In this document: positions 1 through 64,000 of the stretch, one piece after another | How the letters are laid out: each line of letters opens with the position of its first letter | How positions within the stretch are numbered: the first letter of the stretch is position 1 | Assembly (NCBI GenBank): GCA_030425705.1 | Contig: JAUHZU010000006.1 | Coordinates: 62,001-126,000, forward strand | Origin: Phycisphaerae bacterium | GTDB taxonomy: Bacteria; Planctomycetota; Phycisphaerae; Phycisphaerales; Phycisphaeraceae | Direction: 5' to 3' | Length of the DNA: 64,000 bases | Program-made: the position numbers and the translations under genes | The notes under the pieces: generated by a model | Seen by the model: only the letters and a program-made list of their open reading frames with translations | Databases searched by the model: none | Told to the model about the DNA's origin: nothing

Positions 1-347
1 GGTAGGGGTCCGCGATGCCGGCCTCGCGCAGGGCCCGCTCCCGGTGTTCGCAGATCGACAGGATGTCCAGCGGTCCGTGCGACAGCGGGTCGGCCGAGAC
101 GTCGTCGAGGTAGGCCATGAACGCGGCGCGGGCCAGCGCTATCGGGTGGGTCGCATCGCAGCCACGGTCGGCCGCTTCCTGCAGAGCGTCGCGTTCGAGG
201 GCATCGAACTGCTTGCGGAACAGGTCCAGCCAGTAGGCCCGGTCGTCCGCGTGCGCGGCGAGGTCCCACGGGCAGGGCCGGTAGCCCGCGGGGTCCGCCA
301 AGGCCGGGAATGCAACGTGTGAGGCGGTAGAGTACATTGTGGTCATA
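1..347 (-). CDS. 5' end of an unidentified protein, possibly DUF89/ARMT1-like; runs off the window
   Basis: An open frame enters from the left edge and starts at an ATG at 347; a second ATG lies at 338. About 115 residues are visible. They are rich in Trp, Tyr, Asp and Arg (YRPCPWDL near residue 22, YWLDLFRKQFDALE near 38) and end in LSICEHRERALREAGIADPY. The pattern resembles the helical N-terminal part of DUF89/ARMT1-like damage-control phosphatases, but the metal-binding core lies outside the window, so this is only a suggestion. The plus-strand frame over the same bases looks like a composition artefact. The upstream side (348-375) is AT-rich and could hold the promoter. Confidence 0.5.
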
Positions 348-526
348 TATTACATAATAACTGGATCCCGAGGTGTCGTGTATGCGGAGTTACCCCACCT
401 AGGCAGCCAAGTGTGGGGCAGGCCCGAGTGGGATCCGCGCGGCGCGACGGCGATACGATAGGCCCGGACCCGTGGGGTGAATCTGGGGTCGGCCGATGCA
501 TCAGGCAGAGAAACAGGAGGTGTTCG

Positions 527-1024
527 ATGGGTGACATGCTGGTTCGGCTCTACGACCTGCCGGCGTGGGGTCCCCACGCGGAGCGGATGTCGTCGGCGGG
601 TGTGGTCCTCAGGCGGGCCCGGGCCTACGAGATGCACCAGGTCGCATACTGGGCGGGCACGGTGTTCAGCCGGCCCTGGCAAGCGGAGGTAACGGCCGGT
701 GTCTCGCGCCAGCCGTCCACAGTGTTCATCGCGCTGCAGGGCGAGCGTTTGGTTGGTTTTGCGTGCTATGACACAACGGCCCTGGGGGTCGCGGGGCCGG
801 TGGGGGTCGATGAATCGATGCGCGGGCAGGGCGTGGGCCAGGCGCTGATGGTCCGTGTGATGCACGCGATGTGGGACGCGGGCTACGCGTATGCCGCGAT
901 CGGCTCGGCCGGGCCGACCGCGTTCTATGAGAAGACCCTCGGGGCGATCGCCATCCCGGACTCGACCCCCGGGCTGTATCACGACCGCATCGATCAGCCC
1001 CCGCGTGATGTGCATGGCGGCTGA
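527..1024 (+). CDS. GNAT-family N-acetyltransferase
   Basis: A 165-residue protein with the GNAT layout: central strand with VFIALQGERLVGFACYDTTA, then GPVGVDESMRGQGVGQALM, whose R-G-x-G-x-G/A run is the acetyl-CoA pyrophosphate loop, and a late AFYEKTLGA segment typical of the last helix. It probably transfers an acyl group from acyl-CoA to a small amine or protein; the substrate cannot be read from sequence. I chose the ATG at 527 because AGGAGGT at 515-521 sits at ideal distance. A longer frame from 413 exists, but its extra 38 residues are Arg-rich and non-conserved in appearance. The gene stands alone, with no same-strand neighbour close enough for an operon. Confidence 0.8.
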   Translation: MGDMLVRLYDLPAWGPHAERMSSAGVVLRRARAYEMHQVAYWAGTVFSRPWQAEVTAGVSRQPSTVFIALQGERLVGFACYDTTALGVAGPVGVDESMRGQGVGQALMVRVMHAMWDAGYAYAAIGSAGPTAFYEKTLGAIAIPDSTPGLYHDRIDQPPRDVHGG

Positions 1025-1319
1025 TGGGTCGGCCGTCCACCCGCACATGGCTGTTTATCGGCTCTGGAACCACCATTCTGAGCGGTTTCGAGTGGCTCGA
1101 AAATTCTTATAGCCAGTGCATAAAAAAGCGCCGATACCCCTTGCGGCAGGGCTCTTGCGCGATAATATATAACAATAGCGTGTAAGAGTTAGATCTGGTT
1201 GCAGGACGCGCTGGGGCTGCGACCACTCGCCGTGCGGCCAATCGTCGCGCCCGGCCGGCATGGCAGGCGATGTCTTGAGGATCGAGGGCGGCGTGCCCGG
1301 CTTGGAATTGGAGCATCTC

Positions 1320-2288
1320 GTGTCGACACCTCCAGAATCCGTTGGTTCCGCTTCCCGACGCAGCGGGGCAGTTCAATCCGCCGGCCGTACCGCGACGCTC
1401 CAACTCGGGGTGGTCGGCATCGACAGTTCCCACCTCGCCGAGTTCTCGATGCGGATCAACGGGCTGCACGCCGCGGGCAAGACGCGCTGCCAGGTGACCC
1501 AGATGTGGACCGACGGCGCCCACGACATGCCGCCCGAACACGTCGAGAAGTGGCGGCGGCAGGCGGAGGGGCACGGCGTCGTGATGAGCGAGGAACTCGA
1601 GCCGATGCTCGACGCCGTCGACGGCGTCATGGTGCTGTCGGTCAATGGTTACCGCCACATGGAACACGCCGCACCGGCGCTGCGGCGCGGGCTGCCGACC
1701 TATATCGATAAACCGCTGACCTGCGGCCTGGACCAGGCACGGGAGCTGCTCGCTCTGTCGCGTGAGCACGGGGCGCGCTGCTACTCTGCGTCGTCGCTGC
1801 GTTTTGCCGCCGAGGTCGAAGAAGCATCGCGGGACAGTACCCTGGGGGAGTTGGTCGCCGTGGAGGCGTTCGGTCCCGGCACGCTGAGCAAGGTGATGCC
1901 GGGGTTGTTCTACTACGGTGTCCATACGATCGAGATGGTCGACGCGCTGTGGGGCCCCGGCGTCGCGCGGGTGCGTTGTGAGAGCACGGCCGACCGGGAC
2001 CTGCTCCAGTTGGCGTATCACGACGGCCGGCACGCGTCGCTGCGGATGGAGCGGGCGGGGGCCTACGACTTCGGCGCGACGCTGCAGGGTCGGGGCGGGG
2101 TGCGCAGCTTCAAAATCGATTTTGACGGTGTCTACGACCGCTTGGTCGAGGGTATGGCCGGTTTCTTCGAGGGCAAGGACCCGCCGGCCTCGCTCGAGCG
2201 GATCGTCGAGAACATCGCGGTCATGGAGGCCGGCAACCAGTCGGCCGAGGAAGGCGGGCGTTGGGTAACGCTCCCGGGGCTGGTCTAA
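1320..2288 (+). CDS. Gfo/Idh/MocA-family NAD(P)-dependent oxidoreductase
   Basis: About 322 residues. The N-terminal Rossmann strand is LQLGVVGIDSSH (near residues 27-38), which lacks a canonical GxGxxG. The family's conserved Lys-Pro appears as YIDKPL near 128-133. The C-terminal half contains GVHTIEMVDALWG, the usual sheet-domain histidine region. Members oxidise or reduce sugars, inositols and related polyols in the cytoplasm. The GTG at 1320 is preferred because GGAG at 1310-1313 precedes it by six bases; an ATG at 1260 would add a non-conserved leader. The GntR/LacI-type regulator starts 73 bases downstream on the same strand, so this may be a small regulated carbohydrate-use unit. The 295-base gap upstream holds an AT-rich stretch (about 1088-1190) that could contain the promoter. 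Confidence 0.8.
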   Translation: MSTPPESVGSASRRSGAVQSAGRTATLQLGVVGIDSSHLAEFSMRINGLHAAGKTRCQVTQMWTDGAHDMPPEHVEKWRRQAEGHGVVMSEELEPMLDAVDGVMVLSVNGYRHMEHAAPALRRGLPTYIDKPLTCGLDQARELLALSREHGARCYSASSLRFAAEVEEASRDSTLGELVAVEAFGPGTLSKVMPGLFYYGVHTIEMVDALWGPGVARVRCESTADRDLLQLAYHDGRHASLRMERAGAYDFGATLQGRGGVRSFKIDFDGVYDRLVEGMAGFFEGKDPPASLERIVENIAVMEAGNQSAEEGGRWVTLPGLV

Positions 2289-2361
2289 CGTATGGTCAGG
2301 CCCGCCGCCGGAGTGATCGGTGGCGGGACACGAACACGGTTTCCATAGGGGTGCTTTGCGT

Positions 2362-3441
2362 ATGAGCCAGGTCGATCAACTGACGCCGGTGGTCTCCCGC
2401 CCGGGCGTGCCGCTGTATCGGGATGTTCAGGACGCGATCGTGGACGCGATCCGGGCCGGCGTGTTTGCACCCGGGGACCGGATCCCCAACACCAAGGCGC
2501 TCAGCGAGCAGTTGTCGGTCTCTCTGGTGACCGCGCACCGCGCGATGCAGGAACTCGTCGCCGCGGGCTACCTCGACCGCAAGCAGGGCCGGGGCACCTA
2601 CGTCCGCGAGCGCGCCGCGGCGATGGCCCAGTCGTTGAAGGTCGGCATCGTGCTGAACCCCAAGGCCTCGATGGCGGACTTCTACCACTACCAGATCCTT
2701 GCGGGCATGTGCGAGGCCTGCCGGGCCCGCGAGATCGAGTTGCTCATCATGCACCCCAACGAGCAGGCCGAACGCGGCTGCCAGGGGTTCATGTGCATCA
2801 ACCCGACGGCCGACGATCTCGAGATGATCTGCCAGCAGCACCTGAAGAACAAGCCCATCCTCGTCGTCGGCGAACGCGTGAAGAAGAAGGGCATCACGAC
2901 GATCGACGTTGACAACATCGACCTCGCACGTCGCGCCGTCGAGCACCTCTACCAGCAGGGCCACCGCCGGCTCGCGTACGTCGGCTCGAACAACGAGCGG
3001 ACGCACAGCCGCGACCGGCGCAACGGGTTCATGCATACCTGCGAGCAGCTCGGCCTCGACGCCAAGGAAGTCAGCTACTGCGAGGCCCAGGGCTGGCGGA
3101 TGACCGACGACGAGAAGGCCGACCTCGGCCGGCTGCTCAACCGCAAGGGCCGGCCGACCGCGGTCCTCGCCGGCGGCTACTACCTCGCGCTCGATGTCTA
3201 CGCCGCCGCGGCCCGGCTCGGGCTGGAGATCCCCGGGGACCTCTCGGTCATCGGTGTCGACGACCCGCCGAGCGCCGGACACCTCTCCCCCGCGCTCTCG
3301 ACCATGCGCCAGCCGCTGGTCGAGCTCGGCCTCACCGCCGTCACCACGCTGGAGGAAGCGATCAAGACCGGCACGCTCCCCGATGAGGACCAGATCCTCC
3401 GCTCGGAGCTCGTGATCCGGCAGTCGACCGCGGCGATCTAA
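2362..3441 (+). CDS. GntR-type winged-helix regulator with LacI-like sugar-binding domain
   Basis: A 359-residue regulator. Residues about 12-80 form a GntR winged helix (PLYRDVQDAI, then GDRIPNTKALSEQLSVSLVT, then GYLDRKQGRGTYV). Residues about 95-355 resemble the periplasmic-binding fold of LacI regulators (GHRRLAYVG in the middle, LSVIGVDDPP late). This is the AraR-like arrangement: DNA binding at the N-terminus and sugar sensing at the C-terminus. The ATG at 2362 is preferred over an upstream start at 2320 because it leads directly into the domain; AGGGG at 2346-2350 is a distant ribosome-binding site. It follows the Gfo/Idh/MocA gene and is likely to control it, which is inferred from position only. 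Confidence 0.85.
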   Translation: MSQVDQLTPVVSRPGVPLYRDVQDAIVDAIRAGVFAPGDRIPNTKALSEQLSVSLVTAHRAMQELVAAGYLDRKQGRGTYVRERAAAMAQSLKVGIVLNPKASMADFYHYQILAGMCEACRAREIELLIMHPNEQAERGCQGFMCINPTADDLEMICQQHLKNKPILVVGERVKKKGITTIDVDNIDLARRAVEHLYQQGHRRLAYVGSNNERTHSRDRRNGFMHTCEQLGLDAKEVSYCEAQGWRMTDDEKADLGRLLNRKGRPTAVLAGGYYLALDVYAAAARLGLEIPGDLSVIGVDDPPSAGHLSPALSTMRQPLVELGLTAVTTLEEAIKTGTLPDEDQILRSELVIRQSTAAI

Positions 3442-3535
3442 ACGTCCGGCTCCGGCCCGCATGACTACACGCACCGACCGCGCTGCCTAAAATCGCGGCG
3501 AACGATCGACCACGCCGTCGCACCGGATCGCCGCC

Positions 3536-5002
3536 ATGCTCGCGACAGTCATCGCACCCTGGATCGCCGGGCTCCTGCTGGTCTTCGACTGGCTGGTCCG
3601 CCTGCTGCTGTCGGTCCGCGTCATCATGCGCCGCCGACCGGTCGGGGTCTCGTTGTCCTGGCTGGGCGTCATCCTCCTGTTCCCGGTCGCCGGCGCGGTG
3701 CTCTACCTGATCCTCGGCGAGGCACGCATCGGCAAGCTCCGCCGTGTCCGGTTCGACTACATCCGAGACGCCATCACCGCCCACCTCGCCCGCCTCTACG
3801 ACCACGGCCGGATCGACCCCGGCACCCTCCACGAGTCGGCCCAGGCGATCGCCCGGCACGGCGAGGCGGTGTACGGCTTCCCCGTGCTCGGCGGCAACAG
3901 CATCGAGCTGCTCCAGGACAGCGACGCGGTGTTCGACCGACTGATCGCAGATATCGACGCAGCGCAACACACCGTGCACATGCTCTTCTACATCTGGTGG
4001 CCCGGTGGGCGGGTCGATGAGGTGGTCGCCGCGGTCGGACGCGCGTGTGCGCGAGGCGTCGTGTGCCGGCTCGCGTTTGATGCGCAGGGCAGCAAGACCT
4101 TTCTCGAGGAAGGCGGGGCGGAACAGCTGCGAGAGCTCGGGGCCGAGACCGTGACGATGCTGCCGCTATCCCTCTGGCGGATGCTCTTCCGCCGACAGGA
4201 CCTGCGCAACCACCGCAAGATCGTCGTGATCGATAGCGAGGTCGGGTACACCGGCAGCATGAACATGTCCGACCCGGCGCTGTTCAAGCAGGAGGTCGGT
4301 GTCGGCCGCTGGGTCGATGCGATGGTGCGGATCACCGGCCCGGCGGTCGAGGCGCTGGGCCTACTCTTCCTCACCGACTGGGATGTCGAGACGGAGCAAC
4401 GCTTTGGCGATTTCGAGGAGGACGGCGGGCTGCGGAATGTCGCGCCGACCGGTGAGGTCCCGGTGCAGGTGCTGCCCTCGGGCCCGGGCTACTTCCCGCA
4501 CGCGATCCGCGAGACGCTGCTGGAGGCGGCGTACAACGCCCGCCGGGAGCTGGTGCTCACCACCCCGTACTTCGTGCCCGACGAGGCGATGTTGTCGTCC
4601 CTGACGTCCGCCGCGCGGCGGGGGGTGGCGGTCACGCTGATCGTGCCCGAGCACGTCGACTCGGTGATGGTCCGCCTCGCCAGCCGATCGCAGTACATCG
4701 ACCTGCTGGAGGCCGGTGTCCGGGTCGTGCAGTTCCGAAACGGCCTGCTGCACACCAAGTCGCTGACGGTCGATGGTCGGTTCGCGCTGATCGGGACGGT
4801 CAACATCGACATGCGGAGCATGTGGCTGAACTTCGAGATCACCGCGGCGGTCTACGACCCGGCCTTTTCCCAGGCGCTCCGTGAGCTGCAGGCCGGCTAC
4901 ATCGCGGACGCGACCGAGCTGGATGCCGAGGCGTGGGGCAGGCGTCCGTACGTCTGGCGGGTCATCGAGAACACCGTGCGCCTGCTCGGCCCGCTGCTCT
5001 AG
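3536..5002 (+). CDS. cls: Cardiolipin synthase (phospholipase D family)
   Basis: A 488-residue membrane enzyme that makes cardiolipin by phosphatidyl transfer between phosphatidylglycerol molecules. Two N-terminal membrane segments (about residues 1-27 and 40-60) precede two phospholipase D domains. Both HxKx4D motifs are intact: HRKIVVID with His226, Lys228 and Asp233, and HTKSLTVD with His406, Lys408 and Asp413, each followed by a Gly-Ser/Thr-x-Asn segment. Length matches the ClsA type. The 94-base gap from the regulator and the opposite-strand downstream gene suggest it is a single transcription unit. Confidence 0.92.
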   Translation: MLATVIAPWIAGLLLVFDWLVRLLLSVRVIMRRRPVGVSLSWLGVILLFPVAGAVLYLILGEARIGKLRRVRFDYIRDAITAHLARLYDHGRIDPGTLHESAQAIARHGEAVYGFPVLGGNSIELLQDSDAVFDRLIADIDAAQHTVHMLFYIWWPGGRVDEVVAAVGRACARGVVCRLAFDAQGSKTFLEEGGAEQLRELGAETVTMLPLSLWRMLFRRQDLRNHRKIVVIDSEVGYTGSMNMSDPALFKQEVGVGRWVDAMVRITGPAVEALGLLFLTDWDVETEQRFGDFEEDGGLRNVAPTGEVPVQVLPSGPGYFPHAIRETLLEAAYNARRELVLTTPYFVPDEAMLSSLTSAARRGVAVTLIVPEHVDSVMVRLASRSQYIDLLEAGVRVVQFRNGLLHTKSLTVDGRFALIGTVNIDMRSMWLNFEITAAVYDPAFSQALRELQAGYIADATELDAEAWGRRPYVWRVIENTVRLLGPLL

Positions 5003-5010
5003 ACCGGCGG

Positions 5011-8000
5011 TCAGGGCGCGAGGCCGAACCGTTCGCGGAGGCGCTGGGCCTCAGCGTCCCGGCCGGCGTCATCGAGGATCTTGGCCTTGGTGCTGACCCA
5101 TGCGAGGTTCTGCCGATCGCGCTGGATCGCCAGCTCGATCACACGCAACGCATCATCGTGGCGTCCCGCGCTGCTCAATGCCAGCGCGAGCGTGTCCTGC
5201 ATGTTCATGTCCTCGGGCTGCGCCGCCGCGGCGGCCTGGGCCAGTTCCACGGCCTCGGCCGCGTTCCGCCCACGCGCGACCAGCACGGCGGCCAGGTTGT
5301 TCTTCGCGTAGGCGTTGGTGGGCTGCAGCCGGATCACGGCGCGGTAGCTCTCCTCGGCGGTGGGCAGGTCGCCGGACTGGTCTGCGATCTGGGCCCGCAG
5401 GAACCAGGCCGCGGGCCCGGCGTCGGGTTTCTGGGTCGCGGCCTCGGCGGTGGCCCGTGCGCGTTCGCCGAGCGCCGAGTCTTCGAGGCGTTGCGACGCC
5501 CGGAAGCAGGCCTGCGCGAACGCCGCGTGCTCAAGCCCGGCGTCTGCGGGGATCAGCGGTTCGATCGCGTCCAGCCATTGGCCGGCGGTCCGGGCGTTGG
5601 TCACCGCGCCGCCGATCAGGTCCAGCGCGAGCTGCCTCCAGCCGGGGTGGCCCGAGAGGTTCGGCTGGATCACGTCCCAGGCCTGGTCGTTGCGCCCGCG
5701 CTGCACCAGCCCGATCGCGTATTCGCCGAGCACCGCGCGGTTGTTGTCCGGGTCGGTCAGCGCCGGCTGGACGTGCGGCAGGATCGTGGCGATCGCGTCG
5801 TCCACACGCCCGAGGTTCCGCTGCGCGGCCGAGAGGTACACGTCCGCGATGGCACGCTGCCCGGGGCTGCGGCGGGCCCAGCTCTGCGCGGCGCTGATCG
5901 TGCGCCGCCACTGCCCGGTCTGCGCCAACGCGGTCGTCGCGATCTGCGCCGAGGGGATATCCGACGGGAAGCTCTGCATCGTCCGCCGCGCGATCTCGGC
6001 GGCCTGCTCGTTCGCGCCGACGCTCATCAGCAGGCCGGCGGTCAGGTTGTTCAGCTCCAGGTACTCGGGGTACCGCTCGCACTCCTTCGCGAGCGACTCG
6101 GCGACCTCGCGTGTCGAGCGCCGCTGTGCCGCGGCCCCCGCGATCTGCCGCAGCGCGCTCAAACCGACTTCACGTGTCGCTTCGTCACCCACCAGGCGCG
6201 CGGCCAGCACGCTGAAGCGCGGGTCGCCCGCCACCTGGACCAGCAGCGCCTCGTTGTCGATCACCGCACGCAGCCCCGCGTCGTCGGGGTGGTGCGTGAG
6301 CGCCTGCTTCGCGAAGGCGACCGCCTGGGCGGGGTTGCGGTAGAAGAAGGTCATCGAGACCAGTTCGCGCCAGCGCATGACCTGGCCGGGGGCGGCCTGG
6401 GACGCCTGGAGGAAGTGGCTGATCGCCAGCTCGCGCTCGCCGATGCGGTCGGCGTGGCGGGCGAGGATGGTGTGACGGACGTCGTCGGCCATCTCGACGG
6501 TGTTGACCAGCTCGACAACCTCCTTGGACGCCTGCGGCCGACCCGTCTGCCAGAAGTAGCTGGCGGCGTAGTCGATCGCCTGCGGGCTGGGGTCGCGGAG
6601 CATGGCCTGGCAGACCTCGTCGGCATCGCCCTGTCGGCCGGTGATGTAGTAGAGCTGCGCGAGCAGCAGGCCCTGCTGGTTCAGCGCGGCGTAGCGGTTC
6701 TGCAGGCCCTCGAGGATCGGGATGAGCGTGTCGACCTCGCCGGCGTCGAAGAGCAGCGACAAGGCGTAGAGCCGGAGGCCGGGGTCGGCCTGTTCGCTGC
6801 GTGCGACGCGCAGCAGCGGCAGGCGGGCCGTGGTGTACTGTCCCTCGGCGTGGAGGAGCTGTCCGAGCTGGAACTGGATCCGCATGTCCTCGGGGGCGAG
6901 GTTCGCGGCCCGCTCGAGGCTGCGTGCGGCCTCCGTGTTGTTCCCGCGCAGCTGCTGGCAGCGCGCGAGCAGGCGGTAGGGCTCGACCCGGTTGGGTGCC
7001 GCGGCGATGACCTCGTCCAGCAGCTCGGCGGCCTGGCGGGAGGCGGCTTCGGGGTCTTCCGAGCCGAGCAGGTAGCGGGCACGCTCGATCTTCCAGCCGA
7101 TGGAGTCGGGGCCGCCCATCTCGCGCATGCGATCGATCACGCGGTTGGCGAAGGCGCGGTCCGTCTGGACGCCGACCGAGGCGAGCGCGAGACGCTGCAC
7201 CGACAGGTCGGTGGGGAAGTCGTCGGCGAGGCGGACCCACGCGGCGCGTGCGCCCGGGTCGTTGACCTGGTCCATGACCTGGGCCTCGACCACCCGCCAG
7301 GGCAGCGGGGCGGGGGAGGGCATCGCGTCACGGATAATCCGCAGGGCACGGTCCGCGTCGCCGGCACGTGCCGCGGCGGCGGCCTGGTCCACGATGATCT
7401 GGGGCGAGACGCCGTACGCCTGTTCGGTGCGCTGGTAGACCGCCTGCTCCAACCCGAGACTGTAACGCCGACTGACATCGGCCAGCGATAGCAGGGCGTC
7501 CTGGGGCAGCGTCGGGTCGTTGCTCAATGCGGTGCGGATGCGGTCCGCGGCCTGGCTGGTCTGTGCTGAGCGGGCCAGCAGACGGACCGCCGCGACATAA
7601 GACCGCGGCTCGCCGGGGAAGCCGGCCTGGATGGTCTCGTCGATGTAGGCCAACGCGCGGTCAACGGCGAGCCGGTCGTTGGGGTTGGTAGCATTGGCCT
7701 GGGCCACGGCGTAGGTCACGCCGTAGGCGGGCACGCCCCGGCGGATCAGCGCGGACAGCGCTGCTTCCTCCGCCTCGGCCGGGCGGTCCAGGTCCAGGAG
7801 CAGCTCGGCCCGCATGTAGTAGGCGTAGGCCCAGCTCGGGCGCATGCGGTGGGTGACGGCCAGCGCATTCAGCGCGGCCTCGCGTTCACCGATCGCGCGG
7901 TAGCCCACCGCCAGCAGGTACTGCAGGTAGGGGTGGTCGGGGTGGTCCTCGATCGCGGCGAGGCAGGCGTCGACCAACTCGCCGGGCTGGGCCGGCTCAA

Positions 8001-9135
8001 GCCACCAGGCACGCAGGCAACCGCCCCAGTGCTGTGCGAGGTTGTTGTCGGCCATCGCTTCAAGCCGGGCGAGGATGTCGCGTGCGTGTGCGTCCTGGCC
8101 CTGCCGTTTGTGGCTGATCGCGGTGAGCGCGAGGATGTTGGCCAGCGCGTCCGGCTCGGTGTTGTCGGCGGTCGCATTCGCGGCGCGGGCGATCACCAGG
8201 TCGTCCGCCTCGGCATCGAAATCGCGCAGGAACAGCTCGTTCTGCAGCGACGTGGTCAGGCCGTCCCCCGCGACGCGGCTGAGGTAGTCGTAGGACTGCT
8301 CGTACTGGCCGATCATGTCCATCGAGTTGGTGAGGATGCGGGCGAAGTCTTCGCTGGGGGCCTCGCGCACGGCGGCGCTCTCGAGCAGGCCCTGGGCGAT
8401 CACGGGGGGCTCGCCGAGCAGCAGCGATGCACGGGCCATGATGACCTCGGCCCGCGGGTCGGTCGGGTTCGCGGCGAGCAGGGCCTTGGCGCGGTCGTAG
8501 AACTGCTGGCCGTCGGTGTTCAGCGCCTTCATCAGCGTGGCCACATCCATCTGCGTGCGGACGTCCAGCGGGTCGAGCTGCGCCGCGGCGATTGCGTCGC
8601 GCAGCGCAGCATCCTTGTTGTTCAGCCGGCTGTTGAGCTCGTAGCGGAACCGCAGCAGCTCGATGTTGTCGGGGTGGGCGGTGAGCAGGCGTTCGGCGGT
8701 ATCGAGCGCCTCGGTGTTGCGCTCCACCGCGACGAGCAGGGTCAGCAGGAACTGGCCGGCCTCGAGGTTGCCCGGGTCGAGCGTGACGACCTGACGCAAC
8801 GCCGGGAAGAGCATGGCGATGTTCTCGCTGTTGCGGAGCGTGACTTCACGGCGGGCAACGACGTACCGCCACATCGCCTCGGCATCGCCCTGGGCTGCGC
8901 GGATCGTGTTCGTCGGGGTGCTGGTGTCCTGCAGCAGTTCGAGCACGCGCTCGTAGTCCTGGGCCTCGTAGGCGGCGACGCTGTCGACGACGCGCTGGCG
9001 CTCGGCGCTGCTGGAGCGGCTGCGCTGGATCGCGTAGACCGACACGGCCGCCGCACCGAGCACGAGCACAATCAGCCCGAGGATCGCCAGTCGGCGGTTG
9101 CGTCGTCGGCGGCGTTCGTGGTCAAACGGTGGCAT
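5011..9135 (-). CDS. Giant membrane-anchored TPR protein of the exosortase operon
   Basis: 1374 residues. An Arg-rich N-terminus (residues 8-15) is followed by one membrane segment (about 16-33), so nearly all of the protein lies on the far side of the inner membrane. The rest is a solenoid of helical repeats with TPR features, for example NLEAGQFLLTLLVAVERNTEA early, AANLAPEDMRIQFQLGQLLH in the middle and NAYAKNNLAAVLVARGRNA near the end. It starts 71 bases after the EpsI-like gene and is probably co-transcribed with it and the exosortase. Proteobacterial exosortase/EPS loci often contain a large TPR protein (PrsT), so a similar role as a scaffold for export or assembly is a reasonable inference. 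No catalytic domain was recognised. Long frames on the plus strand across this gene are antisense artefacts. Confidence 0.85.
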   Translation of the reverse strand: MPPFDHERRRRRNRRLAILGLIVLVLGAAAVSVYAIQRSRSSSAERQRVVDSVAAYEAQDYERVLELLQDTSTPTNTIRAAQGDAEAMWRYVVARREVTLRNSENIAMLFPALRQVVTLDPGNLEAGQFLLTLLVAVERNTEALDTAERLLTAHPDNIELLRFRYELNSRLNNKDAALRDAIAAAQLDPLDVRTQMDVATLMKALNTDGQQFYDRAKALLAANPTDPRAEVIMARASLLLGEPPVIAQGLLESAAVREAPSEDFARILTNSMDMIGQYEQSYDYLSRVAGDGLTTSLQNELFLRDFDAEADDLVIARAANATADNTEPDALANILALTAISHKRQGQDAHARDILARLEAMADNNLAQHWGGCLRAWWLEPAQPGELVDACLAAIEDHPDHPYLQYLLAVGYRAIGEREAALNALAVTHRMRPSWAYAYYMRAELLLDLDRPAEAEEAALSALIRRGVPAYGVTYAVAQANATNPNDRLAVDRALAYIDETIQAGFPGEPRSYVAAVRLLARSAQTSQAADRIRTALSNDPTLPQDALLSLADVSRRYSLGLEQAVYQRTEQAYGVSPQIIVDQAAAAARAGDADRALRIIRDAMPSPAPLPWRVVEAQVMDQVNDPGARAAWVRLADDFPTDLSVQRLALASVGVQTDRAFANRVIDRMREMGGPDSIGWKIERARYLLGSEDPEAASRQAAELLDEVIAAAPNRVEPYRLLARCQQLRGNNTEAARSLERAANLAPEDMRIQFQLGQLLHAEGQYTTARLPLLRVARSEQADPGLRLYALSLLFDAGEVDTLIPILEGLQNRYAALNQQGLLLAQLYYITGRQGDADEVCQAMLRDPSPQAIDYAASYFWQTGRPQASKEVVELVNTVEMADDVRHTILARHADRIGERELAISHFLQASQAAPGQVMRWRELVSMTFFYRNPAQAVAFAKQALTHHPDDAGLRAVIDNEALLVQVAGDPRFSVLAARLVGDEATREVGLSALRQIAGAAAQRRSTREVAESLAKECERYPEYLELNNLTAGLLMSVGANEQAAEIARRTMQSFPSDIPSAQIATTALAQTGQWRRTISAAQSWARRSPGQRAIADVYLSAAQRNLGRVDDAIATILPHVQPALTDPDNNRAVLGEYAIGLVQRGRNDQAWDVIQPNLSGHPGWRQLALDLIGGAVTNARTAGQWLDAIEPLIPADAGLEHAAFAQACFRASQRLEDSALGERARATAEAATQKPDAGPAAWFLRAQIADQSGDLPTAEESYRAVIRLQPTNAYAKNNLAAVLVARGRNAAEAVELAQAAAAAQPEDMNMQDTLALALSSAGRHDDALRVIELAIQRDRQNLAWVSTKAKILDDAGRDAEAQRLRERFGLAP

Positions 9136-9206
9136 CGTGGGGCTCCTGGCTTGCGGCCGGCGTCAGCCGGTGGTCCCGCGGGGTGGGGCGCGGTGCGCCC
9201 GGGGTC

Positions 9207-9896
9207 TTACTCTTCGGCGGACGCGCTGCCGATCGCACGGATCAGGTCGGCATAGGCGGTCAGCACCGCGATGAACGCGCGGTCACGCTCCGCGCGGGTG
9301 ACCGAGGCGTCCCGGATAAACAGTTGGCACTGTGCCGCGCCGTGGTGCCGGCGGAGGTAGTCTGCGCCGGCCTTGTAGATCGCGTCGATGTCCCGCGCGA
9401 ACGTGCCGTCGGGCAGCAGCATGACGTGCAGCACGTACCGCTCGGGCGCGGCGGGCAGGTCGTTGACGGCGAAACGGTACTCGGTGCCCGGCACGTCGAT
9501 GTCGCCGGCGTGCCAGTTCCGCGGCTCGGCGTCGAGCTGGATGTAGCCGTTCACCTGCGGGTAGCAGTTGGGCGGGTAGTGCCCAGCCAGGTCGCGGGCG
9601 TCGCGGCACTGCACGATCAGGAACTCCATCGGCTGGTCGTAGTCGGGGTGCGACACCCGCATCCGCAGCGCGACGTTGGGCTTGAGAAGCTCCATCGAGC
9701 CCGGCTGCATCGGCAGCGGCTCGGCCGTCCAGCCATCGAACGACAGCGGCAGGTCCTCGGCCACGGCGGAGACGCGCTGGTGGTACGCCTGCGCGTCCTC
9801 GGGGCCGGGCAGTGTGAGACTGTGGCCGAATACCGCCCCGATCAAGACGAGCGTGCACAGCGGCGCGAGGTACAGCTTGAGGTGCGCGGTGTTCAT
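9207..9896 (-). CDS. Exosortase-associated EpsI-like protein
   Basis: A 229-residue protein with one N-terminal membrane segment (about residues 8-25) and a periplasmic-side domain. It has the DUF3485/EpsI hallmarks: a LSFDGWTAEPLPM segment, a central CRDARDLAGHYPPNCYP stretch and a late YRRHH-like region (DYLRRHHGAAQCQLFIRD). EpsI-family proteins accompany exosortases, either fused or adjacent; their biochemical role is not settled. The ATG (9896-9894) overlaps the exosortase stop (9895-9893) in an ATGA arrangement, indicating translational coupling. Confidence 0.82.
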   Translation of the reverse strand: MNTAHLKLYLAPLCTLVLIGAVFGHSLTLPGPEDAQAYHQRVSAVAEDLPLSFDGWTAEPLPMQPGSMELLKPNVALRMRVSHPDYDQPMEFLIVQCRDARDLAGHYPPNCYPQVNGYIQLDAEPRNWHAGDIDVPGTEYRFAVNDLPAAPERYVLHVMLLPDGTFARDIDAIYKAGADYLRRHHGAAQCQLFIRDASVTRAERDRAFIAVLTAYADLIRAIGSASAEE

Positions 9897-10837
9897 GCGG
9901 TCGGTGCCCCCTGTGTCGTGGTGTCCAGGGCGGGGCCGGCCGACTTCACGGGTGCCGCCGCGTCCAGGTCGCTCTGGTAGACGGGGACCTCGGCCCACTC
10001 GAGCACGCGGAACAGGACCGCGAGGAAGCCGTAGGCGAGGAAGACCATCGCCCACCCGCTGAGGTCGTGGACCATGTCTCCCGTGCCTTCGTCGGCATAG
10101 GCGTACACCAGGGCCGTGGGGACGACGCGGATGATGTTGCAGATCAGCGCGAGGGCCGGGCTGAAGGCGATGACGACAAGCCGCAGCGCGGGGCGGAGCG
10201 GGTTGACCATCGCGAAGGCATAGCACACCAAGAGCAGCGCGAAGACCATTCGCATGCCGTTGCAGGCCTCGTCGATGCGCACGACCGGCCGGCCGTTGAA
10301 CGAGAGCATCATGCCCGTGCGCTCCGCGTCTTGCCCGAGCGTGACGAGCACGGCCTCGGCGGCGTAGGCGGTGGCCTGCTGCAGCGGCAGGGCGATCTCC
10401 ATGCGGATGCGGCCGGGCACCGGCACGAAGAACAGCGCGACGAGCGCGGCCGGCAGCGCCACCCACATCACCCGGTTGCCCAGCACGGTCCAGACCGCGC
10501 CGGCCAGCAGCATCACCGCGCCCAGGTGCCAGAACGACTGGATCGCGCTGAAGTACCCGTAGGACGACAGCGCCCACCCCGCCGCAGCGAGTGCGGTGCC
10601 GAGGTAGCTCGATGCCGGGAGTGTTTCACGCAGGGCCTTGCGGCGGACCGCGAGCAGCAGCACGATGATCGGCACGACCAGCCAGACCTGGCTCGATTCC
10701 TCGTCGACCCACGCGATGTGCAGGATGTCCAGCCAGGCCCCGCGCATCGCCACCACCGCCGCGAGGCCGAGCGCGATCGCGCACCCGATCCGTCCGGCGG
10801 TCCAGCCGTCCTGCTGACGTAGCCCTGTCTCTGGCAT
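9893..10837 (-). CDS. Exosortase/archaeosortase family transpeptidase
   Basis: A 314-residue polytopic membrane protein with about eight hydrophobic segments. The three residues invariant in exosortases are present: Cys192 in EACNGMR, Arg237 in NIIRVVP and His257 in HDLSGW. Exosortases cleave proteins carrying a C-terminal PEP-CTERM tripartite signal and probably hand them to a cell-surface acceptor. The ATG at 10837 is favoured; a TTG at 10882 would add 15 residues. The stop overlaps the EpsI-like start. Two likely substrates are encoded in this window, at 45968-47377 and 47458-48222. I do not assign an Xrt subtype because that needs profile searches. Confidence 0.9.
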   Translation of the reverse strand: MPETGLRQQDGWTAGRIGCAIALGLAAVVAMRGAWLDILHIAWVDEESSQVWLVVPIIVLLLAVRRKALRETLPASSYLGTALAAAGWALSSYGYFSAIQSFWHLGAVMLLAGAVWTVLGNRVMWVALPAALVALFFVPVPGRIRMEIALPLQQATAYAAEAVLVTLGQDAERTGMMLSFNGRPVVRIDEACNGMRMVFALLLVCYAFAMVNPLRPALRLVVIAFSPALALICNIIRVVPTALVYAYADEGTGDMVHDLSGWAMVFLAYGFLAVLFRVLEWAEVPVYQSDLDAAAPVKSAGPALDTTTQGAPTA

Positions 10838-10990
10838 CCCTGATCGTTCCGCGTAGGCGGTATCCTCATTGTATATCGGCAAGTTACGCGTCGGCTTGGG
10901 TTTGTTGGCCGGTTCTTTCCGAAGTCCTCAAGCCGATAACGCACCCCTGCAGCGCCGCCCGAGGCACGCGGCGCTGCTATCCTCTCCGCC

Positions 10991-11935
10991 TTGCAGGAAC
11001 CCACCCCCACCTCGTGGACCGGCTCGCCCGAGCCCGGCGGCCCCAGCCCCCGGCTGGATGTTTTTCTCGGACGTGCGCTCGGCCTCTCCCGCCAGCGCGC
11101 CCGTGACCTCATCGAGGGCGGGCACGTCGCCATCGCCGGCCAGGCCGCGACGCGGAGGGACAAGGGCCGGCCCATCGCGCCCGGCGAACGCGTCACGGTC
11201 GAACGCTTGACCGACGACGGCCAGCAGCACCCCCGGCCCGACGCCGCGCTGCCGATCGAGGAAGTCGCGGCCGGCGACGGCTGGGTCGTGGTCAACAAGC
11301 CCGCCGGCGTGCCGGTCCGCCCGCACCGGGCCGACGAGCGGGGCACGGTTATCAACGCGCTCGCCGCACGCTACCCGCAGATCGTCGGCGTCGGCGAGGG
11401 CGGGCTCCGCAGCGGCGTCGTGCATCGGCTGGATACCGACACGTCGGGCGCGCTCGTCGTCGCGACCGGCCAGCAGGCCTGGGGGCGGCTGCGCGCCTGC
11501 TTCGCCGAGCACCGCGCGGTCAAGCGCTACACCGCGCTGGTCCACGGCCGGCTCGCCCCGGGGAGCGAACGCCGGCTGACGCTGTACCTCAGCGTCGCCC
11601 GCCGCAAGGACGCGTGGGTCCGTGTCGCCGATGAGCCGTTCGATGATGCCCGCGCGTGCACGCTCACCTGGCGGGCGGTGCGGGGGAACAACCTCGCGAC
11701 ACTGATCGAGGTCGACCTGGAGACGGGCTTCCTCCACCAGATCCGCGCGATGATGGCCCACGTGTACCACCCCGTCGTCGGCGACGACCGCTACGCCCAC
11801 GGCATGCAGACCCACGGTGCCACCCGGCAGATGCTGCACGCGTCGTCGCTGGCGATCGATTCGATGGGGTTAGACGTACAGTGCCCGCTGCCCGAGGACA
11901 TGTCGCGGGTCATCGCGGGGCTGGGGATCGAGTGA
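10991..11935 (+). CDS. RluA-family pseudouridine synthase
   Basis: A 314-residue RNA-modifying enzyme that isomerises uridine to pseudouridine in rRNA or tRNA. An S4 RNA-binding domain (about residues 20-70) precedes the catalytic domain. The active-site HRLDTDTSG lies at 145-153, with Asp148 as the catalytic aspartate. The late segment DLETGFLHQIRAMMAHVYHP is the typical RluA/RluD motif. The start is TTG at 10991; an S4 domain beginning soon after supports it. It is divergent from the exosortase operon across a 150-base gap. The exact rRNA target is not readable from sequence. Confidence 0.9.
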   Translation: MQEPTPTSWTGSPEPGGPSPRLDVFLGRALGLSRQRARDLIEGGHVAIAGQAATRRDKGRPIAPGERVTVERLTDDGQQHPRPDAALPIEEVAAGDGWVVVNKPAGVPVRPHRADERGTVINALAARYPQIVGVGEGGLRSGVVHRLDTDTSGALVVATGQQAWGRLRACFAEHRAVKRYTALVHGRLAPGSERRLTLYLSVARRKDAWVRVADEPFDDARACTLTWRAVRGNNLATLIEVDLETGFLHQIRAMMAHVYHPVVGDDRYAHGMQTHGATRQMLHASSLAIDSMGLDVQCPLPEDMSRVIAGLGIE

Positions 11936-11940
11936 GGATT

Positions 11941-11972
11941 CACCGCAGAGTGCGCGGAGGACGCAGAGAAAA
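11941..11972 (+). repeat. Dispersed GCGGAGG/CGCAGAG-type intergenic repeat, copy 1
   Basis: A purine-rich stretch directly after the pseudouridine synthase stop, built from CACCGCAGAG, GCGCGGAGG and ACGCAGAG units. Related stretches lie at 28991-29020 and 43487-43513. It has no coding content. Confidence 0.6.
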
Positions 11973-12025
11973 CCAACGGGTGCCACATCGCGAAACAAAT
12001 TGCCCAAGACGCATGAGTCAACCAC

Positions 12026-12343
12026 ATGCCGGAAGACAAGCCACATCCCGAATACTCTGCGTACGTTTTTGCGTGGCTGGTGTGGTACTTCGCGGTCACG
12101 ATCCCGGTCGTTTTCTTTTTGACATTGCTTTACATGGTCAACATGTTTGTAGAAGTTATCCCGGCTTACGGGGCCTACTACGCGCTTGCGGCTGTGTTGA
12201 CCGTGTTGCAGGTTGCCTTGTTGAGCATTGCCCTTCGTGGTTTGTATCGTAGAAACAAAGCGAAGCCGGCCTGGGAGCCGTGGCCGATACTTACCCTTGC
12301 GAGAAAGATGCAAGGGCTGGTTGCTCTGCTTGAAAGCGATTAG
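12026..12343 (+). CDS. Small two-segment membrane protein, unknown function
   Basis: 105 residues with two clear membrane segments (about 12-42 and 47-70) followed by a basic tail (RRNKAKPAWEPWP). Base composition is lower in GC than the neighbours. No family was recognised. The frame is supported by its hydrophobic pattern and by the positive-inside arrangement of the tail. It is preceded by a dispersed repeat and followed within a few bases by a palindromic repeat pair, so it sits in a small repeat-bounded pocket between two housekeeping-type genes. Confidence 0.6.
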   Translation: MPEDKPHPEYSAYVFAWLVWYFAVTIPVVFFLTLLYMVNMFVEVIPAYGAYYALAAVLTVLQVALLSIALRGLYRRNKAKPAWEPWPILTLARKMQGLVALLESD

Positions 12344-12347
12344 CGCT

Positions 12348-12451
12348 GGGTGCCACACAACTGGCCTGTCCGCAGGCCTGCTGTGTGCCGGGACGACGAA
12401 CGGCATAGTGTTGTCGCACACAGCAGCCCTTCGGGCAGTTGTGTGGCACCC
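12348..12451. repeat. 104-bp inverted-repeat element with two nested hairpins
   Basis: Perfect 16-bp inverted arms (GGGTGCCACACAACTG at 12348-12363 and its complement at 12436-12451) enclose two secondary hairpins: one around 12353-12389 (GGCCTGtccgCAGGCC core) and one around 12417-12446 (GCCCttcgGGGC-like core with CACACA/TGTGTG flanks). It lies between two converging genes and could act as a bidirectional terminator, or be a REP/BIME-like mobile repeat. Confidence 0.8.
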
Positions 12452-12489
12452 GGATGAAATTTGTGCGAACCATCCGGGATGTGTTTCAG

Positions 12490-15177
12490 CTACTCGCCGT
12501 TCGGCCCGGGCAGGGTTACGATGTCGCCGGGGTCTTCGGCCTGGGCGTCGTTGCGGTCGCGCTGGGCCTGCTGCTGGAGGCGCATGCGCTCGGCGTGCAT
12601 GTCGGTGAGGTACCAGTCGCGCCAGGTCGCGTAGCCCAGGGCGCGGGCGACGGCGGGGTCGAGCGTGCGGCCTTCGGAGACCTGGCCGGTGGTCGGGTCG
12701 ATCACGCCGGCCCCTACGGTGACGGGCTTGCCGGTCTCGAAGGCCTCACGGTAGGCGCGCTCGAGGTCGCTGAGGCGGGTCCCCTCGGCCGTGCCGGGCT
12801 GCTCATCGCCGGCCGCGGCACCGGGCCCGGTGTTACGGCCGGGGTTGGAGGCGATGTCGTGGCCGTCCTCGAGCGCCATGCGGTTGGGCTGGACCGTGCC
12901 GGCGATCTCCTCGCGGATCGCCCGGCGGATCGTGTCGTCGCTGGCCATCCGCTGCTGGACCTCGGCGAGCAGCTCCTCGAGCAGCCGGTCCGTGTCGTCC
13001 CCGCCCGCCTGCTGGATCGCTTCGAGCAGCTCGCGGCGCATCCGCTCGGCCTGCTCGGGCTGGCTGGCCATCAGGTCGTGCATCTCCGCGAGCATGAGGT
13101 CGATCTCTTCGCGCTCTTCGAGCATGTCCAGGATCTGGTTCAGCCGCTGGTCGGTCGACTCGGGCTGGACCTCGGCGAGGCGTTCGAGCGCGGCGCGGAG
13201 CTCGCCGAGCGCCTCGCGGTTGCCGCTCTCATCCAGCAGCGCGGCGAGCTGTTCCTGGCTGGCGAGCATCTGCTCGAGCTGCTCGGCGGAGGGCAGGTTG
13301 TTCAGCCGCTGCTGCATCGCCTCGATCGCGAGGAGCGTGTCCTCGTCACGTGACGCGGCGATGCGCTGCACGGCCGCCTCGATGGTCTCGGTGATCTGCT
13401 CGCTGCGCACCTGCTGGTCCAGCTTCTCGACGACGGCGCTGAGCTGGTCGGAGACGTCCGGGGGCATCGCCTCGCGGAGGTCGGCGATCGCGTGCAGGAG
13501 CTGCACGCTGTTGCGCGACTGCTCATCGATCCGCGCCATCGCGGCGCGGATGAGTTCTTCTGACCCCTCGGGCCGGGCCTCGATCAGCGAGCGGAGCTGG
13601 GCGACCTCCTGGGCGAGGGTGTTCTGCTCGTCGATGCGGGCAAGGATGGACTCCATCATCTCCGCGGTCCGCTGGGCCGAGCCGTCGTCGTTGGAGCGGA
13701 TGGCCTGGGCGATCTGCTCGGCGGTGGGGCGGGTGCCCAGCTCGGCGAGGACCTCGGCCATGAGCTGCTGGGTGCGCTGCGCGTCGGCGCCCACAGCGTC
13801 ACGCAGGTCGGCGGCGAGCTGCTCGGACGTCGGCCGCTGCTCGAGCTCGGTGAGGACCTGCTGCATGAGCGCGACGAGCTGGGCGTTGGCTTCCTCGCCG
13901 CCGGTGGCCGCGTCGTCCATCGCCTCGCGGAGCTGGCTGGCGAGCTGCTCGCCGGTGGGCTGCTGGCCGAGCTCGTCGAGGACCTGGGCCATGAGCCGCT
14001 GGGCCTCTCCGGCGTCCTCGTTGAGCGCGCTGGCGACGGACGCCTCGATCTGCTCGCCGGTGCGTCGCAGCTCGGCAAGCACCTCGCGCATGAAGCGTTC
14101 TTGCCCGGCATAAGGATCACCGATCGCCGCCCGCACCTCCGCGGCGATCTGCTCGCTGCTTGGCAGGCCCTCCAGCTCCTCGAGCACACGCAGCACGAGT
14201 TGCTCGGTCCGGGCGCTGGCGGCGAGTTGTGTGTCCTCCGCCGCGTGCTCGGCGAGGACCCGGCGGACGGCCTCGCCGGTCGCCTCGGCGTTGGTCTCGA
14301 TCGCGGCGCTCAGCCGTTGGACCAGCTCGTCGCCGTTGGGCTGGTCGGCGAACTCCTGCTTCAGGTCGTTGAGCAGGGCGAGCACCGCCTCGGAGTTGTC
14401 GCGCTGCGCCTCATGGGCGAGCATCTGGCTGACGCGTTCGAGCGCGAGCTCCTGAGACTCGGCCCGCCGCTCGATCGCTTCGAGCCGCTCGATCATCGGG
14501 TCGGTGAGGTTGCGCAGGCCGTTGGTCGCGTCGGCGACGGTGTTGCTGTGGTTCTGCAGGTCGTCGCTGACGTTGTCCAGCCGGCTGAGCAGGCGCTCCT
14601 CGACACGGGAGCGCGCGTTGATGGCTTCTTCGAGCCGGCGGTTGGACTCGGCGTTCTGCTGCTGGGCTTCGATGAGCGCCTGCTGCAGGTCGGTGTAGCC
14701 GGTGGTCTGCTTGGCCGACTGGCCGTGCATCAGGTCGATCTGGTAGACGAGGTAGCCGCTGACCCCGAGCACCGCGATGGCCGCGGCGACGCCTGCCCCG
14801 GCCATGACGCCCGGCCTGCGCCACGCGGGCACGGCGCTGGACTGCTGCCCGAGCATCGCCAGGCGCTCGGCGTGCTCCGCGGGCATCCGGCCCATGACCA
14901 TGACGGTGCTGCCGACCTGGATGTAGTCGCCGTCCTTGAGCTTGGCCTTTGCGCCCTTTTCGAGCTGCTGGTGGTTGCGGTGCGTGCCGTGGCGCGAGCC
15001 GAGGTCCTCGATGTACCACTGGTTGCCCTCGCACCAGAGGCGCGCGTGCTCGCGGCTGACCTTGCGGTCGTTGAGCTTGACCTGGTCGCCTTCCCGGCCG
15101 AGGACGATGTCCTGGCCGTCGAGCAGTTCGTAGATCCGGCCCTTGTCCGGGCCACCGGCAATGATGAGGATCAGCAC
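12490..15177 (-). CDS. FHA-domain, membrane-anchored long coiled-coil protein
   Basis: 895 residues from a GTG start at 15177, chosen because AAGGA lies eight bases upstream; an ATG at 15231 would add 18 residues before the FHA fold. Residues 1-96 form an FHA phosphothreonine-binding domain with GRE (27-29), SREHA (41-45) and GSRHGT (60-65). A membrane segment follows at about 123-145. The remaining 750 residues are acidic, Gln/Glu/Leu-rich and predicted coiled coil, with five copies of a roughly 35-residue unit between about 13650 and 14195 (each begins VLxEL and contains a [ST]xEQ[IL]A motif). FHA domains read Ser/Thr kinase output, so this may be a signalling scaffold extending across the envelope; that is inference. 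It is monocistronic. Confidence 0.85.
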   Translation of the reverse strand: MLILIIAGGPDKGRIYELLDGQDIVLGREGDQVKLNDRKVSREHARLWCEGNQWYIEDLGSRHGTHRNHQQLEKGAKAKLKDGDYIQVGSTVMVMGRMPAEHAERLAMLGQQSSAVPAWRRPGVMAGAGVAAAIAVLGVSGYLVYQIDLMHGQSAKQTTGYTDLQQALIEAQQQNAESNRRLEEAINARSRVEERLLSRLDNVSDDLQNHSNTVADATNGLRNLTDPMIERLEAIERRAESQELALERVSQMLAHEAQRDNSEAVLALLNDLKQEFADQPNGDELVQRLSAAIETNAEATGEAVRRVLAEHAAEDTQLAASARTEQLVLRVLEELEGLPSSEQIAAEVRAAIGDPYAGQERFMREVLAELRRTGEQIEASVASALNEDAGEAQRLMAQVLDELGQQPTGEQLASQLREAMDDAATGGEEANAQLVALMQQVLTELEQRPTSEQLAADLRDAVGADAQRTQQLMAEVLAELGTRPTAEQIAQAIRSNDDGSAQRTAEMMESILARIDEQNTLAQEVAQLRSLIEARPEGSEELIRAAMARIDEQSRNSVQLLHAIADLREAMPPDVSDQLSAVVEKLDQQVRSEQITETIEAAVQRIAASRDEDTLLAIEAMQQRLNNLPSAEQLEQMLASQEQLAALLDESGNREALGELRAALERLAEVQPESTDQRLNQILDMLEEREEIDLMLAEMHDLMASQPEQAERMRRELLEAIQQAGGDDTDRLLEELLAEVQQRMASDDTIRRAIREEIAGTVQPNRMALEDGHDIASNPGRNTGPGAAAGDEQPGTAEGTRLSDLERAYREAFETGKPVTVGAGVIDPTTGQVSEGRTLDPAVARALGYATWRDWYLTDMHAERMRLQQQAQRDRNDAQAEDPGDIVTLPGPNGE

Positions 15178-15378
15178 TGGGCGTGTCCTTGGTACAACGC
15201 GACCGGGGGGCGGCCGCTGGTCCTGCAACACGAAACACAGGCCCCGGGCCCTAATTTTAGCCCGGAACAGGGATTGTTCAAGAAAAGAAGGGACGCGGGG
15301 CGCTGCCCAGGGTTCCCGAACCCGCCCAGACCGAACGACGAAACGCCTGCATCGCCGTGTATGCCGCGTGTGCGGGGT

Positions 15379-16212
15379 TTATCCCTTCACCCCAACGAGG
15401 TAGACGACCCAGTCCACGCCCGCCGGCTCGTCGGCAAGGACCGAGAACCCGCCGCTGGGTGTGCCATCGTCGGCCCGGTCTGTGGTATCCGGCCCCCAGG
15501 CCTCGGCCAAGCAGAACCCCGCCTGCCGCAGCAGCCCGAGCACCGTCTGCATCGGCCAGAGGGTCCAGTCGTAGACAAACGCGTCGGCCAGTCGAGAACC
15601 GTCCGCAATCGCAAAGTGGATCCTGCAGTCGATCCGTCGGGAGATCGGTTCGTAGGCGCGCTGCTCCCAGGTGTAGGCGAACGGCCCGCATTCTGTCGGC
15701 TCGGCGTCATCCTCGGGAGTCACGGTCCGCGACTGGCGGGTGGTGGTGAGCCCGGGATCGCAACCGAACAGGTCGAGGATGAGCAGTCCGCCGGGCTCGA
15801 GCGCATCGTGGGCATGGGTAAGGTAGGCACACAGCGAGGCCTCGTCGTGGTAGATCAGGGTCGAGAAGTTCAGCGCGACGGTGACGTGCGTCGCAGGTTC
15901 AGCGACATCCATGACGTCGGCCTGGACGAGATGCAGGTCCTCGTCGCAGCGCGGACAGCCGGCCCAGCGCGACTCGGCCCAGGCGGCTGTCGGCGCGTCG
16001 AGTTCGATGGCCATCGCCTGGCGGTCCGGGTCGGACCGGACCCACGCCGCGGCGACGGCGCAGGTGCCGGCGAAGTCTTCACGGAGCAGCAGCGGGCCGT
16101 CGGCATCGTCGGGGTGGTAGTGCGCCCACAGACGGTCGATAAACGCGACCTCCGCCAGCGGGTGCTGGACCGATAAGCGGTAGAGCTCGAGCGGGTGGGG
16201 CGGCTGCGGCAT
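15379..16212 (-). CDS. Class I SAM-dependent methyltransferase
   Basis: 277 residues from the ATG at 16212. The fold is recognisable: LLREDFAGTCAVAAAWV (motif I region, DFAGTG-like), MAIELDAPTAAWAES (acidic residue after strand 2), VALNFSTLIYH (motif IV region) and LEPGGLLILDLFG (post-motif III loop). Such small-molecule methyltransferases occur widely next to unrelated genes; the acceptor is unknown. A longer frame reaching 17667 covers only antisense sequence of the neighbouring glucosidase gene and is rejected. It is divergent from the glucosidase with about 90 bases between the starts. Confidence 0.82.
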   Translation of the reverse strand: MPQPPHPLELYRLSVQHPLAEVAFIDRLWAHYHPDDADGPLLLREDFAGTCAVAAAWVRSDPDRQAMAIELDAPTAAWAESRWAGCPRCDEDLHLVQADVMDVAEPATHVTVALNFSTLIYHDEASLCAYLTHAHDALEPGGLLILDLFGCDPGLTTTRQSRTVTPEDDAEPTECGPFAYTWEQRAYEPISRRIDCRIHFAIADGSRLADAFVYDWTLWPMQTVLGLLRQAGFCLAEAWGPDTTDRADDGTPSGGFSVLADEPAGVDWVVYLVGVKG

Positions 16213-16302
16213 GGGCGGGTATCGTACGGCAAGCCGGCGTGCGGACGGCGCGCGGGTTGCGGAACAGAGGACGCCCCGGTTGGCCGATAAAGCAGTACCG
16301 CC

Positions 16303-18990
16303 ATGCCCAGCAACGCTCCGCTCACCCCCGAACACGAACGCCTCCAACAGGACGCCGCGCGGACACACAACTGGAAGCGGTGGGGGCCGTACCTGGCCGA
16401 GCGGCAGTGGGGGACCGTCCGCGAGGACTACTCGGCCGACGGCAACTGCTGGGACTACTTCACCCACGACCACGCCCGCAGCCGTGCCTACCGCTGGGGC
16501 GAGGACGGGCTGCTCGGGTTTACCGACCGGCAGAACCGCCTGTGCTTCGCGCTCGCGCTGTGGAACGGTAACGACCCGATCCTCAAAGAACGCCTCTTCG
16601 GGCTCAACGGCCACGAGGGCAACCACGGCGAAGACGTCAAGGAGCTCTACTACTACCTCGACTCCACACCCACGCACAGTTACGCGAAGGCGCTCTACAA
16701 GTACCCGCAGCGTGCGTACCCCTACGACGAGCTGGTCCGTGTTAACGGCGAGCGCAGCCGCGACGAGCCGGAGTACGAGCTGAGCGACACCGGCGTGTTC
16801 GACGACGGCCGGTACTTCGATGTCCAGGCCGAATACGCCAAGGGCTCGCCCAACGACATCCTGATCCGCGTGACGGTGACCAACCACGGCCCTGACACGG
16901 CCCGCCTGCACCTGCTGCCGACGCTGTGGTTCCGCAACGCGTGGGTGTGGGGATGCACACAGGAGGGCTGTGCGCTGAAGCCACGCATCCACCAGGAGGA
17001 TGGCGGGGCGCTGCTTGCGACGCACGAGACGCTGGGGCGCTTTGTGTTCCGCTACGAGCAGGGGCCGACCTGGCACGAGGAGGGCGTAAAGGACGGCGGG
17101 CTGCCGATCGTGTTGTTCACCGAGAACGAGACGAACAACGAGCGGCTGTTCGGCAGCCCGAGCGTGTGCCCGTACGTAAAAGATGCGTTCCACGACGCGG
17201 TCATCCGCGAGGACCACTACGCGGTGAACCGCAAGGGTGTGGGCACGAAAGCCGCGCCGTGGTACATCCTCGACCTCGAACCGGGTGAAGTGCGGGTCGT
17301 GAAACTGCGGCTGACGCACGAGGACGAGCCGGCGACCGGCGACGCGCTCGGGGAGCGTTTCGACGCGATCTTTACAGAGCGTCAGCAGGAGGCCGACGCG
17401 TTCTACGCCGCGACGATCCGCGCAAAGCTCGACGCCGAGCGCACCGCGATCACCCGTCAGGCCTACGCGGGGCTGCTCTGGAGCAAGCAGTTCTACCACT
17501 ACGTCACCGACGCTTGGCTGGACGGCGACCCGAACATGCCCAAGCCCCCGCCCGGGCGCGAGCACGGGCGCAACACCGACTGGCGGCACGTGTACAGCCG
17601 GGACGTCCTGTCGATGCCCGACAAGTGGGAGTACCCGTGGTTCGCGGCGTGGGACCTGGCGTTCCACATGATCCCGATGGCGCGGATCGACCCGGCGTTC
17701 GCGAAGAACCAGCTCTCGGTGTTGCTACGCGAGTGGTACATGCACCCCAACGGGCAGATCCCGGCGTATGAGTTCAACTTCTCGGATGTGAACCCGCCGG
17801 TCCACGCCTGGGCGGTCTGGCGGGTCTACAAGATGACGGCGCCCAAGGGCGAACGCGACCTGAACTTCCTCGCGTCGTGCTTCCAAAAGCTGCTCTTGAA
17901 CTTTACCTGGTGGGTGAACCGCAAGGACCCGAAGGGCCGGCACGTGTTTGCCGGCGGCTTCCTCGGGCTGGACAACATCGGCGTCTTCGATCGCAGCCAC
18001 CTGCCCGACGGTCTGTCGCTGACGCAGGCCGACGCAACAGCATGGATGGCGTTCTACTGCAGCACGATGCTCGCGATGGCGCTCGAGCTGGCCGAGCACG
18101 ACCGCGCCTACGCCGACATGGCCAGCAAGTTCTTCGAGCACTTCGTCGCCATCGCCGACGCGGTCAACGATCTGGGCGGCACCGGGCTCTGGGACCACAT
18201 GGACGGGTTCTACTACGACCAGCTCACGACGAACGGGACCTCGACCGAGATGCGCGTCCGCTCGCTGGTCGGGCTGCTCCCGCTTATCGCGGTCGAGGCG
18301 CTCGACGCAAAAAAGATCGCCCGGCTCAAGGGGTTCAAGCGCCGGCTGGACTGGTTCATCCAGAACCGGCAGGACCTCGCCAACGCGATCTCCTATATGA
18401 CCGCCGAGCAGGGCCGGCCCGACACGCTGCTGCTCGCGATCCCCTCCCGCGAGAAGATCGAGAAGACCCTGCACTACATGCTCGATGAGGCCGAGTTCCT
18501 CTCGCCCTTCGGCATCCGCTCGCTGTCCAAGGTCCACGACCGGCAGCCGTTCCATCTCGAGCTGCACGGCCAGACGCACACCGTGCAATACCAGCCCGGC
18601 GAGTCGGACACCGCGATGTTCGGCGGCAACTCCAATTGGCGCGGGCCGATCTGGTTCCCGACCACCTACTTGCTTATCGAAGCGCTCCAGCAGTACGACT
18701 ACTTCTACGGCGAACGCTTCAAGGTCGAGTGCCCGACGGGCTCGGGCCACTTCGTCACCCTCGGAGAAGCGGCCAAGGAGGTCCAGCGTCGGCTGACCCG
18801 GCTGTTCGTCGCCGACGAGGCGGGCCACCGGCCCTGCCACGGCGACGACCGGCTGGACGGCCTGCCGGGCTTCGAGGGGCTGGTGCTCTTCCACGAGTAC
18901 TTCCACGCCGAGACCGGCCGGGGGCTGGGCGCAAGCCACCAGACCGGGTGGACCGCGCTGATCGCCGAGTGCCTGGGCGACGTCGGCTAA
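16303..18990 (+). CDS. MGH1/GH63-like glucosidase
   Basis: An 895-residue cytoplasmic glycoside hydrolase of the (alpha/alpha)6-barrel type related to mannosylglycerate hydrolase and processing glucosidases (GH63-like). The N-terminal region has the family's KRWGPYLAERQWGTVREDYS and CWDYFTHDHARSRAYRWGEDG segments. The catalytic barrel contains WDLAFHMIPMARIDP, LGLDNIGVFDRS and DHMDGFYYD. Length and the absence of a signal peptide match bacterial homologues annotated simply as glucosidases. Its substrate may be a compatible solute or an alpha-glucoside; sequence alone does not decide. Confidence 0.88.
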   Translation: MPSNAPLTPEHERLQQDAARTHNWKRWGPYLAERQWGTVREDYSADGNCWDYFTHDHARSRAYRWGEDGLLGFTDRQNRLCFALALWNGNDPILKERLFGLNGHEGNHGEDVKELYYYLDSTPTHSYAKALYKYPQRAYPYDELVRVNGERSRDEPEYELSDTGVFDDGRYFDVQAEYAKGSPNDILIRVTVTNHGPDTARLHLLPTLWFRNAWVWGCTQEGCALKPRIHQEDGGALLATHETLGRFVFRYEQGPTWHEEGVKDGGLPIVLFTENETNNERLFGSPSVCPYVKDAFHDAVIREDHYAVNRKGVGTKAAPWYILDLEPGEVRVVKLRLTHEDEPATGDALGERFDAIFTERQQEADAFYAATIRAKLDAERTAITRQAYAGLLWSKQFYHYVTDAWLDGDPNMPKPPPGREHGRNTDWRHVYSRDVLSMPDKWEYPWFAAWDLAFHMIPMARIDPAFAKNQLSVLLREWYMHPNGQIPAYEFNFSDVNPPVHAWAVWRVYKMTAPKGERDLNFLASCFQKLLLNFTWWVNRKDPKGRHVFAGGFLGLDNIGVFDRSHLPDGLSLTQADATAWMAFYCSTMLAMALELAEHDRAYADMASKFFEHFVAIADAVNDLGGTGLWDHMDGFYYDQLTTNGTSTEMRVRSLVGLLPLIAVEALDAKKIARLKGFKRRLDWFIQNRQDLANAISYMTAEQGRPDTLLLAIPSREKIEKTLHYMLDEAEFLSPFGIRSLSKVHDRQPFHLELHGQTHTVQYQPGESDTAMFGGNSNWRGPIWFPTTYLLIEALQQYDYFYGERFKVECPTGSGHFVTLGEAAKEVQRRLTRLFVADEAGHRPCHGDDRLDGLPGFEGLVLFHEYFHAETGRGLGASHQTGWTALIAECLGDVG

Positions 18991-19098
18991 GCCACTAACA
19001 ACTTGTGGCTTCACCGGGCCGCCCCTAGGACGGGCGGCGGGGCTGTGGTACGCTAGCGGTCCGGTTCGACCCTTTCTTTTCGATCAAGGAGAGTTGCG

Positions 19099-20022
19099 AT
19101 GATGAGCTTGCGTACCGTCTTCCCCGCCGCCGCGCTGATGCTGGCCCTGTTGGTGCCCACGCAGAGCCAGGCGGACCCCGTCCAACTGACGCTCGACCGT
19201 GCCCACACGGTCGGTGACCGGTACCACGTCACCGGCGAGGCCTACATCACCCAGGAGATGAAGCAGCACGTCGATGGCACGCTGACCGAGGAGCAGTACA
19301 CCGAGTCCGAGCTGAACATGACCGGCGTGGTCGAGGTGCTCGAGATCAACGACGCCGGTGGCGTCACCCGCGCCGCGCTCACGGTCGGCGAGTACGACAT
19401 CGAGATCAACGACGAGGGCATCGAGCTGCAGCAGGACCGTCGCATCATCGCGCAGGTCGCGGACGGCGAGACGGTCTACAGCTACGAGAACGGCGACGCG
19501 ATCGAAGGCGACCTCGAAGAATTGATCGATATGTTCCTCGAAGACCTGATCGATGAGGACGGCCACGGCGGCGACGCCAACGTCATGCTGAACCTCGAGC
19601 AGCCGCGTTCGGCCGGCGACAAGTGGGAGATGAACCACGAGGCGATGGCCGCCGACGCGGTCGAGAAGGGCGAACTGGTCATCGACGCCGACAACATGGA
19701 GAGCGAGGTCCACCTCGTCGAGATCAACAACAACAACGACTTCGGTGAGGCGATGGCCGTGCTGCGGATGAGCATGCGGGTCAGCGCGTTTACGTTTGCG
19801 GCGGGCCAGTTCCCCGACTGGCTGAAGATCGTCGAGTCGCAGATCGAGATGGAGGGCAGCGGCATGCTCCCCGTCGAGCCGACCGGCCACAAAGGCCACC
19901 ACGAGACCGAGATGGAGATGGCGATCCTCGCCCGCGGCAAGGTGCCCGGCCAGAACGTCACCGTCCAGGTCGAGGTCGAGGGCGAACGCGGCAGCTCCGT
20001 CACCTTCGGCGAGGCCCGCTGA
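19099..20022 (+). CDS. Secreted acidic protein of unknown function
   Basis: 307 residues with a clear Sec signal peptide (hydrophobic core about 8-20, cleavage likely after SQA near 25). The mature part is strongly acidic and beta-rich in appearance (repeated Val/Thr/Glu alternation), with no cysteine and no recognised domain. AAGGAG at 19086-19091 supports the ATG at 19099. It is followed 56 bases later by the tRNA gene. It may be an outer-membrane-associated or periplasmic protein; function is unassigned. Confidence 0.7.
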   Translation: MMSLRTVFPAAALMLALLVPTQSQADPVQLTLDRAHTVGDRYHVTGEAYITQEMKQHVDGTLTEEQYTESELNMTGVVEVLEINDAGGVTRAALTVGEYDIEINDEGIELQQDRRIIAQVADGETVYSYENGDAIEGDLEELIDMFLEDLIDEDGHGGDANVMLNLEQPRSAGDKWEMNHEAMAADAVEKGELVIDADNMESEVHLVEINNNNDFGEAMAVLRMSMRVSAFTFAAGQFPDWLKIVESQIEMEGSGMLPVEPTGHKGHHETEMEMAILARGKVPGQNVTVQVEVEGERGSSVTFGEAR

Positions 20023-20078
20023 CCCTGTCGATCTGCCCATTGCGGGGGCAGGGGCGAGCCGCTATCCTGCCCCTCCGC

Positions 20079-20152
20079 GCACTCGTAGCTCAGTTGGATA
20101 GAGCACTGGTTTCCGGAACCAGGGGTCGCAGGTTCGAGCCCTGCCGGGTGCA
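20079..20152 (+). tRNA. tRNA-Arg (anticodon CCG)
   Basis: The full cloverleaf can be drawn: acceptor GCACTCG paired with CGGGTGC (one G-U), D arm GCTC/GAGC, anticodon arm CTGGT-TTCCGGA-ACCAG giving anticodon CCG, and T arm GCAGG-TTCGAGC-CCTGC. The discriminator base is A and CCA is not encoded. It decodes CGG, a frequent codon in this high-GC genome. Confidence 0.95.
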
Positions 20153-20163
20153 TGATGTTTGTG

Positions 20164-20194
20164 ACAGGCCGTCACAGTGACGGCCTGTTTTCTT
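20164..20194 (+). terminator. Rho-independent terminator after tRNA-Arg
   Basis: A 10-bp perfect stem (ACAGGCCGTC with GACGGCCTGT) around a five-base loop is followed by TTTTCTT. It lies 11 bases after the tRNA. Confidence 0.88.
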
Positions 20195-20322
20195 GCGCGG
20201 AACATCACTGGGCCCGCGCAACGCGGTATGAAAAGCGCGTAACTGTAAGGCGGTGCTCGGGTCTCTGGGTATGATCAACAGGCCGCTCAGGCGGCCGTGC
20301 CACATGCCCAGGAGTACGTCCG

Positions 20323-22452
20323 ATGCCGAGCCCGCGATGGATCACCAGTCTTACGCTTTCCCTATCAGCCAGCGTTGTGTTCGCGGCGGCCGCACAGGAT
20401 GCGCCCGCGGCATCGCCCGGGTCTACACCGCCGGCGGAGGTCCCTCTGGGCGATCCCCCCCCGTCTGACGGGGAGCTTGGCGAAGCACAAGCGCCGCACG
20501 TGCATGACATCGATGACCGCCCACGCTTTATTACCAACCGGGTGAGCGGGATCGAGCTGCCGCTGACCGATGAGGAGGACGCGTTCTTCTTCGTTGTGTT
20601 CGGCGACCGGACGGGCGGGCCGGCGGACGGCGTGAAGGTGCTCGCGCAGGCGGTCGAGGACACGAACCTGCTCCGGCCGGACCTGGTGATGACCGTCGGC
20701 GACCTGATCCAGGGCTACGACGTCCAGGAGCCGTGGCTGGAGCAGATGCGCGAGTACAAGGGGATCATGGAAGGGCTCGAGTGCCCCTGGTACCCCGTGG
20801 CCGGGAACCACGACATCTACTGGCGTGGCCCCGATCGGCCCGAGCGCGAGCACGAGGCGAACTTTGAAGAACACTTCGGGCCGCTGTGGTACGCCTTCGA
20901 GCACAAGGACTGCTGGTTCATCGCGCTGCACTCGGACGAGGGCGACGCGGACGGGCGGTTCACCTTTGGCGAGCCGGCGGCGCAGACGATGAGCGACGAG
21001 CAGTTCACCTGGCTCGCGGAGACGCTCGACGCCGCGGCGGACGCCGAGCACATCTTCGTGTTCCTGCACCACCCGCGCTGGCAGGGCGGGGGGTACGGCA
21101 ACGACTGGGCCCGGGTGCATGCGTTGCTCGCCGAGGCGGGGAATGTCTCCGCGGTCTTCGCCGGGCATGTGCACCGCATGAGCTATGACGGGCTGGTCGA
21201 CGGCATCGAGTATGTCACGCTCGCGACGACCGGCGGGCACCAGAGCGGGTTCGTGCCGGGTGCCGGCTACCTGCACCACTTCGACATCGTGACGGTGCGC
21301 GGCGACACGATCGGGCTCGCGGCCGTGCCGGTCGGCGGGGTCATCAACGTGCGGGCGCTGACGCAGGAGGTGCAGCGCGAGGCCGTGGCGCTTCACCAGG
21401 CCGCGCCGCGCTTCGAGCGTTCCCCGGCCATCGGCCCCGAGGGGGTGGTCGAGGGGCAGGTCGCTGCGGCCTACACGAACCCGACCTCGCGGCCGATCGA
21501 CGTGACCGCCTACCTTGACACGGGCGACAGCCGCTGGCGGGTCGGGCCGGACCACCTGCACGCGCGGATCGAGCCCGGCGGGACGCATACCTTCGGCTTC
21601 GAGGTCGCTCGTGTCCCGGCCGGCCTGGACGAAGCGTACCGCGGGCTGGACCTGGTCATCCTGGCCGAGTACTTGGGCGAGTCGATGCGTGTACCGGTGC
21701 CCGAACGGCGCGACGCGGTGCCCGTCCGGCTCACCGGGCTGAGTGTCCCAGCCCCTGAATTCGAGCAGGCGCTGGAGCTTGACGGCGACGATGCGCTCAG
21801 CGTCCCGTCGGGCTCGTTCGATCTGGCGGACGGCCCCCTGACCGTCGAGTGCTGGGTCCACCCCGCGCCGCTCGGCCGCCGCATCGGGCTGGTGTGCAAG
21901 ACGGAAAACTCCGAGTACGGGCTGATGGTGGTCGACGGCGAATTGAAGTTCCATGTGTTCCTGGACGGCGCGTATGTCGTGCCGAGCAGCGAGCCGGACG
22001 CGCTGGCGGTGGGGCGGTGGCAGCACGTCGCGGGCGTCTTCGATGGCGAAGAGGCGCGGCTTTACATCGATGGCCGACTCGTCGCCGCGGTGCCCGCGTC
22101 GGGTGTCCGGCGTACGAACGGGCTGCCCCTGGTGATCGGCGGGGACGTGAACAACCGCGGGGACGCCGTCTCGTTCTTCGCCGGCCAAATCGATGGGGTC
22201 CGCGTCTCGGATATAGCCCGGTACGCGGGTGAGTCCTTCGAGCCGGCGCGGCGGTTCGAGGCCGACGCACATGCGGTGCTGCTGCAGCAGATGGACGGGC
22301 GATTCCTGAGTTTCTACCTGGACGGCTCGGGTTCAGAGGCCCACGCGGCCGCGGTCGGCGATCCGGGGCTGGTCGAGGTCGTCGCCGACACGGAAGGTGA
22401 AGGTGCGAGCGAGGCGGACCCAGCCGCTGGCTCTTCGCCGGCAGAGGAGTAG
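20323..22452 (+). CDS. Exported metallophosphoesterase with C-terminal LamG domain
   Basis: 709 residues with a signal peptide (about 1-24). The calcineurin-like phosphoesterase domain (about 85-350) shows FGDRTGG (a common variant of the DxH motif), VGDLIQG, GNHD, FLHHPRW and GHVH, so the two-metal site appears intact. A middle beta-rich region follows, then a concanavalin-like LamG/laminin-G domain (about 485-650) with LTVECWVHP, WQHVAGVFDGEEARLYIDG and GQIDGVRVSDIARY. The substrate is unknown; the LamG part probably binds carbohydrate or surface structures. CAGGAG upstream supports the ATG at 20323. It is alone, followed by a 177-base gap. Confidence 0.88.
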   Translation: MPSPRWITSLTLSLSASVVFAAAAQDAPAASPGSTPPAEVPLGDPPPSDGELGEAQAPHVHDIDDRPRFITNRVSGIELPLTDEEDAFFFVVFGDRTGGPADGVKVLAQAVEDTNLLRPDLVMTVGDLIQGYDVQEPWLEQMREYKGIMEGLECPWYPVAGNHDIYWRGPDRPEREHEANFEEHFGPLWYAFEHKDCWFIALHSDEGDADGRFTFGEPAAQTMSDEQFTWLAETLDAAADAEHIFVFLHHPRWQGGGYGNDWARVHALLAEAGNVSAVFAGHVHRMSYDGLVDGIEYVTLATTGGHQSGFVPGAGYLHHFDIVTVRGDTIGLAAVPVGGVINVRALTQEVQREAVALHQAAPRFERSPAIGPEGVVEGQVAAAYTNPTSRPIDVTAYLDTGDSRWRVGPDHLHARIEPGGTHTFGFEVARVPAGLDEAYRGLDLVILAEYLGESMRVPVPERRDAVPVRLTGLSVPAPEFEQALELDGDDALSVPSGSFDLADGPLTVECWVHPAPLGRRIGLVCKTENSEYGLMVVDGELKFHVFLDGAYVVPSSEPDALAVGRWQHVAGVFDGEEARLYIDGRLVAAVPASGVRRTNGLPLVIGGDVNNRGDAVSFFAGQIDGVRVSDIARYAGESFEPARRFEADAHAVLLQQMDGRFLSFYLDGSGSEAHAAAVGDPGLVEVVADTEGEGASEADPAAGSSPAEE

Positions 22453-22629
22453 CCCGCTGTGGGTATTTTTTTGCATGCGGTGTTCAGGCGGTCGATGGAC
22501 CGGCCGATATCTACCGTAGCCGACGCCCTGTCAACGCTACACCACCAACCGATCAGGTTAATCTGGAACTAAGGCAGCGAGCGTCGGTTTTTTCGTGCGC
22601 GCACGGCGAGACGCGGCGTCTACCCGGTG

Positions 22630-23784
22630 CTAGGCCCCGGCGTTTTCGTGCCGCAACTGCCCGCAGGCGGCGGCGATGTCCCGGCCCCGGCTGGCGCGCA
22701 GGTGCACGACCCGCCCCGCGTCGCGGAGCACCTGCTGGAACACGTACACATCGTCGTTCAGCGGCCGGCGGAACGGCAGGCCGTCCACCTCGTTGTAGCG
22801 GATCAGGTTGATGTTGCTCCGCAGCCGACGCGACACCTCCGCCAACTCGTGGGCGTGCTCGGGGCGGTCGTTCACGCCCGACAGCAGGATGTACTCCAGC
22901 GTGACCTCGCGTCCGGTCTTCTCGAAGTAGTACCGCCCGGCCTCGATGAGCTGCTCGATCGAGACGAACTCCGCCCAGGGGATGATCTGCCGACGCACCT
23001 CGTCGTTGGGGGCGTGCAGCGAGATCGCCAGTGTGACTGGCAGGTCCTGCTCGGCCAGCCGCCTGATCATGTTCGGCACGCCGACGGTACTGATCGTTAC
23101 CTTCCGCGCCGAGATGCCCAGCCCCCAGTCGGCGATCATCGTCCGCGCGGCGTGGGTCACCGCGCGGAAGTTGGTCAGCGGCTCGCCCATACCCATGAAC
23201 ACGACGTTGCTGATCCGCCCGACCTTCGGCAGCTTCGCGAGTTGCCAGACCTGCTGCACGATCTGCCCCGGGCTCAGGTTGCCGTCCAGCCCGCCCATGC
23301 CGGATGCACAGAACCTGCAGCCCACCGCACAGCCGACCTGGCTGGACACGCACGCGGTCTTGCGTTCCCGCCCGGAGTCCGTGCTGGTCGCGGGGATCAT
23401 GACGCACTCGGTCTGCGTGGCGCTGGAGCCGAGCGACGCATCCTGCAAGACATGCAGCGCCGTCCCAGATGCTGTGCGGCTCCGTGGCTGCGCGTCGGCG
23501 TGCCGGTCGCTCTCCGTCAAGGACCAGTCGACGAGCAGCTTCTGCGTGCCGTCGGTCGCGAGTTGGTGCCGCAGCACCGCGCCGCGGAGGAAGGCCATGC
23601 GCTCGGCCAGCAGCGCGCGGTCGGCCGCGGAGAGGTTGCTCATCGCCAGGGGGTCGGCGACGGCCTTGCGGTACACCCAGTCCATCACCTGCTTCGCCCG
23701 GAACCGTGCCAGGCCCCAGCCGGCAAACAGCTCGGCCAGCGTCTCGGGTGTCTGGTCAAAAAAGTACGGTCGGTCGTCGGGCAC
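22630..23784 (-). CDS. rlmN: Dual-specificity RNA methyltransferase RlmN
   Basis: A radical-SAM enzyme that methylates C2 of A2503 in 23S rRNA (and A37 in some tRNAs). The cluster-binding motif GCAVGCRFCAS (CxxxCxxC) is intact, GMGEPLTNF follows, and the methyl-carrying second cysteine is in AAACGQL near the C-terminus. The GTG at 23784 gives 384 residues, close to the family's usual length; an ATG near 23867 is possible. An additional stretch of about 30 residues lies between LLVDW and ECVMIPA, just before the radical-SAM motif, where most RlmN proteins have a short loop. It is divergent from the metallopeptidase gene. Confidence 0.92.
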   Translation of the reverse strand: MPDDRPYFFDQTPETLAELFAGWGLARFRAKQVMDWVYRKAVADPLAMSNLSAADRALLAERMAFLRGAVLRHQLATDGTQKLLVDWSLTESDRHADAQPRSRTASGTALHVLQDASLGSSATQTECVMIPATSTDSGRERKTACVSSQVGCAVGCRFCASGMGGLDGNLSPGQIVQQVWQLAKLPKVGRISNVVFMGMGEPLTNFRAVTHAARTMIADWGLGISARKVTISTVGVPNMIRRLAEQDLPVTLAISLHAPNDEVRRQIIPWAEFVSIEQLIEAGRYYFEKTGREVTLEYILLSGVNDRPEHAHELAEVSRRLRSNINLIRYNEVDGLPFRRPLNDDVYVFQQVLRDAGRVVHLRASRGRDIAAACGQLRHENAGA

Positions 23785-23880
23785 GCAGGCGGGTCTCGGG
23801 TTCAGGGTTGCGGGTAGTCCAACACGATAGACAATAGCGGCGGGGCGTGTGCTCCACATCCGCATTCGATTCGGTACTCC

Positions 23881-23901
23881 CGACCCGAGACCCGAGACCC
23901 G
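23881..23901 (+). repeat. Three perfect copies of a 7-bp unit
   Basis: GACCCGA is repeated three times without interruption in the gap between rlmN and the peptidase gene. A related GGGTCTCGGG stretch lies near 23791 on the same strand. This is low-complexity intergenic sequence. Confidence 0.6.
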
Positions 23902-23919
23902 AGCCCCGGTAGCCGCCCT

Positions 23920-24327
23920 ATGGACCGCCGTATCCGCCAACGCTTCGACGAACTGCTCGACCGGGAGGTCGCGGCGCTGCCGCCGCACATCGCGGCGGTG
24001 CTGGACGAGCTGCCGCTGATTGTGGACGACGAGCCGGGCGACGACGTGCTGGCGGACATGGGTTTCGCACCGGGGCAGGGCGATCTGTGCGGGCTGCACG
24101 AGGCGGTCACGATGACCGACCGCGGCGTCGAGGACACCGGGATGCTGCCGGGGCGGATGATGCTCTTCCGCGGGCCGATCGCCCGGCTCGCGGGGTACCG
24201 GGTCGTCGGCGGGGTCGAGGTCAACGCAGCCGAGCTGCACCGGCAGATCCACATCACGCTCCTTCATGAGATCGGCCACCACTTCGGGCTGGACGAGGAC
24301 GACCTCGCCGACGCGGGGTACGACTAA
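23920..24327 (+). CDS. Zincin-like metallopeptidase family protein
   Basis: 135 residues. The C-terminal HEIGHHFGLDEDDL fits HExxHxxGxxxxD, the signature of the small zincin-like (Possible_metallo-peptidase) family of about 120-140 residues. The N-terminal half is acidic (PLIVDDEPGDDVL) as in other members. The substrate is unknown; several members lack demonstrated protease activity. It stands directly upstream of the TIM-barrel gene (gap 11 bases), suggesting co-transcription. Confidence 0.85.
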   Translation: MDRRIRQRFDELLDREVAALPPHIAAVLDELPLIVDDEPGDDVLADMGFAPGQGDLCGLHEAVTMTDRGVEDTGMLPGRMMLFRGPIARLAGYRVVGGVEVNAAELHRQIHITLLHEIGHHFGLDEDDLADAGYD

Positions 24328-24338
24328 AAACCGTTATC

Positions 24339-26027
24339 ATGCGTGCCATGCTCAAGCTCGCGTCCCTGATCGAAAACCCCGGCGAGCCCCAAGTCACCAG
24401 CCGGTACCACGACCCCGCACAACTCAAGGACCTGGGCTACAACGGGCTGGTCCTCTTCGGCACGACCGCGTTGTCCGGCGTCACCCGGGCCGACGAGATC
24501 ACCGACCGGGAGATGCGGCGATGGGTCGAGAAGGCCACCGACCACGTCCGCGGCCGGATCGCCGCGGCGACCTCGGCCGGGCTCGAGACCTACCTGTTCT
24601 ACGACGTGCTTGCGCTGCCGACCGACGTGGTCCTGCGCAACCGTGAGGCGTACTGCTGCTCGGCCGGCGGGCCGCCGACGCTCTGCCCCGCGAGCGAACC
24701 CGCCCTGCGTCGCAGCATGGAAGCCCTCGATGCCCTGCTCCGGGACCTGCCCGAGGCCGCGGGCATCGCGCTGCGGTTCGGCGAGACAGATGCCCACCGC
24801 CTACCGCACCTGCTGGGCAACGACCTCTACTCGCCGCACTGCCCACGCTGCAGCCAGCTCGGCCGGGCCGACCGTGTGGTCGATACCATCACCCGCGCGT
24901 ACGACACGGTGGTCGCGCGGCACGGCAAACGCCTGATCGCACGGGCTTGGAACGTCCGGCCCGGCGGCTTCCACGACAATACGGAGCTGGCCGAACGCAT
25001 CGCCCAGCGCCTGCCCGGCGATCCCGCGGACGACCGGCTGGTCCTCTCTTTCAAGCTCACGCAGACCGACTTCTGGCGCTACCAGCAGTGGAACCCCAGC
25101 TCGCTGGTCTGCGGCGGTCGGCCGGTGCTGTACGAGCTGCAGTGCCAGCGCGAGTACGAGGGCAAGGGCGCGGTCCCCAACTGGCAGCCGCCGCTATGGA
25201 GCCACGGGCCGATCCCCGAAGAGCTGTCGCTGAACGGCGTCGCCGAGCGCACGCCCGACGGCGTCGGTCTCGGTGCCGCCGCGCAACGGACCAACCTCGC
25301 GGGGGTGATGGCGTGGGTCCGCGGCGGGGGATGGGGAGGCCCATTCATTAAGGACGAGTCGTGGGTGGACGCGAACGCCTGGGCCGTGCCGGTTTTGGCC
25401 GACGACCCGTCCACGCCGCTGCCGGACCTCGCGAAGCGCTGGGCGACGGACCGGCTGGGGTTGTCCGAGCCGTCGGCGGAGAAAGTGGCGCAGGTGCTGA
25501 TGCACTCGGCCGAGGCGGCGCGGCAGGCGTTCTACATGCGCCCCTACGCCGCGACCAAGGGCAGCGCCTGGCACCCCGCGGCCGACTGGCTCAGCGATGA
25601 CCTGCTCGACGCCGACGCCTGCTGGCGGATGATCCAGCGCATCCCGGTCGACCGCCTGCCCGAGGCCGTCGCCGAGAAAGAACACGCCGCCGCCACCATC
25701 GCCCGCGACCGCCAGGCGCTCCAGCAGCTCGCCCCCGAGCCGGGCGACCGTCACGGCTCGGTCCAGCACCTCGCCAACGCGCTCGCCTACACCCAGTCGC
25801 TCTACGAGACCCTCCGCGACCTCGTTGCCGGGCTCGCGGCCTACCGCCGGTGGCAGTTCGAGCCCGACGACGAGCTGGCCGTCACCATCCGCCGCAAGCT
25901 CGCGGACGCCCAGACCCATTTCAACCACCACACCCAGCGCCACGCCCTGCTCCCCGGCACCGCGACCCCGTACCGCGAAAAGGGCTTCTGGGACCTGACC
26001 CAACGGGTGATGGACGAGGTGGGGTAG
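24339..26027 (+). CDS. Putative TIM-barrel glycosidase-like protein, function unassigned
   Basis: 562 residues without signal peptide or membrane segment. The N-terminal part reads like a barrel (LKDLGYNGLVLFGTT, AGLETYLFYDVLALP, AAGIALRFGETD) and includes a CPRC pair (HCPRCSQLG) that may bind metal. The C-terminal part is helical. The layout is reminiscent of alpha-glucuronidase-like (GH67-type) proteins, but I cannot point to the catalytic acids, so this is tentative. Start at 24339, or the in-frame ATG at 24348. It converges with polA, five bases from its stop. Confidence 0.7.
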   Translation: MRAMLKLASLIENPGEPQVTSRYHDPAQLKDLGYNGLVLFGTTALSGVTRADEITDREMRRWVEKATDHVRGRIAAATSAGLETYLFYDVLALPTDVVLRNREAYCCSAGGPPTLCPASEPALRRSMEALDALLRDLPEAAGIALRFGETDAHRLPHLLGNDLYSPHCPRCSQLGRADRVVDTITRAYDTVVARHGKRLIARAWNVRPGGFHDNTELAERIAQRLPGDPADDRLVLSFKLTQTDFWRYQQWNPSSLVCGGRPVLYELQCQREYEGKGAVPNWQPPLWSHGPIPEELSLNGVAERTPDGVGLGAAAQRTNLAGVMAWVRGGGWGGPFIKDESWVDANAWAVPVLADDPSTPLPDLAKRWATDRLGLSEPSAEKVAQVLMHSAEAARQAFYMRPYAATKGSAWHPAADWLSDDLLDADACWRMIQRIPVDRLPEAVAEKEHAAATIARDRQALQQLAPEPGDRHGSVQHLANALAYTQSLYETLRDLVAGLAAYRRWQFEPDDELAVTIRRKLADAQTHFNHHTQRHALLPGTATPYREKGFWDLTQRVMDEVG

Positions 26028-26031
26028 GGGC

Positions 26032-28971
26032 CTATTTCGCCTCGAACCAGTGCTTGCCGACTCCCACATCCACCTTGAGCGGCACGCGCAAGTCCATCGC
26101 GCCGGTCATCGCTTCTTCGACGACCTGAGCGATGCGGTCCGCCTCGCTCGCCGGGCACTCGACGACGAGTTCGTCGTGGATCTGAAGCAGCAGCTTGGCG
26201 GGCAGGGATTCGTCCTCGATGCGCTGCTGCAGGTTCACCATCGCGACCTTGATAAGGTCCGCGGCGCTGCCCTGCACGACCGAGTTGATCGCCAGACGTT
26301 CGGCCAACGCACGCTTCTGGCCGTTGCGGTCGTCGATGTCGGGGATCGCGCGGCGTCGGCCGAGCACCGTCTGCACGTAGCCGTGCTCCCGGGCGTGGGC
26401 GACGCACGCATCCAGGAAACGGTCGATGCCCGTGAACCGCAGCTTGTAGTCGGCGATGAGTTTCGCGGCCGCCTCGTTGTCCATCTCGTCGATCCGCCGG
26501 GCCAGGCCATAGGCCGTGATACCATAGATGATCCCGAAGTTGATCACTTTAGCGCGGGCCCGCTGCTCACTCGAAACATCTTCCGGGGGAGTCTCGAAGA
26601 CCTGCGCCGCGACAGCGGTGTGGATGTCCTGGTCGTCGATGAACGCGGCGGTCAGCGCGGCGTCCTCACTCAGATGCGCGAGCACACGGAGCTCGATCTG
26701 CGAGTAGTCCGCAGCGATCAACACGTGCCCCGGCGGCGCGACAAACGCCTTGCGGATTTCCCGGCCGACGTCCGTGCGGATCGGGATGTTCTGCAGGTTC
26801 GGGTCGCTCGAAGACAGCCGTCCCGTCGCCGCGCCGGTCTGGTTGAATCGTGCGTGCACACGCCCATCGGGCGCGATCGCGTCTTTCAGCGCGACCAGGT
26901 ACGTCCCCACCAGCTTGGTCAGCATCCGATACTCGACCATGAGCGCCGGGATCGGCCGGGCGTCTTCCGCGACCCCCGCGAGTTCGTCGGCCGACATCGC
27001 CGCGAGTTTATCGAGGACTTCGCTGTCCGTGCTGTAGCCGGTCTTGGTCTTCTTGACCGGCTTGAACCCGAGCTGGTTGAACAGCACATCGCCGAGCTGC
27101 TTCGGGCTGTCGGGGTTGAAGTCCACCTTCGCGCGGTCGAGGATCTCGGTGCGCAGCGCATCGATGCGATGCTGAAGCGCCTCGCGCTGGGCGTCGAGCG
27201 TGTCGGCATCAACGGTGATGCCGTGCTGCTCCATCGTCGCAAGCACGCGGACCAGCGGCATCTCGACGCGCCCGTACAGGTCGGTCATGCCCATGGCGTC
27301 GAGCCGGTCCCGGAACAATGTGCAGAGCTGCAAGGTGATGTCCGCGTCCTCGGCCGCGTAGGGCGTGACCCGGTCCAGCGCGACCTGGTCCATCGTCTTC
27401 TGCGGTGGGTCGCTCTTCTTGCGCGGCTTCGGGCCGATCAGCTCGGTGATCGGGATACAGTGGTGCCCCAGTTCCGCGAGCGCCAGGTCGTCCATCCCCC
27501 GCCCGGGGGCCCCCGCTAAAAACGCGCCGACCATCGAGTCAAACACCACGCCGCGCATGGCGATGCCTTGGCCCCCCGGCAGCGCGTTGCGCAGCACAAG
27601 GTCGTCGTACTTGATGTTGTGTCCGCACTTGGGGACGGCCGGATCCTCGAGCACGGTACGGAGCGTTGCGACGACCGCCGACGTGTTGAGATGCGTGTCT
27701 TGCTCGGGCGACAGGGTGGGGATGTAGACCCCGCTGCCGGGTGCCCACGACAGGCATACGCCGCACAGCGCCGCGTCGTGCCCGAGACCCACCGTCTCGG
27801 TATCCACCGCGATCAGCGGCTGCTTGCGCATCGTCGCGACGACTTCGTCCAACTCCTCCTGCGTGCGGACCGTGCGGTAGTCCCCGCTGACCTCACGCAC
27901 CGGCCCTTCCTCGGCCGGGCCACCATCATCCCCCGCCCCCGCGAACAACCCAAAGCCCGCCTCAGTTGCCGCAGCCGACTTTTTCCCCTTCGCTGCCTTG
28001 CCTTCTTTGGCTTCCCGGCGACCTGACAGCTTGGCGTTTTCGGCCTGCGGGACCTCGCCGCCCAGCAGCTTCGCCAGGTCTTCGCGGTGGCGGTTGAAGC
28101 CGAGTTCCCGGAAGACTTCCTGTAGCTTCTCACCGTCGATCTTCGCCGTGCCTTCGGTCGCCAGCGCGGTGAAGTCGAACACGGTATCCATGTCCGTCGC
28201 GAGGGTGACGAGCCGGCGGGTCAGCTCGATGGTCCCGTCGGCCACGGCCGTCTCGATGTTCTCCTTCTGCTTGCCCTTGAGCTGGTCGGTGTTGGCGAGC
28301 AGGTTCTCGACCGTGCCGAACGTGTCGAGGAGCTTGGCCGCGGTCTTCGGGCCGATACCCTTGACGCCGGGGATGTTGTCCGTCGAGTCGCCGATCAGCG
28401 TCTGGTAGTCGATGACCTGCTGCGGGGCGATGCCGCGCTTCTCCATCAGCGCCGCGACGTCCATCGCCTGGTCCGTGTGGATGTCGAACAGCTCGACCCG
28501 CTCGCCCAGCACCTGCTCGAGGTCCTTGTCCTTCGCGACCATCCGTAGCGTCGCCCCCGGGAGGATGTCGTCGAAGTCGCCGCGCGCGATCCGCACCGCG
28601 AGCGTCGCCATGATGTCGTCCGCCTCGAAGCCCGCCGCCTCGAGCACGGGGATGCCGAACAGCTCCGCGATCTCCACCATCCGCGGGATCTGCGCCTTGA
28701 ACTCGTCCGGCGGGGCGTCGCGGTTGGCCTTGTATTCCGGGTAGAAGTCGTCCCGAAACGTCTTGGCGTCCGCGTCCATCGCCATCGCCACATGCGTCGG
28801 CCGGTACTGATCGAACAGCTTGATCAGCATCCCCGAAAACGCAAACGTCGCCCCCGTCGGCTCCCCCGTCACCGGCGAGGTCATCCCCCCCCGGATCGCG
28901 TAGTACGCCCGGAACATCTGCGCGAAACCATCGATGATGTAGACCGTAGGTGCGGAAGAATCGTCTGGCAT
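26032..28971 (-). CDS. polA: DNA polymerase I
   Basis: 979 residues carrying all three domains. The 5'-nuclease domain (about 1-300) contains GVKGIGPKTAAKLL. The proofreading 3'-5' exonuclease (about 375-565) retains its acidic motifs: VDTETVG (motif I), HNIKYDDL (motif II) and YAAEDADI (motif III), so it should be active. The polymerase domain has DYSQIELRVLAHLSED (motif A), RAKVINFGIIYG (motif B) and QIHDELVVECP (motif C). It fills gaps in repair and removes Okazaki primers. A Lys/Ala-rich linker separates the first two domains. It appears to be transcribed alone. Confidence 0.97.
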   Translation of the reverse strand: MPDDSSAPTVYIIDGFAQMFRAYYAIRGGMTSPVTGEPTGATFAFSGMLIKLFDQYRPTHVAMAMDADAKTFRDDFYPEYKANRDAPPDEFKAQIPRMVEIAELFGIPVLEAAGFEADDIMATLAVRIARGDFDDILPGATLRMVAKDKDLEQVLGERVELFDIHTDQAMDVAALMEKRGIAPQQVIDYQTLIGDSTDNIPGVKGIGPKTAAKLLDTFGTVENLLANTDQLKGKQKENIETAVADGTIELTRRLVTLATDMDTVFDFTALATEGTAKIDGEKLQEVFRELGFNRHREDLAKLLGGEVPQAENAKLSGRREAKEGKAAKGKKSAAATEAGFGLFAGAGDDGGPAEEGPVREVSGDYRTVRTQEELDEVVATMRKQPLIAVDTETVGLGHDAALCGVCLSWAPGSGVYIPTLSPEQDTHLNTSAVVATLRTVLEDPAVPKCGHNIKYDDLVLRNALPGGQGIAMRGVVFDSMVGAFLAGAPGRGMDDLALAELGHHCIPITELIGPKPRKKSDPPQKTMDQVALDRVTPYAAEDADITLQLCTLFRDRLDAMGMTDLYGRVEMPLVRVLATMEQHGITVDADTLDAQREALQHRIDALRTEILDRAKVDFNPDSPKQLGDVLFNQLGFKPVKKTKTGYSTDSEVLDKLAAMSADELAGVAEDARPIPALMVEYRMLTKLVGTYLVALKDAIAPDGRVHARFNQTGAATGRLSSSDPNLQNIPIRTDVGREIRKAFVAPPGHVLIAADYSQIELRVLAHLSEDAALTAAFIDDQDIHTAVAAQVFETPPEDVSSEQRARAKVINFGIIYGITAYGLARRIDEMDNEAAAKLIADYKLRFTGIDRFLDACVAHAREHGYVQTVLGRRRAIPDIDDRNGQKRALAERLAINSVVQGSAADLIKVAMVNLQQRIEDESLPAKLLLQIHDELVVECPASEADRIAQVVEEAMTGAMDLRVPLKVDVGVGKHWFEAK

Positions 28972-28990
28972 GGGCGTAGTTTAGGAGATT

Positions 28991-29020
28991 GAACCGCGGA
29001 GGCGCGGAGGAAACGGAAGA
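28991..29020 (+). repeat. Dispersed GCGGAGG-type repeat, copy 2
   Basis: GAACCGCGGAGGCGCGGAGG followed by AAACGGAAGA. It resembles the stretches at 11941 and 43487 and is followed 15 bases later by an ACCGATG-type repeat, the same order as at 43487-43573. Confidence 0.6.
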
Positions 29021-29035
29021 GGCGTTGGAAGGCAT

Positions 29036-29070
29036 GAAACCACCGATGCGCACCGATGTACACCGATCGC
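29036..29070 (+). repeat. ACCGATG-type dispersed repeat, single copy
   Basis: It begins GAAACCACCGATGCGC and continues with two further CACCGATG/CACCGAT units. It matches both arms of the palindrome at 43541-43620 at most positions. Confidence 0.75.
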
Positions 29071-29177
29071 GGCACCGGATGGGCCTGGCGTTCGAAGTGC
29101 GGTGCGGGTGCATCCGCAGGACAGGCAACGCCCGCAAGACCTGCCCAGCCATGCTGTGTTTATCCGGACGCTACCTT

Positions 29178-29282
29178 CTGGGGGCCGAACACCTCTTAGC
29201 ACCGGTCGAACGGTGCTTACGACCGGTCATCCTTGGCTGACGACCGGTCAAACACCGCTCCCGACCGGTTGAAACCGGCCGA
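29178..29282 (+). repeat. 21-bp tandem array with palindromic ACCGGT cores
   Basis: ACCGGT occurs at 29201, 29222, 29243 and 29264, exactly 21 bases apart each time. Counting a degenerate first unit (29178-29198), five units are visible. The consensus is roughly CGACCGGTC followed by 12 more variable bases. There are no spacers of different length, so it is not a CRISPR array. Confidence 0.88.
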
Positions 29283-29398
29283 AAACGGGTCGCCAGCCGC
29301 ATCCGTGCCGGTCCTTTATGCATTTCCCACCGGGCGACATCACTGACGGGCTGAGGGATAGAGTTGGAGCAGCGGTTTGAGTAAGGTATTCCGTTTCA

Positions 29399-29426
29399 TT
29401 GACAACGATGCGACAGTATGTAATGT
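29399..29426 (+). promoter_or_regulatory. Sigma-70-like promoter of the nuclease-like gene
   Basis: TTGACA at 29399-29404 and TAATGT at 29421-29426 with a 16-base spacer. Transcription would begin at or next to the ATG at 29433, and no ribosome-binding site is present, so the message may be leaderless. Confidence 0.6.
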
Positions 29427-29432
29427 GTATCC

Positions 29433-30143
29433 ATGAGTGACCGTACCACCTATGACGGGACAGGGCGCATTGAACACGGAGACGCAGATTTTTTTCTAGC
29501 ATCGGATATCCCCAAGATCGTTGAGGATATCCTTAACTCCCCCGTAAGTAAAAAGTACCAAGATCCTGACCCACTCGATGCATGTGAATCACCGATAGAA
29601 TCTGAGTTTGCCAATCATCTGCTCAAGCATCTGCGTGATGATTTGGCTTTAGAGGCTCAGGTGGAGGTGAAAGCACTTGGCAATAAGTTTCGGTTAGATT
29701 TTGTGGTTAGAGACGATTGTCGAATCGCATTTGAGTGTGATGGTCGAGAGTTTCATGAAGACTTCAGGGATGAAGTAAGGGATGCTCTGCTTTTGGGAGA
29801 GGACTGTGTAGATGTGGTTTATCACATTGATGGCTCCTTCATTCACTATCACCTATACGATTTGCTCTACTTGATATCCCAGTGGGACGGCAAGATTTTT
29901 AGCGAGAGAGGCAAAATGATTCTATCTAGCCTCAGATCAGAGTTCATGCGTTCTGATTTCGTAAACTGTTCGGACAAATCTTGTTACATCTTGGGTGGTA
30001 GTTTCGTGCGCCGTCGCACACGCATTCCCTCAGAAATGCGCCCTAAGGAACATTGGAGACATTTGCACAAAAGAGCTCGGGAGCATTCAGGTAAATCATT
30101 CTCGGAGTTGATGGAGCTTCTTAGTAGTCAGGCTTTTGGCTAG
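29433..30143 (+). CDS. Low-GC orphan, nuclease-like (PD-(D/E)xK/DUF559-type) protein
   Basis: 236 residues. The middle carries SPIESEFANHLL, then KFRLDFVV, then CRIAFECDGREFH, a spacing of Glu-Asp-Glu-x-Asp/His seen in Vsr-like and DUF559-type PD-(D/E)xK nucleases. A catalytic lysine is not obvious, so activity is uncertain. Codon use is strikingly AT-rich compared with polA and purL on either side, which suggests recent acquisition. The N-terminal third and the basic C-terminal tail (RPKEHWRHLHKRAREH) match nothing I recognise. Alternatives are a stand-alone restriction or anti-phage nuclease, or a domesticated mobile-element remnant. It converges with purL, 11 bases from its end. Confidence 0.65.
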   Translation: MSDRTTYDGTGRIEHGDADFFLASDIPKIVEDILNSPVSKKYQDPDPLDACESPIESEFANHLLKHLRDDLALEAQVEVKALGNKFRLDFVVRDDCRIAFECDGREFHEDFRDEVRDALLLGEDCVDVVYHIDGSFIHYHLYDLLYLISQWDGKIFSERGKMILSSLRSEFMRSDFVNCSDKSCYILGGSFVRRRTRIPSEMRPKEHWRHLHKRAREHSGKSFSELMELLSSQAFG

Positions 30144-30154
30144 GCCGCCTCTGG

Positions 30155-33100
30155 CTACCAATCCAGCATCCCCAGCCACGCTTCGCGCAGGTCGTCGAGT
30201 TTGGCGTCGAGGATTTGCCCGGCGGTGGGGGTGCGGCAGGTGAGTTGCTGGTGGTCCTTGAACAGGCCGACTTGGCCGAAGGGGACGCCGGCTTTCAGGA
30301 GGGTGTCCATGAACGCGCCGATGTGGTCCTGCTCGACTTCGAGGAGGTACCGGCTGGGGGTCTCGGCGAAGAGCTGTTGGTCGAGGAGGCAGGACTCGCA
30401 GGGCTGGCCGGCGAGGTCGAGGTCCAGGCCCACCCGGCCGGCGAAGGCCATCTCGGCGGCGGCGACGAGCAGGCCGCCCTCGGAGCAGTCGTGGGCGCTC
30501 GCGACCAGCCGCTGCCGGATGAGCGACGCGACGGCCTTGGCGTTGCGCGGGCCTGCGGCGAGGTCGACCGGCGGGATGTTCCCGCTGGTCCCCGTCAGCA
30601 TCGCGTAGTGCGAGCCGCCCATGTGCCAGGTGGTGCTGCCGACGATGAACAGCGCGTTGCCCGGTTGCTTGGCGTCCATGGTGACGCACTGGTTCACGTC
30701 TTCGACGATGCCCAGCGCGCTGATGAGCATGGTCTGAGGGATGGTGATGAGGTCGCCGTCTTCGGTGGTGAATTGGTTGCTGAGCGAGTCCTTGCCGGAG
30801 ACGAAGGGCGTGCGGTAGGCGAGGGCGCCGTCGTAGCACGCCTCGGCCGCGCGGACGAGCGTGCCGAGCTGCCAGGGGTCGTCGCACTTGGCCCAGCAGA
30901 AGTTGTCGAGGATCGCGACGCGGTCCGGGTCCGCGCCGGTGCAGACGGCGTTGCGCATGGCTTCGTCGATGGCGTGGAGCACCATCTGGTACGAGTCGCC
31001 GTCGGTGGCGTGGCCGGTGTGGTTGGCCTTCTCGCTGACGTGAGGGGCGAGCCCACAGGAGAGCGTGATGCCTTTGGCCGAGTCGAGCTTGGGGCGGAGG
31101 ACGGCGGCGTCCGATGGGCCGTCCTGCTGCGGGCCGACGAGGGGCTTGACGACTGAGCTGCCCTGGACCTCGTGGTCGTACTGACGGACGACCCAGTGCT
31201 TGGAGGCGATGTTGGGGTGGGCGAGGAGGGCGAAGAGCTTGTCGCTTGTGTTGCGGTCTTGGGTGAGGGGGTCTCCAGCTATGCTGCGCACAGGTGAGCG
31301 ATCTGGTGTTTGCGTTTTATGGCGCGGGTTGAGGGGCGACCAGGCGGCTTCGCGGGTGGGGGTGGGGATGCCGTCGTGGAGCAGGGGCATGGCGAGGTTG
31401 CCGACCTCGGTGCCGTGGTAGGTGAGCTTGAGGGTGGGCGTCTCGTTCTCGGTGTAGCCAAAGTAGCCCAGGTCGCAGCACTCGACATCTTCTGCGGCGC
31501 AGAGCGCCTTGATCGTCTCGACGTTCTCCTGGGGCACGGCCAGGGGCATGCGTTCCTGCGCTTCGCTGATCCACACCTCGGTGTAGCTGAGCCCGCGGTA
31601 CTTGAGGGGCGCGGTCTCGAGGGTGACATAGGCCCCGACCTTTTCGCCCATCTCGCCGACGGCGGAGGAGAACCCGCCGGCCCCGCAGTCGGAGATCGCG
31701 TTAAAGAGGCATCGCTGCTGACCGGTGTCGGGGTCGGTGTAGTCGCGGGCCTGGAGGATGACGTCGAGGGTCTTCTTCTCGGTGATGGCGTTGCCGATCT
31801 GCACGGCGTGGCTGAACTCGTCGGCGTGGGTGTCGGTGAGTTCATCGGAGGAGAACGTCGCGCCGTGGATGCCGTCGCGGCCGGTACGTCCGCCGAGGAT
31901 GATGATGCGGTCGCCGGGCTGTGGGTCGCCGAAGCACTTGTCCAGAGGGATGATGCCGACGCAGCCGGCGAAGACGAGCGGGTTGGCGAGGTAGTCGTCG
32001 TGGAAGTAGACAGCCCCGTTGACGGTGGGGATGCCCATGCGGTTGCCGTAGTCGCGCACGCCGTCGACGACGCGGCGGAGTACGCGCTTGGGCGCGAGCA
32101 CGCCGGCGGGCAGGTCGGTTGTGCCGGGGTGGGCGACGCAGAAGGTGTCGGTGTTGGCGATGGGCTTGGCGCTCAGGCCGGTGCCCATGATGTCGCGGAT
32201 GCAGCCGCCGATGCCGGTCGCCGCGCCGCCGTAGGGTTCGATGGCGGAGGGGTGGTTGTGGGTCTCGACCTTGATGGCGATGCCGTGGGTCTCGTCGAGC
32301 TTGACGATGCCGGCGTTATCGTCGAAGACGGAGACGAGCCAGTCGCCGATCGCGGGGTCTTCCTTGAGCTTGAAGGTCGCGGCGGCAACGGTGGACTTGA
32401 GCAGGTTGTGGATGGTGACGCTGCCGTCGTCGTGGAGGTCGTGGTTGGGCTTGTTTTGGAAGAACGAGGGAAGACCCGATGCGGCGCTGCGCTCAGCCCC
32501 GGCTTGCGTGTATCTAATGCGGGCCTTGAGCGTCTTGTGGACGCAGTGCTCGGACCACGTTTGAGCGAGGGTTTCGAGCTCGACGTCCGTGGGTTCGCGG
32601 TCGGCGTCGCGGTAGTACCGCTGCACCTGCTGCATCTCGTCGAGCGAGAGGAACAGGTGGCCTTCGCGCGAGAGCTTCATCAGCGCTTCGTCGTCGAGAT
32701 CGCGGATCGGGACGTGGGTGAGGTTGAAGTCGTAGGCGTGGCCGTGCGGAAAGCTGCCCGGGTGGTGGGGGGCGAGGGTGACGTCCTGGATGACCGCGTT
32801 AGCGAGGCCGGCGTTGGCGAAGGCGGTCAGGGCGGTGTCGTCGGCGTCGGGGTGGGTGATGTCGTAGCGTTCGCCGGTGGCGACGTAGATCGCCTCGCGG
32901 TCGAGGGTGGGGAACATCTCGGCGATGGCGTCGGCGGTCGACTCGGCGACGGGGTCCATCACGCCGGGCTGGTAATGGACTTCAAGCAGGCGTGCGCCGT
33001 CCACGATCGGCGCGCTGCCGAGCGTCGCGGACTGGCTGACGGGGTCGGCGAGCAACTCGTCGGCGACCCGCCGGGCCTGTTCGTCGGTGAGTGGCGCCTC

Positions 33101-33274
33101 GATCAGGAAGACCTTGGCCGCGGCGATGGCCGTGCAGCCGGGCAGGTTGTCATCGGCCTGCGAACGGGCGCGGTCGGCGAGCGGGTCGGCCTGGCCCGCG
33201 AGGGTGCGGACCTCGAAGCGGTGGACCCGTGATGCGGGGCATGGGGGGGCGGTCGAGGTGTCGGCGGCGGTCAT
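30155..33274 (-). CDS. purL: Phosphoribosylformylglycinamidine synthase, PurL subunit with N-terminal PurS-like domain
   Basis: 1039 residues. It converts FGAR to FGAM in purine synthesis using ATP and glutamine-derived ammonia. The N-terminal 100 or so residues look like a PurS-like domain; the catalytic core has TWSEHCVHKTLKARI, KVETHNHPSAIEPYGGAATG and a second ATPase half with SDCGAGGFSSAVGEMG and HDCSEGGLLVA. There is no PurQ glutaminase domain at the C-terminus, so PurQ must be encoded elsewhere. The ATG at 33274 is chosen for GGAGGG six bases upstream; a longer frame to 33313 lacks this. It ends a run of minus-strand genes beginning with cdaA. Confidence 0.93.
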   Translation of the reverse strand: MTAADTSTAPPCPASRVHRFEVRTLAGQADPLADRARSQADDNLPGCTAIAAAKVFLIEAPLTDEQARRVADELLADPVSQSATLGSAPIVDGARLLEVHYQPGVMDPVAESTADAIAEMFPTLDREAIYVATGERYDITHPDADDTALTAFANAGLANAVIQDVTLAPHHPGSFPHGHAYDFNLTHVPIRDLDDEALMKLSREGHLFLSLDEMQQVQRYYRDADREPTDVELETLAQTWSEHCVHKTLKARIRYTQAGAERSAASGLPSFFQNKPNHDLHDDGSVTIHNLLKSTVAAATFKLKEDPAIGDWLVSVFDDNAGIVKLDETHGIAIKVETHNHPSAIEPYGGAATGIGGCIRDIMGTGLSAKPIANTDTFCVAHPGTTDLPAGVLAPKRVLRRVVDGVRDYGNRMGIPTVNGAVYFHDDYLANPLVFAGCVGIIPLDKCFGDPQPGDRIIILGGRTGRDGIHGATFSSDELTDTHADEFSHAVQIGNAITEKKTLDVILQARDYTDPDTGQQRCLFNAISDCGAGGFSSAVGEMGEKVGAYVTLETAPLKYRGLSYTEVWISEAQERMPLAVPQENVETIKALCAAEDVECCDLGYFGYTENETPTLKLTYHGTEVGNLAMPLLHDGIPTPTREAAWSPLNPRHKTQTPDRSPVRSIAGDPLTQDRNTSDKLFALLAHPNIASKHWVVRQYDHEVQGSSVVKPLVGPQQDGPSDAAVLRPKLDSAKGITLSCGLAPHVSEKANHTGHATDGDSYQMVLHAIDEAMRNAVCTGADPDRVAILDNFCWAKCDDPWQLGTLVRAAEACYDGALAYRTPFVSGKDSLSNQFTTEDGDLITIPQTMLISALGIVEDVNQCVTMDAKQPGNALFIVGSTTWHMGGSHYAMLTGTSGNIPPVDLAAGPRNAKAVASLIRQRLVASAHDCSEGGLLVAAAEMAFAGRVGLDLDLAGQPCESCLLDQQLFAETPSRYLLEVEQDHIGAFMDTLLKAGVPFGQVGLFKDHQQLTCRTPTAGQILDAKLDDLREAWLGMLDW

Positions 33275-33383
33275 CGTGCGCCCTCCATGGCGGGTCGGGG
33301 TCGAAACGAGCATGATACCCCCGGCAAGGCGGGGGAGGGTTCATCCACAACATCGCGTGCAGCCACCGCCGGCGAGTCAGGCC

Positions 33384-34232
33384 CTACTCGGCGGCCGGCT
33401 CGATCGTTGCGGCCGGGAGCTCGCCGACGCGGTGGGGGGCGCTGAACCAGTTGGGGGTCTGCCGGGTCAGGGACTGCGGCAGCAGCGTGAGGTCGCGCGG
33501 ATAGACGGCCGAGTCCGCCCCCGGCGGGAGGGCCGGGTCGGTCAGGCGGTAGATCGATTCGAAGGTCGGCAGGTAGACCCGGCCGTGCTCGTCGGCGGTA
33601 GGCGCGGGGTAGACAAGCATCAGCGTGGTGTTGAGCTGGCCGTCGATGACCCGGTCGTACGCGATCGCGACGGGTGGGAGGGTGTGGCCCGCGGCGGGTG
33701 TGCCGTCGGGCCGGTTGAGTGCCTGCACGATCGCGCCCGAGGCGCGGCGGAACGCGGTGTCGCGCCACGTCTGGGCCTGTTGGGCATCGCCGTTGACGCG
33801 GTACCACTCGCCGAGGAGGTACGCGGGGTAGAACTGCGCCGGGTGCTGCGCGGCCCAGTCGGCCAGTCTTCCGGGCACGGCCTCAGACTCAAAGAAGTCT
33901 GGCGTCTGCGCGAGGCGGACCGCGTTGAGCAGCATCGCCTCGTCACCGGCGTCGAGCGGGAAGTTGGCCCTGCGGTACTGCCGGCCGGTCTCCGCGGCGA
34001 CGAACATGTCGTAGGCCAGCTCGCGGGGGCGGAGTTCCTGTGGCTGCCAGGTGTCGCGCTCGGCGTAGACCAGCGGTGGACGTTCCTGCGGCCGGCTGGC
34101 GAGCTTGGAGGTGCCGATCACGACCGCCGGCACGATGATGAACAGCGACAGCGTGATCGCGATGAACCACAGGCCGTTGATGCCGCCGGGGCGGTCGCGG
34201 CCGGGTTCGGGTTGGGGGTCGGCGTCAGTCAC
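33384..34232 (-). CDS. Single-pass membrane protein of unknown function
   Basis: About 282 residues from a GTG at 34232; an ATG at 34304 would add 24 residues. A short basic cytoplasmic leader precedes one membrane segment (about residues 20-42). The rest would be outside the membrane and contains helix-rich stretches such as DAGDEAMLLNAVRLAQTP and YPAYLLGEWYRVNGDAQQAQTW, the latter TPR-like. No family was recognised. It lies between purL and the HAD hydrolase gene on the same strand. Confidence 0.65.
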   Translation of the reverse strand: MTDADPQPEPGRDRPGGINGLWFIAITLSLFIIVPAVVIGTSKLASRPQERPPLVYAERDTWQPQELRPRELAYDMFVAAETGRQYRRANFPLDAGDEAMLLNAVRLAQTPDFFESEAVPGRLADWAAQHPAQFYPAYLLGEWYRVNGDAQQAQTWRDTAFRRASGAIVQALNRPDGTPAAGHTLPPVAIAYDRVIDGQLNTTLMLVYPAPTADEHGRVYLPTFESIYRLTDPALPPGADSAVYPRDLTLLPQSLTRQTPNWFSAPHRVGELPAATIEPAAE

Positions 34233-34304
34233 GGCAGGGAATGATAGGGTGGCGGGTCGCGGGGATCGCCGCGTCGGCGTTGACCCGGACAGCGAAGCCG
34301 CCAA

Positions 34305-34982
34305 TCAGCGGTCCGGGTCGGGCAGGACGCCGTACTCCGCGAGCACGGTGCGCAGCTCGGGCACGGTGTCGCTGGGGTGGGCGACGCGGTGGGTGTGCCA
34401 GCCGCGCTGGCCGGCGGCGTCGATGTTGTCCTGCAGGTCGTCGAAGAACAGGATGTTGGCGGGGCGGACGCCCGTGTGCTCTTCGAGGTGCTGGTAGATG
34501 CCCGGGTCCGGCTTGCGGTGACCGACGAGTTGGCTGGCGAACTGGTGGGTCAGCCGGTGCAACGGCAGGCCGTTGGGGTGGTCGGGGTTGGTGAGGTCTT
34601 TCCAGTGGTTGTGGTTGGTGTTGGAGAAGCAGGCGGTCTGCACGGGCAGGGCCTCCAGCTCGTCGATCAGCTCGACGCTGCCGGGGAACGTGCCGCAGAG
34701 GTACGCATCCGAGACGCGGATGAATTGCTCGGGCGTGATGCCCAGCAGCGGGCCGGCCTTGTCAAAGAAACCCAACTCGCCCAGCGCGCCGACCTCTTCG
34801 AGCTTGACCAATTCCCACAGCTCGGCCTTCACCGCGGGGTCGTCCATCGCCGGGGCGTAGGGCACGCCGGCCTTCTCGAAGGCGTGACGCCAGTCCGGCG
34901 CGAGCCGCAGGAAGACCCGGCCGAGGTCGAACACGACCAGGCGGATGTCGGGGGTGGGGTGTTTCGGATCGGGGTAAGACAT
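34305..34982 (-). CDS. HAD-IA family hydrolase
   Basis: 225 residues. Motif I is VVFDLGRVFLRL, with the nucleophilic Asp but Gly where most HAD phosphatases have the second Asp; the same substitution is standard in the YihX-like group. SNTNHNHW is motif II, GHRKPDPGIY gives the motif III Lys, and ILFFDDLQDNIDAA is motif IV. YihX-like enzymes dephosphorylate sugar phosphates, so a similar role is plausible. Six bases separate it from proA upstream, indicating co-transcription. Confidence 0.88.
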   Translation of the reverse strand: MSYPDPKHPTPDIRLVVFDLGRVFLRLAPDWRHAFEKAGVPYAPAMDDPAVKAELWELVKLEEVGALGELGFFDKAGPLLGITPEQFIRVSDAYLCGTFPGSVELIDELEALPVQTACFSNTNHNHWKDLTNPDHPNGLPLHRLTHQFASQLVGHRKPDPGIYQHLEEHTGVRPANILFFDDLQDNIDAAGQRGWHTHRVAHPSDTVPELRTVLAEYGVLPDPDR

Positions 34983-34988
34983 GCGGGG

Positions 34989-36281
34989 TTACGGCCGGGT
35001 CTGGCCGCTGCCACGGGCGACCCACTGGGTGGTGGTGAGGTCCGCCGCGCCGACCGGGCCGCGGGCGTGGAGCTTGTCGGTGCTGATCCCGATCTCGGCG
35101 CCCAGGCCGTACTCCCCGCCGTCGGCGAAGCGGGTGGAGCAGTTGATCATCACGTTCGCCGAGCCGATTAGCCGGGTGAACCGCTCGGCCGCGGCGTAGT
35201 CGTCGGTGATGATCGCTTCGGTGTGCCGGCTGCTGTAGTGGTTGATGTGCTGGGCCGCCTGCTCCAGGGAGTCGACGACGCGGACCGCAACGGTCAGGTC
35301 TAGATACTCGGTGGCCCAATCGTCCGCGGTCGCGGTGGTCGCGGCGGGGAACTCGGCCTGCACGCGGGCGTCGCCGCGCACCTCGACCCCGAGGCCGGCC
35401 AGCGCCGTGCAGACGCGCCGCAGCACGCCCGCCTCCGCGGCGTCGGCGTGGAACAGCAGGGTCTCCGCGGCGTTGCACACGCCCGGCCGACTGGCCTTCG
35501 CGTTCACGCAGATCGCCTCGGCCATCGCGGGGTCGCAACGCGCATCGACATAGACGTGGCAGTTGCCCGCGTCGTGCTTGAGCACCGGGATACGCGACTG
35601 CTCCACGACCGTCCGGATCAGCCCCGGCCCGCCGCGCGGGATGCACAGGTCGATCCGGCCTTCCATCTTCAGCAGCTCACCGATCGCGCCGCGGTCGGTG
35701 GTCTCGACCAGCTGCACGGCGTCGGTGTCCAGGCCCGACTGTGCGAGGCCGGCCGCGATACACGCCGCGATCGCGCGGTTGCTGTGCAGCGCTTCCTTGC
35801 CGCCGCGGAGGATCACGGCGTTGCCGGCCTTGAGGCACAGCGCCGCGGCGTCGCTGGTCACGTTCGGCCGGGACTCATAGATGATCAGTACCACGCCGAT
35901 GGGCACCCGGCGCTTCTCCAGCGCGATGCCGTTAGGCAGCGTCCGGCCCTCGACCACGGTGCCGACCGGGTCGGGCTGTCGGGCGATACCGCGGACGGCC
36001 TGGGCCATCCCGTCGAGGCGGGCGTCGTCCAGGCGGAGCCGGTCGGTCATCGCGTCGCTGAGCCCGGCCGAAGCCGCGGCCGCAAGGTCCTCCGCGTTGG
36101 CGTCCAGGATGGCCGGCCGGCCGGCGTCCAGGGCGTCGGCGATCGCCAGCAGCGCCCTGTCGCGGTCTGCCCCCGAGGCCCCGGCCAGGGCACGCGACGC
36201 ACCGACCGCACGATCGGCAAGACGGCCACAGTGGGCGGCGATCTCGTCGGCATCGGGTGAGGTCGGGGCGGTTGGCGTCAC
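34989..36281 (-). CDS. proA: Glutamate-5-semialdehyde dehydrogenase (gamma-glutamyl phosphate reductase)
   Basis: 430 residues. It reduces gamma-glutamyl phosphate to glutamate semialdehyde, the second step of proline synthesis. Recognisable are VPIGVVLIIYESRPNVTSDAA, LCLKAGNAVILRGGKEA, KHDAGNCHVYVD, the catalytic cysteine in ASRPGVCNAAETLL, and late GAEIGISTDKLHARGPVG. Length matches the family. proB is not in the window. It lies within the cdaA-purL gene run. Confidence 0.96.
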   Translation of the reverse strand: MTPTAPTSPDADEIAAHCGRLADRAVGASRALAGASGADRDRALLAIADALDAGRPAILDANAEDLAAAASAGLSDAMTDRLRLDDARLDGMAQAVRGIARQPDPVGTVVEGRTLPNGIALEKRRVPIGVVLIIYESRPNVTSDAAALCLKAGNAVILRGGKEALHSNRAIAACIAAGLAQSGLDTDAVQLVETTDRGAIGELLKMEGRIDLCIPRGGPGLIRTVVEQSRIPVLKHDAGNCHVYVDARCDPAMAEAICVNAKASRPGVCNAAETLLFHADAAEAGVLRRVCTALAGLGVEVRGDARVQAEFPAATTATADDWATEYLDLTVAVRVVDSLEQAAQHINHYSSRHTEAIITDDYAAAERFTRLIGSANVMINCSTRFADGGEYGLGAEIGISTDKLHARGPVGAADLTTTQWVARGSGQTRP

Positions 36282-36350
36282 AGCAGTACTCCTGCGAGCA
36301 TCGTACCGGCTGGACGGGGCTTGTGGGGCGACCGCGAGAAGTGGTCTGCG

Positions 36351-37397
36351 TTACGGGGTCGTCGGCTCGGCGTCGCGCAAACGGACCTCGATCGGGATCC
36401 GAGGCGGCTCGGAAACCAGCTCGACCCCCGGCAGGTTGATGTAGATCTGCACGGGTTTGGTCACGACCCCGGTGCCCACGGCGGCCTCGTCGGCCTCGGC
36501 GTTGGTCAGCTCCACCGTAGCGAGGATGTTCGGCGAACCGGGGTTCTCACGCAGCAGCGCGATCTGCGCGGGCGGCCCCTGCACCTCCAACTCCGTCAGG
36601 AACTGATACTCGGCGGGGACCTCGATGACGTAGCGGTTGCCGACGCTCGCCGGGCTGGTCAGCTTCACGAACAGCCGCTCGATGGTGAACGGCTCGCGCT
36701 CGATCACCAGCCGGAAGGTGACGACGGCTTCGGTGGCCGACATGCGCGGGTCGAAGCCGTCGGGCAGTTCACCGATGGTGCCGGGCAGCTCGATCGGGAG
36801 GGTGAGCCGGGTGTCGCTGCCGGGGGTGACATTACTCAGGTTGGCGCTGGCGAGGTCGAGGGTCGCGTCGGAGTTGCGGACGGCATCCGTCGCCAGGCTG
36901 GCCGGCAGGAAGAGGGTGATCTGCTGGATAGACGACTCGGCGGGGCGGGCGAGGTTCAGCCCCTGCGACTCGACGCGCACATCCATCGGCACCTCGACAA
37001 CACGCTGGACGGACACGCCGATGCTGTCCTGATCCAGTTCGGTCAGGTTCAGCCCGAGGTTGGCGAGCAGCCCTTCTTCGAGCTCGCGCCGCATGTCGAT
37101 CAGGGCAGACGCGGATAGCTGGCCCGGGCTGATCGGCACGGGGATCTCGACGACCTGGCTGTCGTCGACGCGTCGGCGGAACTGCTGGAACTGGCCGTTG
37201 GACCCGGTGAGACTCACGAGCACGGTCGCGCCGGGCGGGTCGATGAGCATCTCCCCGTCGTCGGGCGCGACAAAGCGGACGAAGACCCGCTCATTGTTGT
37301 ACGACTTGACGTTCGCGTCCTCGGCGTAGAGCCAGACCAGCAGCGTGATCACCGAGACCATCACCACCGTCCACGCCTGGTTCAGGATTCTTCTCAT
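36351..37397 (-). CDS. CdaR-like (YbbR-domain) regulator of the diadenylate cyclase
   Basis: 348 residues. One N-terminal membrane segment (about 6-25) is followed by YbbR-type beta domains on the outer side, with repeated Val/Pro-rich strands such as VEVPMDVRVESQGLNLARP and LPGVELVSEPPRIPIEV. CdaR proteins bind and modulate the membrane cyclase CdaA. The ATG at 37397 begins 16 bases after the cdaA stop, the canonical cdaA-cdaR order. A start at 37442 would overlap cdaA and lengthen a non-hydrophobic leader. Confidence 0.85.
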   Translation of the reverse strand: MRRILNQAWTVVMVSVITLLVWLYAEDANVKSYNNERVFVRFVAPDDGEMLIDPPGATVLVSLTGSNGQFQQFRRRVDDSQVVEIPVPISPGQLSASALIDMRRELEEGLLANLGLNLTELDQDSIGVSVQRVVEVPMDVRVESQGLNLARPAESSIQQITLFLPASLATDAVRNSDATLDLASANLSNVTPGSDTRLTLPIELPGTIGELPDGFDPRMSATEAVVTFRLVIEREPFTIERLFVKLTSPASVGNRYVIEVPAEYQFLTELEVQGPPAQIALLRENPGSPNILATVELTNAEADEAAVGTGVVTKPVQIYINLPGVELVSEPPRIPIEVRLRDAEPTTP

Positions 37398-37413
37398 CGC
37401 AGCGTCTCCCCGG

Positions 37414-38334
37414 CTAGCCGGCCTTGCCCCGGACCTGATCACCCTGTTCCGTGTCGGGCCCCTTGGTGATGACCGTGGTGGCGTTGCCCGCCTCGTCGGT
37501 GTCGTCTTCCTGGGCCTCGCGCGACTCGAGCTCGACCTGGGTCATGCCTTTGGCCAGCCGTTTACGCAGGTCACTGACACTCAGCCCGCGGGTCAGTTCG
37601 CCGCGCTCGGCGACGCTGATCGTGCCGGTCTCTTCGCTGACCACGATCACCAGAGCGTCCGCCTCGTGGCTCAGCCCGATCGCCGAGCGGTGCCGGGAGC
37701 CCAGCTCCTGTGAGATGCTGTCGCCCTCGGCCAGCGGGAACTGGACCCCCGCAGCGAGCAGGCGGTCGCCCCGGATGACCACGCCCATGTCGTGCAGCGC
37801 CGAGCCGGGCCAGAAGATCGTGTTGAGGATCTCGCGGTTCACCTCGGAGTCGATGTGCGTACCCGACTCGACGATCCCCTTGAGCCCGGTCTGCCGTTCG
37901 ATGGCGATGAGCCCGCCGATCTTGTTGCGGGAGAGGTAGTCGACCGACGCGACGACCTCCTCGACAACGCGGGCCTTGCGCAGCCCCGACTGCCGGAAGA
38001 ACCCCGCCTCGCCGATGCGGACGAGCGCCCGGCGGAGCTCGGGCTGGAAGACGATCACCAGGACCAGCGAGATAAACGCCAGGAAGTTGGAGTAGAGGAA
38101 GTTGAGGCGTTCGAGCGTGTTGTCCCCGCCGCCGAAGATGCGCAGCACCAGCGTGCCGACGATCATGATGAGGGCGACGCCCCAGACGACGCGTGCGCCG
38201 CGGGTGCCCTTGAGGAAGCGGACGATGAGGTAGACGACGACCCAGATGACCGCGAGCTCGAACAGCACCTCCCAGGGCTGGGTCGCGAAGTAGCCGCGCA
38301 GGCGGTCCAGGATGGGGTTGTAGCCGGGGTCCAA
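37414..38334 (-). CDS. cdaA: Membrane diadenylate cyclase CdaA
   Basis: 306 residues. Three N-terminal membrane segments (about 15-95) precede a DAC domain that makes c-di-AMP from two ATP. SRHRSAIGLSHEADALVIVVSEE holds the RHR motif. The partner motif, normally LHDGAVII, reads LHDMGVVI: the catalytic Asp is present, but Gly-Ala is shifted to Met-Gly. The TTG at 38334 is chosen because GGAG lies six bases upstream; another TTG at 38370 would add 12 residues. It is followed by cdaR and then proA. Confidence 0.9.
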   Translation of the reverse strand: MDPGYNPILDRLRGYFATQPWEVLFELAVIWVVVYLIVRFLKGTRGARVVWGVALIMIVGTLVLRIFGGGDNTLERLNFLYSNFLAFISLVLVIVFQPELRRALVRIGEAGFFRQSGLRKARVVEEVVASVDYLSRNKIGGLIAIERQTGLKGIVESGTHIDSEVNREILNTIFWPGSALHDMGVVIRGDRLLAAGVQFPLAEGDSISQELGSRHRSAIGLSHEADALVIVVSEETGTISVAERGELTRGLSVSDLRKRLAKGMTQVELESREAQEDDTDEAGNATTVITKGPDTEQGDQVRGKAG

Positions 38335-38571
38335 CGCACACTCCAAGCGGGCATCTGGGCGCAGCGACAACCCGCCGCGCCGGTTCCGTACCCGATCTTA
38401 TCGACCTATCGCGTCCAAGTCCCGCGAAATGGGGGCCCGCGGACGATCCGTGGACGCTCGGCCGATAAGAAAGACGCTCCGGACGGGCATCCGGTTACTA
38501 CGGGCCGCGGTGGGGCGGTGCTATACTCGCCGGACCGTTGGGCCACGCCCGGCGGCTGCCCGATCCCACGG

Positions 38572-39510
38572 ATGCCCACGCCTATGCAGCGACTCGCCCG
38601 CCTCCGCGCCAACATCCAGAGCTGCTTCCTCGGCCACGAGCGCGCCGTCGACAAGGTCGTCGCCTGCCTCCTCGCCCGCGGCCACGTCCTGATCGAAGAC
38701 GTGCCCGGCGTCGGGAAGACCACCCTCGCCACCGCGCTGGCCAACTCCCTGGACGTCACGCTCTCCCGCATCCAGCTCACGCCCGACATGCTCCCCGCCG
38801 ACGTCCTGGGCGTCACCGTCTGGGACCAGCAGAAGAGCGAGTTCGTCTTCAAGCCCGGCCCGATCTTCGCCAACGTCGTCCTCGCCGACGAGATCAACCG
38901 CACCACCCCACGCACCCAGTCCGCGCTCCTCGAGGCCATGGCCGAGGGGCAGGTCAGTCTCGACGGCCACACCCGCAAGCTCATCGACCCGTTCTTCGTC
39001 ATCGCCACGCAGAACCCCCACGAGTTCGAGGGCACCTACTTCCTCCCCGAGTCCCAGCTCGACCGCTTCCTGATGCGGATCAACCTCGGCTACCCCAAGC
39101 GCGAGGACGAGCAGCGCATCCTCACCCAGGGCCCGTCCCGCCACGCGGTCACGAACCTCAAGCCCGTGATGACAGGTCAGGACCTCGCTGAGCTGCAGCA
39201 GGTCACGCAGAAGGCCGAGATCGACCCGACCCTCGTGGGCTACATCGTCGACATCGCGCAGGCCACCCGCGAGCACGAGCACCTGCAGATCGGCGTCTCC
39301 CCGCGCGGCTCGCTCGCCCTCGCCGCCGCCGCGAAAGCCACCGCCGTCCTCGCCGGCCGGGACTACGTCGTCCCCGACGACATCACCTCTAACGTCATGG
39401 ACGTCTTCGCCCACCGCTGCATCTCCAACAACTACCTCCACGACGCCGACATCACTACCGTCCCCCGCGTCATCCGCGAGATCATGGAGACTCTGCCCAG
39501 CCCGGTCTAG
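38572..39510 (+). CDS. MoxR-family AAA+ ATPase
   Basis: 312 residues from the ATG at 38572 (a second ATG lies at 38584). Walker A is GVGKTT in EDVPGVGKTTLATAL, Walker B is VVLADEINRTTPRTQSALLEAM, followed by the MoxR hallmark FFVIATQNPHEFEGTYFLPESQLDRFLMR. MoxR ATPases act as chaperones, usually for von Willebrand-domain proteins encoded next door; here no DUF58 or VWA gene follows, so its partners must lie elsewhere. A longer frame running back to 37792 covers antisense cdaA sequence and is rejected. Confidence 0.93.
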   Translation: MPTPMQRLARLRANIQSCFLGHERAVDKVVACLLARGHVLIEDVPGVGKTTLATALANSLDVTLSRIQLTPDMLPADVLGVTVWDQQKSEFVFKPGPIFANVVLADEINRTTPRTQSALLEAMAEGQVSLDGHTRKLIDPFFVIATQNPHEFEGTYFLPESQLDRFLMRINLGYPKREDEQRILTQGPSRHAVTNLKPVMTGQDLAELQQVTQKAEIDPTLVGYIVDIAQATREHEHLQIGVSPRGSLALAAAAKATAVLAGRDYVVPDDITSNVMDVFAHRCISNNYLHDADITTVPRVIREIMETLPSPV

Positions 39511-39621
39511 ATCGCCGCCTCACCGCCACGCCGCGCCTAAGCGTGACGCAAGCGGGGCCACCGCATCCGATAACCCGCCGTCTGGCTCAACCCCGCGCGC
39601 GATCCCGCCGATCTATACCGC

Positions 39622-39840
39622 ATGACCGATGCCGCCTCCATCAGCGCGTTCAAGCAGGCCGAGGTCCAGCAGCAGGTGATCTACGCCGTCGCCCGCAAGT
39701 CGCTGGACCACGCCAAGGCCCAGGGCGACGCCGCCCTCACCCTCCTGCAGGGCGCCGCCGAGCTCGCGCAGAACGCCGCCGGGGCCAAGGCCGGCCCCCA
39801 GCCCCTCGGCCCGGGCCAGACGATCAACTTCCTCGCCTAG
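39622..39840 (+). CDS. YjfB-like putative motility protein
   Basis: 72 residues, strongly helical, with QAEVQQQVIYAVARKSLDHA followed by AQGDAALTLLQGAAELAQ, resembling the short YjfB family found beside motility genes in other bacteria. No flagellar gene is visible here, so the role is open. The ATG at 39622 gives the usual family length. Confidence 0.7.
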   Translation: MTDAASISAFKQAEVQQQVIYAVARKSLDHAKAQGDAALTLLQGAAELAQNAAGAKAGPQPLGPGQTINFLA

Positions 39841-39971
39841 CCCGCGACCGCCGCGCCTTTTTCGCCGGCCCCCAAACCCAAGCGACCCGACCGACGTATC
39901 CACACACGGGTACGTTCTTTTTCGTGCCCGGTGATTCCCCGACTCGCCTCCCCTCGCCCCGGAGCACGCCC

Positions 39972-41108
39972 ATGCCCTGGCTCGTCCCGACCACCCGCCG
40001 CCACTTCCTCGCCTCCGCCGCCGCGTCCACCGCCGCACTCGCACACGGCCTGGTCCCGCCCAGCGCGCTCGCCCAGCCCGAGCCACGCACCGACCCCGCC
40101 GACAGCCCCATGCGCCTGCTGATCCTCGGCGGCACCGGCTTCCTTGGGCCCCACCAGGTCCAGTACGCCCTCGAACGCGGCCACACCGTCACGCTCTTCA
40201 ACCGCGGCCGCACCAACCCGCACCTGTTCCCCGATGTCGAGAAACTCGTCGGCGACCGCAACAACGACCTCACCGCCCTCGAGGGCCGGGAGTTCGACGC
40301 CGTCATCGACAACTCCGCCAACATCCCCCGCTGGGTCCGACAGTCCTGCGAGGTGCTACAAGGCAACATCGGCTCGTACCAGTACGTCTCGTCCATCTCC
40401 GCCTACGCCTCGCACGACATCCCCGACATGGACGAAACCGCCGACGTCGGCACGCTCGACGACCCCACCGTCGAACGCGTCACCGGCCAGACCTACGGCC
40501 CGCTCAAGGCCTACTCCGAACAGGCCGCCCGCGACGCCTACCCCGATACCCACATCGTCGTCCGGCCCGGCCTCATCGTCGGCCCCGGCGACCCGACCGG
40601 CCGATTCACCTACTGGCCCGTCCGCATCGACCGCGGCGGCGAGACCATCGCCCCCGGCAACCCGACCGACCCCGTCCAGTTCATCGACGCCCGCGACCTC
40701 GCGCGCTTCCAGATCACACTCGCCGAGGACAACGCGACCGGCACGTACAACGCCACCGGTCCCAACCACCCGCTCTCCATCGCCGAGCTGCTCTACGGCA
40801 TCCGCGCCGTCACCACCAGCGATGTTCGCTTCACCTGGGTCGATGCCGACTTCCTCGCCGAGCACGAGGTCTACCCCTGGTCCAACCTCCCCGTCTGGGT
40901 CCCGCCGACCGAGCCGATGCGCGGCTTCGGCAGCGTGAACTGCGACCGCGCCATCGCCGCCGGCCTCACCTGCCTGCCCCTGGCCGACACCGCCCGCGAC
41001 ACCCTCGACTGGTTCAAAGCCCTCCCCGCCGAACACCAGCGCCTGGGCGCGTCCCTCCAGCCCGACAAAGAACAACAGGTCCTCGCCGCCTGGCACGCAC
41101 GCGGTTGA
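39972..41108 (+). CDS. Tat-exported NAD-dependent epimerase/dehydratase
   Basis: 378 residues. A twin-arginine signal (TTRRHFLASAAAS near residues 7-19) precedes an SDR domain with LILGGTGFLGPHQV as the NAD-binding loop and YGPLKAYSEQAA, whose Tyr-x3-Lys pair is the catalytic motif. Later RPGLIVGPGDPTGRFTYWP and QFIDARDLARF are typical of extended SDRs that act on nucleotide-sugar-like substrates. Export of such an enzyme with its cofactor is consistent with the Tat route. The ATG at 39972 places the signal at the very N-terminus; a longer frame from 39543 would bury it. Confidence 0.87.
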   Translation: MPWLVPTTRRHFLASAAASTAALAHGLVPPSALAQPEPRTDPADSPMRLLILGGTGFLGPHQVQYALERGHTVTLFNRGRTNPHLFPDVEKLVGDRNNDLTALEGREFDAVIDNSANIPRWVRQSCEVLQGNIGSYQYVSSISAYASHDIPDMDETADVGTLDDPTVERVTGQTYGPLKAYSEQAARDAYPDTHIVVRPGLIVGPGDPTGRFTYWPVRIDRGGETIAPGNPTDPVQFIDARDLARFQITLAEDNATGTYNATGPNHPLSIAELLYGIRAVTTSDVRFTWVDADFLAEHEVYPWSNLPVWVPPTEPMRGFGSVNCDRAIAAGLTCLPLADTARDTLDWFKALPAEHQRLGASLQPDKEQQVLAAWHARG

Positions 41109-41212
41109 CCTCCACGCCCCAGCCCGAACCCTGCCGTTGCGCAACGATCGCCGCCCAATCCAAGCGGCATGACTGGCCCGATTCTGATCCGATACGTCTC
41201 TCTCACAAAGTC

Positions 41213-41241
41213 TTGTGACATCGAACGAACGTCTTTATAAT
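41213..41241 (+). promoter_or_regulatory. Sigma-70 promoter ahead of the small orphan gene
   Basis: TTGTGA (41213-41218) and a perfect TATAAT (41236-41241) with a 17-base spacer, 47 bases before the ATG at 41288. Confidence 0.72.
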
Positions 41242-41287
41242 CCCTGACAGGTAAACATACTCGTTTCCATACTCACTGTTTAGTCGC

Positions 41288-41536
41288 ATGAGTCTCACTG
41301 CTGAACCAATCACGATTGAGTTCTCACGCGATGAGGCGTTGGTTCTGTTCGATTTTCTATCGCGGTTTTCCGACTCAAAGTCTTTAGCGATGGAAGACCA
41401 GGCAGAAGAAGTAGCCCTTTGTGCGCTGACTTGTATGTTTGAGAAGGTACTTGTTGAGCCTATTCGAGACGACTACATCAATTTACTGATGGCTGCCCGT
41501 GATCGACTTCGTCACGATGATGGCAAAGCGACCTAA
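41288..41536 (+). CDS. Small low-GC protein of unknown function
   Basis: 82 residues, acidic and apparently helical (DEALVLFDFLSRFSDSK, EEVALCALTCMFEKVL). Base composition is lower in GC than the flanking genes. It is preceded by a near-consensus promoter, which supports expression. No family was recognised. Confidence 0.6.
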   Translation: MSLTAEPITIEFSRDEALVLFDFLSRFSDSKSLAMEDQAEEVALCALTCMFEKVLVEPIRDDYINLLMAARDRLRHDDGKAT

Positions 41537-41653
41537 CCAGCGGCTGCGTTTGACCGGCGACGCCCGCGAGTAGAATGGTGTGGTCGGTTGGACGCCCGCT
41601 TGCGCGGACGGCAAGCAACCGAGTCTTTCTCGCTACGTCCCCTGACACACCAC

Positions 41654-42025
41654 ATGAAGGTTGAACGGCTTACCCATGGCTCGCCCGACTGCCCGCTTGT
41701 TCGCCTGTTTGACTTCACTCCGTCAGAGGCGGAAACCCTCCGCCAGGCCGTGCGCAGACTTGCCGACCGCCAGCGGATGCGGGTCGATCTTGAGGCGGAT
41801 TGCGGTGTATCACCTGTGGAAGGATTCGCCCTCGCGTTCGTGGCCGCGCCGAGGGATGTCGGGTTCACGCCCGAACCCAGCCACTCGTGTTGGGTACTAC
41901 GGCCCGAAAGCTGGGACAACATCGAAGGGCTGATCGTGCCTTTCACGCAGGGAGCGACCGGCTACCAATGGCTCTGCGAGGTCGGCGATACCGCGTTGCT
42001 TTTTTCGCCGGACGGTTCATGGTGA
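41654..42025 (+). CDS. Small protein of unknown function
   Basis: 123 residues from the ATG at 41654 (a longer frame begins at 41588). It contains LFDFTPSEAETLRQAVRRLAD and a C-terminal Trp/Phe-rich part (CWVLRPESWDNIEGLIVPF, GYQWLCEVGDTALLFSPDG) reminiscent of an immunity-like or ligand-binding beta fold, but I recognise no family. It follows the other small orphan at a 117-base distance and may share its promoter. Confidence 0.55.
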   Translation: MKVERLTHGSPDCPLVRLFDFTPSEAETLRQAVRRLADRQRMRVDLEADCGVSPVEGFALAFVAAPRDVGFTPEPSHSCWVLRPESWDNIEGLIVPFTQGATGYQWLCEVGDTALLFSPDGSW

Positions 42026-42055
42026 GGCCACCTGACCACTCGATGTCGAAACCCC

Positions 42056-43441
42056 CTACGCCGCGTCCAGCCGCTGCACACCCGGGGCCCTGGGCGCGTC
42101 GCTCGCTTCCGCGATGACGCCGGGCGGGGGCGTCGGCGTGCAACGACCCCCGGGGGGCAGCCGGCCCACGTCGTACTTCCCGCGGCACTTGCCCGCCAGC
42201 ACCCCGGCCAACGCGCTTCCGGGGGCCACATGCTCCTGCCAACGGTCCCGCAGCTCCCGCGCAAACGCCACCACCACCGGGTCGCTCTTCCGCTGCGCCG
42301 CCTTCAACGCCCGCTTCGCCGCGTCCTTCTCCGCCCGGATCTCCGCCAACGCCTGCTCACGCCCGGCCAACGCCGCGGCTTCGACGCTCTCACCCGGCTT
42401 CTCCGCACCCGGGGCATCCGGGGGTTCCGGGGGTTCCGCCGGTGCCCCAAACCCGCTCCCCGCCCCGAACCCATAGCCCACCACCGTGCGGGATGCCTGC
42501 TTCTGCTTGGCATCCGAGCGGCTTCCGGGGGGCGTCTTGGCGTGCTTTCCCCTCCGCGCCGCCTTCTTCGCCGCCTTCTCCCGCAGCGAAACCGCCTCCA
42601 CCTTCTGCTCCAGCAACTTCTGCTCGGCTTCTCTCTGCTCCGCCCCCGGAAGCACCACCGGCGTCGCCTCGTCCCACTGCACCTCCGGCGGCAGCGGCAG
42701 GATCACCCGGCTCTCCATCATCGCACCACCCTGCGTCTCATACGGGTACCACCACCCCCGGAACGTGCCGGCCCGCGCTGCCTCCACATCGGCCGCACGC
42801 ACGGGCTTCTGCCAGAACACGTGCACCGCCCCCTTCGTGTCCCCCGTCTTGCGCTGGATCTTCTCGATCGTGCTCCGGCCCGCCGCGCGGAACGCCAGCG
42901 GCACAAACCCCATCGCCTCCCAGAACCGGTTCGCCTCCAGCGACTGCTTGCACCAGCAGCAGTACAGCCGACACCCGTACGCCGACTCCTCAAACTGCGC
43001 CTGCAGCAGCGCGGCCGCGACGTTCATCCGCCGGTACGCCGGCACCACCGCCATCTGATAGATAATCCCCACATCCCCACGCTTCATGTACCGGTCCACG
43101 CCCAGGCAGTAGCCCACCGGCACCGGCGGGGCCGGTGAGTGAACAGTACCTAGTGAACAGTGAACAGCCGATCCTTCTTCCCCACTGTTCACTGTGGACT
43201 GCTCACTGTTCACTCTGATCGCTTCCGCGATCAGGATGTTCCCCTCCTCGATGCGCTTGCGGATCGCCTGTTCGTACATAAACCCGACTTTGTCGGACTC
43301 CTGCTTCTGCAGCGCATCGATAAACGCGAAGTCGCCGGGCGTCGCCGGCCGGACGCGGAGGTCCACCCCCCGCGCCGATGGATCGACCTTGCACAGCTCA
43401 CCCGTCACAGTCCGATCGTTGATCCGAATCACTTCTGACAT
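42056..43441 (-). CDS. GNAT acetyltransferase with long charged C-terminal extension and in-frame repeat insertion
   Basis: 461 residues from the ATG at 43441, supported by GGGAG seven bases upstream. The N-terminal GNAT domain runs from RVRPATPGDFAFIDALQKQE to about residue 190, with YQMAVVPAYRRMNVAAALL as the acetyl-CoA-binding part and a Cys-rich stretch (GCRLYCCWCKQSLEAN). Roughly residues 82-107 are encoded by a palindromic repeat element that interrupts the domain in frame. The C-terminal 200 residues are low-complexity, rich in Lys, Ala, Glu and Pro, and partly coiled coil. Its substrate is unknown. It lies downstream of the 226-residue unknown protein across a 330-base repeat-bearing gap. 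Confidence 0.72.
   Translation of the reverse strand: MSEVIRINDRTVTGELCKVDPSARGVDLRVRPATPGDFAFIDALQKQESDKVGFMYEQAIRKRIEEGNILIAEAIRVNSEQSTVNSGEEGSAVHCSLGTVHSPAPPVPVGYCLGVDRYMKRGDVGIIYQMAVVPAYRRMNVAAALLQAQFEESAYGCRLYCCWCKQSLEANRFWEAMGFVPLAFRAAGRSTIEKIQRKTGDTKGAVHVFWQKPVRAADVEAARAGTFRGWWYPYETQGGAMMESRVILPLPPEVQWDEATPVVLPGAEQREAEQKLLEQKVEAVSLREKAAKKAARRGKHAKTPPGSRSDAKQKQASRTVVGYGFGAGSGFGAPAEPPEPPDAPGAEKPGESVEAAALAGREQALAEIRAEKDAAKRALKAAQRKSDPVVVAFARELRDRWQEHVAPGSALAGVLAGKCRGKYDVGRLPPGGRCTPTPPPGVIAEASDAPRAPGVQRLDAA
43138..43214. repeat. 77-bp palindromic element inside a GNAT gene
   Basis: Two 30-base arms (43138-43167 and 43185-43214), built of AGTGAACAGT units and their complements, pair at about two thirds of positions, including 10 and 11 bases at the arm ends. 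The element keeps the reading frame of the host gene. Confidence 0.8.
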
Positions 43442-43486
43442 GACATAGCTCCCACGAAATGAAACCAAAGCAATAACAAAGCATCT

Positions 43487-43513
43487 CACACCAAGGCGCC
43501 AAGACGCGGAGGG
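43487..43513 (+). repeat. Dispersed ACCAAGGCGCC/GCGGAGG-type repeat, copy 3
   Basis: CACACCAAGGCGCCAAGACG followed by CGGAGGGA. It is the same composition class as the stretches at 11941 and 28991. Confidence 0.55.
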
Positions 43514-43540
43514 ATCAGTAACAAGAAGCAAAGGCGGGTT

Positions 43541-43620
43541 GAAACCACCGATGGACACCGATACACACGGATCAGTTCAGTGTGTCCGATCGGTGTACAT
43601 CCATGTGCATCGGTGGTTTC
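43541..43620. repeat. Palindromic pair of the ACCGATG-type repeat
   Basis: The left arm 43541-43573 and right arm 43588-43620 are 33 bases each, in inverted orientation around a 14-base loop. Both begin GAAACCACCGATG when read outside-in. A single copy lies at 29036-29070. Confidence 0.85.
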
Positions 43621-43773
43621 TTCCCTTCTGTGCGCGTCCGCGCCCTGGCGTGAGGAAACATATCAAAACCGCAGAGGACGCCGGCCACGCCGGGCAGGGC
43701 TAGGGGGGGAGGTGCCCCGCCGCGGCGTGGCGGAGCGTCCCCTGCGGTAAAAGTGAGAACAGGTTTCCCGGGG

Positions 43774-44454
43774 TCACGCCGCCTGCGACAGGCCGTCGTG
43801 GCCGGTGTACGACTTGACGGGGGCACAGGCCGGCCCGGGCTTGCCGGTCGGGTTGACCCAAAGGGCCGTGACCCAGACCTCGGTGCCGGGGGCGACGCTC
43901 TCGGGGAAGACGATCTGCGGGTTGCTCCGCGTCGACTCGCCCTCGAACTTCCACTGCGTCAGGTCCGGCGACGGGTCGGCCCCGACGTGCGTGTACAGCC
44001 ACGCCGAGCGCACGCCGTTCGGCTTGCGCTTCTCGTTCTCCTGGTTCAGCAGCTCCAGGTCCAGCACCCGCTGGCTCACCTCCGTCACCCGCAGCACCGG
44101 CATCTCGGTCGGGATGCCGATCGGGGTGGGCTCGTTGTCGCGGACCGGGATGCCCAGGTCCTTGCGTTTGCCGTTGGTCATGCCCGACCAGTTCTGCAGC
44201 GTCTGCACCAGCGGACGGGTGGCGGCGATGAGCGCCTGCTTCTCCTCGGTCTTGTCCTCGATGTTCACCGGCGTGCGCGTGGCCGGGTCGGTGGCCAGCG
44301 CGTACGCCGCGGCGAACGCCTGCTGCACGGCCTGGTAGTCCGCCGCCGCCTGCACATCCAGGCCGTAGCCCGGCGGGTCCGCGACCAGCTTGGTGGCGAG
44401 GTTGCTGGTCCACGCCAACAGCTCGCCCTCACGGGTAGGTACATAATCCGGCAT
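43774..44454 (-). CDS. Conserved-looking protein of unknown function with a beta-rich C-terminal half
   Basis: 226 residues from the ATG at 44454 (AGGAG seven bases upstream). The N-terminal half is helical (REGELLAWTSNLATKL, DYQAVQQAFAAAYALA, KQALIAATRPLVQTLQNW). The C-terminal half looks fibronectin-like, with RSAWLYTHVGADP, WKFEGESTRSNPQIVFP and GTEVWVTALWVNPTGKPGPA. From memory, proteins of this layout recur in planctomycetes and Bacteroidetes without a known function. No signal peptide is present. The region before its start holds a 21-bp tandem array. Confidence 0.75.
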   Translation of the reverse strand: MPDYVPTREGELLAWTSNLATKLVADPPGYGLDVQAAADYQAVQQAFAAAYALATDPATRTPVNIEDKTEEKQALIAATRPLVQTLQNWSGMTNGKRKDLGIPVRDNEPTPIGIPTEMPVLRVTEVSQRVLDLELLNQENEKRKPNGVRSAWLYTHVGADPSPDLTQWKFEGESTRSNPQIVFPESVAPGTEVWVTALWVNPTGKPGPACAPVKSYTGHDGLSQAA

Positions 44455-44705
44455 GTCGATACTCCTGTCTTTCGCCCGAACGGGCGGTGCAAAAAGAAAG
44501 GCCCCAGAACAAGCACCCCCCCGGGCCCCGGCCACCCGCGGTGCACACGCTGTGCCCCGCAGAAGTGATCCATGACCCGTTGTCGGCATCCTGCGCGACC
44601 GACTTAACCCCTCCGGCCGCGCCAGACCCCAAAAAGTGCAAAACACTTCCAGGCCCGCCCCCGGCAGGTCCCAAACGGCGGTGCAGGGCTCCCAAACCGC
44701 CTTCA

Positions 44706-44936
44706 AACATGCCGGAAACCCGCCCCGTACCTCCGGACGCCGTTCCAGTGATGCCACAAGCCCAGTCAGTCATCCCCCAAGAGATTTCCGACATGCCTGG
44801 AGCCGCCTCAGTGATGCCTGAAACCTTTTCCGGCATCACTGAGAAGTTTTAAGACATCACTGAGAATGTTTCAGGCATCACTTAAGGGGTCTTTGTAATC
44901 ACTGACAACGCCTCCGGCATGTCGGAGGCGTTGTCT
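44706..44936 (+). repeat. 21-bp tandem array, eleven clear units
   Basis: Eleven consecutive 21-base units with a consensus near GGCATCACTGAGAACGTTTCA; for example the units at 44832, 44853 and 44874 share CATCACTgAgaa. More diverged units of the same period extend left to about 44620. Because 21 is a multiple of three, both strands read as heptapeptide repeats over the left part, but plus-strand stops occur in units 7 and 9. Confidence 0.9.
44904..44935. terminator. 13-bp perfect hairpin formed by the last two array units
   Basis: GACAACGCCTCCG pairs perfectly with CGGAGGCGTTGTC around the six-base loop GCATGT. No T-run of usual length follows on either strand (TTAAGG on the plus side), so terminator activity is uncertain. 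Confidence 0.6.
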
Positions 44937-44947
44937 TAAGGGCCTAA

Positions 44948-45148
44948 AGGTTCTTCAGTGGATACTGTTTTCGTGACAGTACAGTTGATTTGATTCTTGG
45001 CAGGCCTGATTGCAATCCGGAGATTGAGGATGACACTCATCGTTGGGCACCGTTGTTGGACATGGTCGTACCGAATGTACGACTGCACCTATGTTCTTAT
45101 GCTGGTAACAGTGGGGGAGGGTGTCCTGAAGGTGTGTTTAGAGTTTGA
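44948..45148 (+). pseudogene. Coding-like remnant without a start codon
   Basis: An open stretch of 66 codons between a TAA at 44945 and the TGA at 45146. Its residues look protein-like (ILGRPDCNPEIEDDTHRWAP, then VRLHLCSYAGNSGGGCPEG), but no ATG or GTG with a ribosome-binding site exists at the left end. It may be the 3' end of a gene destroyed by rearrangement next to the tandem array. No family was recognised. Confidence 0.3.
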
Positions 45149-45154
45149 TTTGGT

Positions 45155-45925
45155 TTACCACTCTCCGTAGTTGTTAGTCAGGCCGAGTGAGACAATGCCT
45201 TTGCTGGGGTGTTCGGCGGTCCAGGCTTGACACTCGGGGCCAACTGTTGAGAACCGCAGTGAGTGGGCGCTGCCGTCGATCGCGATATAGTTGCCGCTTC
45301 CACCCTGATGCCAGGACCCCATACGGTTGATAGACAAATGCCCGGGGTCACGGAACGGGCCGTTGATATGGAACGCCGGGTCTTCCTCCAGCATAATCGG
45401 AAGGGGGAGCTTTTCGGTTTCGGTCGAACCGGGGAACTGGACCTTCGCCTCGTTGGGCATGATGTCGACCTTCGCGCCGGTGAAGGTCATGAGGTATGTA
45501 TAGTCGAACATGCCATTGCTGCCTTCGCCACTGCCGACGGCCCCATCGGGCAGGTCCGGGCATCGGTAGATCGAACTGATGTACTCGGCATCAACGCCGC
45601 CTCCGCCGCCGATGTATTGGTTGAGCGTGCCCTTTTGGTCGGGTGGGAGTTGGTCCCAAATATCGCCACCGATATAGGATTTCTGCCACGGCGATGGGCC
45701 GACCCAGGCGCTGCTATCGAGGTAGATGCCGGGCATACGATACTTCGTGTCGGTAAAGAAAGAGTGGAATGCAACACCGACTTGTTTCTGCTTGTTGAGG
45801 CACTCTAGGTTCCGAGCGGATTGCCGAGCCGCCCCTAGGGCGGGGAGAAGGATTGCGATCAGTAGTGCGATGATCGAGATGACGACGAGCAGTTCTATTA
45901 GAGTGAAAGCATGGCGTGTACGCAC
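45155..45925 (-). CDS. Type II secretion/type IV pilin-like protein (DUF1559-like pseudopilin)
   Basis: 256 residues from a GTG at 45925, supported by AAGGAGT five bases upstream. The N-terminus has the prepilin signature: basic leader, then [20 protein letters not shown], with Glu at position 5 of the mature form and a long hydrophobic helix. The C-terminal [14 protein letters not shown] matches the H-x9-DG-like ending common in planctomycete pseudopilins. Many paralogues per genome are typical of this group; their assembly role is unproved. It is encoded just downstream of the PIG-L gene on the same strand. Confidence 0.9.
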
Positions 45926-45967
45926 GGCAGACTCCTTGGCTTGGGAAAGGACAGGTGGACATGGGGC

Positions 45968-47377
45968 CTAACTGGTCTGAAGCGGGTTAGGTACCCAACT
46001 TGTTGTTGTGGTTGCATGCTGATCGAAAAACCGCGCCCCGCGACCAAGCGGGGCACGGCGGGTGGAGGAGGCTCGAAGACCCCGGCGGACGTGGCTTCCG
46101 CGGCTGGGCAGGGTCAGGACGCCCATTGCAAGCAGGACGAAAGTCCCGGGTTCGGGAACCAAGCCCCCCGGGAATGTGCCCTGGCCCCAACCGGCGATTA
46201 ACAGGTCCAGGTCGCCCTGGCCGATGACACCGTCTCCATCCGCGTCTCCCGCGGCGACGGACCCGATCGGGACGTGTTCACCCCAGTTGGCCAGCAACAG
46301 GTCCAAATCAGCGATGCCTACGACACCATCGCCGTTGGAATCCGCGAGCAGAGCGGCGAAACGGCTAAGGTCGATATTCTCGAAGAAGTCACCGGTCGCC
46401 ATCTGGGCGTAGAAACTGCCGTCGATCATCATCGGACCGGTGGTGTCACCGCCTACCTCTGAGAACCGCAACGCCCACTGCTCAATAAACCGGTTGCCGG
46501 CAAATGCGTTGAGCAGGTTCTGCCCGCCCTCCGAGGCGTGTTCAAGCACGCCCAGATCGGTCACTTGGGCCGCAGACAGCCCGCCCATCTCTGGATAGGC
46601 GATGGAGAAATCGTGATAGAAGTGGTTCAGGACCGGTACACCGGGATCGCGGTAGTCCTGGAACATATGGATGTAGAGCTTGTCTGCCTGCCATGGGTCA
46701 AGCCCGGCGATATCTAGCGATGCATCAGCGGCGAGCGTATAGGCGTCCTGAAAGACAATGCTCGCGGCTTGATGCGCGCCGTGGCCATACTCGCCGCGCT
46801 GGTCGTGAGCGACCAGCACCGAGGGTTGGTACCGCCGTATCTGCTCGGCCAGGTAGAGAGCTGCGGCCTCGCGCCCATCGGGCACCCCGTTGCCATTGAG
46901 GTCCGCCACGCCATTGGTGATGTCACCGTCCCAAGCGTTCCAGGTGTTCGCCAGTGAGCCGGTCCCGCCGGGCAGGTCGCTGTGGTCTCGGAAGCGGGCG
47001 AAGATCGGTTCGTTCCGCATCCCGTAGACCCAGGCCGCGTTACGCAGTTCCTGCTCGCGCGTGGCCTGCTCTACGGGGTTGTTCGGCCGGCTGCTTACGA
47101 GGTCAACCAAGACAACCGGGAGGTTGCGGACCTGGGTGTAGTACGGGATCACGCCGCCCAGGAACAGCCCCTCGTCGTCAGGATGCGCGCCGACGATCAT
47201 GACGGCGGCCTGATCGGGTTGCGGCTGCCAGGGGTGGCCCCCGCGGGTCATCGCGTCCTGATAGGCCTTTGCCCCGGGCACAAAGCCGGGGTCGAGGTCG
47301 CAACCGCAGTGCCCCCACCCCGGGAGCGCTGCACCGATCACGAACACAGTGGAAACCGCAATGCGAAACAACATCAT
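45968..47377 (-). CDS. Exported PIG-L deacetylase with dockerin-like repeats and PEP-CTERM signal
   Basis: 469 residues from the ATG at 47377 (another at 47374; GAGG just upstream). A signal peptide (about 1-22) leads to a PIG-L/LmbE domain with the metal motif AHPDDEGLFLGG and EYGHGAHQA, which removes N-acetyl groups from sugar-type substrates. Near the C-terminus two calcium-loop units, DSNGDGVVGIADLDLLLANWG and a second DADGDGV copy, look like a type I dockerin. VPEPGTFVLLAMGVLTLP follows, the PEP-CTERM motif and membrane helix. Unusually, about 45 residues continue past the helix instead of a few arginines, as if the normal stop had been lost. Confidence 0.87.
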   Translation of the reverse strand: MMLFRIAVSTVFVIGAALPGWGHCGCDLDPGFVPGAKAYQDAMTRGGHPWQPQPDQAAVMIVGAHPDDEGLFLGGVIPYYTQVRNLPVVLVDLVSSRPNNPVEQATREQELRNAAWVYGMRNEPIFARFRDHSDLPGGTGSLANTWNAWDGDITNGVADLNGNGVPDGREAAALYLAEQIRRYQPSVLVAHDQRGEYGHGAHQAASIVFQDAYTLAADASLDIAGLDPWQADKLYIHMFQDYRDPGVPVLNHFYHDFSIAYPEMGGLSAAQVTDLGVLEHASEGGQNLLNAFAGNRFIEQWALRFSEVGGDTTGPMMIDGSFYAQMATGDFFENIDLSRFAALLADSNGDGVVGIADLDLLLANWGEHVPIGSVAAGDADGDGVIGQGDLDLLIAGWGQGTFPGGLVPEPGTFVLLAMGVLTLPSRGSHVRRGLRASSTRRAPLGRGARFFDQHATTTTSWVPNPLQTS

Positions 47378-47457
47378 GACCTCAATCGAGAATAGCCGGT
47401 GCAAGGCCTCGGCCGGCGGTCAGGCCGGCCGAGGCGGAATGCTTGATCCAGCGACGC

Positions 47458-48222
47458 TTAGCCGCGGCGGCGACGCAATACCGCCAGGCCACCCAGTCCC
47501 AACAGCGCCAGCGAGCCGGGCTCGGGGACTTCGCGGAGTTGGAAGGCCGCCGCTTCGAGGTTGAAGTCGGGACCATTCGACGATTTCGCGATGTGGATGT
47601 CCTGGACCGCTTCGGTCGCGACGAAGGTACCGGTGACGATCTCAGGCCCACCGATCGCGATGCCGGTGAGGGTGTAGACCTCCGCGCCACCTGTTGTCGC
47701 GGCGTAGCCCACATCAAACCCCGCGGGGTCGTTCGACAGAAGAATCTGGACCTCGTAGGCCTGACCGATTGTCAGTCCTGTGAGCTGGGCGATCGAGTTG
47801 CCGATGCCGCCACCGAACTCGACCGAGTCCAACAGTGCGTTGGCATCGGCGACCGATAACCCGGCGATCGGATTGGTGTCGTCATAGTACGCGGTACTGT
47901 TGAAGTCGTTCCCGTCGTTCGCCTTAAACGTGCCGGGCGCAACCGCGCCGCCCGCATCCACGACGAAGAACCCGACGCCATCCCCCGAATCCGGCCCGAA
48001 CGTCACGCCGTTGACCGTCACCGCCGACGTTGCCACGCCGCTGTTGACCCCAACGCCGGCATTGCCTTGGCCGAGGTTGACGGCCTGGACGAGCGTACCG
48101 TTGTTCGATACTTGGTTTGCGTTGGTAAACGACGCGGATGAGAAACTGATTACGGCCGCCGAGGCCGTGCCGGTCCCGAAGACCGCCAGAAGAGACGCGG
48201 TTGTCATTAGAGCACGAGTCAT
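47458..48222 (-). CDS. PEP-CTERM surface protein
   Basis: 254 residues with GGAGGA six bases before the ATG at 48222. A signal peptide (about 1-23, ending ASA) precedes a Gly/Asn/Thr-rich beta domain of unknown function. The C-terminus is a textbook tripartite PEP-CTERM signal: VPEPGSLALLGLGGLAVL then RRRRG. It is a probable exosortase substrate, likely to end up on the cell surface or in exopolysaccharide. It lies between the PIG-L gene and the FecR/LamG gene. Confidence 0.92.
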   Translation of the reverse strand: MTRALMTTASLLAVFGTGTASAAVISFSSASFTNANQVSNNGTLVQAVNLGQGNAGVGVNSGVATSAVTVNGVTFGPDSGDGVGFFVVDAGGAVAPGTFKANDGNDFNSTAYYDDTNPIAGLSVADANALLDSVEFGGGIGNSIAQLTGLTIGQAYEVQILLSNDPAGFDVGYAATTGGAEVYTLTGIAIGGPEIVTGTFVATEAVQDIHIAKSSNGPDFNLEAAAFQLREVPEPGSLALLGLGGLAVLRRRRG

Positions 48223-48283
48223 ATCAATTCCTCCGTTTGGGAGTGGTGAAAGATGGGATACAAGATCCCGTGGAGCCCGTCCG

Positions 48284-50065
48284 TTACGGGACTTCAGCAG
48301 CAAAAAAGTGTTGGTGGACCTCGGCCTCAGACAGGGCCCGGTCGTAAATCGCGACCTCATCAAGCCGGCCCTGCCAAGCCTGGATGCCCATCCCCGTGAA
48401 CGGGTTGCGACCGATCATGAGAGGAGGAGGCGTAGATGACACACTCGCCGTGCCCGAAAGGGACGCCCTGTGGACCGTGATCGGCGAGCCATCGACAAAC
48501 ATCGCGACACTCCCGTCGTCATCGACCCGCGCGACCAAGTGCACCCAACGGCCTTCGGGCAGGACGGCATTGCCGATGAAGTCGGCTCTATGGAAAAAGG
48601 TGAATACCGGCACGTTGCCAGGCCAGTTCCCGATGTTGTTTGGACCAGCATGGCCGTTGACACCCAGTCCGAAGCCGCCGTCCTCAGATCGGGTCGACAC
48701 GATGCGCATAAAACCTTCGTGCCCGGGCTCGATCCAGCACCAGACCTCGACCGTGAACGATTGCCGGAGGAGAAAACGCTCGTTCGGATCGACCATTGCG
48801 GAGGCACCGCTGCGGCGAAACTCCAGCGACCCGCTCGGGTCGTCGGGCCGGAAGCCCGCTCGTAGATGACCAAGCATGCGGGTTGTCCGTGCGTCCGCAG
48901 CAAGCCAGCCGTGATCGGGCAGGCTCGAAGTCTCCTCATTGATCGGGCCTCGCCAGTAGCACATTGGCCGGCTCGACAGCACCGCGGCCTGATACGCTGT
49001 CGCAGGCACTTCCCGTGCGAATCGTGCGCCGGCGGCATCTAATTGCCTGGCTTCACCACCAGGAGTTGCTGACGCCGCCTGATCCTCGACCAGTCGTAAC
49101 ACCGTGCCGTTCCCAGATCGACCCGAGGTCACCTCGACCTCGCCCGCGAACACATGCGTCAGTGTCTCGCCGCCGTCATCCACCGCGACGCCGAATATTG
49201 TTCCGTAGTCCACAACAAGCCCGCTCGGGGTGTGCACTGTAAAACCGCTTGCACGTTCCGAGACATCAGCAACCAGTTGCCCATGCACGAGTTCGATGCC
49301 GTTATCTTCGGCGAGGTCAAACGTGACCGGCGCTTCAAGCACGAGGTCTACGCCGTACACTGTGCGGACCTCTGCCCATCCGTGGGTCAGGGTGTATTGC
49401 CCTGGGGACAAAGATTGCGTCCCAGGGGGCATGGGGCCGGCCCAAACCGCATCGAAACTGTCGACCAAGTGAGCGACAGTTGAGGTTGTCAATGCTTCAG
49501 GTTGTGGCACACGCTCAACAACCTGTGGAGTCACCTTGGCAGTTGGGGCGGAATTGAAGTGAGTAAACATGATCAGCGCGAACCCCAACACCGCTGCGAG
49601 ACCCAGCCAGACGACCACCTTTGGGATCACAATGTCCCGATCCACCGGTTCAGATATGTTGCGACGCCTAAGCTCTAACCGCCTGATTCGAGCTTCCTCG
49701 GCCTGTTGAGCGGCGAGACGCCGATTCGCCTCGTCTTCCAATTCATGCCTGCGCCGATCCGCCAGGGCCTGCTCGATGATAAAGGCCATAGAGCTAGAGT
49801 CGTCAGATGCTTTGGCCGCGATAAGTTCGATTTCATCAGACGCGATATCGCCTGGCGAGATCTCATTTTTCGAGAGATCAGACAGATCGACCATACGATC
49901 CAGGCGGAGCATGTGCTCGATCGCACGCTGGTCCATCGCGTACCGCGCCAGCGCGTCGGCGTGGGCCGGGTCCTCGGCGACCCAGCGCTCCAGCGCTTCG
50001 ATCTGGTCCGCATCCAGCGTGCCGTTGAAGAAGCCGGCCAGGAGCTCGTTCGGGTCAGTGGGCAT
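48284..50065 (-). CDS. FecR-type anti-sigma protein with LamG domain
   Basis: 593 residues. The N-terminal 60 residues resemble the sigma-binding helices of anti-sigma factors (ELLAGFFNGTLDADQIEALE, AEDPAHADALARYAMDQ). A Glu/Arg-rich stretch and a membrane segment (about 150-171) follow, then a FecR domain (about 215-340; HTPSGLVVDYGTIFGVAV is typical). The C-terminal part (about 400-590) is a LamG/concanavalin-like domain (SFTVEVWCWIEPG, RWVHLVARVDDDGSVAMFVDG). It would hold the sigma factor at the membrane and sense a ligand outside. Its start overlaps the sigma gene by 11 bases. Confidence 0.88.
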   Translation of the reverse strand: MPTDPNELLAGFFNGTLDADQIEALERWVAEDPAHADALARYAMDQRAIEHMLRLDRMVDLSDLSKNEISPGDIASDEIELIAAKASDDSSSMAFIIEQALADRRRHELEDEANRRLAAQQAEEARIRRLELRRRNISEPVDRDIVIPKVVVWLGLAAVLGFALIMFTHFNSAPTAKVTPQVVERVPQPEALTTSTVAHLVDSFDAVWAGPMPPGTQSLSPGQYTLTHGWAEVRTVYGVDLVLEAPVTFDLAEDNGIELVHGQLVADVSERASGFTVHTPSGLVVDYGTIFGVAVDDGGETLTHVFAGEVEVTSGRSGNGTVLRLVEDQAASATPGGEARQLDAAGARFAREVPATAYQAAVLSSRPMCYWRGPINEETSSLPDHGWLAADARTTRMLGHLRAGFRPDDPSGSLEFRRSGASAMVDPNERFLLRQSFTVEVWCWIEPGHEGFMRIVSTRSEDGGFGLGVNGHAGPNNIGNWPGNVPVFTFFHRADFIGNAVLPEGRWVHLVARVDDDGSVAMFVDGSPITVHRASLSGTASVSSTPPPLMIGRNPFTGMGIQAWQGRLDEVAIYDRALSEAEVHQHFFAAEVP

Positions 50066-50633
50066 GCCCGCCCCCTTCCAGCCGGCGCAGCCGGCGTGTG
50101 ATGCAGTCGGCCAGCGCGGCGCGGATCTTGTAGAGCGAGACCGACACGGTGTTGGGCCGACTACCCACGGCGTCGGCGATCTTCGCGACCGACATCCCGT
50201 CGGTGTAGCGCAGCCCCAGCAGCTTGCGGTGCCGGGTCTGGAGCTGGCCCATGCAGTGCTCCAGGGCGTCGACCCGGTCGGCCGATTCGTCCTTGACCCG
50301 GGTGAAACCGTCCGCCATCAGGTCGAGGGTCTGGTTACCCAGGGCGACCGCGTCGCGTTTGCCGCGTCGGCGGAGCTCCTGCACCTTGTGGCGGGCGATC
50401 CCCACCGCCCAATTCGCGAACGGCCGGTCGGGGTCGTACCGGTCAAAATGCAGCGCGGCCTGTTTGGCGGTCTCTTGAAGCACGTCGTCCCGGTCGTGGG
50501 CGTGGACCACGGCCGTGCGGATGAACGCCTCGACCAGGTGCTGCGAGCGGGACCACAGGAGGGCAAGTTCCGCCCGCCGATCCGCCTCCAGTGCGGCCTG
50601 CTCCGGGTTGTGGGGGGGTGGGGTGGGGTCCAT
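50055..50633 (-). CDS. ECF-type RNA polymerase sigma factor
   Basis: 192 residues from the ATG at 50633; a TTG at 50663 would add ten. Region 2 is RDDVLQETAKQAALHFDRYD with RPFANWAVGIARHKVQELRR. Region 4 is LQTRHRKLLGLRYTDGMSVA followed by a helix-turn-helix ending NTVSVSLYKIRAAL. It matches the planctomycete/verrucomicrobial ECF group whose genes precede FecR/LamG proteins. The adjacent PEP-CTERM and pilin-like genes are candidate targets; this is inferred from position. Confidence 0.92.
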   Translation of the reverse strand: MDPTPPPHNPEQAALEADRRAELALLWSRSQHLVEAFIRTAVVHAHDRDDVLQETAKQAALHFDRYDPDRPFANWAVGIARHKVQELRRRGKRDAVALGNQTLDLMADGFTRVKDESADRVDALEHCMGQLQTRHRKLLGLRYTDGMSVAKIADAVGSRPNTVSVSLYKIRAALADCITRRLRRLEGGGHAH

Positions 50634-50754
50634 GCGGGGCTCGTCTACCGTACATAGACACAATCCCGCCGGAAATGACCGGCGTTTCTAACATTTTTCT
50701 GATTTGTCGCGTTGCGGCCGCGCCTGCGGGCGATGGCCGGGGGCAGGCGCGGGC

Positions 50755-51840
50755 TCAGTCCGCGTCGAGGATGCGCAGGATGCGGCCGTAGGTGACGTTG
50801 GCGACGAGTTCGGCCTCATCGCCGGTGTTGCTGACGAACTGGACGACGACGGTGTCGCGGTCGGGGTGGTAGCGGGCGATGCTGTAGTAGCCGGGCAGCC
50901 AGCCGGTGTGTTCCTGGTCATAGAGGCCGTTGTAGACGGCGGTGGCCTCCTCGCCGAGGAGGGAGCCGTCGCAGAGGGCGCGGAGGAACCGGCCGACGTC
51001 CTGTGCGGTCGCGATCATCGACCCGCCGGGCGTGGTGTAGACCAGGGGCTTGAGGTCCTCGTCGATGCCGTGGTGGTAGCCGCTGGCCACATCCTTGGGG
51101 TCGACGGCGGCGAGGGAGGGGTACGTCTGGTTCAGGCCGGCGGGGGCGAGCAGCTCGTGGTGGATGTAGTCCTGGTGGGGGTAGCCCAGGGTGTCGTCGA
51201 GGATCATGCCCAGGAGCAGATAGTTGGTGTTGGAGTAGCTGCGGCGGGTGTCTGGGGCGAAGTCGGCGGGCCGGTCGAGGGCGAGGGCGAGGTTGTCCTG
51301 GGGGTTGGACTGGCGGGTGATCCACGCGAAGCCGTCGAGGTCGGTGAAGTTGGGGATGCCGCTGCGGTGCTGGACGAGCATGCGGAGGGTGATGCGGTCG
51401 GCGTGCTTGATGCGGTCCGCGAACTGGGGGAGCAGGTGCGCGAGGGTGGCGTCCAGGTCGAGCCGCTGTTCGGCGGCGAGCTTCGCGGTCGCGGCGGCGA
51501 GGTAGAGCTTGCTGATGCTGGCGATCTTGAACAGGGCGTTCGCGTCGGCGGGGGTCTGCGCGTCGCGGTCCCGGTAGCCGGCGGCGTAGAGCGCGGGGGG
51601 TTGGCCGGGGGCGTCGACGTAGACGATGATGCCGTCGAGCCCGTGCCCGGCCGCGTCGTCGACCTGCTCCTGCACGGTGTCGGGCAGCGGCGCGAGCCAG
51701 GCCCAGACCCCGCCCCACGGCACGAACACGACCGCGCTGGCGATGCCGACCAGCGGCATGACGATCCGCAGGGACCAAAGGATGCGTTTACGTCGTTGGC
51801 TCGGCAAGATGGGTTCCCGCTGTGCAATACCTATCCGCAC
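50755..51840 (-). CDS. Membrane-anchored serine hydrolase (beta-lactamase/class C PBP-like)
   Basis: 361 residues from a GTG at 51840. A membrane anchor (about 25-48) precedes the hydrolase fold. The SxxK motif is ASISKLYLA (catalytic Ser and Lys), the second is YSNTNY (Tyr-x-Asn), and the third is HTGWLPGYY, replacing the KTG triad as in EstB-like esterases. Activity could be a D-Ala peptidase or an esterase. It is encoded alone, between the sigma operon and the transglutaminase-like gene. Confidence 0.85.
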   Translation of the reverse strand: MRIGIAQREPILPSQRRKRILWSLRIVMPLVGIASAVVFVPWGGVWAWLAPLPDTVQEQVDDAAGHGLDGIIVYVDAPGQPPALYAAGYRDRDAQTPADANALFKIASISKLYLAAATAKLAAEQRLDLDATLAHLLPQFADRIKHADRITLRMLVQHRSGIPNFTDLDGFAWITRQSNPQDNLALALDRPADFAPDTRRSYSNTNYLLLGMILDDTLGYPHQDYIHHELLAPAGLNQTYPSLAAVDPKDVASGYHHGIDEDLKPLVYTTPGGSMIATAQDVGRFLRALCDGSLLGEEATAVYNGLYDQEHTGWLPGYYSIARYHPDRDTVVVQFVSNTGDEAELVANVTYGRILRILDAD

Positions 51841-51862
51841 GAAAATACGATAAAGCGAGATT

Positions 51863-53041
51863 TCAATCGGTGGTCAGCGTGGATTCAAGTTCCCCGCCGT
51901 CGGCGGTGTGGAAGACGATCCGGTAGGTCGAGCTGCCGGCGAGGCGGGCGGTGATCTGGCCCGTCGTATCGGTTGTGTCGACGGGGTGGCGGGCGACGAG
52001 TTCGCCGGCCCAGTAGATGAAGACCTCGGTGACGGAGTGGTCGGCGGACGTATTCCCGTCAGTGGGCTCAGGCAGTTCGATGCGGACGTCCACCGCCTCG
52101 CTGTAGAAGCGCGTCACGTTGAGGGCGGGGACGTAGGTGATGCTGAGGTCCCAGACGAGGGGGAAATGGGTGGCGGTCCGGCGGGTGCAGGCGGCGTAGA
52201 CGCTGTGGTGCCAGTGGTCGGGGTCGGTCATGTTGCGGCAGCGGTCGTTGACCCAGTCGTCGTCGCGGAGGTCGGAGTTGGTGCCGCCGACGTTGTACCA
52301 GCGGTCGTGAAAAACCTCGACCCAGTTGTGGTTGCCCTGGATCTCGGTCCAGAGGGGGACGCCGACGATGCGCGCGGGGATGCCGACAGCGCGGCAGGCG
52401 TCGGTGAGGAGGATGGACAGCCCGGTGCAGGAGGCGTAGCCGGCCTCGATGGATTCGTAGGGGGACTGGTCGGGCTTGGGCCGGCGGGTCGCGTGGAAGT
52501 AGACCTCGAAGTGGTCGTTGAGGTGGTCGTTGAGCCAGTTGGTGGCGTCGAGGATGTTGTCGAACTGCCAGCACTGCTCGCGGAGCTGGTCGTAGAAGTC
52601 CCGCCGCCAGTCGTCGCGCCGTTCGTTGAGCGAGGCGAAGGGGAGGATGTATTGGAAGAACTGCTGCTCGGTGACCTGGTCGTGCCAGGGCGCGTGGTGC
52701 CAGGCCTCGTAGGCGAGGGCGGTGTTCTCGAGGAGGAACGTGGCGGTGACCGACTGCAGGTCACGCTCGGGCATGTGGGCGATGAGGAAGACGATGCCGG
52801 GCAGGTACGCATCGGGCGCGTTACGCAGGGCGGCCCGCAGTTCATCGGCGTTTGTGCCCGCCCGTTCGAGGGGGCGTTGGATCGCTCGGCGGTCGTCGCG
52901 CGAGAGCCGGGCGGCGGCATCGCGCGGGGACGTGTCGGCCGCGGGCTCGGCCTGTGTCTTGGCCGGGGTGTCCTCGATCTGTGCGTAGGCGGGGCCGGCC
53001 AACAGGCAGGCGGCGGCGAAGGAGGCTAGTAACAAACGCAT
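51863..53041 (-). CDS. Exported transglutaminase-like protein with an altered triad
   Basis: 392 residues from the ATG at 53041, favoured by GGAG six bases upstream. A signal peptide ends near AYA (about residue 20). The transglutaminase-like core (about 190-260) keeps the nucleophile in YASCTGLSILLTDACRAVGI and the His in GNHNWVEVFHD, but the Asp of the usual WYxxDPT segment is replaced (RWYNVGGT). The C-terminus is a beta domain (TEVFIYWAGELVA). It may have lost activity or use another acid. Confidence 0.8.
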   Translation of the reverse strand: MRLLLASFAAACLLAGPAYAQIEDTPAKTQAEPAADTSPRDAAARLSRDDRRAIQRPLERAGTNADELRAALRNAPDAYLPGIVFLIAHMPERDLQSVTATFLLENTALAYEAWHHAPWHDQVTEQQFFQYILPFASLNERRDDWRRDFYDQLREQCWQFDNILDATNWLNDHLNDHFEVYFHATRRPKPDQSPYESIEAGYASCTGLSILLTDACRAVGIPARIVGVPLWTEIQGNHNWVEVFHDRWYNVGGTNSDLRDDDWVNDRCRNMTDPDHWHHSVYAACTRRTATHFPLVWDLSITYVPALNVTRFYSEAVDVRIELPEPTDGNTSADHSVTEVFIYWAGELVARHPVDTTDTTGQITARLAGSSTYRIVFHTADGGELESTLTTD

Positions 53042-53140
53042 CGGCGTCTCCATGTTCAAGGATAGGGAGAGGCGTGCGGTCGGCCGCTCCCCCGGCGGAG
53101 TGGTTGGGATAAAGCCCACATAGTACGGGCAGCGTTCACG

Positions 53141-54613
53141 CTACCGCGGTTCCTGGGCGGGCGTGTACTCGTCGTAGTTGTTCGCGGACTGGCCACGCCA
53201 GTAGGGCGACGTATTGAAGTGCGGGTAGGTGGGCATGGCCCGTTCCCAGTCGTGGATGACGCGGAAGAGGTCGGCGACGGCGTCGGGGTCGTCGCCCGAG
53301 CGGTCCTGCTGCTCGCCCAGGTCGTCGGGCAGGCGGAAGAGCTGGGCCGGGCGGTGCGCGAGGCGGATGAGTTTGTCCTCGCCGTTGACAAGCACCGCGG
53401 TCTGTCCCTGCAGCCGCCAGAACAGGTAGCGGTCGGGCGTGGGCTGGTTGGCGGCCAGGGCGTCGAGGATGTTGATGCCGTCGTAGGTGCGTGGCCTGGC
53501 GTTGTCGCCGCTGCCGTCGGTGAGTTCGAGCGTTTGGCCGCCGCACGCGGCGAGGAGGGTCGGCAGCAAGTCGAGGGTCGAGACGACGCCGGCGTAGGGT
53601 TCGCCGGCCGGCACGCGGTCGGGCCAGCAGACGATCATGGGCACGCGGATGCCGCCTTCGCGGAGGTTGCCCTTGCTGCCGGAGAACGGGCCGTTCCACG
53701 AGGCGTTGGTGCGTCGCGGCCCGCCGTTGTCGCTGAAAAAGACGATCAGAGTGTTGTCGTACTGGCCGGTCTGTTTGAGGTGTTCGACGATGCGGCCGAC
53801 GCCGCGGTCCAGGGCGTGGACCATGGCGCAGTAGGTCCGCCGTTTCTCGTTACGGACGTGTTGGTAATGAGCGAGGTCGTCGTCGGTGGCCTGCATCGGG
53901 GTGTGCGGGGCGTTGTAGGCGAGGTAGAGGAACCACGGGCCGCCGGGCGTGAGAGAACTGTCGGCGATGTAGCGGATCGCCTCGTCGGTGAAGTAATCGG
54001 TCGCGTAAGCACTGGAGAACTCGGCGACGGGTTCGCCGTCGCGCTCGATCGCGTTGCGTACGCGGTTGAGGAAGTAGCCGTGGCTCCCGCCGCGCATCCC
54101 GGTGAAGTGGTCGAACCCGCGCGCGGTGGGGTAGTGCTCGTCCTCGTAGCCCAGGTGCCACTTGCCAACGGCAAAGGTGCGGTAGCCGTTGTGCCGGAGG
54201 TGGTCGGCGAGCGTGGCTTCGGAGGGGTGCAGCCCGTAGAACTCGCGGCGGGTGGGTGTGTTCTCGGACCAGCGGTTGAGGTTGGCCTCGAAGCCGATCC
54301 GGCTGGGGTATCGCCCGGTGAGCAGGCCGGCCCGGCTGGGCGCGCAGACGCTGGAAGTCACATAGGCCTGCGTGCAGAGCCGGCCGTCCGCGGCGAGCGC
54401 GTCGAGGTGGGGTGTCTGGATGACGGCCGTGCCCGTGCAGCCCAGGTCGCCGTAGCCCATGTCGTCGGCGATGATGAGCAGGATGTTGGGCGCGCTGGCC
54501 TCGTCATCCTGGCCGGGCTGCGCCTGGGCGAAGGCCGAGGCGGTCCCGAGCCAGGCGATCAGGAACGCTGCGATACGGGTGCAGACCGATAGGCGAGGCG
54601 GGTGCTTGGGCAT
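53141..54613 (-). CDS. Exported Cys-type sulfatase
   Basis: 490 residues with a signal peptide (about 1-29). ILLIIADDMGYGDLGC gives the metal-binding aspartates; SSVCAPSRAGLLTGRYPSRIG contains C-x-P-S-R, the sequence in which Cys is converted to formylglycine. FAVGKWHLGYE and FFSDNGG complete the active site. It removes sulfate esters from polysaccharides outside the cytoplasm, a common planctomycete trait. The maturing enzyme (an anSME or FGE) is not in the window. It is 99 bases upstream of the transglutaminase-like gene on the same strand. Confidence 0.94.
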   Translation of the reverse strand: MPKHPPRLSVCTRIAAFLIAWLGTASAFAQAQPGQDDEASAPNILLIIADDMGYGDLGCTGTAVIQTPHLDALAADGRLCTQAYVTSSVCAPSRAGLLTGRYPSRIGFEANLNRWSENTPTRREFYGLHPSEATLADHLRHNGYRTFAVGKWHLGYEDEHYPTARGFDHFTGMRGGSHGYFLNRVRNAIERDGEPVAEFSSAYATDYFTDEAIRYIADSSLTPGGPWFLYLAYNAPHTPMQATDDDLAHYQHVRNEKRRTYCAMVHALDRGVGRIVEHLKQTGQYDNTLIVFFSDNGGPRRTNASWNGPFSGSKGNLREGGIRVPMIVCWPDRVPAGEPYAGVVSTLDLLPTLLAACGGQTLELTDGSGDNARPRTYDGINILDALAANQPTPDRYLFWRLQGQTAVLVNGEDKLIRLAHRPAQLFRLPDDLGEQQDRSGDDPDAVADLFRVIHDWERAMPTYPHFNTSPYWRGQSANNYDEYTPAQEPR

Positions 54614-54700
54614 GCCCTAGCGTAGCATGGGCCAGGCGTGCCGGCAGCGCCCCAACGGGTTGCGGTAGAATCCTCAGACCACGGCGAACGGAGACAACAG

Positions 54701-55375
54701 ATGTTGCGATGGATGTTGGGTCCCGTGTTGTCGATGGCCGGCCTGTTCGGGGGCATCGTTTGGTCCTCGTCGCCGGTGATCGGCGAAGAGCACCCGCTTG
54801 CTGAGCCCGTCGAACCCGCGGAGACCGTCACGCTCTTCAATGGTGAGGACCTGGCCGGTTGGGCCGGGGATGTTGCGCTGTGGGAGGCCGGGGACGGCGT
54901 GCTGTCCTGCAAGGATGGCCCGCGTGGGGTGCTGCGGACCGAGCAGAGCTACAGCGGCTACATCCTGACGCTTGAGTGGCGCTGGCCCGAGCGGGGCGGG
55001 GACTCGGGCGTGTTCGTGCATGTCGGCCCGGGTCAGGGCACGGGCATCTGGCCCCAGTGCATCGAGACCCAGCTCTACAGCGGCAACGCGGGAGACTTCT
55101 GGCTGCTCGGGGTCGGCCTGGTGCCGGCGGAAGGGGACGGCGATGCACCGCAGACCGGCGGGGTGATCCGCAGGACCGGCGAGGTCCGCGAAGCACCGAT
55201 CGGGGAGTGGAACACGATGACGATCCTGTGCGACGGCGGCTACATCGAGGTCACGATCAACGGCGAACTCGCCAACGCGGGCTTCGACGCGACGCGGACG
55301 CACGGCCCAATCGCGCTGCAGTGCGAGGGGCAGGCGATCGAGTTCCGCGGGATCACCATCGGACCGCTGCAGTAG
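54701..55375 (+). CDS. DUF1080 (3-keto-disaccharide hydrolase) family exported protein
   Basis: 224 residues from the ATG at 54701, with GGAGA upstream; a frame from 54638 is longer but lacks this site. A signal peptide or anchor covers about 1-28. TLFNGEDLAGWAG, GVLRTEQSYSGYILTLEWRWP, DSGVFVHVG and PQCIETQLY are the DUF1080 hallmarks of a concanavalin-like sandwich. Some members hydrolyse 3-ketoglycosides. It is divergent from the sulfatase, suggesting a shared role in glycan use. Confidence 0.9.
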   Translation: MLRWMLGPVLSMAGLFGGIVWSSSPVIGEEHPLAEPVEPAETVTLFNGEDLAGWAGDVALWEAGDGVLSCKDGPRGVLRTEQSYSGYILTLEWRWPERGGDSGVFVHVGPGQGTGIWPQCIETQLYSGNAGDFWLLGVGLVPAEGDGDAPQTGGVIRRTGEVREAPIGEWNTMTILCDGGYIEVTINGELANAGFDATRTHGPIALQCEGQAIEFRGITIGPLQ

Positions 55376-55424
55376 GCGGGCCCGGCCTGCTGCCGCGGAC
55401 AAGCTGGAATGAAGTCTCGACGCG

Positions 55425-56099
55425 TCAGCGATCGGTGACGAGCACCTTCCCCGCTGCGGCGCTGCCGAGCGTGGTGGGCGCGGTTCGGCCGACCTTGACG
55501 GTGACAGCGTCGGCGGCGGGGTCGTTCTGCTGGACGGTGAGCTGTGCGCCCGGGGTCAGGCCGTGGCGCTCGGCGAACTGCAGGAAACCGGGGAGGGTGT
55601 CGAGCAGCCGGCCGACGGTGACGGACTGGCCGGCCTTGCAGTCGGTGAGCGGGCGCATCTCGATGGTGCGCATCGGCCCGGCCCCCGGGGCGGGTGGGAT
55701 CGGCGAGCCGTGCGGGTCGGCGGTGGGGTGGCCCAGCAGCGCGTCGAGCTTGTCGAGCACCTTGTCGGAGACCGCGTGCTCGAGGACCTCGGCCTCCTCG
55801 TGGACCTCGGACCAGTCCAGCCCGAGCACCTGGACCAGGAACGTCTCGACGATCCGGTGCCGACGCAGCACCGCCAGCGCGAGTTTGTTGCCCGGCCCCG
55901 CGAGACGGACACCCTTGCGCGGCGTGTATCGGAACAGCCCGTCGTCGGCGAAACGCTTGACCATCGTCGTCGCCGTGCCGGGGGTGACGCCCAGGGCCTC
56001 GGCCAGCTGCCCCATCGGGACGGGGCCGCGGCCGGGCTGACGCTGCTGGAGCAGGTACAGCTCTTTAACGTAGTTTTCGGTCGCGGTAGAGGCGTCCAT
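55425..56099 (-). CDS. DtxR/MntR-family metal-dependent repressor
   Basis: 224 residues. The N-terminal winged helix (TENYVKELYLLQQR, then MGQLAEALGVTPGTATTMVKRFADDGLFRYTPRKGVRL) is followed by a dimerisation and metal-binding domain (RRHRIVETFLVQVLGLDWSEVHEEAEVLEHAVSD, which holds His and Glu ligands) and a C-terminal FeoA/SH3-like domain. It is divergent from the metal ABC transporter genes across an 81-base gap holding a promoter and a palindrome. It probably represses that transporter when Mn, Fe or Zn is sufficient; the metal is not decided by sequence. Confidence 0.92.
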   Translation of the reverse strand: MDASTATENYVKELYLLQQRQPGRGPVPMGQLAEALGVTPGTATTMVKRFADDGLFRYTPRKGVRLAGPGNKLALAVLRRHRIVETFLVQVLGLDWSEVHEEAEVLEHAVSDKVLDKLDALLGHPTADPHGSPIPPAPGAGPMRTIEMRPLTDCKAGQSVTVGRLLDTLPGFLQFAERHGLTPGAQLTVQQNDPAADAVTVKVGRTAPTTLGSAAAGKVLVTDR

Positions 56100-56109
56100 G
56101 GGCAGGCCC

Positions 56110-56137
56110 TTGACAGGTCGGTCTTGCTACCTATGAT
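56110..56137 (+). promoter_or_regulatory. Near-consensus promoter of the metal ABC transporter operon
   Basis: TTGACA (56110-56115) and TATGAT (56132-56137) with a 16-base spacer, reading toward the substrate-binding protein gene. The predicted start of transcription is near 56144. Confidence 0.78.
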
Positions 56138-56153
56138 ACATCGATACTGAAAC

Positions 56154-56167
56154 TTTGACTAATCAAA
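56154..56167. promoter_or_regulatory. Candidate operator of the DtxR/MntR-type repressor
   Basis: TTTGA and TCAAA form a palindrome around CTAA, directly upstream of the ribosome-binding site (GGAGAG at 56170). Its place just after the predicted transcription start would allow a bound repressor to block initiation. Confidence 0.5.
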
Positions 56168-56180
56168 ATGGAGAGTTCCG

Positions 56181-57101
56181 ATGCGGGGTCTTGTGGTCAA
56201 CCTGTTGGGTGTGTTGGCGCTGATTTCGGTGGCCGGTTGCGGCGGCGGGGGGGCAACCAGCGGCAAGCCGACCGTGGTCGCGACGACGACGATGATCGCT
56301 GACGCGGCGCGGATCGTCGGGGGGCACGATGTTGAGGTCATATCGATCATGCGTGAGGGCGAAGACCCGCACACCTACGACGTGAAGCCGCGGGACGCCA
56401 CACGGATCGCCGACGCGGACCTGGTGCTGATGAACGGGCTGCACCTGGAGGCGACGCTGGGGAGCATCGTCGACAACAACGCCGGCGAAAGGGCGGTACG
56501 CCTGGCCGAACAGCCGGGGATCGACCCGATCCGGGGAGAAGGCGGCGCGTCGGCCGCGCCGGACCCGCACGGCTGGATGGACGTGCGGATCTTTATCCGC
56601 TATGTCGAAGGGGTCCGAGATGCGCTGATCGAGATGGATCCTGCACACACGGAGGGTTACAAGGACCGGGCCGCCGCGTACCTCGCCGAGCTTGAGATGC
56701 TCGACACCTGGGTGCGCGAGCAGATCGAGACGATCCCCGCGGACCGGCGCGTGATGATCTCCAGCCACGACGCCTTCGGGTACTACGGCCGTGCATACGG
56801 CATCGAGGTCCACGGCGTCGCGGGCATCAGCACCGACCAGCAGGTCCAGGCCCGGCATATCGGCGACCTCGAAGACCTTGTGCGCGAGCGTGGCATCCGC
56901 GCGGTGTTCGGCGAGACCTCCGTGCGTGATGCGCTCAACAACCAGATCAACCAGATCGCCGCGAACACCGACGCGGTCGTCAGCGACGCGAAGCTGTACA
57001 GCGACTCGCTGGGGGCAGAGGGCTCGCCGGGGGGCACGTACATCGGCATGATGCGGCACAACACCCGGACCATTGTGGAGGCGCTGCGCGGTGCAGAGTG
57101 A
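56181..57101 (+). CDS. Zn/Mn ABC transporter substrate-binding lipoprotein (ZnuA/MntA-like)
   Basis: 306 residues. A lipobox (LISVAGC near residues 15-21) marks it as a lipoprotein. Cluster A-I metal-binding features are visible: His in EDPHTYDVKP, His in PDPHGWMDV, the SSHDAFGYYGRAYG segment, and Asp in SDAKLYSDSLG. There is no His-rich loop of the kind common in zinc-specific ZnuA, which slightly favours Mn or Fe. It shares an operon with the ATPase and permease genes and overlaps the ATPase start by 11 bases. Confidence 0.92.
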   Translation: MRGLVVNLLGVLALISVAGCGGGGATSGKPTVVATTTMIADAARIVGGHDVEVISIMREGEDPHTYDVKPRDATRIADADLVLMNGLHLEATLGSIVDNNAGERAVRLAEQPGIDPIRGEGGASAAPDPHGWMDVRIFIRYVEGVRDALIEMDPAHTEGYKDRAAAYLAELEMLDTWVREQIETIPADRRVMISSHDAFGYYGRAYGIEVHGVAGISTDQQVQARHIGDLEDLVRERGIRAVFGETSVRDALNNQINQIAANTDAVVSDAKLYSDSLGAEGSPGGTYIGMMRHNTRTIVEALRGAE

Positions 57102-57930
57102 ATCGGTCACAGCGTCATCGGATCGCGCGATCGGCGGCGCGCACCCCTGGGCCATCGAGGCCGACGGCGTGACCGTCGCGTACGACGCCCGGCCCGTGCT
57201 GCGCGCGGTGTCGTTCCGCGTCGAGCCCGGCGAGTTGATCGGCGTCATCGGGCCCAACGGCGCGGGCAAGAGCACGCTGCTCAAGTGCATGCTTGGGCTC
57301 ATCCGCCCCGACTACGGTTCGATCACGCTGTTCGGCGACTCGATCCGCTCCACCCGCCGGCACCTGGCCTACGTCCCGCAGACCGAGGCGGTGGACTGGG
57401 ACTTCCCCGTGACGGTGCGCGACGTCGTGCTGATGGGCCGGGCCCTGCGCGGCCCGCTGGGCTGGCTCCGTGCGGCCGACCGCGCCGCGGCGGACCAGGC
57501 GCTCCGGCAGGTCGGCATGACCAAGTTCGCCGACCGCCACATCCGCCAACTCTCCGGCGGGCAGCAACGACGCGTCTTCCTCGCCCGGGCGCTCTGCCAG
57601 GAGGCCGAGATGCTGCTGCTCGACGAGCCCTTCGCCGGCGTGGACTCTGCGTCCGAACAGGCGATCTTCAAGCTCATCGACGACATCCGCGACGCCGGCA
57701 AGACCGTCATCGTCGTCAACCACGACCTCTCCATCCTCGAACGCTTCGACCGCGTGCTCATGCTCAACCAGCGGGTGATCGCGTTCGGCCCGCCCGCCGA
57801 GGTCGCCAACGATACAAACTTCCGCGCGACCTACGGCGGCCGGCTCGCGCTGCTGGACCAGGCGGACGAAACCCTCCGGCGGCGCAGCATGCCAAAGGAC
57901 ACCCACCTTGATCGCACAGCTACAGATTGA
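57091..57930 (+). CDS. Metal ABC transporter ATP-binding protein
   Basis: 279 residues from the GTG at 57091. Walker A is GPNGAGKST, the signature is LSGGQQRRVFLARAL, and Walker B is MLLLDEPFAGVD, followed by the switch His in VVNHDLS. It powers the permease encoded next. The start overlaps the previous gene, and the end overlaps the next by 23 bases, a sign of translational coupling. Confidence 0.94.
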   Translation: MQSESVTASSDRAIGGAHPWAIEADGVTVAYDARPVLRAVSFRVEPGELIGVIGPNGAGKSTLLKCMLGLIRPDYGSITLFGDSIRSTRRHLAYVPQTEAVDWDFPVTVRDVVLMGRALRGPLGWLRAADRAAADQALRQVGMTKFADRHIRQLSGGQQRRVFLARALCQEAEMLLLDEPFAGVDSASEQAIFKLIDDIRDAGKTVIVVNHDLSILERFDRVLMLNQRVIAFGPPAEVANDTNFRATYGGRLALLDQADETLRRRSMPKDTHLDRTATD

Positions 57931-59224
57931 CCCCACCCAGCTCATCGAGCCGTGGACCGCGCGCTGGTTCCCTCAGACCCTGGGCAGCATGCTCGTCGGC
58001 ATCACCTGCGGCGTGCTCGGCTGCTTCGTGGTCCTCCGACGTATGGCGTTGATCGGCGACGCGCTCTCGCACGCGATCCTGCCCGGCGTCGTGGTCGCGC
58101 TGCTCTCGCTCGGCTGGTTCGGAGTGCAGCTCGACGGGCTGCCGCCCTGGTTCCTCGCGATGTGGCTGCTCGTGGGAGCGCTCGGGGCTGGGCTGCTCAC
58201 GGCCGTGCTCATCTCCCTGGTCCAGCGCAAGAGCCGGGCCAAGGAAGACTCCGCGATCGGCATCGCCTTCACCGCGATGTTTGCCGTCGGGCTGATCCTG
58301 ATCAGCTCGCTGCCACGCGGTACGCACTTCGACCTGGAGTGTTTTATCTACGGCGACCCGCTCGCGGTGCAGACGCCCGACCTGATTCTCATGGGGGTGG
58401 TCTGCCCGGCGGTGCTGCTGACCGTCGCGCTGATGTACCACCGCTTCAAGCTCATCAGCTTCGACCCGGTCGTCGCCGCGGCAATGGGCGTGTCCGTCGC
58501 GTTTGCGCACTACCTGCTGATGGGGATGCTCGCCTCGACAATCGTCGCGGGGATCAAGAGCACCGGCGTCATCCTCGTTGTCGCAATGGTTATCACGCCC
58601 GCCGCCGCCGCGTACCAGCTCACCAACCGGCTGTGGGTGATGCTCGTACTGGCCGGCACGATCGGCGCGCTCTCCGCCGGGCTGGGCATGTCGCTGGCGT
58701 TTATGGTGAACACGCCGACCGGGCCCGCGATGGTGCTCGTCGCGGCGCTGCTGTTTACGCTGGCCGTGCTGTTCAGCCCCAACCACGGCTGGGTGTTCGA
58801 CCGCCTGCGTCGGCTGCGGCTGGCCCGGCACGTCGCCGCGGAGGACGTGCTCAAGGCCCTCTACCGCCTGGGCCCGCAGCCCGAGACGGGCTACGTCGAG
58901 CCGATCGGCACCGAGACCGGCCTGCCGCCGCGCAAGCTCGTCAAGACCGTTGCCCGGCTCTGTGCCGAGGCCGTCCTCACAATCGAGCAGGGACGGCTGA
59001 TGCTCACCCAGGTCGGCAAGCGCCACGCCCGCGAGCTGGTCCGCGCCCACCGCCTGTGGGAGACCTACCTCGTCAACGAGGCCGGCTTTACCGCCGAGGA
59101 GGTCCACGCCACCGCCGAGGACCTCGAACACGCCCACGAACTCAGTGACGCGCTGTTCGAGGCGCTGGGCCGGCCCGACCAGGACCCGCACGGCTCGGAG
59201 ATCCCGCGCCGCGAGCCGGGCTGA
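57908..59224 (+). CDS. Metal ABC transporter permease fused to a DtxR-like C-terminal domain
   Basis: 438 residues from a TTG at 57908 (AAGGAC upstream). Residues about 20-295 hold the eight or so membrane segments of the ZnuB/MntB type, with RRMALIGDALSHAILPG near the start and AMVITPAAAAYQLTNR late. From about 320 on the protein becomes soluble and resembles the winged-helix and dimerisation part of DtxR/MntR (LPPRKLVKTVARLCAEAVLT, then RHARELVRAHRLWETYLVNE and ATAEDLEHAHELSDAL). The tail could sense metal and gate transport. The recognition helix looks weak, so DNA binding is doubtful. Confidence 0.9.
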   Translation: MIAQLQIDPTQLIEPWTARWFPQTLGSMLVGITCGVLGCFVVLRRMALIGDALSHAILPGVVVALLSLGWFGVQLDGLPPWFLAMWLLVGALGAGLLTAVLISLVQRKSRAKEDSAIGIAFTAMFAVGLILISSLPRGTHFDLECFIYGDPLAVQTPDLILMGVVCPAVLLTVALMYHRFKLISFDPVVAAAMGVSVAFAHYLLMGMLASTIVAGIKSTGVILVVAMVITPAAAAYQLTNRLWVMLVLAGTIGALSAGLGMSLAFMVNTPTGPAMVLVAALLFTLAVLFSPNHGWVFDRLRRLRLARHVAAEDVLKALYRLGPQPETGYVEPIGTETGLPPRKLVKTVARLCAEAVLTIEQGRLMLTQVGKRHARELVRAHRLWETYLVNEAGFTAEEVHATAEDLEHAHELSDALFEALGRPDQDPHGSEIPRREPG

Positions 59225-59284
59225 CGTATGCACCGCGGGTTCTTTACGACAGAACGAACGAACCGCCCGCGGGTGGCGTAAGCT

Positions 59285-60016
<732 letters not shown>

Positions 60017-60030
60017 CGTATCATCCAGCG

Positions 60031-60879
60031 ATGCCCGTGCCGTCGACGCCGACCCTCGAGATCCACTGCGGCGACAACCTCGCCGTCTTGCCGGGTCTGG
60101 CCGACCGCGCGTTCGAACTGATCTACATCGACCCGCCGTTCAACACCGGCCGGACCCAGCAGCGGACGCAGATCCGTGCTGTACGGGACGACGCCGGCGA
60201 CCGACGCGGGTTCAAGGGCCGGCAATACCGCACCGAAACGCTCGGGCAGAAGTCCTATGGGGATACGTTCGACGACTTCTGCGCGTTCCTCGAGCCGCGC
60301 CTGCAGCACGCCTACCGCCTGCTCGCTGACGACGGCAGCTTCTTCCTCCACCTCGACTGCCGCGAGGTCCACTACGCGAAGGTGATGCTCGATGGCATCT
60401 TCGGCAGGGCGTCGTTTATCAACGAGATCATCTGGGCCTACGACTACGGTGGGCGCTCCAAGAGCCGATGGCCCGCGAAGCACGACAACATCCTCTGGTA
60501 CGCCAAGGACCCGAAGCGGTACACCTTCAACTACGACGCGATGGACCGTATCCCCTATATGGCCCCTGGATTGGTGACGCCCGAGAAGGCCGAGCGTGGC
60601 AAGACCCCGACCGACGTGTGGTGGCACACCATCGTCAGCCCAAGCGGCAAGGAGAAGACCGGCTACCCGACGCAGAAGCCGCTGGGCGTCCTCGAGCGCA
60701 TCGTCAAGGTGCACAGCAGGCCCGGCGACCGGGTGCTCGATTTCTTCGCCGGGAGCGGCACGACCGGCGAAGCCGCGTTGAAGCATGGGCGCAGCGCGGT
60801 GCTGATCGACGAAAGCGAGGACGCGGCCGAGGTCATGCGCAACCGGCTCGCACGGTTTGTGTCCGCCCCCACGCCTTGA
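60031..60879 (+). CDS. Orphan site-specific DNA methyltransferase (beta class, N6-adenine or N4-cytosine)
   Basis: 282 residues from the ATG at 60031; a GTG at 60013 is also possible. IYIDPPFNTGRTQQRT (motif IV, DPPF) comes first, a target-recognition region lies in the middle, and DFFAGSGTTGEAALKHG (motif I, FxGxG) comes last, which is the beta order. GYPTQKPLGVLERIV is motif X-like. No restriction endonuclease is adjacent, so it may be an orphan epigenetic regulator. The sequence it recognises is unknown. It ends nine bases from the converging recQ. Confidence 0.9.
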   Translation: MPVPSTPTLEIHCGDNLAVLPGLADRAFELIYIDPPFNTGRTQQRTQIRAVRDDAGDRRGFKGRQYRTETLGQKSYGDTFDDFCAFLEPRLQHAYRLLADDGSFFLHLDCREVHYAKVMLDGIFGRASFINEIIWAYDYGGRSKSRWPAKHDNILWYAKDPKRYTFNYDAMDRIPYMAPGLVTPEKAERGKTPTDVWWHTIVSPSGKEKTGYPTQKPLGVLERIVKVHSRPGDRVLDFFAGSGTTGEAALKHGRSAVLIDESEDAAEVMRNRLARFVSAPTP

Positions 60880-60888
60880 GCAGGTCGT

Positions 60889-62757
60889 TCACCCCGCGAG
60901 GTGCTGGCGGATCGTTTCCATGAACACCGGGCCGAACTGCTCGAGCTTCTTCTGCCCGACGCCTGAGATCGCCAGGAAGGCGGGCTCGTCCTGTGGGAGT
61001 AGCTGCGCCAACTGGACCAGCGTCTTGTCGCCGAAGACCACGTAGGGCGGGACGCCGCGTTCGTCGGCGAGGTCTTTGCGCAGGCCGCGCAGCTTCTCGA
61101 ACAGCGCCTCGTCGACCGGCGTGCCGTCGTCCACGATCGCGCGGCGGGCGGCGGTGCGTTTCGCAACGCGAGAGAGTGCGAGGGTGACCGGCCGGTCGCC
61201 GACCAGGACCGACCGGCTGTCGGGCGTGAGGTGGATCGTGCGGAACTGGTCGGCAGACGCCGCGAGCAGCCCTTCCTGCACGAGGTGGTCGCCGAGCTGC
61301 CGCCAGTAAGTGGCGGGGCGGTCCTCACCGATGCCGTAGACACTCAGCCGGTCGTGTTCGTAATCGATCAGCTTCTGGGCCTTCGAGCCGCGCAGCACAT
61401 TGATGACGTGGGAGAACCCGAAGCGTTGACCGGTCCGAGCGACCGCGGAGATGAGCTTCTGCGCGTCGGTCGTCGCGTCGGTGACGTCCGGGGGCTTCAG
61501 GCAGTTGTCGCAGTGCCCGCACCGGCCGGGGTGTTCCTGCCCGAAGTAGGCGAGCAGGGGCGTCATCCGGCAGCCGGTGTGGTGGGCGTAGCTCACGACC
61601 CGGCGGAGCTGCCAGCGGGCGTGCTCGCGCTCCTCCTCGCTCTCCTTCTGTTCGATAAAGAACTCGACCTTGCCGCGGTCGCCGCCCGAGTAGAAGAAGA
61701 TGCAGTCCGCGGGCAGCCCGTCGCGGCCGGCCCGGCCGGTCTCCTGGTAGTAGCCCTCCAGCGAACGGGGCATGTCGGCGTGGATCACGAACCGCACGTC
61801 CGGCTTGTCGACCCCCATGCCGAACGCGATCGTCGCGACCACCACCCGCGCATCCCCGTGGATGAAGTCGTGCTGGTGCTGTTCCCGTTCCTGCGCCGCG
61901 AGCCCCGCGTGGTAGGGCAGCGCAGCGATGTTGTGGGCCTGCAGCTTCGCCGACAGCTCGTCGCATCGCTTCCGGCTGTTGCAGTAGATGATGCCCTCGT
62001 ACAGCGGGTTGTCCCGCAGGTAGGCCAGCACCTGCTCGAAGAGCTTCTGTTTGGGGCGCAGCTCGTACATCAGGTTGGTGCGCTCGAAGTCGCCGCGGTA
62101 CTCGGCGGGGGCGCGGAGCCCGAGCTGGCCGACGATGTCTTCCCGCACGCGCGGCGTCGCCGTCGCGGTCAGCGCGATGACCGGCGTGTCGGCGAACCGG
62201 CCACCAAAGCCAGAGCGGAGCTGCGCCAGCATGCGGTACTCGGGGCGGAAATCGTGCCCCCATTCGGAGATGCAGTGCGCCTCGTCGATCGCGAATCGGC
62301 CGACGTCGAGCTTGTCCAAGAGCCGTGCCCCCGCGGCGCTGAAGAGCCGCTCGGGCGCGAGGTAGACCAGGTCGTACTCGCCCGCCAATGCCGCCTGTTC
62401 CCGGCGATACGCCTCGTCAAGGTCCAGCGTCGAGTTCAGCAGCGTCGCGCGGATGCCGTTCTGCTCGAGCTGCGTCACCTGGTCCTGCATCAGCGCGATC
62501 AGCGGCGACACCACGACCGTCATGCCGCCGGTGAGCAGAGCCGGGAGCTGGTAGCACAGCGACTTGCCACCGCCCGTCGGCATGAGGACAAAGACGTCCC
62601 GGCCCGCCAGCGTGTCGTCGATGATCTCCCGCTGCATCGGCCGGAACCCGCCATGCCCGAAGTGCCGCTTGAGCAGCGCGTCCAGGTCGCCGGCCCCAGG
62701 TGAGGTAGCCGGCACCGGGGCGGCGGGTGGGTCGTCGTCGGCGTGCCAAACGGTCAT
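60889..62757 (-). CDS. recQ: ATP-dependent DNA helicase RecQ
   Basis: 622 residues from the ATG at 62757. The 3'-5' helicase acts in recombination repair and replication-fork restart. Walker A is MPTGGGKSLCYQLPAL and motif II is AIDEAHCISEWGHDFRPEY; motif VI is QETGRAGRDG. A zinc site is formed by Cys in GCRMTP and RCGHCDNC. An RQC winged helix and a full HRDC domain (DEALFEKLRGLRKDLADERG and later AFLAISGVGQKKLEQFG) follow. An upstream extension to 62994 has no support. Confidence 0.96.
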   Translation of the reverse strand: MTVWHADDDPPAAPVPATSPGAGDLDALLKRHFGHGGFRPMQREIIDDTLAGRDVFVLMPTGGGKSLCYQLPALLTGGMTVVVSPLIALMQDQVTQLEQNGIRATLLNSTLDLDEAYRREQAALAGEYDLVYLAPERLFSAAGARLLDKLDVGRFAIDEAHCISEWGHDFRPEYRMLAQLRSGFGGRFADTPVIALTATATPRVREDIVGQLGLRAPAEYRGDFERTNLMYELRPKQKLFEQVLAYLRDNPLYEGIIYCNSRKRCDELSAKLQAHNIAALPYHAGLAAQEREQHQHDFIHGDARVVVATIAFGMGVDKPDVRFVIHADMPRSLEGYYQETGRAGRDGLPADCIFFYSGGDRGKVEFFIEQKESEEEREHARWQLRRVVSYAHHTGCRMTPLLAYFGQEHPGRCGHCDNCLKPPDVTDATTDAQKLISAVARTGQRFGFSHVINVLRGSKAQKLIDYEHDRLSVYGIGEDRPATYWRQLGDHLVQEGLLAASADQFRTIHLTPDSRSVLVGDRPVTLALSRVAKRTAARRAIVDDGTPVDEALFEKLRGLRKDLADERGVPPYVVFGDKTLVQLAQLLPQDEPAFLAISGVGQKKLEQFGPVFMETIRQHLAG

Positions 62758-62932
62758 CCCTGTAGCGTAGCAGCCCCTGCGCGGGAGGGTGGGCCCCTCG
62801 CGGTGTGGGTCATGATTTCCAGTTGTCGCCGGTCTCGGCTGGGGGTATGCTTGCTCGTTCCGCCCAAACGCGGGTGTTTGGCCTCGTGCCAATCCGCCGC
62901 GCATCCCCAGCCACGACGCAGCCGGAGCCCAC

Positions 62933-63403
62933 ATGCGTCTGACCGAGATCCTCAAACCCGTGTGTGTCAAAGTCCCGCTCGACGCGACGGACAAGCAGCA
63001 GGCGCTGTACGAGCTGGTCGATCTCCTCGCCGACCACTGCGCGATCGGTCAGGCCCAGCAGCTCAAGGACGCCGTCTGGCAGCGCGAGCAGACCCGCACG
63101 ACCGGCATCGGCCACGGCATCGGCATCCCCCACGGCAAGACCGATGCGCTCACCGAACTCAACATGGCGATCGGGCTGCCGCCCAGCCCCATCGAGTTCG
63201 GCGCGATCGACGGCAAGCCCGTCGACCTCATCATCCTGCTCGCCAGCCCCGCCGACCAGACCGGCCCGCATATCCAGGCGCTCGCCAAGATTAGCCGGCT
63301 CCTCACCGACGACACCTTCCGTGACGCGATCAAGCAGGCCCAGTCGGCCGAACAGCTCTACGACATGCTCGCCCAGCAGGAAGCAGCGATCGCGGGGGCG
63401 TGA
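62933..63403 (+). CDS. PTS IIA (PtsN/fructose-type) domain protein
   Basis: 156 residues. It has the IIA(Ntr)/fructose fold with the phosphorylated His in GIGIPHGKTDAL (near residue 67) and LIILLASPADQTGPHIQALAKI. Such single-domain proteins act as phosphorelay sensors rather than sugar carriers. No HPr, EI or EIIB/C gene is nearby, which favours a regulatory (PtsN-like) role. Confidence 0.88.
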   Translation: MRLTEILKPVCVKVPLDATDKQQALYELVDLLADHCAIGQAQQLKDAVWQREQTRTTGIGHGIGIPHGKTDALTELNMAIGLPPSPIEFGAIDGKPVDLIILLASPADQTGPHIQALAKISRLLTDDTFRDAIKQAQSAEQLYDMLAQQEAAIAGA

Positions 63404-63492
63404 TTACTGCCGTGCGCCGACCCGGCGATCGGCGTATTGGTCAAGGGCGGTTCCGATTCAGGTGAAGCAGGGTTCGTGCTAAGCTGTAGTTG

Positions 63493-64000
63493 ATGCAGCG
63501 TCTAACGCATACATCGATCTGGTGGGATCAGCGTGGCGACCGCGTGATCTTGTTCTGGCGACTGCGTGCGACGGTCGCATTCCGCATTCTTTTTGCGTTT
63601 TCATTGTTGTATGCGTCTCGTTCCTGATCGCCCCGGTCTATGTGATTAGCCAGGTTGAATTGGCGCAAGGATATGGCCGGATCGTTATTTTTCTGGGTCT
63701 TGCAACCCTGTTCGGGCTGTTGGCGCTGCTTCTGTACAGGTGGACTAAGCGAGAGCGGCACCTGTACCTTAGGCGCAGGTCACTCAAAATGGGCCAGGGT
63801 CTTTGTCTGGATGTTGAGCGAGAAAAGATTGTACTTTCAACGGGGGTGGGTGGGACTATGGAGGGCGGGAGCCGGTACCGTGTACTGCTGCGCCAAGCCG
63901 GAAACGCTAAGCCGTTGTGCCTCGCGCGTACCACCGCGGAGTCGGACACCTCGGCCATCAACCTTGTGTTAGCAAGAAAGTCACACGAACCTGTTGGAGA
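63493..64000 (+). pseudogene. Apparently frameshifted membrane protein, runs off the window
   Basis: The ATG at 63493 opens a 44-codon frame (TSIWWDQRGDRVILFWRLRA and then a hydrophobic stretch) that ends at a TGA. A second frame, open from 63483 and lacking a good start, continues the membrane helix (IVVCVSFLIAPVYVISQ at about 63603-63653), adds another (IVIFLGLATLFGLLALLLY), then a basic turn and a soluble domain, with no stop before 64000. The two would join by a shift near the T-rich stretch at 63589-63602. This could be a real frameshift, programmed slippage or a sequencing error. Confidence 0.55.

Follow-up and report, generated by a model that had tools for sequence, protein, structure and literature searches.

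The stretch of DNA analysed here, a window of 64,000 nucleotides from the genome of a Phycisphaerae bacterium, carries an intergenic array in which the hexamer ACCGGT recurs at steps of 21 bp. The closest named relatives of its polA place the strain (genome G000; the window is C13:62001-126000) in the Phycisphaeraceae of the Planctomycetota. Which of its properties is being kept, whether spacing, codon phase or sequence, and whether the array stands alone or belongs to a wider class, are the questions raised by this locus. The preliminary description had placed ACCGGT at 29201, 29222, 29243 and 29264, and the sequence bears out all four positions and the exact 21-bp steps. The features concerned are collected in Table 1.

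Table 1. Features discussed, in window coordinates; the names polA and purL are assigned from the look of the sequence.
Feature	Position	Strand	Remarks
polA (DNA polymerase I)	26032..28971	-	left neighbour of insert; start at 28971
Dispersed ACCGATG-type repeat	29029..29070	.	left of array; many copies in the strain's own genome (G000) and in G001
21-bp array	29201..29290	.	four ACCGGT units and a decayed fifth (ACGGGT); lag-21 segment 29183-29268
Orphan 236-aa ORF	29433..30143	+	weak restriction-endonuclease-like match
purL-type gene	30155..33313	-	right neighbour of insert
Gene B	42056..43441	-	GNAT acetyltransferase domain and conserved C-terminal tail; comes after gene A
Gene A	43774..44454	-	uncharacterised three-helix and FN3 protein; lies closely behind the 44.7-kb array
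Second 21-bp array (44.7 kb)	44746..44902	.	TCAGTGATG-type family, common to locus L118

The array at 29201 and its surroundings

The array is unusual because of the phasing of ACCGGT, not because of its abundance. The hexamer occurs 20 times in the window against 20.95 expected, and is thus not over-represented; three pairs lie exactly 21 bp apart, and each of 30 dinucleotide shuffles held none. Across the whole 4.1-Mb genome, successive exact pairs at this distance are found only here, with one further isolated pair at C14:150998. The intergenic region between polA and the nuclease-like ORF has a lag-21 self-match score of 24, a value that 2000 shuffles, scored at every lag between 10 and 44, did not once attain. 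ACCGGT is intact in four of five units, and the fifth, at 29285, is in register with one mismatch; a unit at 29306 is off by one base. No selected ORF of at least 120 aa overlaps the array, where only short and unlikely ORFs occur. Each 21-bp unit directly abuts the next, head to tail, with no unique spacers of the kind that separate CRISPR repeats.

In the same-genus genomes G001, G002 and G003, purL and polA are directly adjacent, and the array and the orphan ORF, together a stretch of roughly 1.1 kb between these genes, are therefore read as an insert of the strain's own lineage. Loss in all three congeners would be the less simple alternative. No transposon ends were found in the flanks of the array; only the ACCGATG-type repeat and two other short matches came up. 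This repeat, which is common in the genus and has a sub-period of roughly 10 bp, makes up most of the 24 own-genome and 13 G001 matches to the flanks. It is also seen at 43540-43628 of the window, and several of its copies lie just behind copies of gene A, often as inverted pairs. Elsewhere in the window, two short heptamer arrays (GACCCGA and CACTGTT) occupy 23882-23908 and 43183-43214.

The orphan ORF matches PF18741 at 19.6 bits, under the family cutoff of 38.2. When 251 genomes of the order were searched, its own genome alone matched and none of the 250 others held a relative, and for this reason the ORF was rejected as a general partner of such arrays.

A class of 21-bp arrays and a linked gene family

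When 880 kb of the strain's genome and 400 kb of G001 were surveyed, lags 21 and 42 were in excess, but the neighbouring lags 20, 22, 41 and 43 were not. For a census of arrays, another 400 kb of G001 was added, giving 1.68 Mb, and arrays inside plausible genes were removed. This left 14 non-coding segments at lag 21 or 42, from which two lag-21 segments of L119 were dropped since, in our judgement, they look like small repetitive genes. The 12 remaining non-coding arrays all have a period of 21 or its double; non-coding periods other than 21 were scattered. Their units, many with a self-complementary core, differ by locus, for instance GTGCGCCAGCGCACAGCGGAC at L110, CGTTCCAGTTCTAGAACCCGG at L111 and ATCAGTTACGCCGCGTAACTG at L145. 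Certain families nevertheless turn up at more than one locus (L145 and L193, r 0.96; the 44.7-kb array and L118, r 0.96). The preliminary description had proposed a genome-wide class with fixed spacing, a proposal that would fall if there were no other 21-bp arrays and no conservation of spacing in relatives. The opposite was found on both counts, and the proposal is supported. Such arrays are not everywhere, since none of 38 loci around polA, mostly from other lineages, has a segment at lag 20-22 with a score of 24.

A second array of the same period and another sequence, reported near 44.7 kb in the same description, was recovered as a lag segment. Unit likeness was judged against a null of column-permuted arrays (mean r 0.28, 99% point r 0.45). 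The 44.7-kb unit falls outside the five best matches of the 29201 unit, the fifth of which has r 0.34, and judged by their sequences the two have no kinship beyond chance. Resemblance was found instead to two arrays of the congener G001 (L144, r 0.58; L157, r 0.48), one of which sits beside a gene B tail. The array at 29201 is best read as a short, probably decaying example of these non-coding 21-bp tandem arrays, a class that keeps its period but not its sequence. In another family, 21-bp arrays with a GACCGGTC core lie at L270 6254-6443 and L272 6750-6992 (G034, G038); the L270 array lies about 90 bp before an ORF that by the look of its sequence we take to be Fur-like, not before gene A. 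The strain's assembly also contains an unbroken run of about 70 G at L105 17543-17618 (G000:C14 near 157.6 kb).

The second array of the window opens a complete module at 42056-44902, made of a 21-bp array, gene A and gene B. Relatives of gene A are also found behind the arrays at L111, L118, L137 and L142, and gene B, a GNAT domain with a conserved tail, often comes next. At L261 6546-7670 (G094), gene A is followed not by gene B but by a gene for a repeat-rich protein (SKLREGAVKAEHI-type). L118 (G000:C7, about 14.1-14.9 kb) is almost identical to the 44.7-kb locus in its array and in the N-terminal part of its gene A, and this gene A copy has an internal stop; the shared sequence suggests gene conversion between paralogues.

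Within Planctomycetota, an array of period 21 (37 cases) or 20 (2 cases) lies at most 700 bp upstream of gene A in 39 of 63 homologues. A lag score of at least 19 is reached within the same distance by 40, the fortieth at lag 24; among 2000 random 700-bp windows, 43 attain the lag score, 26 of them at lag 21. The excess over the downstream side, where 5 of 63 have an array at any lag, gives a Fisher p of 4e-11, and the placing of six of the 12 unselected arrays upstream of one of the eight gene A copies in the 1.68-Mb census stretch gives a binomial p of about 3e-11; these values overstate independence, because the homologues are mutually related. The linkage extends to distant families of the phylum (6/6 in G094, 4/4 in G050 and 4/7 examined in G262) and to a second, Bacteroidota-type phylum, that of G516. 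There, 23 matches less two false ones leave 21 true homologues, 14 of them with a lag-21 array 54-270 bp upstream; on the downstream side the count is 1 of 23. No period-20/21 array is detectable upstream of 24 of the 63 homologues in Planctomycetota and 7 of the 21 in the second phylum. When the gene-A-linked arrays are pooled, 48 of 50 have period 21 and two have period 20, with a median of 10 units, and they lie 48-482 bp before the start codon (median 160 bp). Seen from the side of the arrays, six of the 12 unselected ones precede gene A, one accompanies a gene B tail and five do neither; six of the eight gene A copies in that stretch have an array. The array at 29201 is among the five: no gene A match was found within 700 bp to its left or right (around 28.9-30.2 kb). 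We found no paper tying such arrays to a gene family in a literature search that took in only a minority of subscription journals, and the linkage is new in this sense.

The 63 homologues are those with enough upstream sequence. Contig-end fragments and edge cases were omitted (among them G000:C9:281741, where there is no array; G000:C14:213215; G028:C72, with a 20-bp array beside it; G028:C21 and C16; G273:C71; G050:C5:715; G094:C21:141489), as were weak N-terminal matches of one family. Fourteen weak N-terminal matches examined apart gave four arrays at lag 21, one at lag 18, one at lag 28 and eight with none. In one genus (G028, G032 and G036; L165, L202 and L173), the arrays upstream of gene A are exactly 20 bp in period. 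At L289 (G776:C37:54174), a gene A relative has a strong lag-21 array (score 234) downstream and none upstream.

Gene A was found in 12 of 41 genomes comprising the strain and its relatives, in 16 of 292 genomes of the phylum when the profile was widened (for one of these, G271, the match is judged false), and as matches in 6 of 296 genomes of the second phylum. It was not found in nine genomes reached through polA loci, and one tblastn query at E 1e-3 did not find it in plasmids or phages. L279 and L280, in the second phylum, and L222, in the strain's own phylum, were set aside as false positives on account of their QueC-like sequence.

Searches of Pfam, PHROGs, NCBIfam and PADLOC at E values up to 0.01 gave no match to gene A. 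Its AlphaFold model is a three-helix bundle followed by an FN3 domain (mean pLDDT 89.8, pTM 0.54); Foldseek likewise identifies the C-terminal half as FN3, and a viral library returned FN3-bearing phage proteins and nothing beyond. The N-terminal half alone has no match below E 0.001 and by VIA-align resembles only common helical bundles (best Z 8.2), from which no function follows; the lack of a DNA-binding fold in the VIA-align list carries no evidential weight. A phmmer match to TAL effectors at E about 1e-10 was rejected, because the score sums over many near-identical repeats and no single stretch passed. With its predicted FN3 fold and no consistent positive charge or basic bias, gene A does not appear to be an evident DNA-binder. 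Two gene A proteins that are 81% identical have unrelated arrays, which speaks against a tight recognition pair of gene A and array; one of the two, L118, is a mosaic, matching the 44.7-kb locus in its array and its N-terminal part.

Unit architecture and the readings it allows

The preliminary description had joined two ideas, a spacing of two helical turns and a palindromic core of the type that a dimeric protein would bind. When the columns of the unit were permuted, 17 of 36 arrays had a dyad significant at 5% or better (at least 190 of 200 permutations beaten), eight of the 36 exceeding all 200; the remaining 19 had no significant dyad. The array at 29201 has a short one, confined to a core of 6-8 bp. 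Both ideas are consistent with these results, and binding by a dimer is a candidate role.

The distance of the arrays from the start codon would also suit leader or small RNAs that act as RNA, and published RNA-seq data support transcription of a different class, the 52-nt repeats of Bacillus coagulans (PMC8161180, PMC8625621), for which RNA action has been proposed in print. On the sense strand of the gene, however, the arm mismatches of 23 arrays comprise 31 G-U and 42 A-C pairs. With no G-U bias, the dyad is read as a property of the DNA, nothing points to selection for an RNA hairpin, and we consider action as RNA rather improbable. Changes compensated on both arms are rare (19 of 1001 cells). 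Least probable by far is that the arrays encode heptapeptide repeats, 21 bp being seven codons. As coding would have it, 48 of 50 arrays have a period divisible by three and 42 of 50 have at least one open frame; in the other eight, all six frames are closed and coding is excluded, two arrays have a period of 20, and the dyad is a DNA-level feature. Codon phase, which the preliminary description had offered as one thing that the spacing might conserve, is not supported, given the same eight arrays and the two of period 20.

It is also unlikely, if less so, that the arrays are a neutral or selfish satellite, generated by slippage and unequal exchange with a period of two helical turns set by the copying machinery, for which gene A loci would merely be recombination-prone places of persistence. 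Such a satellite would account for array families copied among loci whether or not gene A is present (L145/L193 and 44.7 kb/L118), for unit numbers that differ between the likely orthologues L137 of G000 and L194 of G001, and for an array at 29201 that has no gene A. What argues against it is that in two phyla the arrays accompany a single gene family and almost always lie upstream of it, and that dyads are in excess.

We regard as evenly poised the reading in which the array, of a class linked to gene A, is a DNA platform for cooperatively bound dimers, since the 21-bp spacing, the dyad in many units, the free change of sequence and the position before genes all fit. The array would have entered the purL-polA gap in the lineage of the strain, with the orphan nuclease-like gene now behind it. 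Each unit may be one binding site for a protein dimer. As 21 bp is two turns of B-DNA, successive dimers would be placed on one face of the DNA, which could make their binding cooperative. The bound dimers might then join into a short filament or a loop by which the gene behind them is controlled or marked. Recombination between arrays, together with gain and loss of units, would turn the sequence over fast, and the spacing needed for cooperativity would stay. More tentatively, and with a little less than even confidence, we propose that the 21-bp array and the three-helix/FN3 gene form one unrecognised two-part module across at least two phyla, present in several paralogous copies per genome and selected for helical spacing, not sequence. 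The solitary array at 29201 may then have lost its gene or may act in trans.

Known repeats and the meaning of the linkage

Operator and iteron arrays are alike in having direct repeats about two turns apart and a self-complementary core. They differ in that no initiator or regulator gene was identified beside the array at 29201, whose neighbours are polA, purL and the orphan ORF, and in that the sequence here varies from array to array in one genome. REP and BIME palindromes are short intergenic palindromic units, sometimes clustered. The 21-bp arrays, unlike these, share no sequence common to the genome, and their units are joined head to tail in fixed steps of 21 bp.

A class of repeats of 20-21 nt is said to have been founded by a 2020 paper of Subirana and Messeguer in J Bacteriol. 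Tandem repeats of this kind, constant in size and variable in sequence, are known and unexplained according to the accessible text of these authors (PMC8161180). Features common to that text and to the present arrays are a period of 20-21, short non-coding arrays, several unrelated families per genome, a short conserved motif in each unit and turnover between strains. The array at 29201 is an ordinary member of this published class: it has period 21 and at least four units, it is non-coding, its genome holds several families of equal period, and its units carry a short motif, the fifth with one mismatch. What differs here is the linked protein family, the dyad in many arrays and the occurrence in Planctomycetota and a Bacteroidota-type phylum, as compared with what the accessible text describes. 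That text puts forward a similar idea of a protein polymer, for stabilisation of the nucleoid, and names no partner protein for the 20-21 nt repeats (PMC8161180).

Bacterial repeats of 20-21 nt have been called enigmatic, since their length is fixed and their sequence is not. A gene family linked to them in two phyla makes the enigma testable: which protein is the binder, whether spacing or sequence is what counts, and what role the FN3 protein plays.
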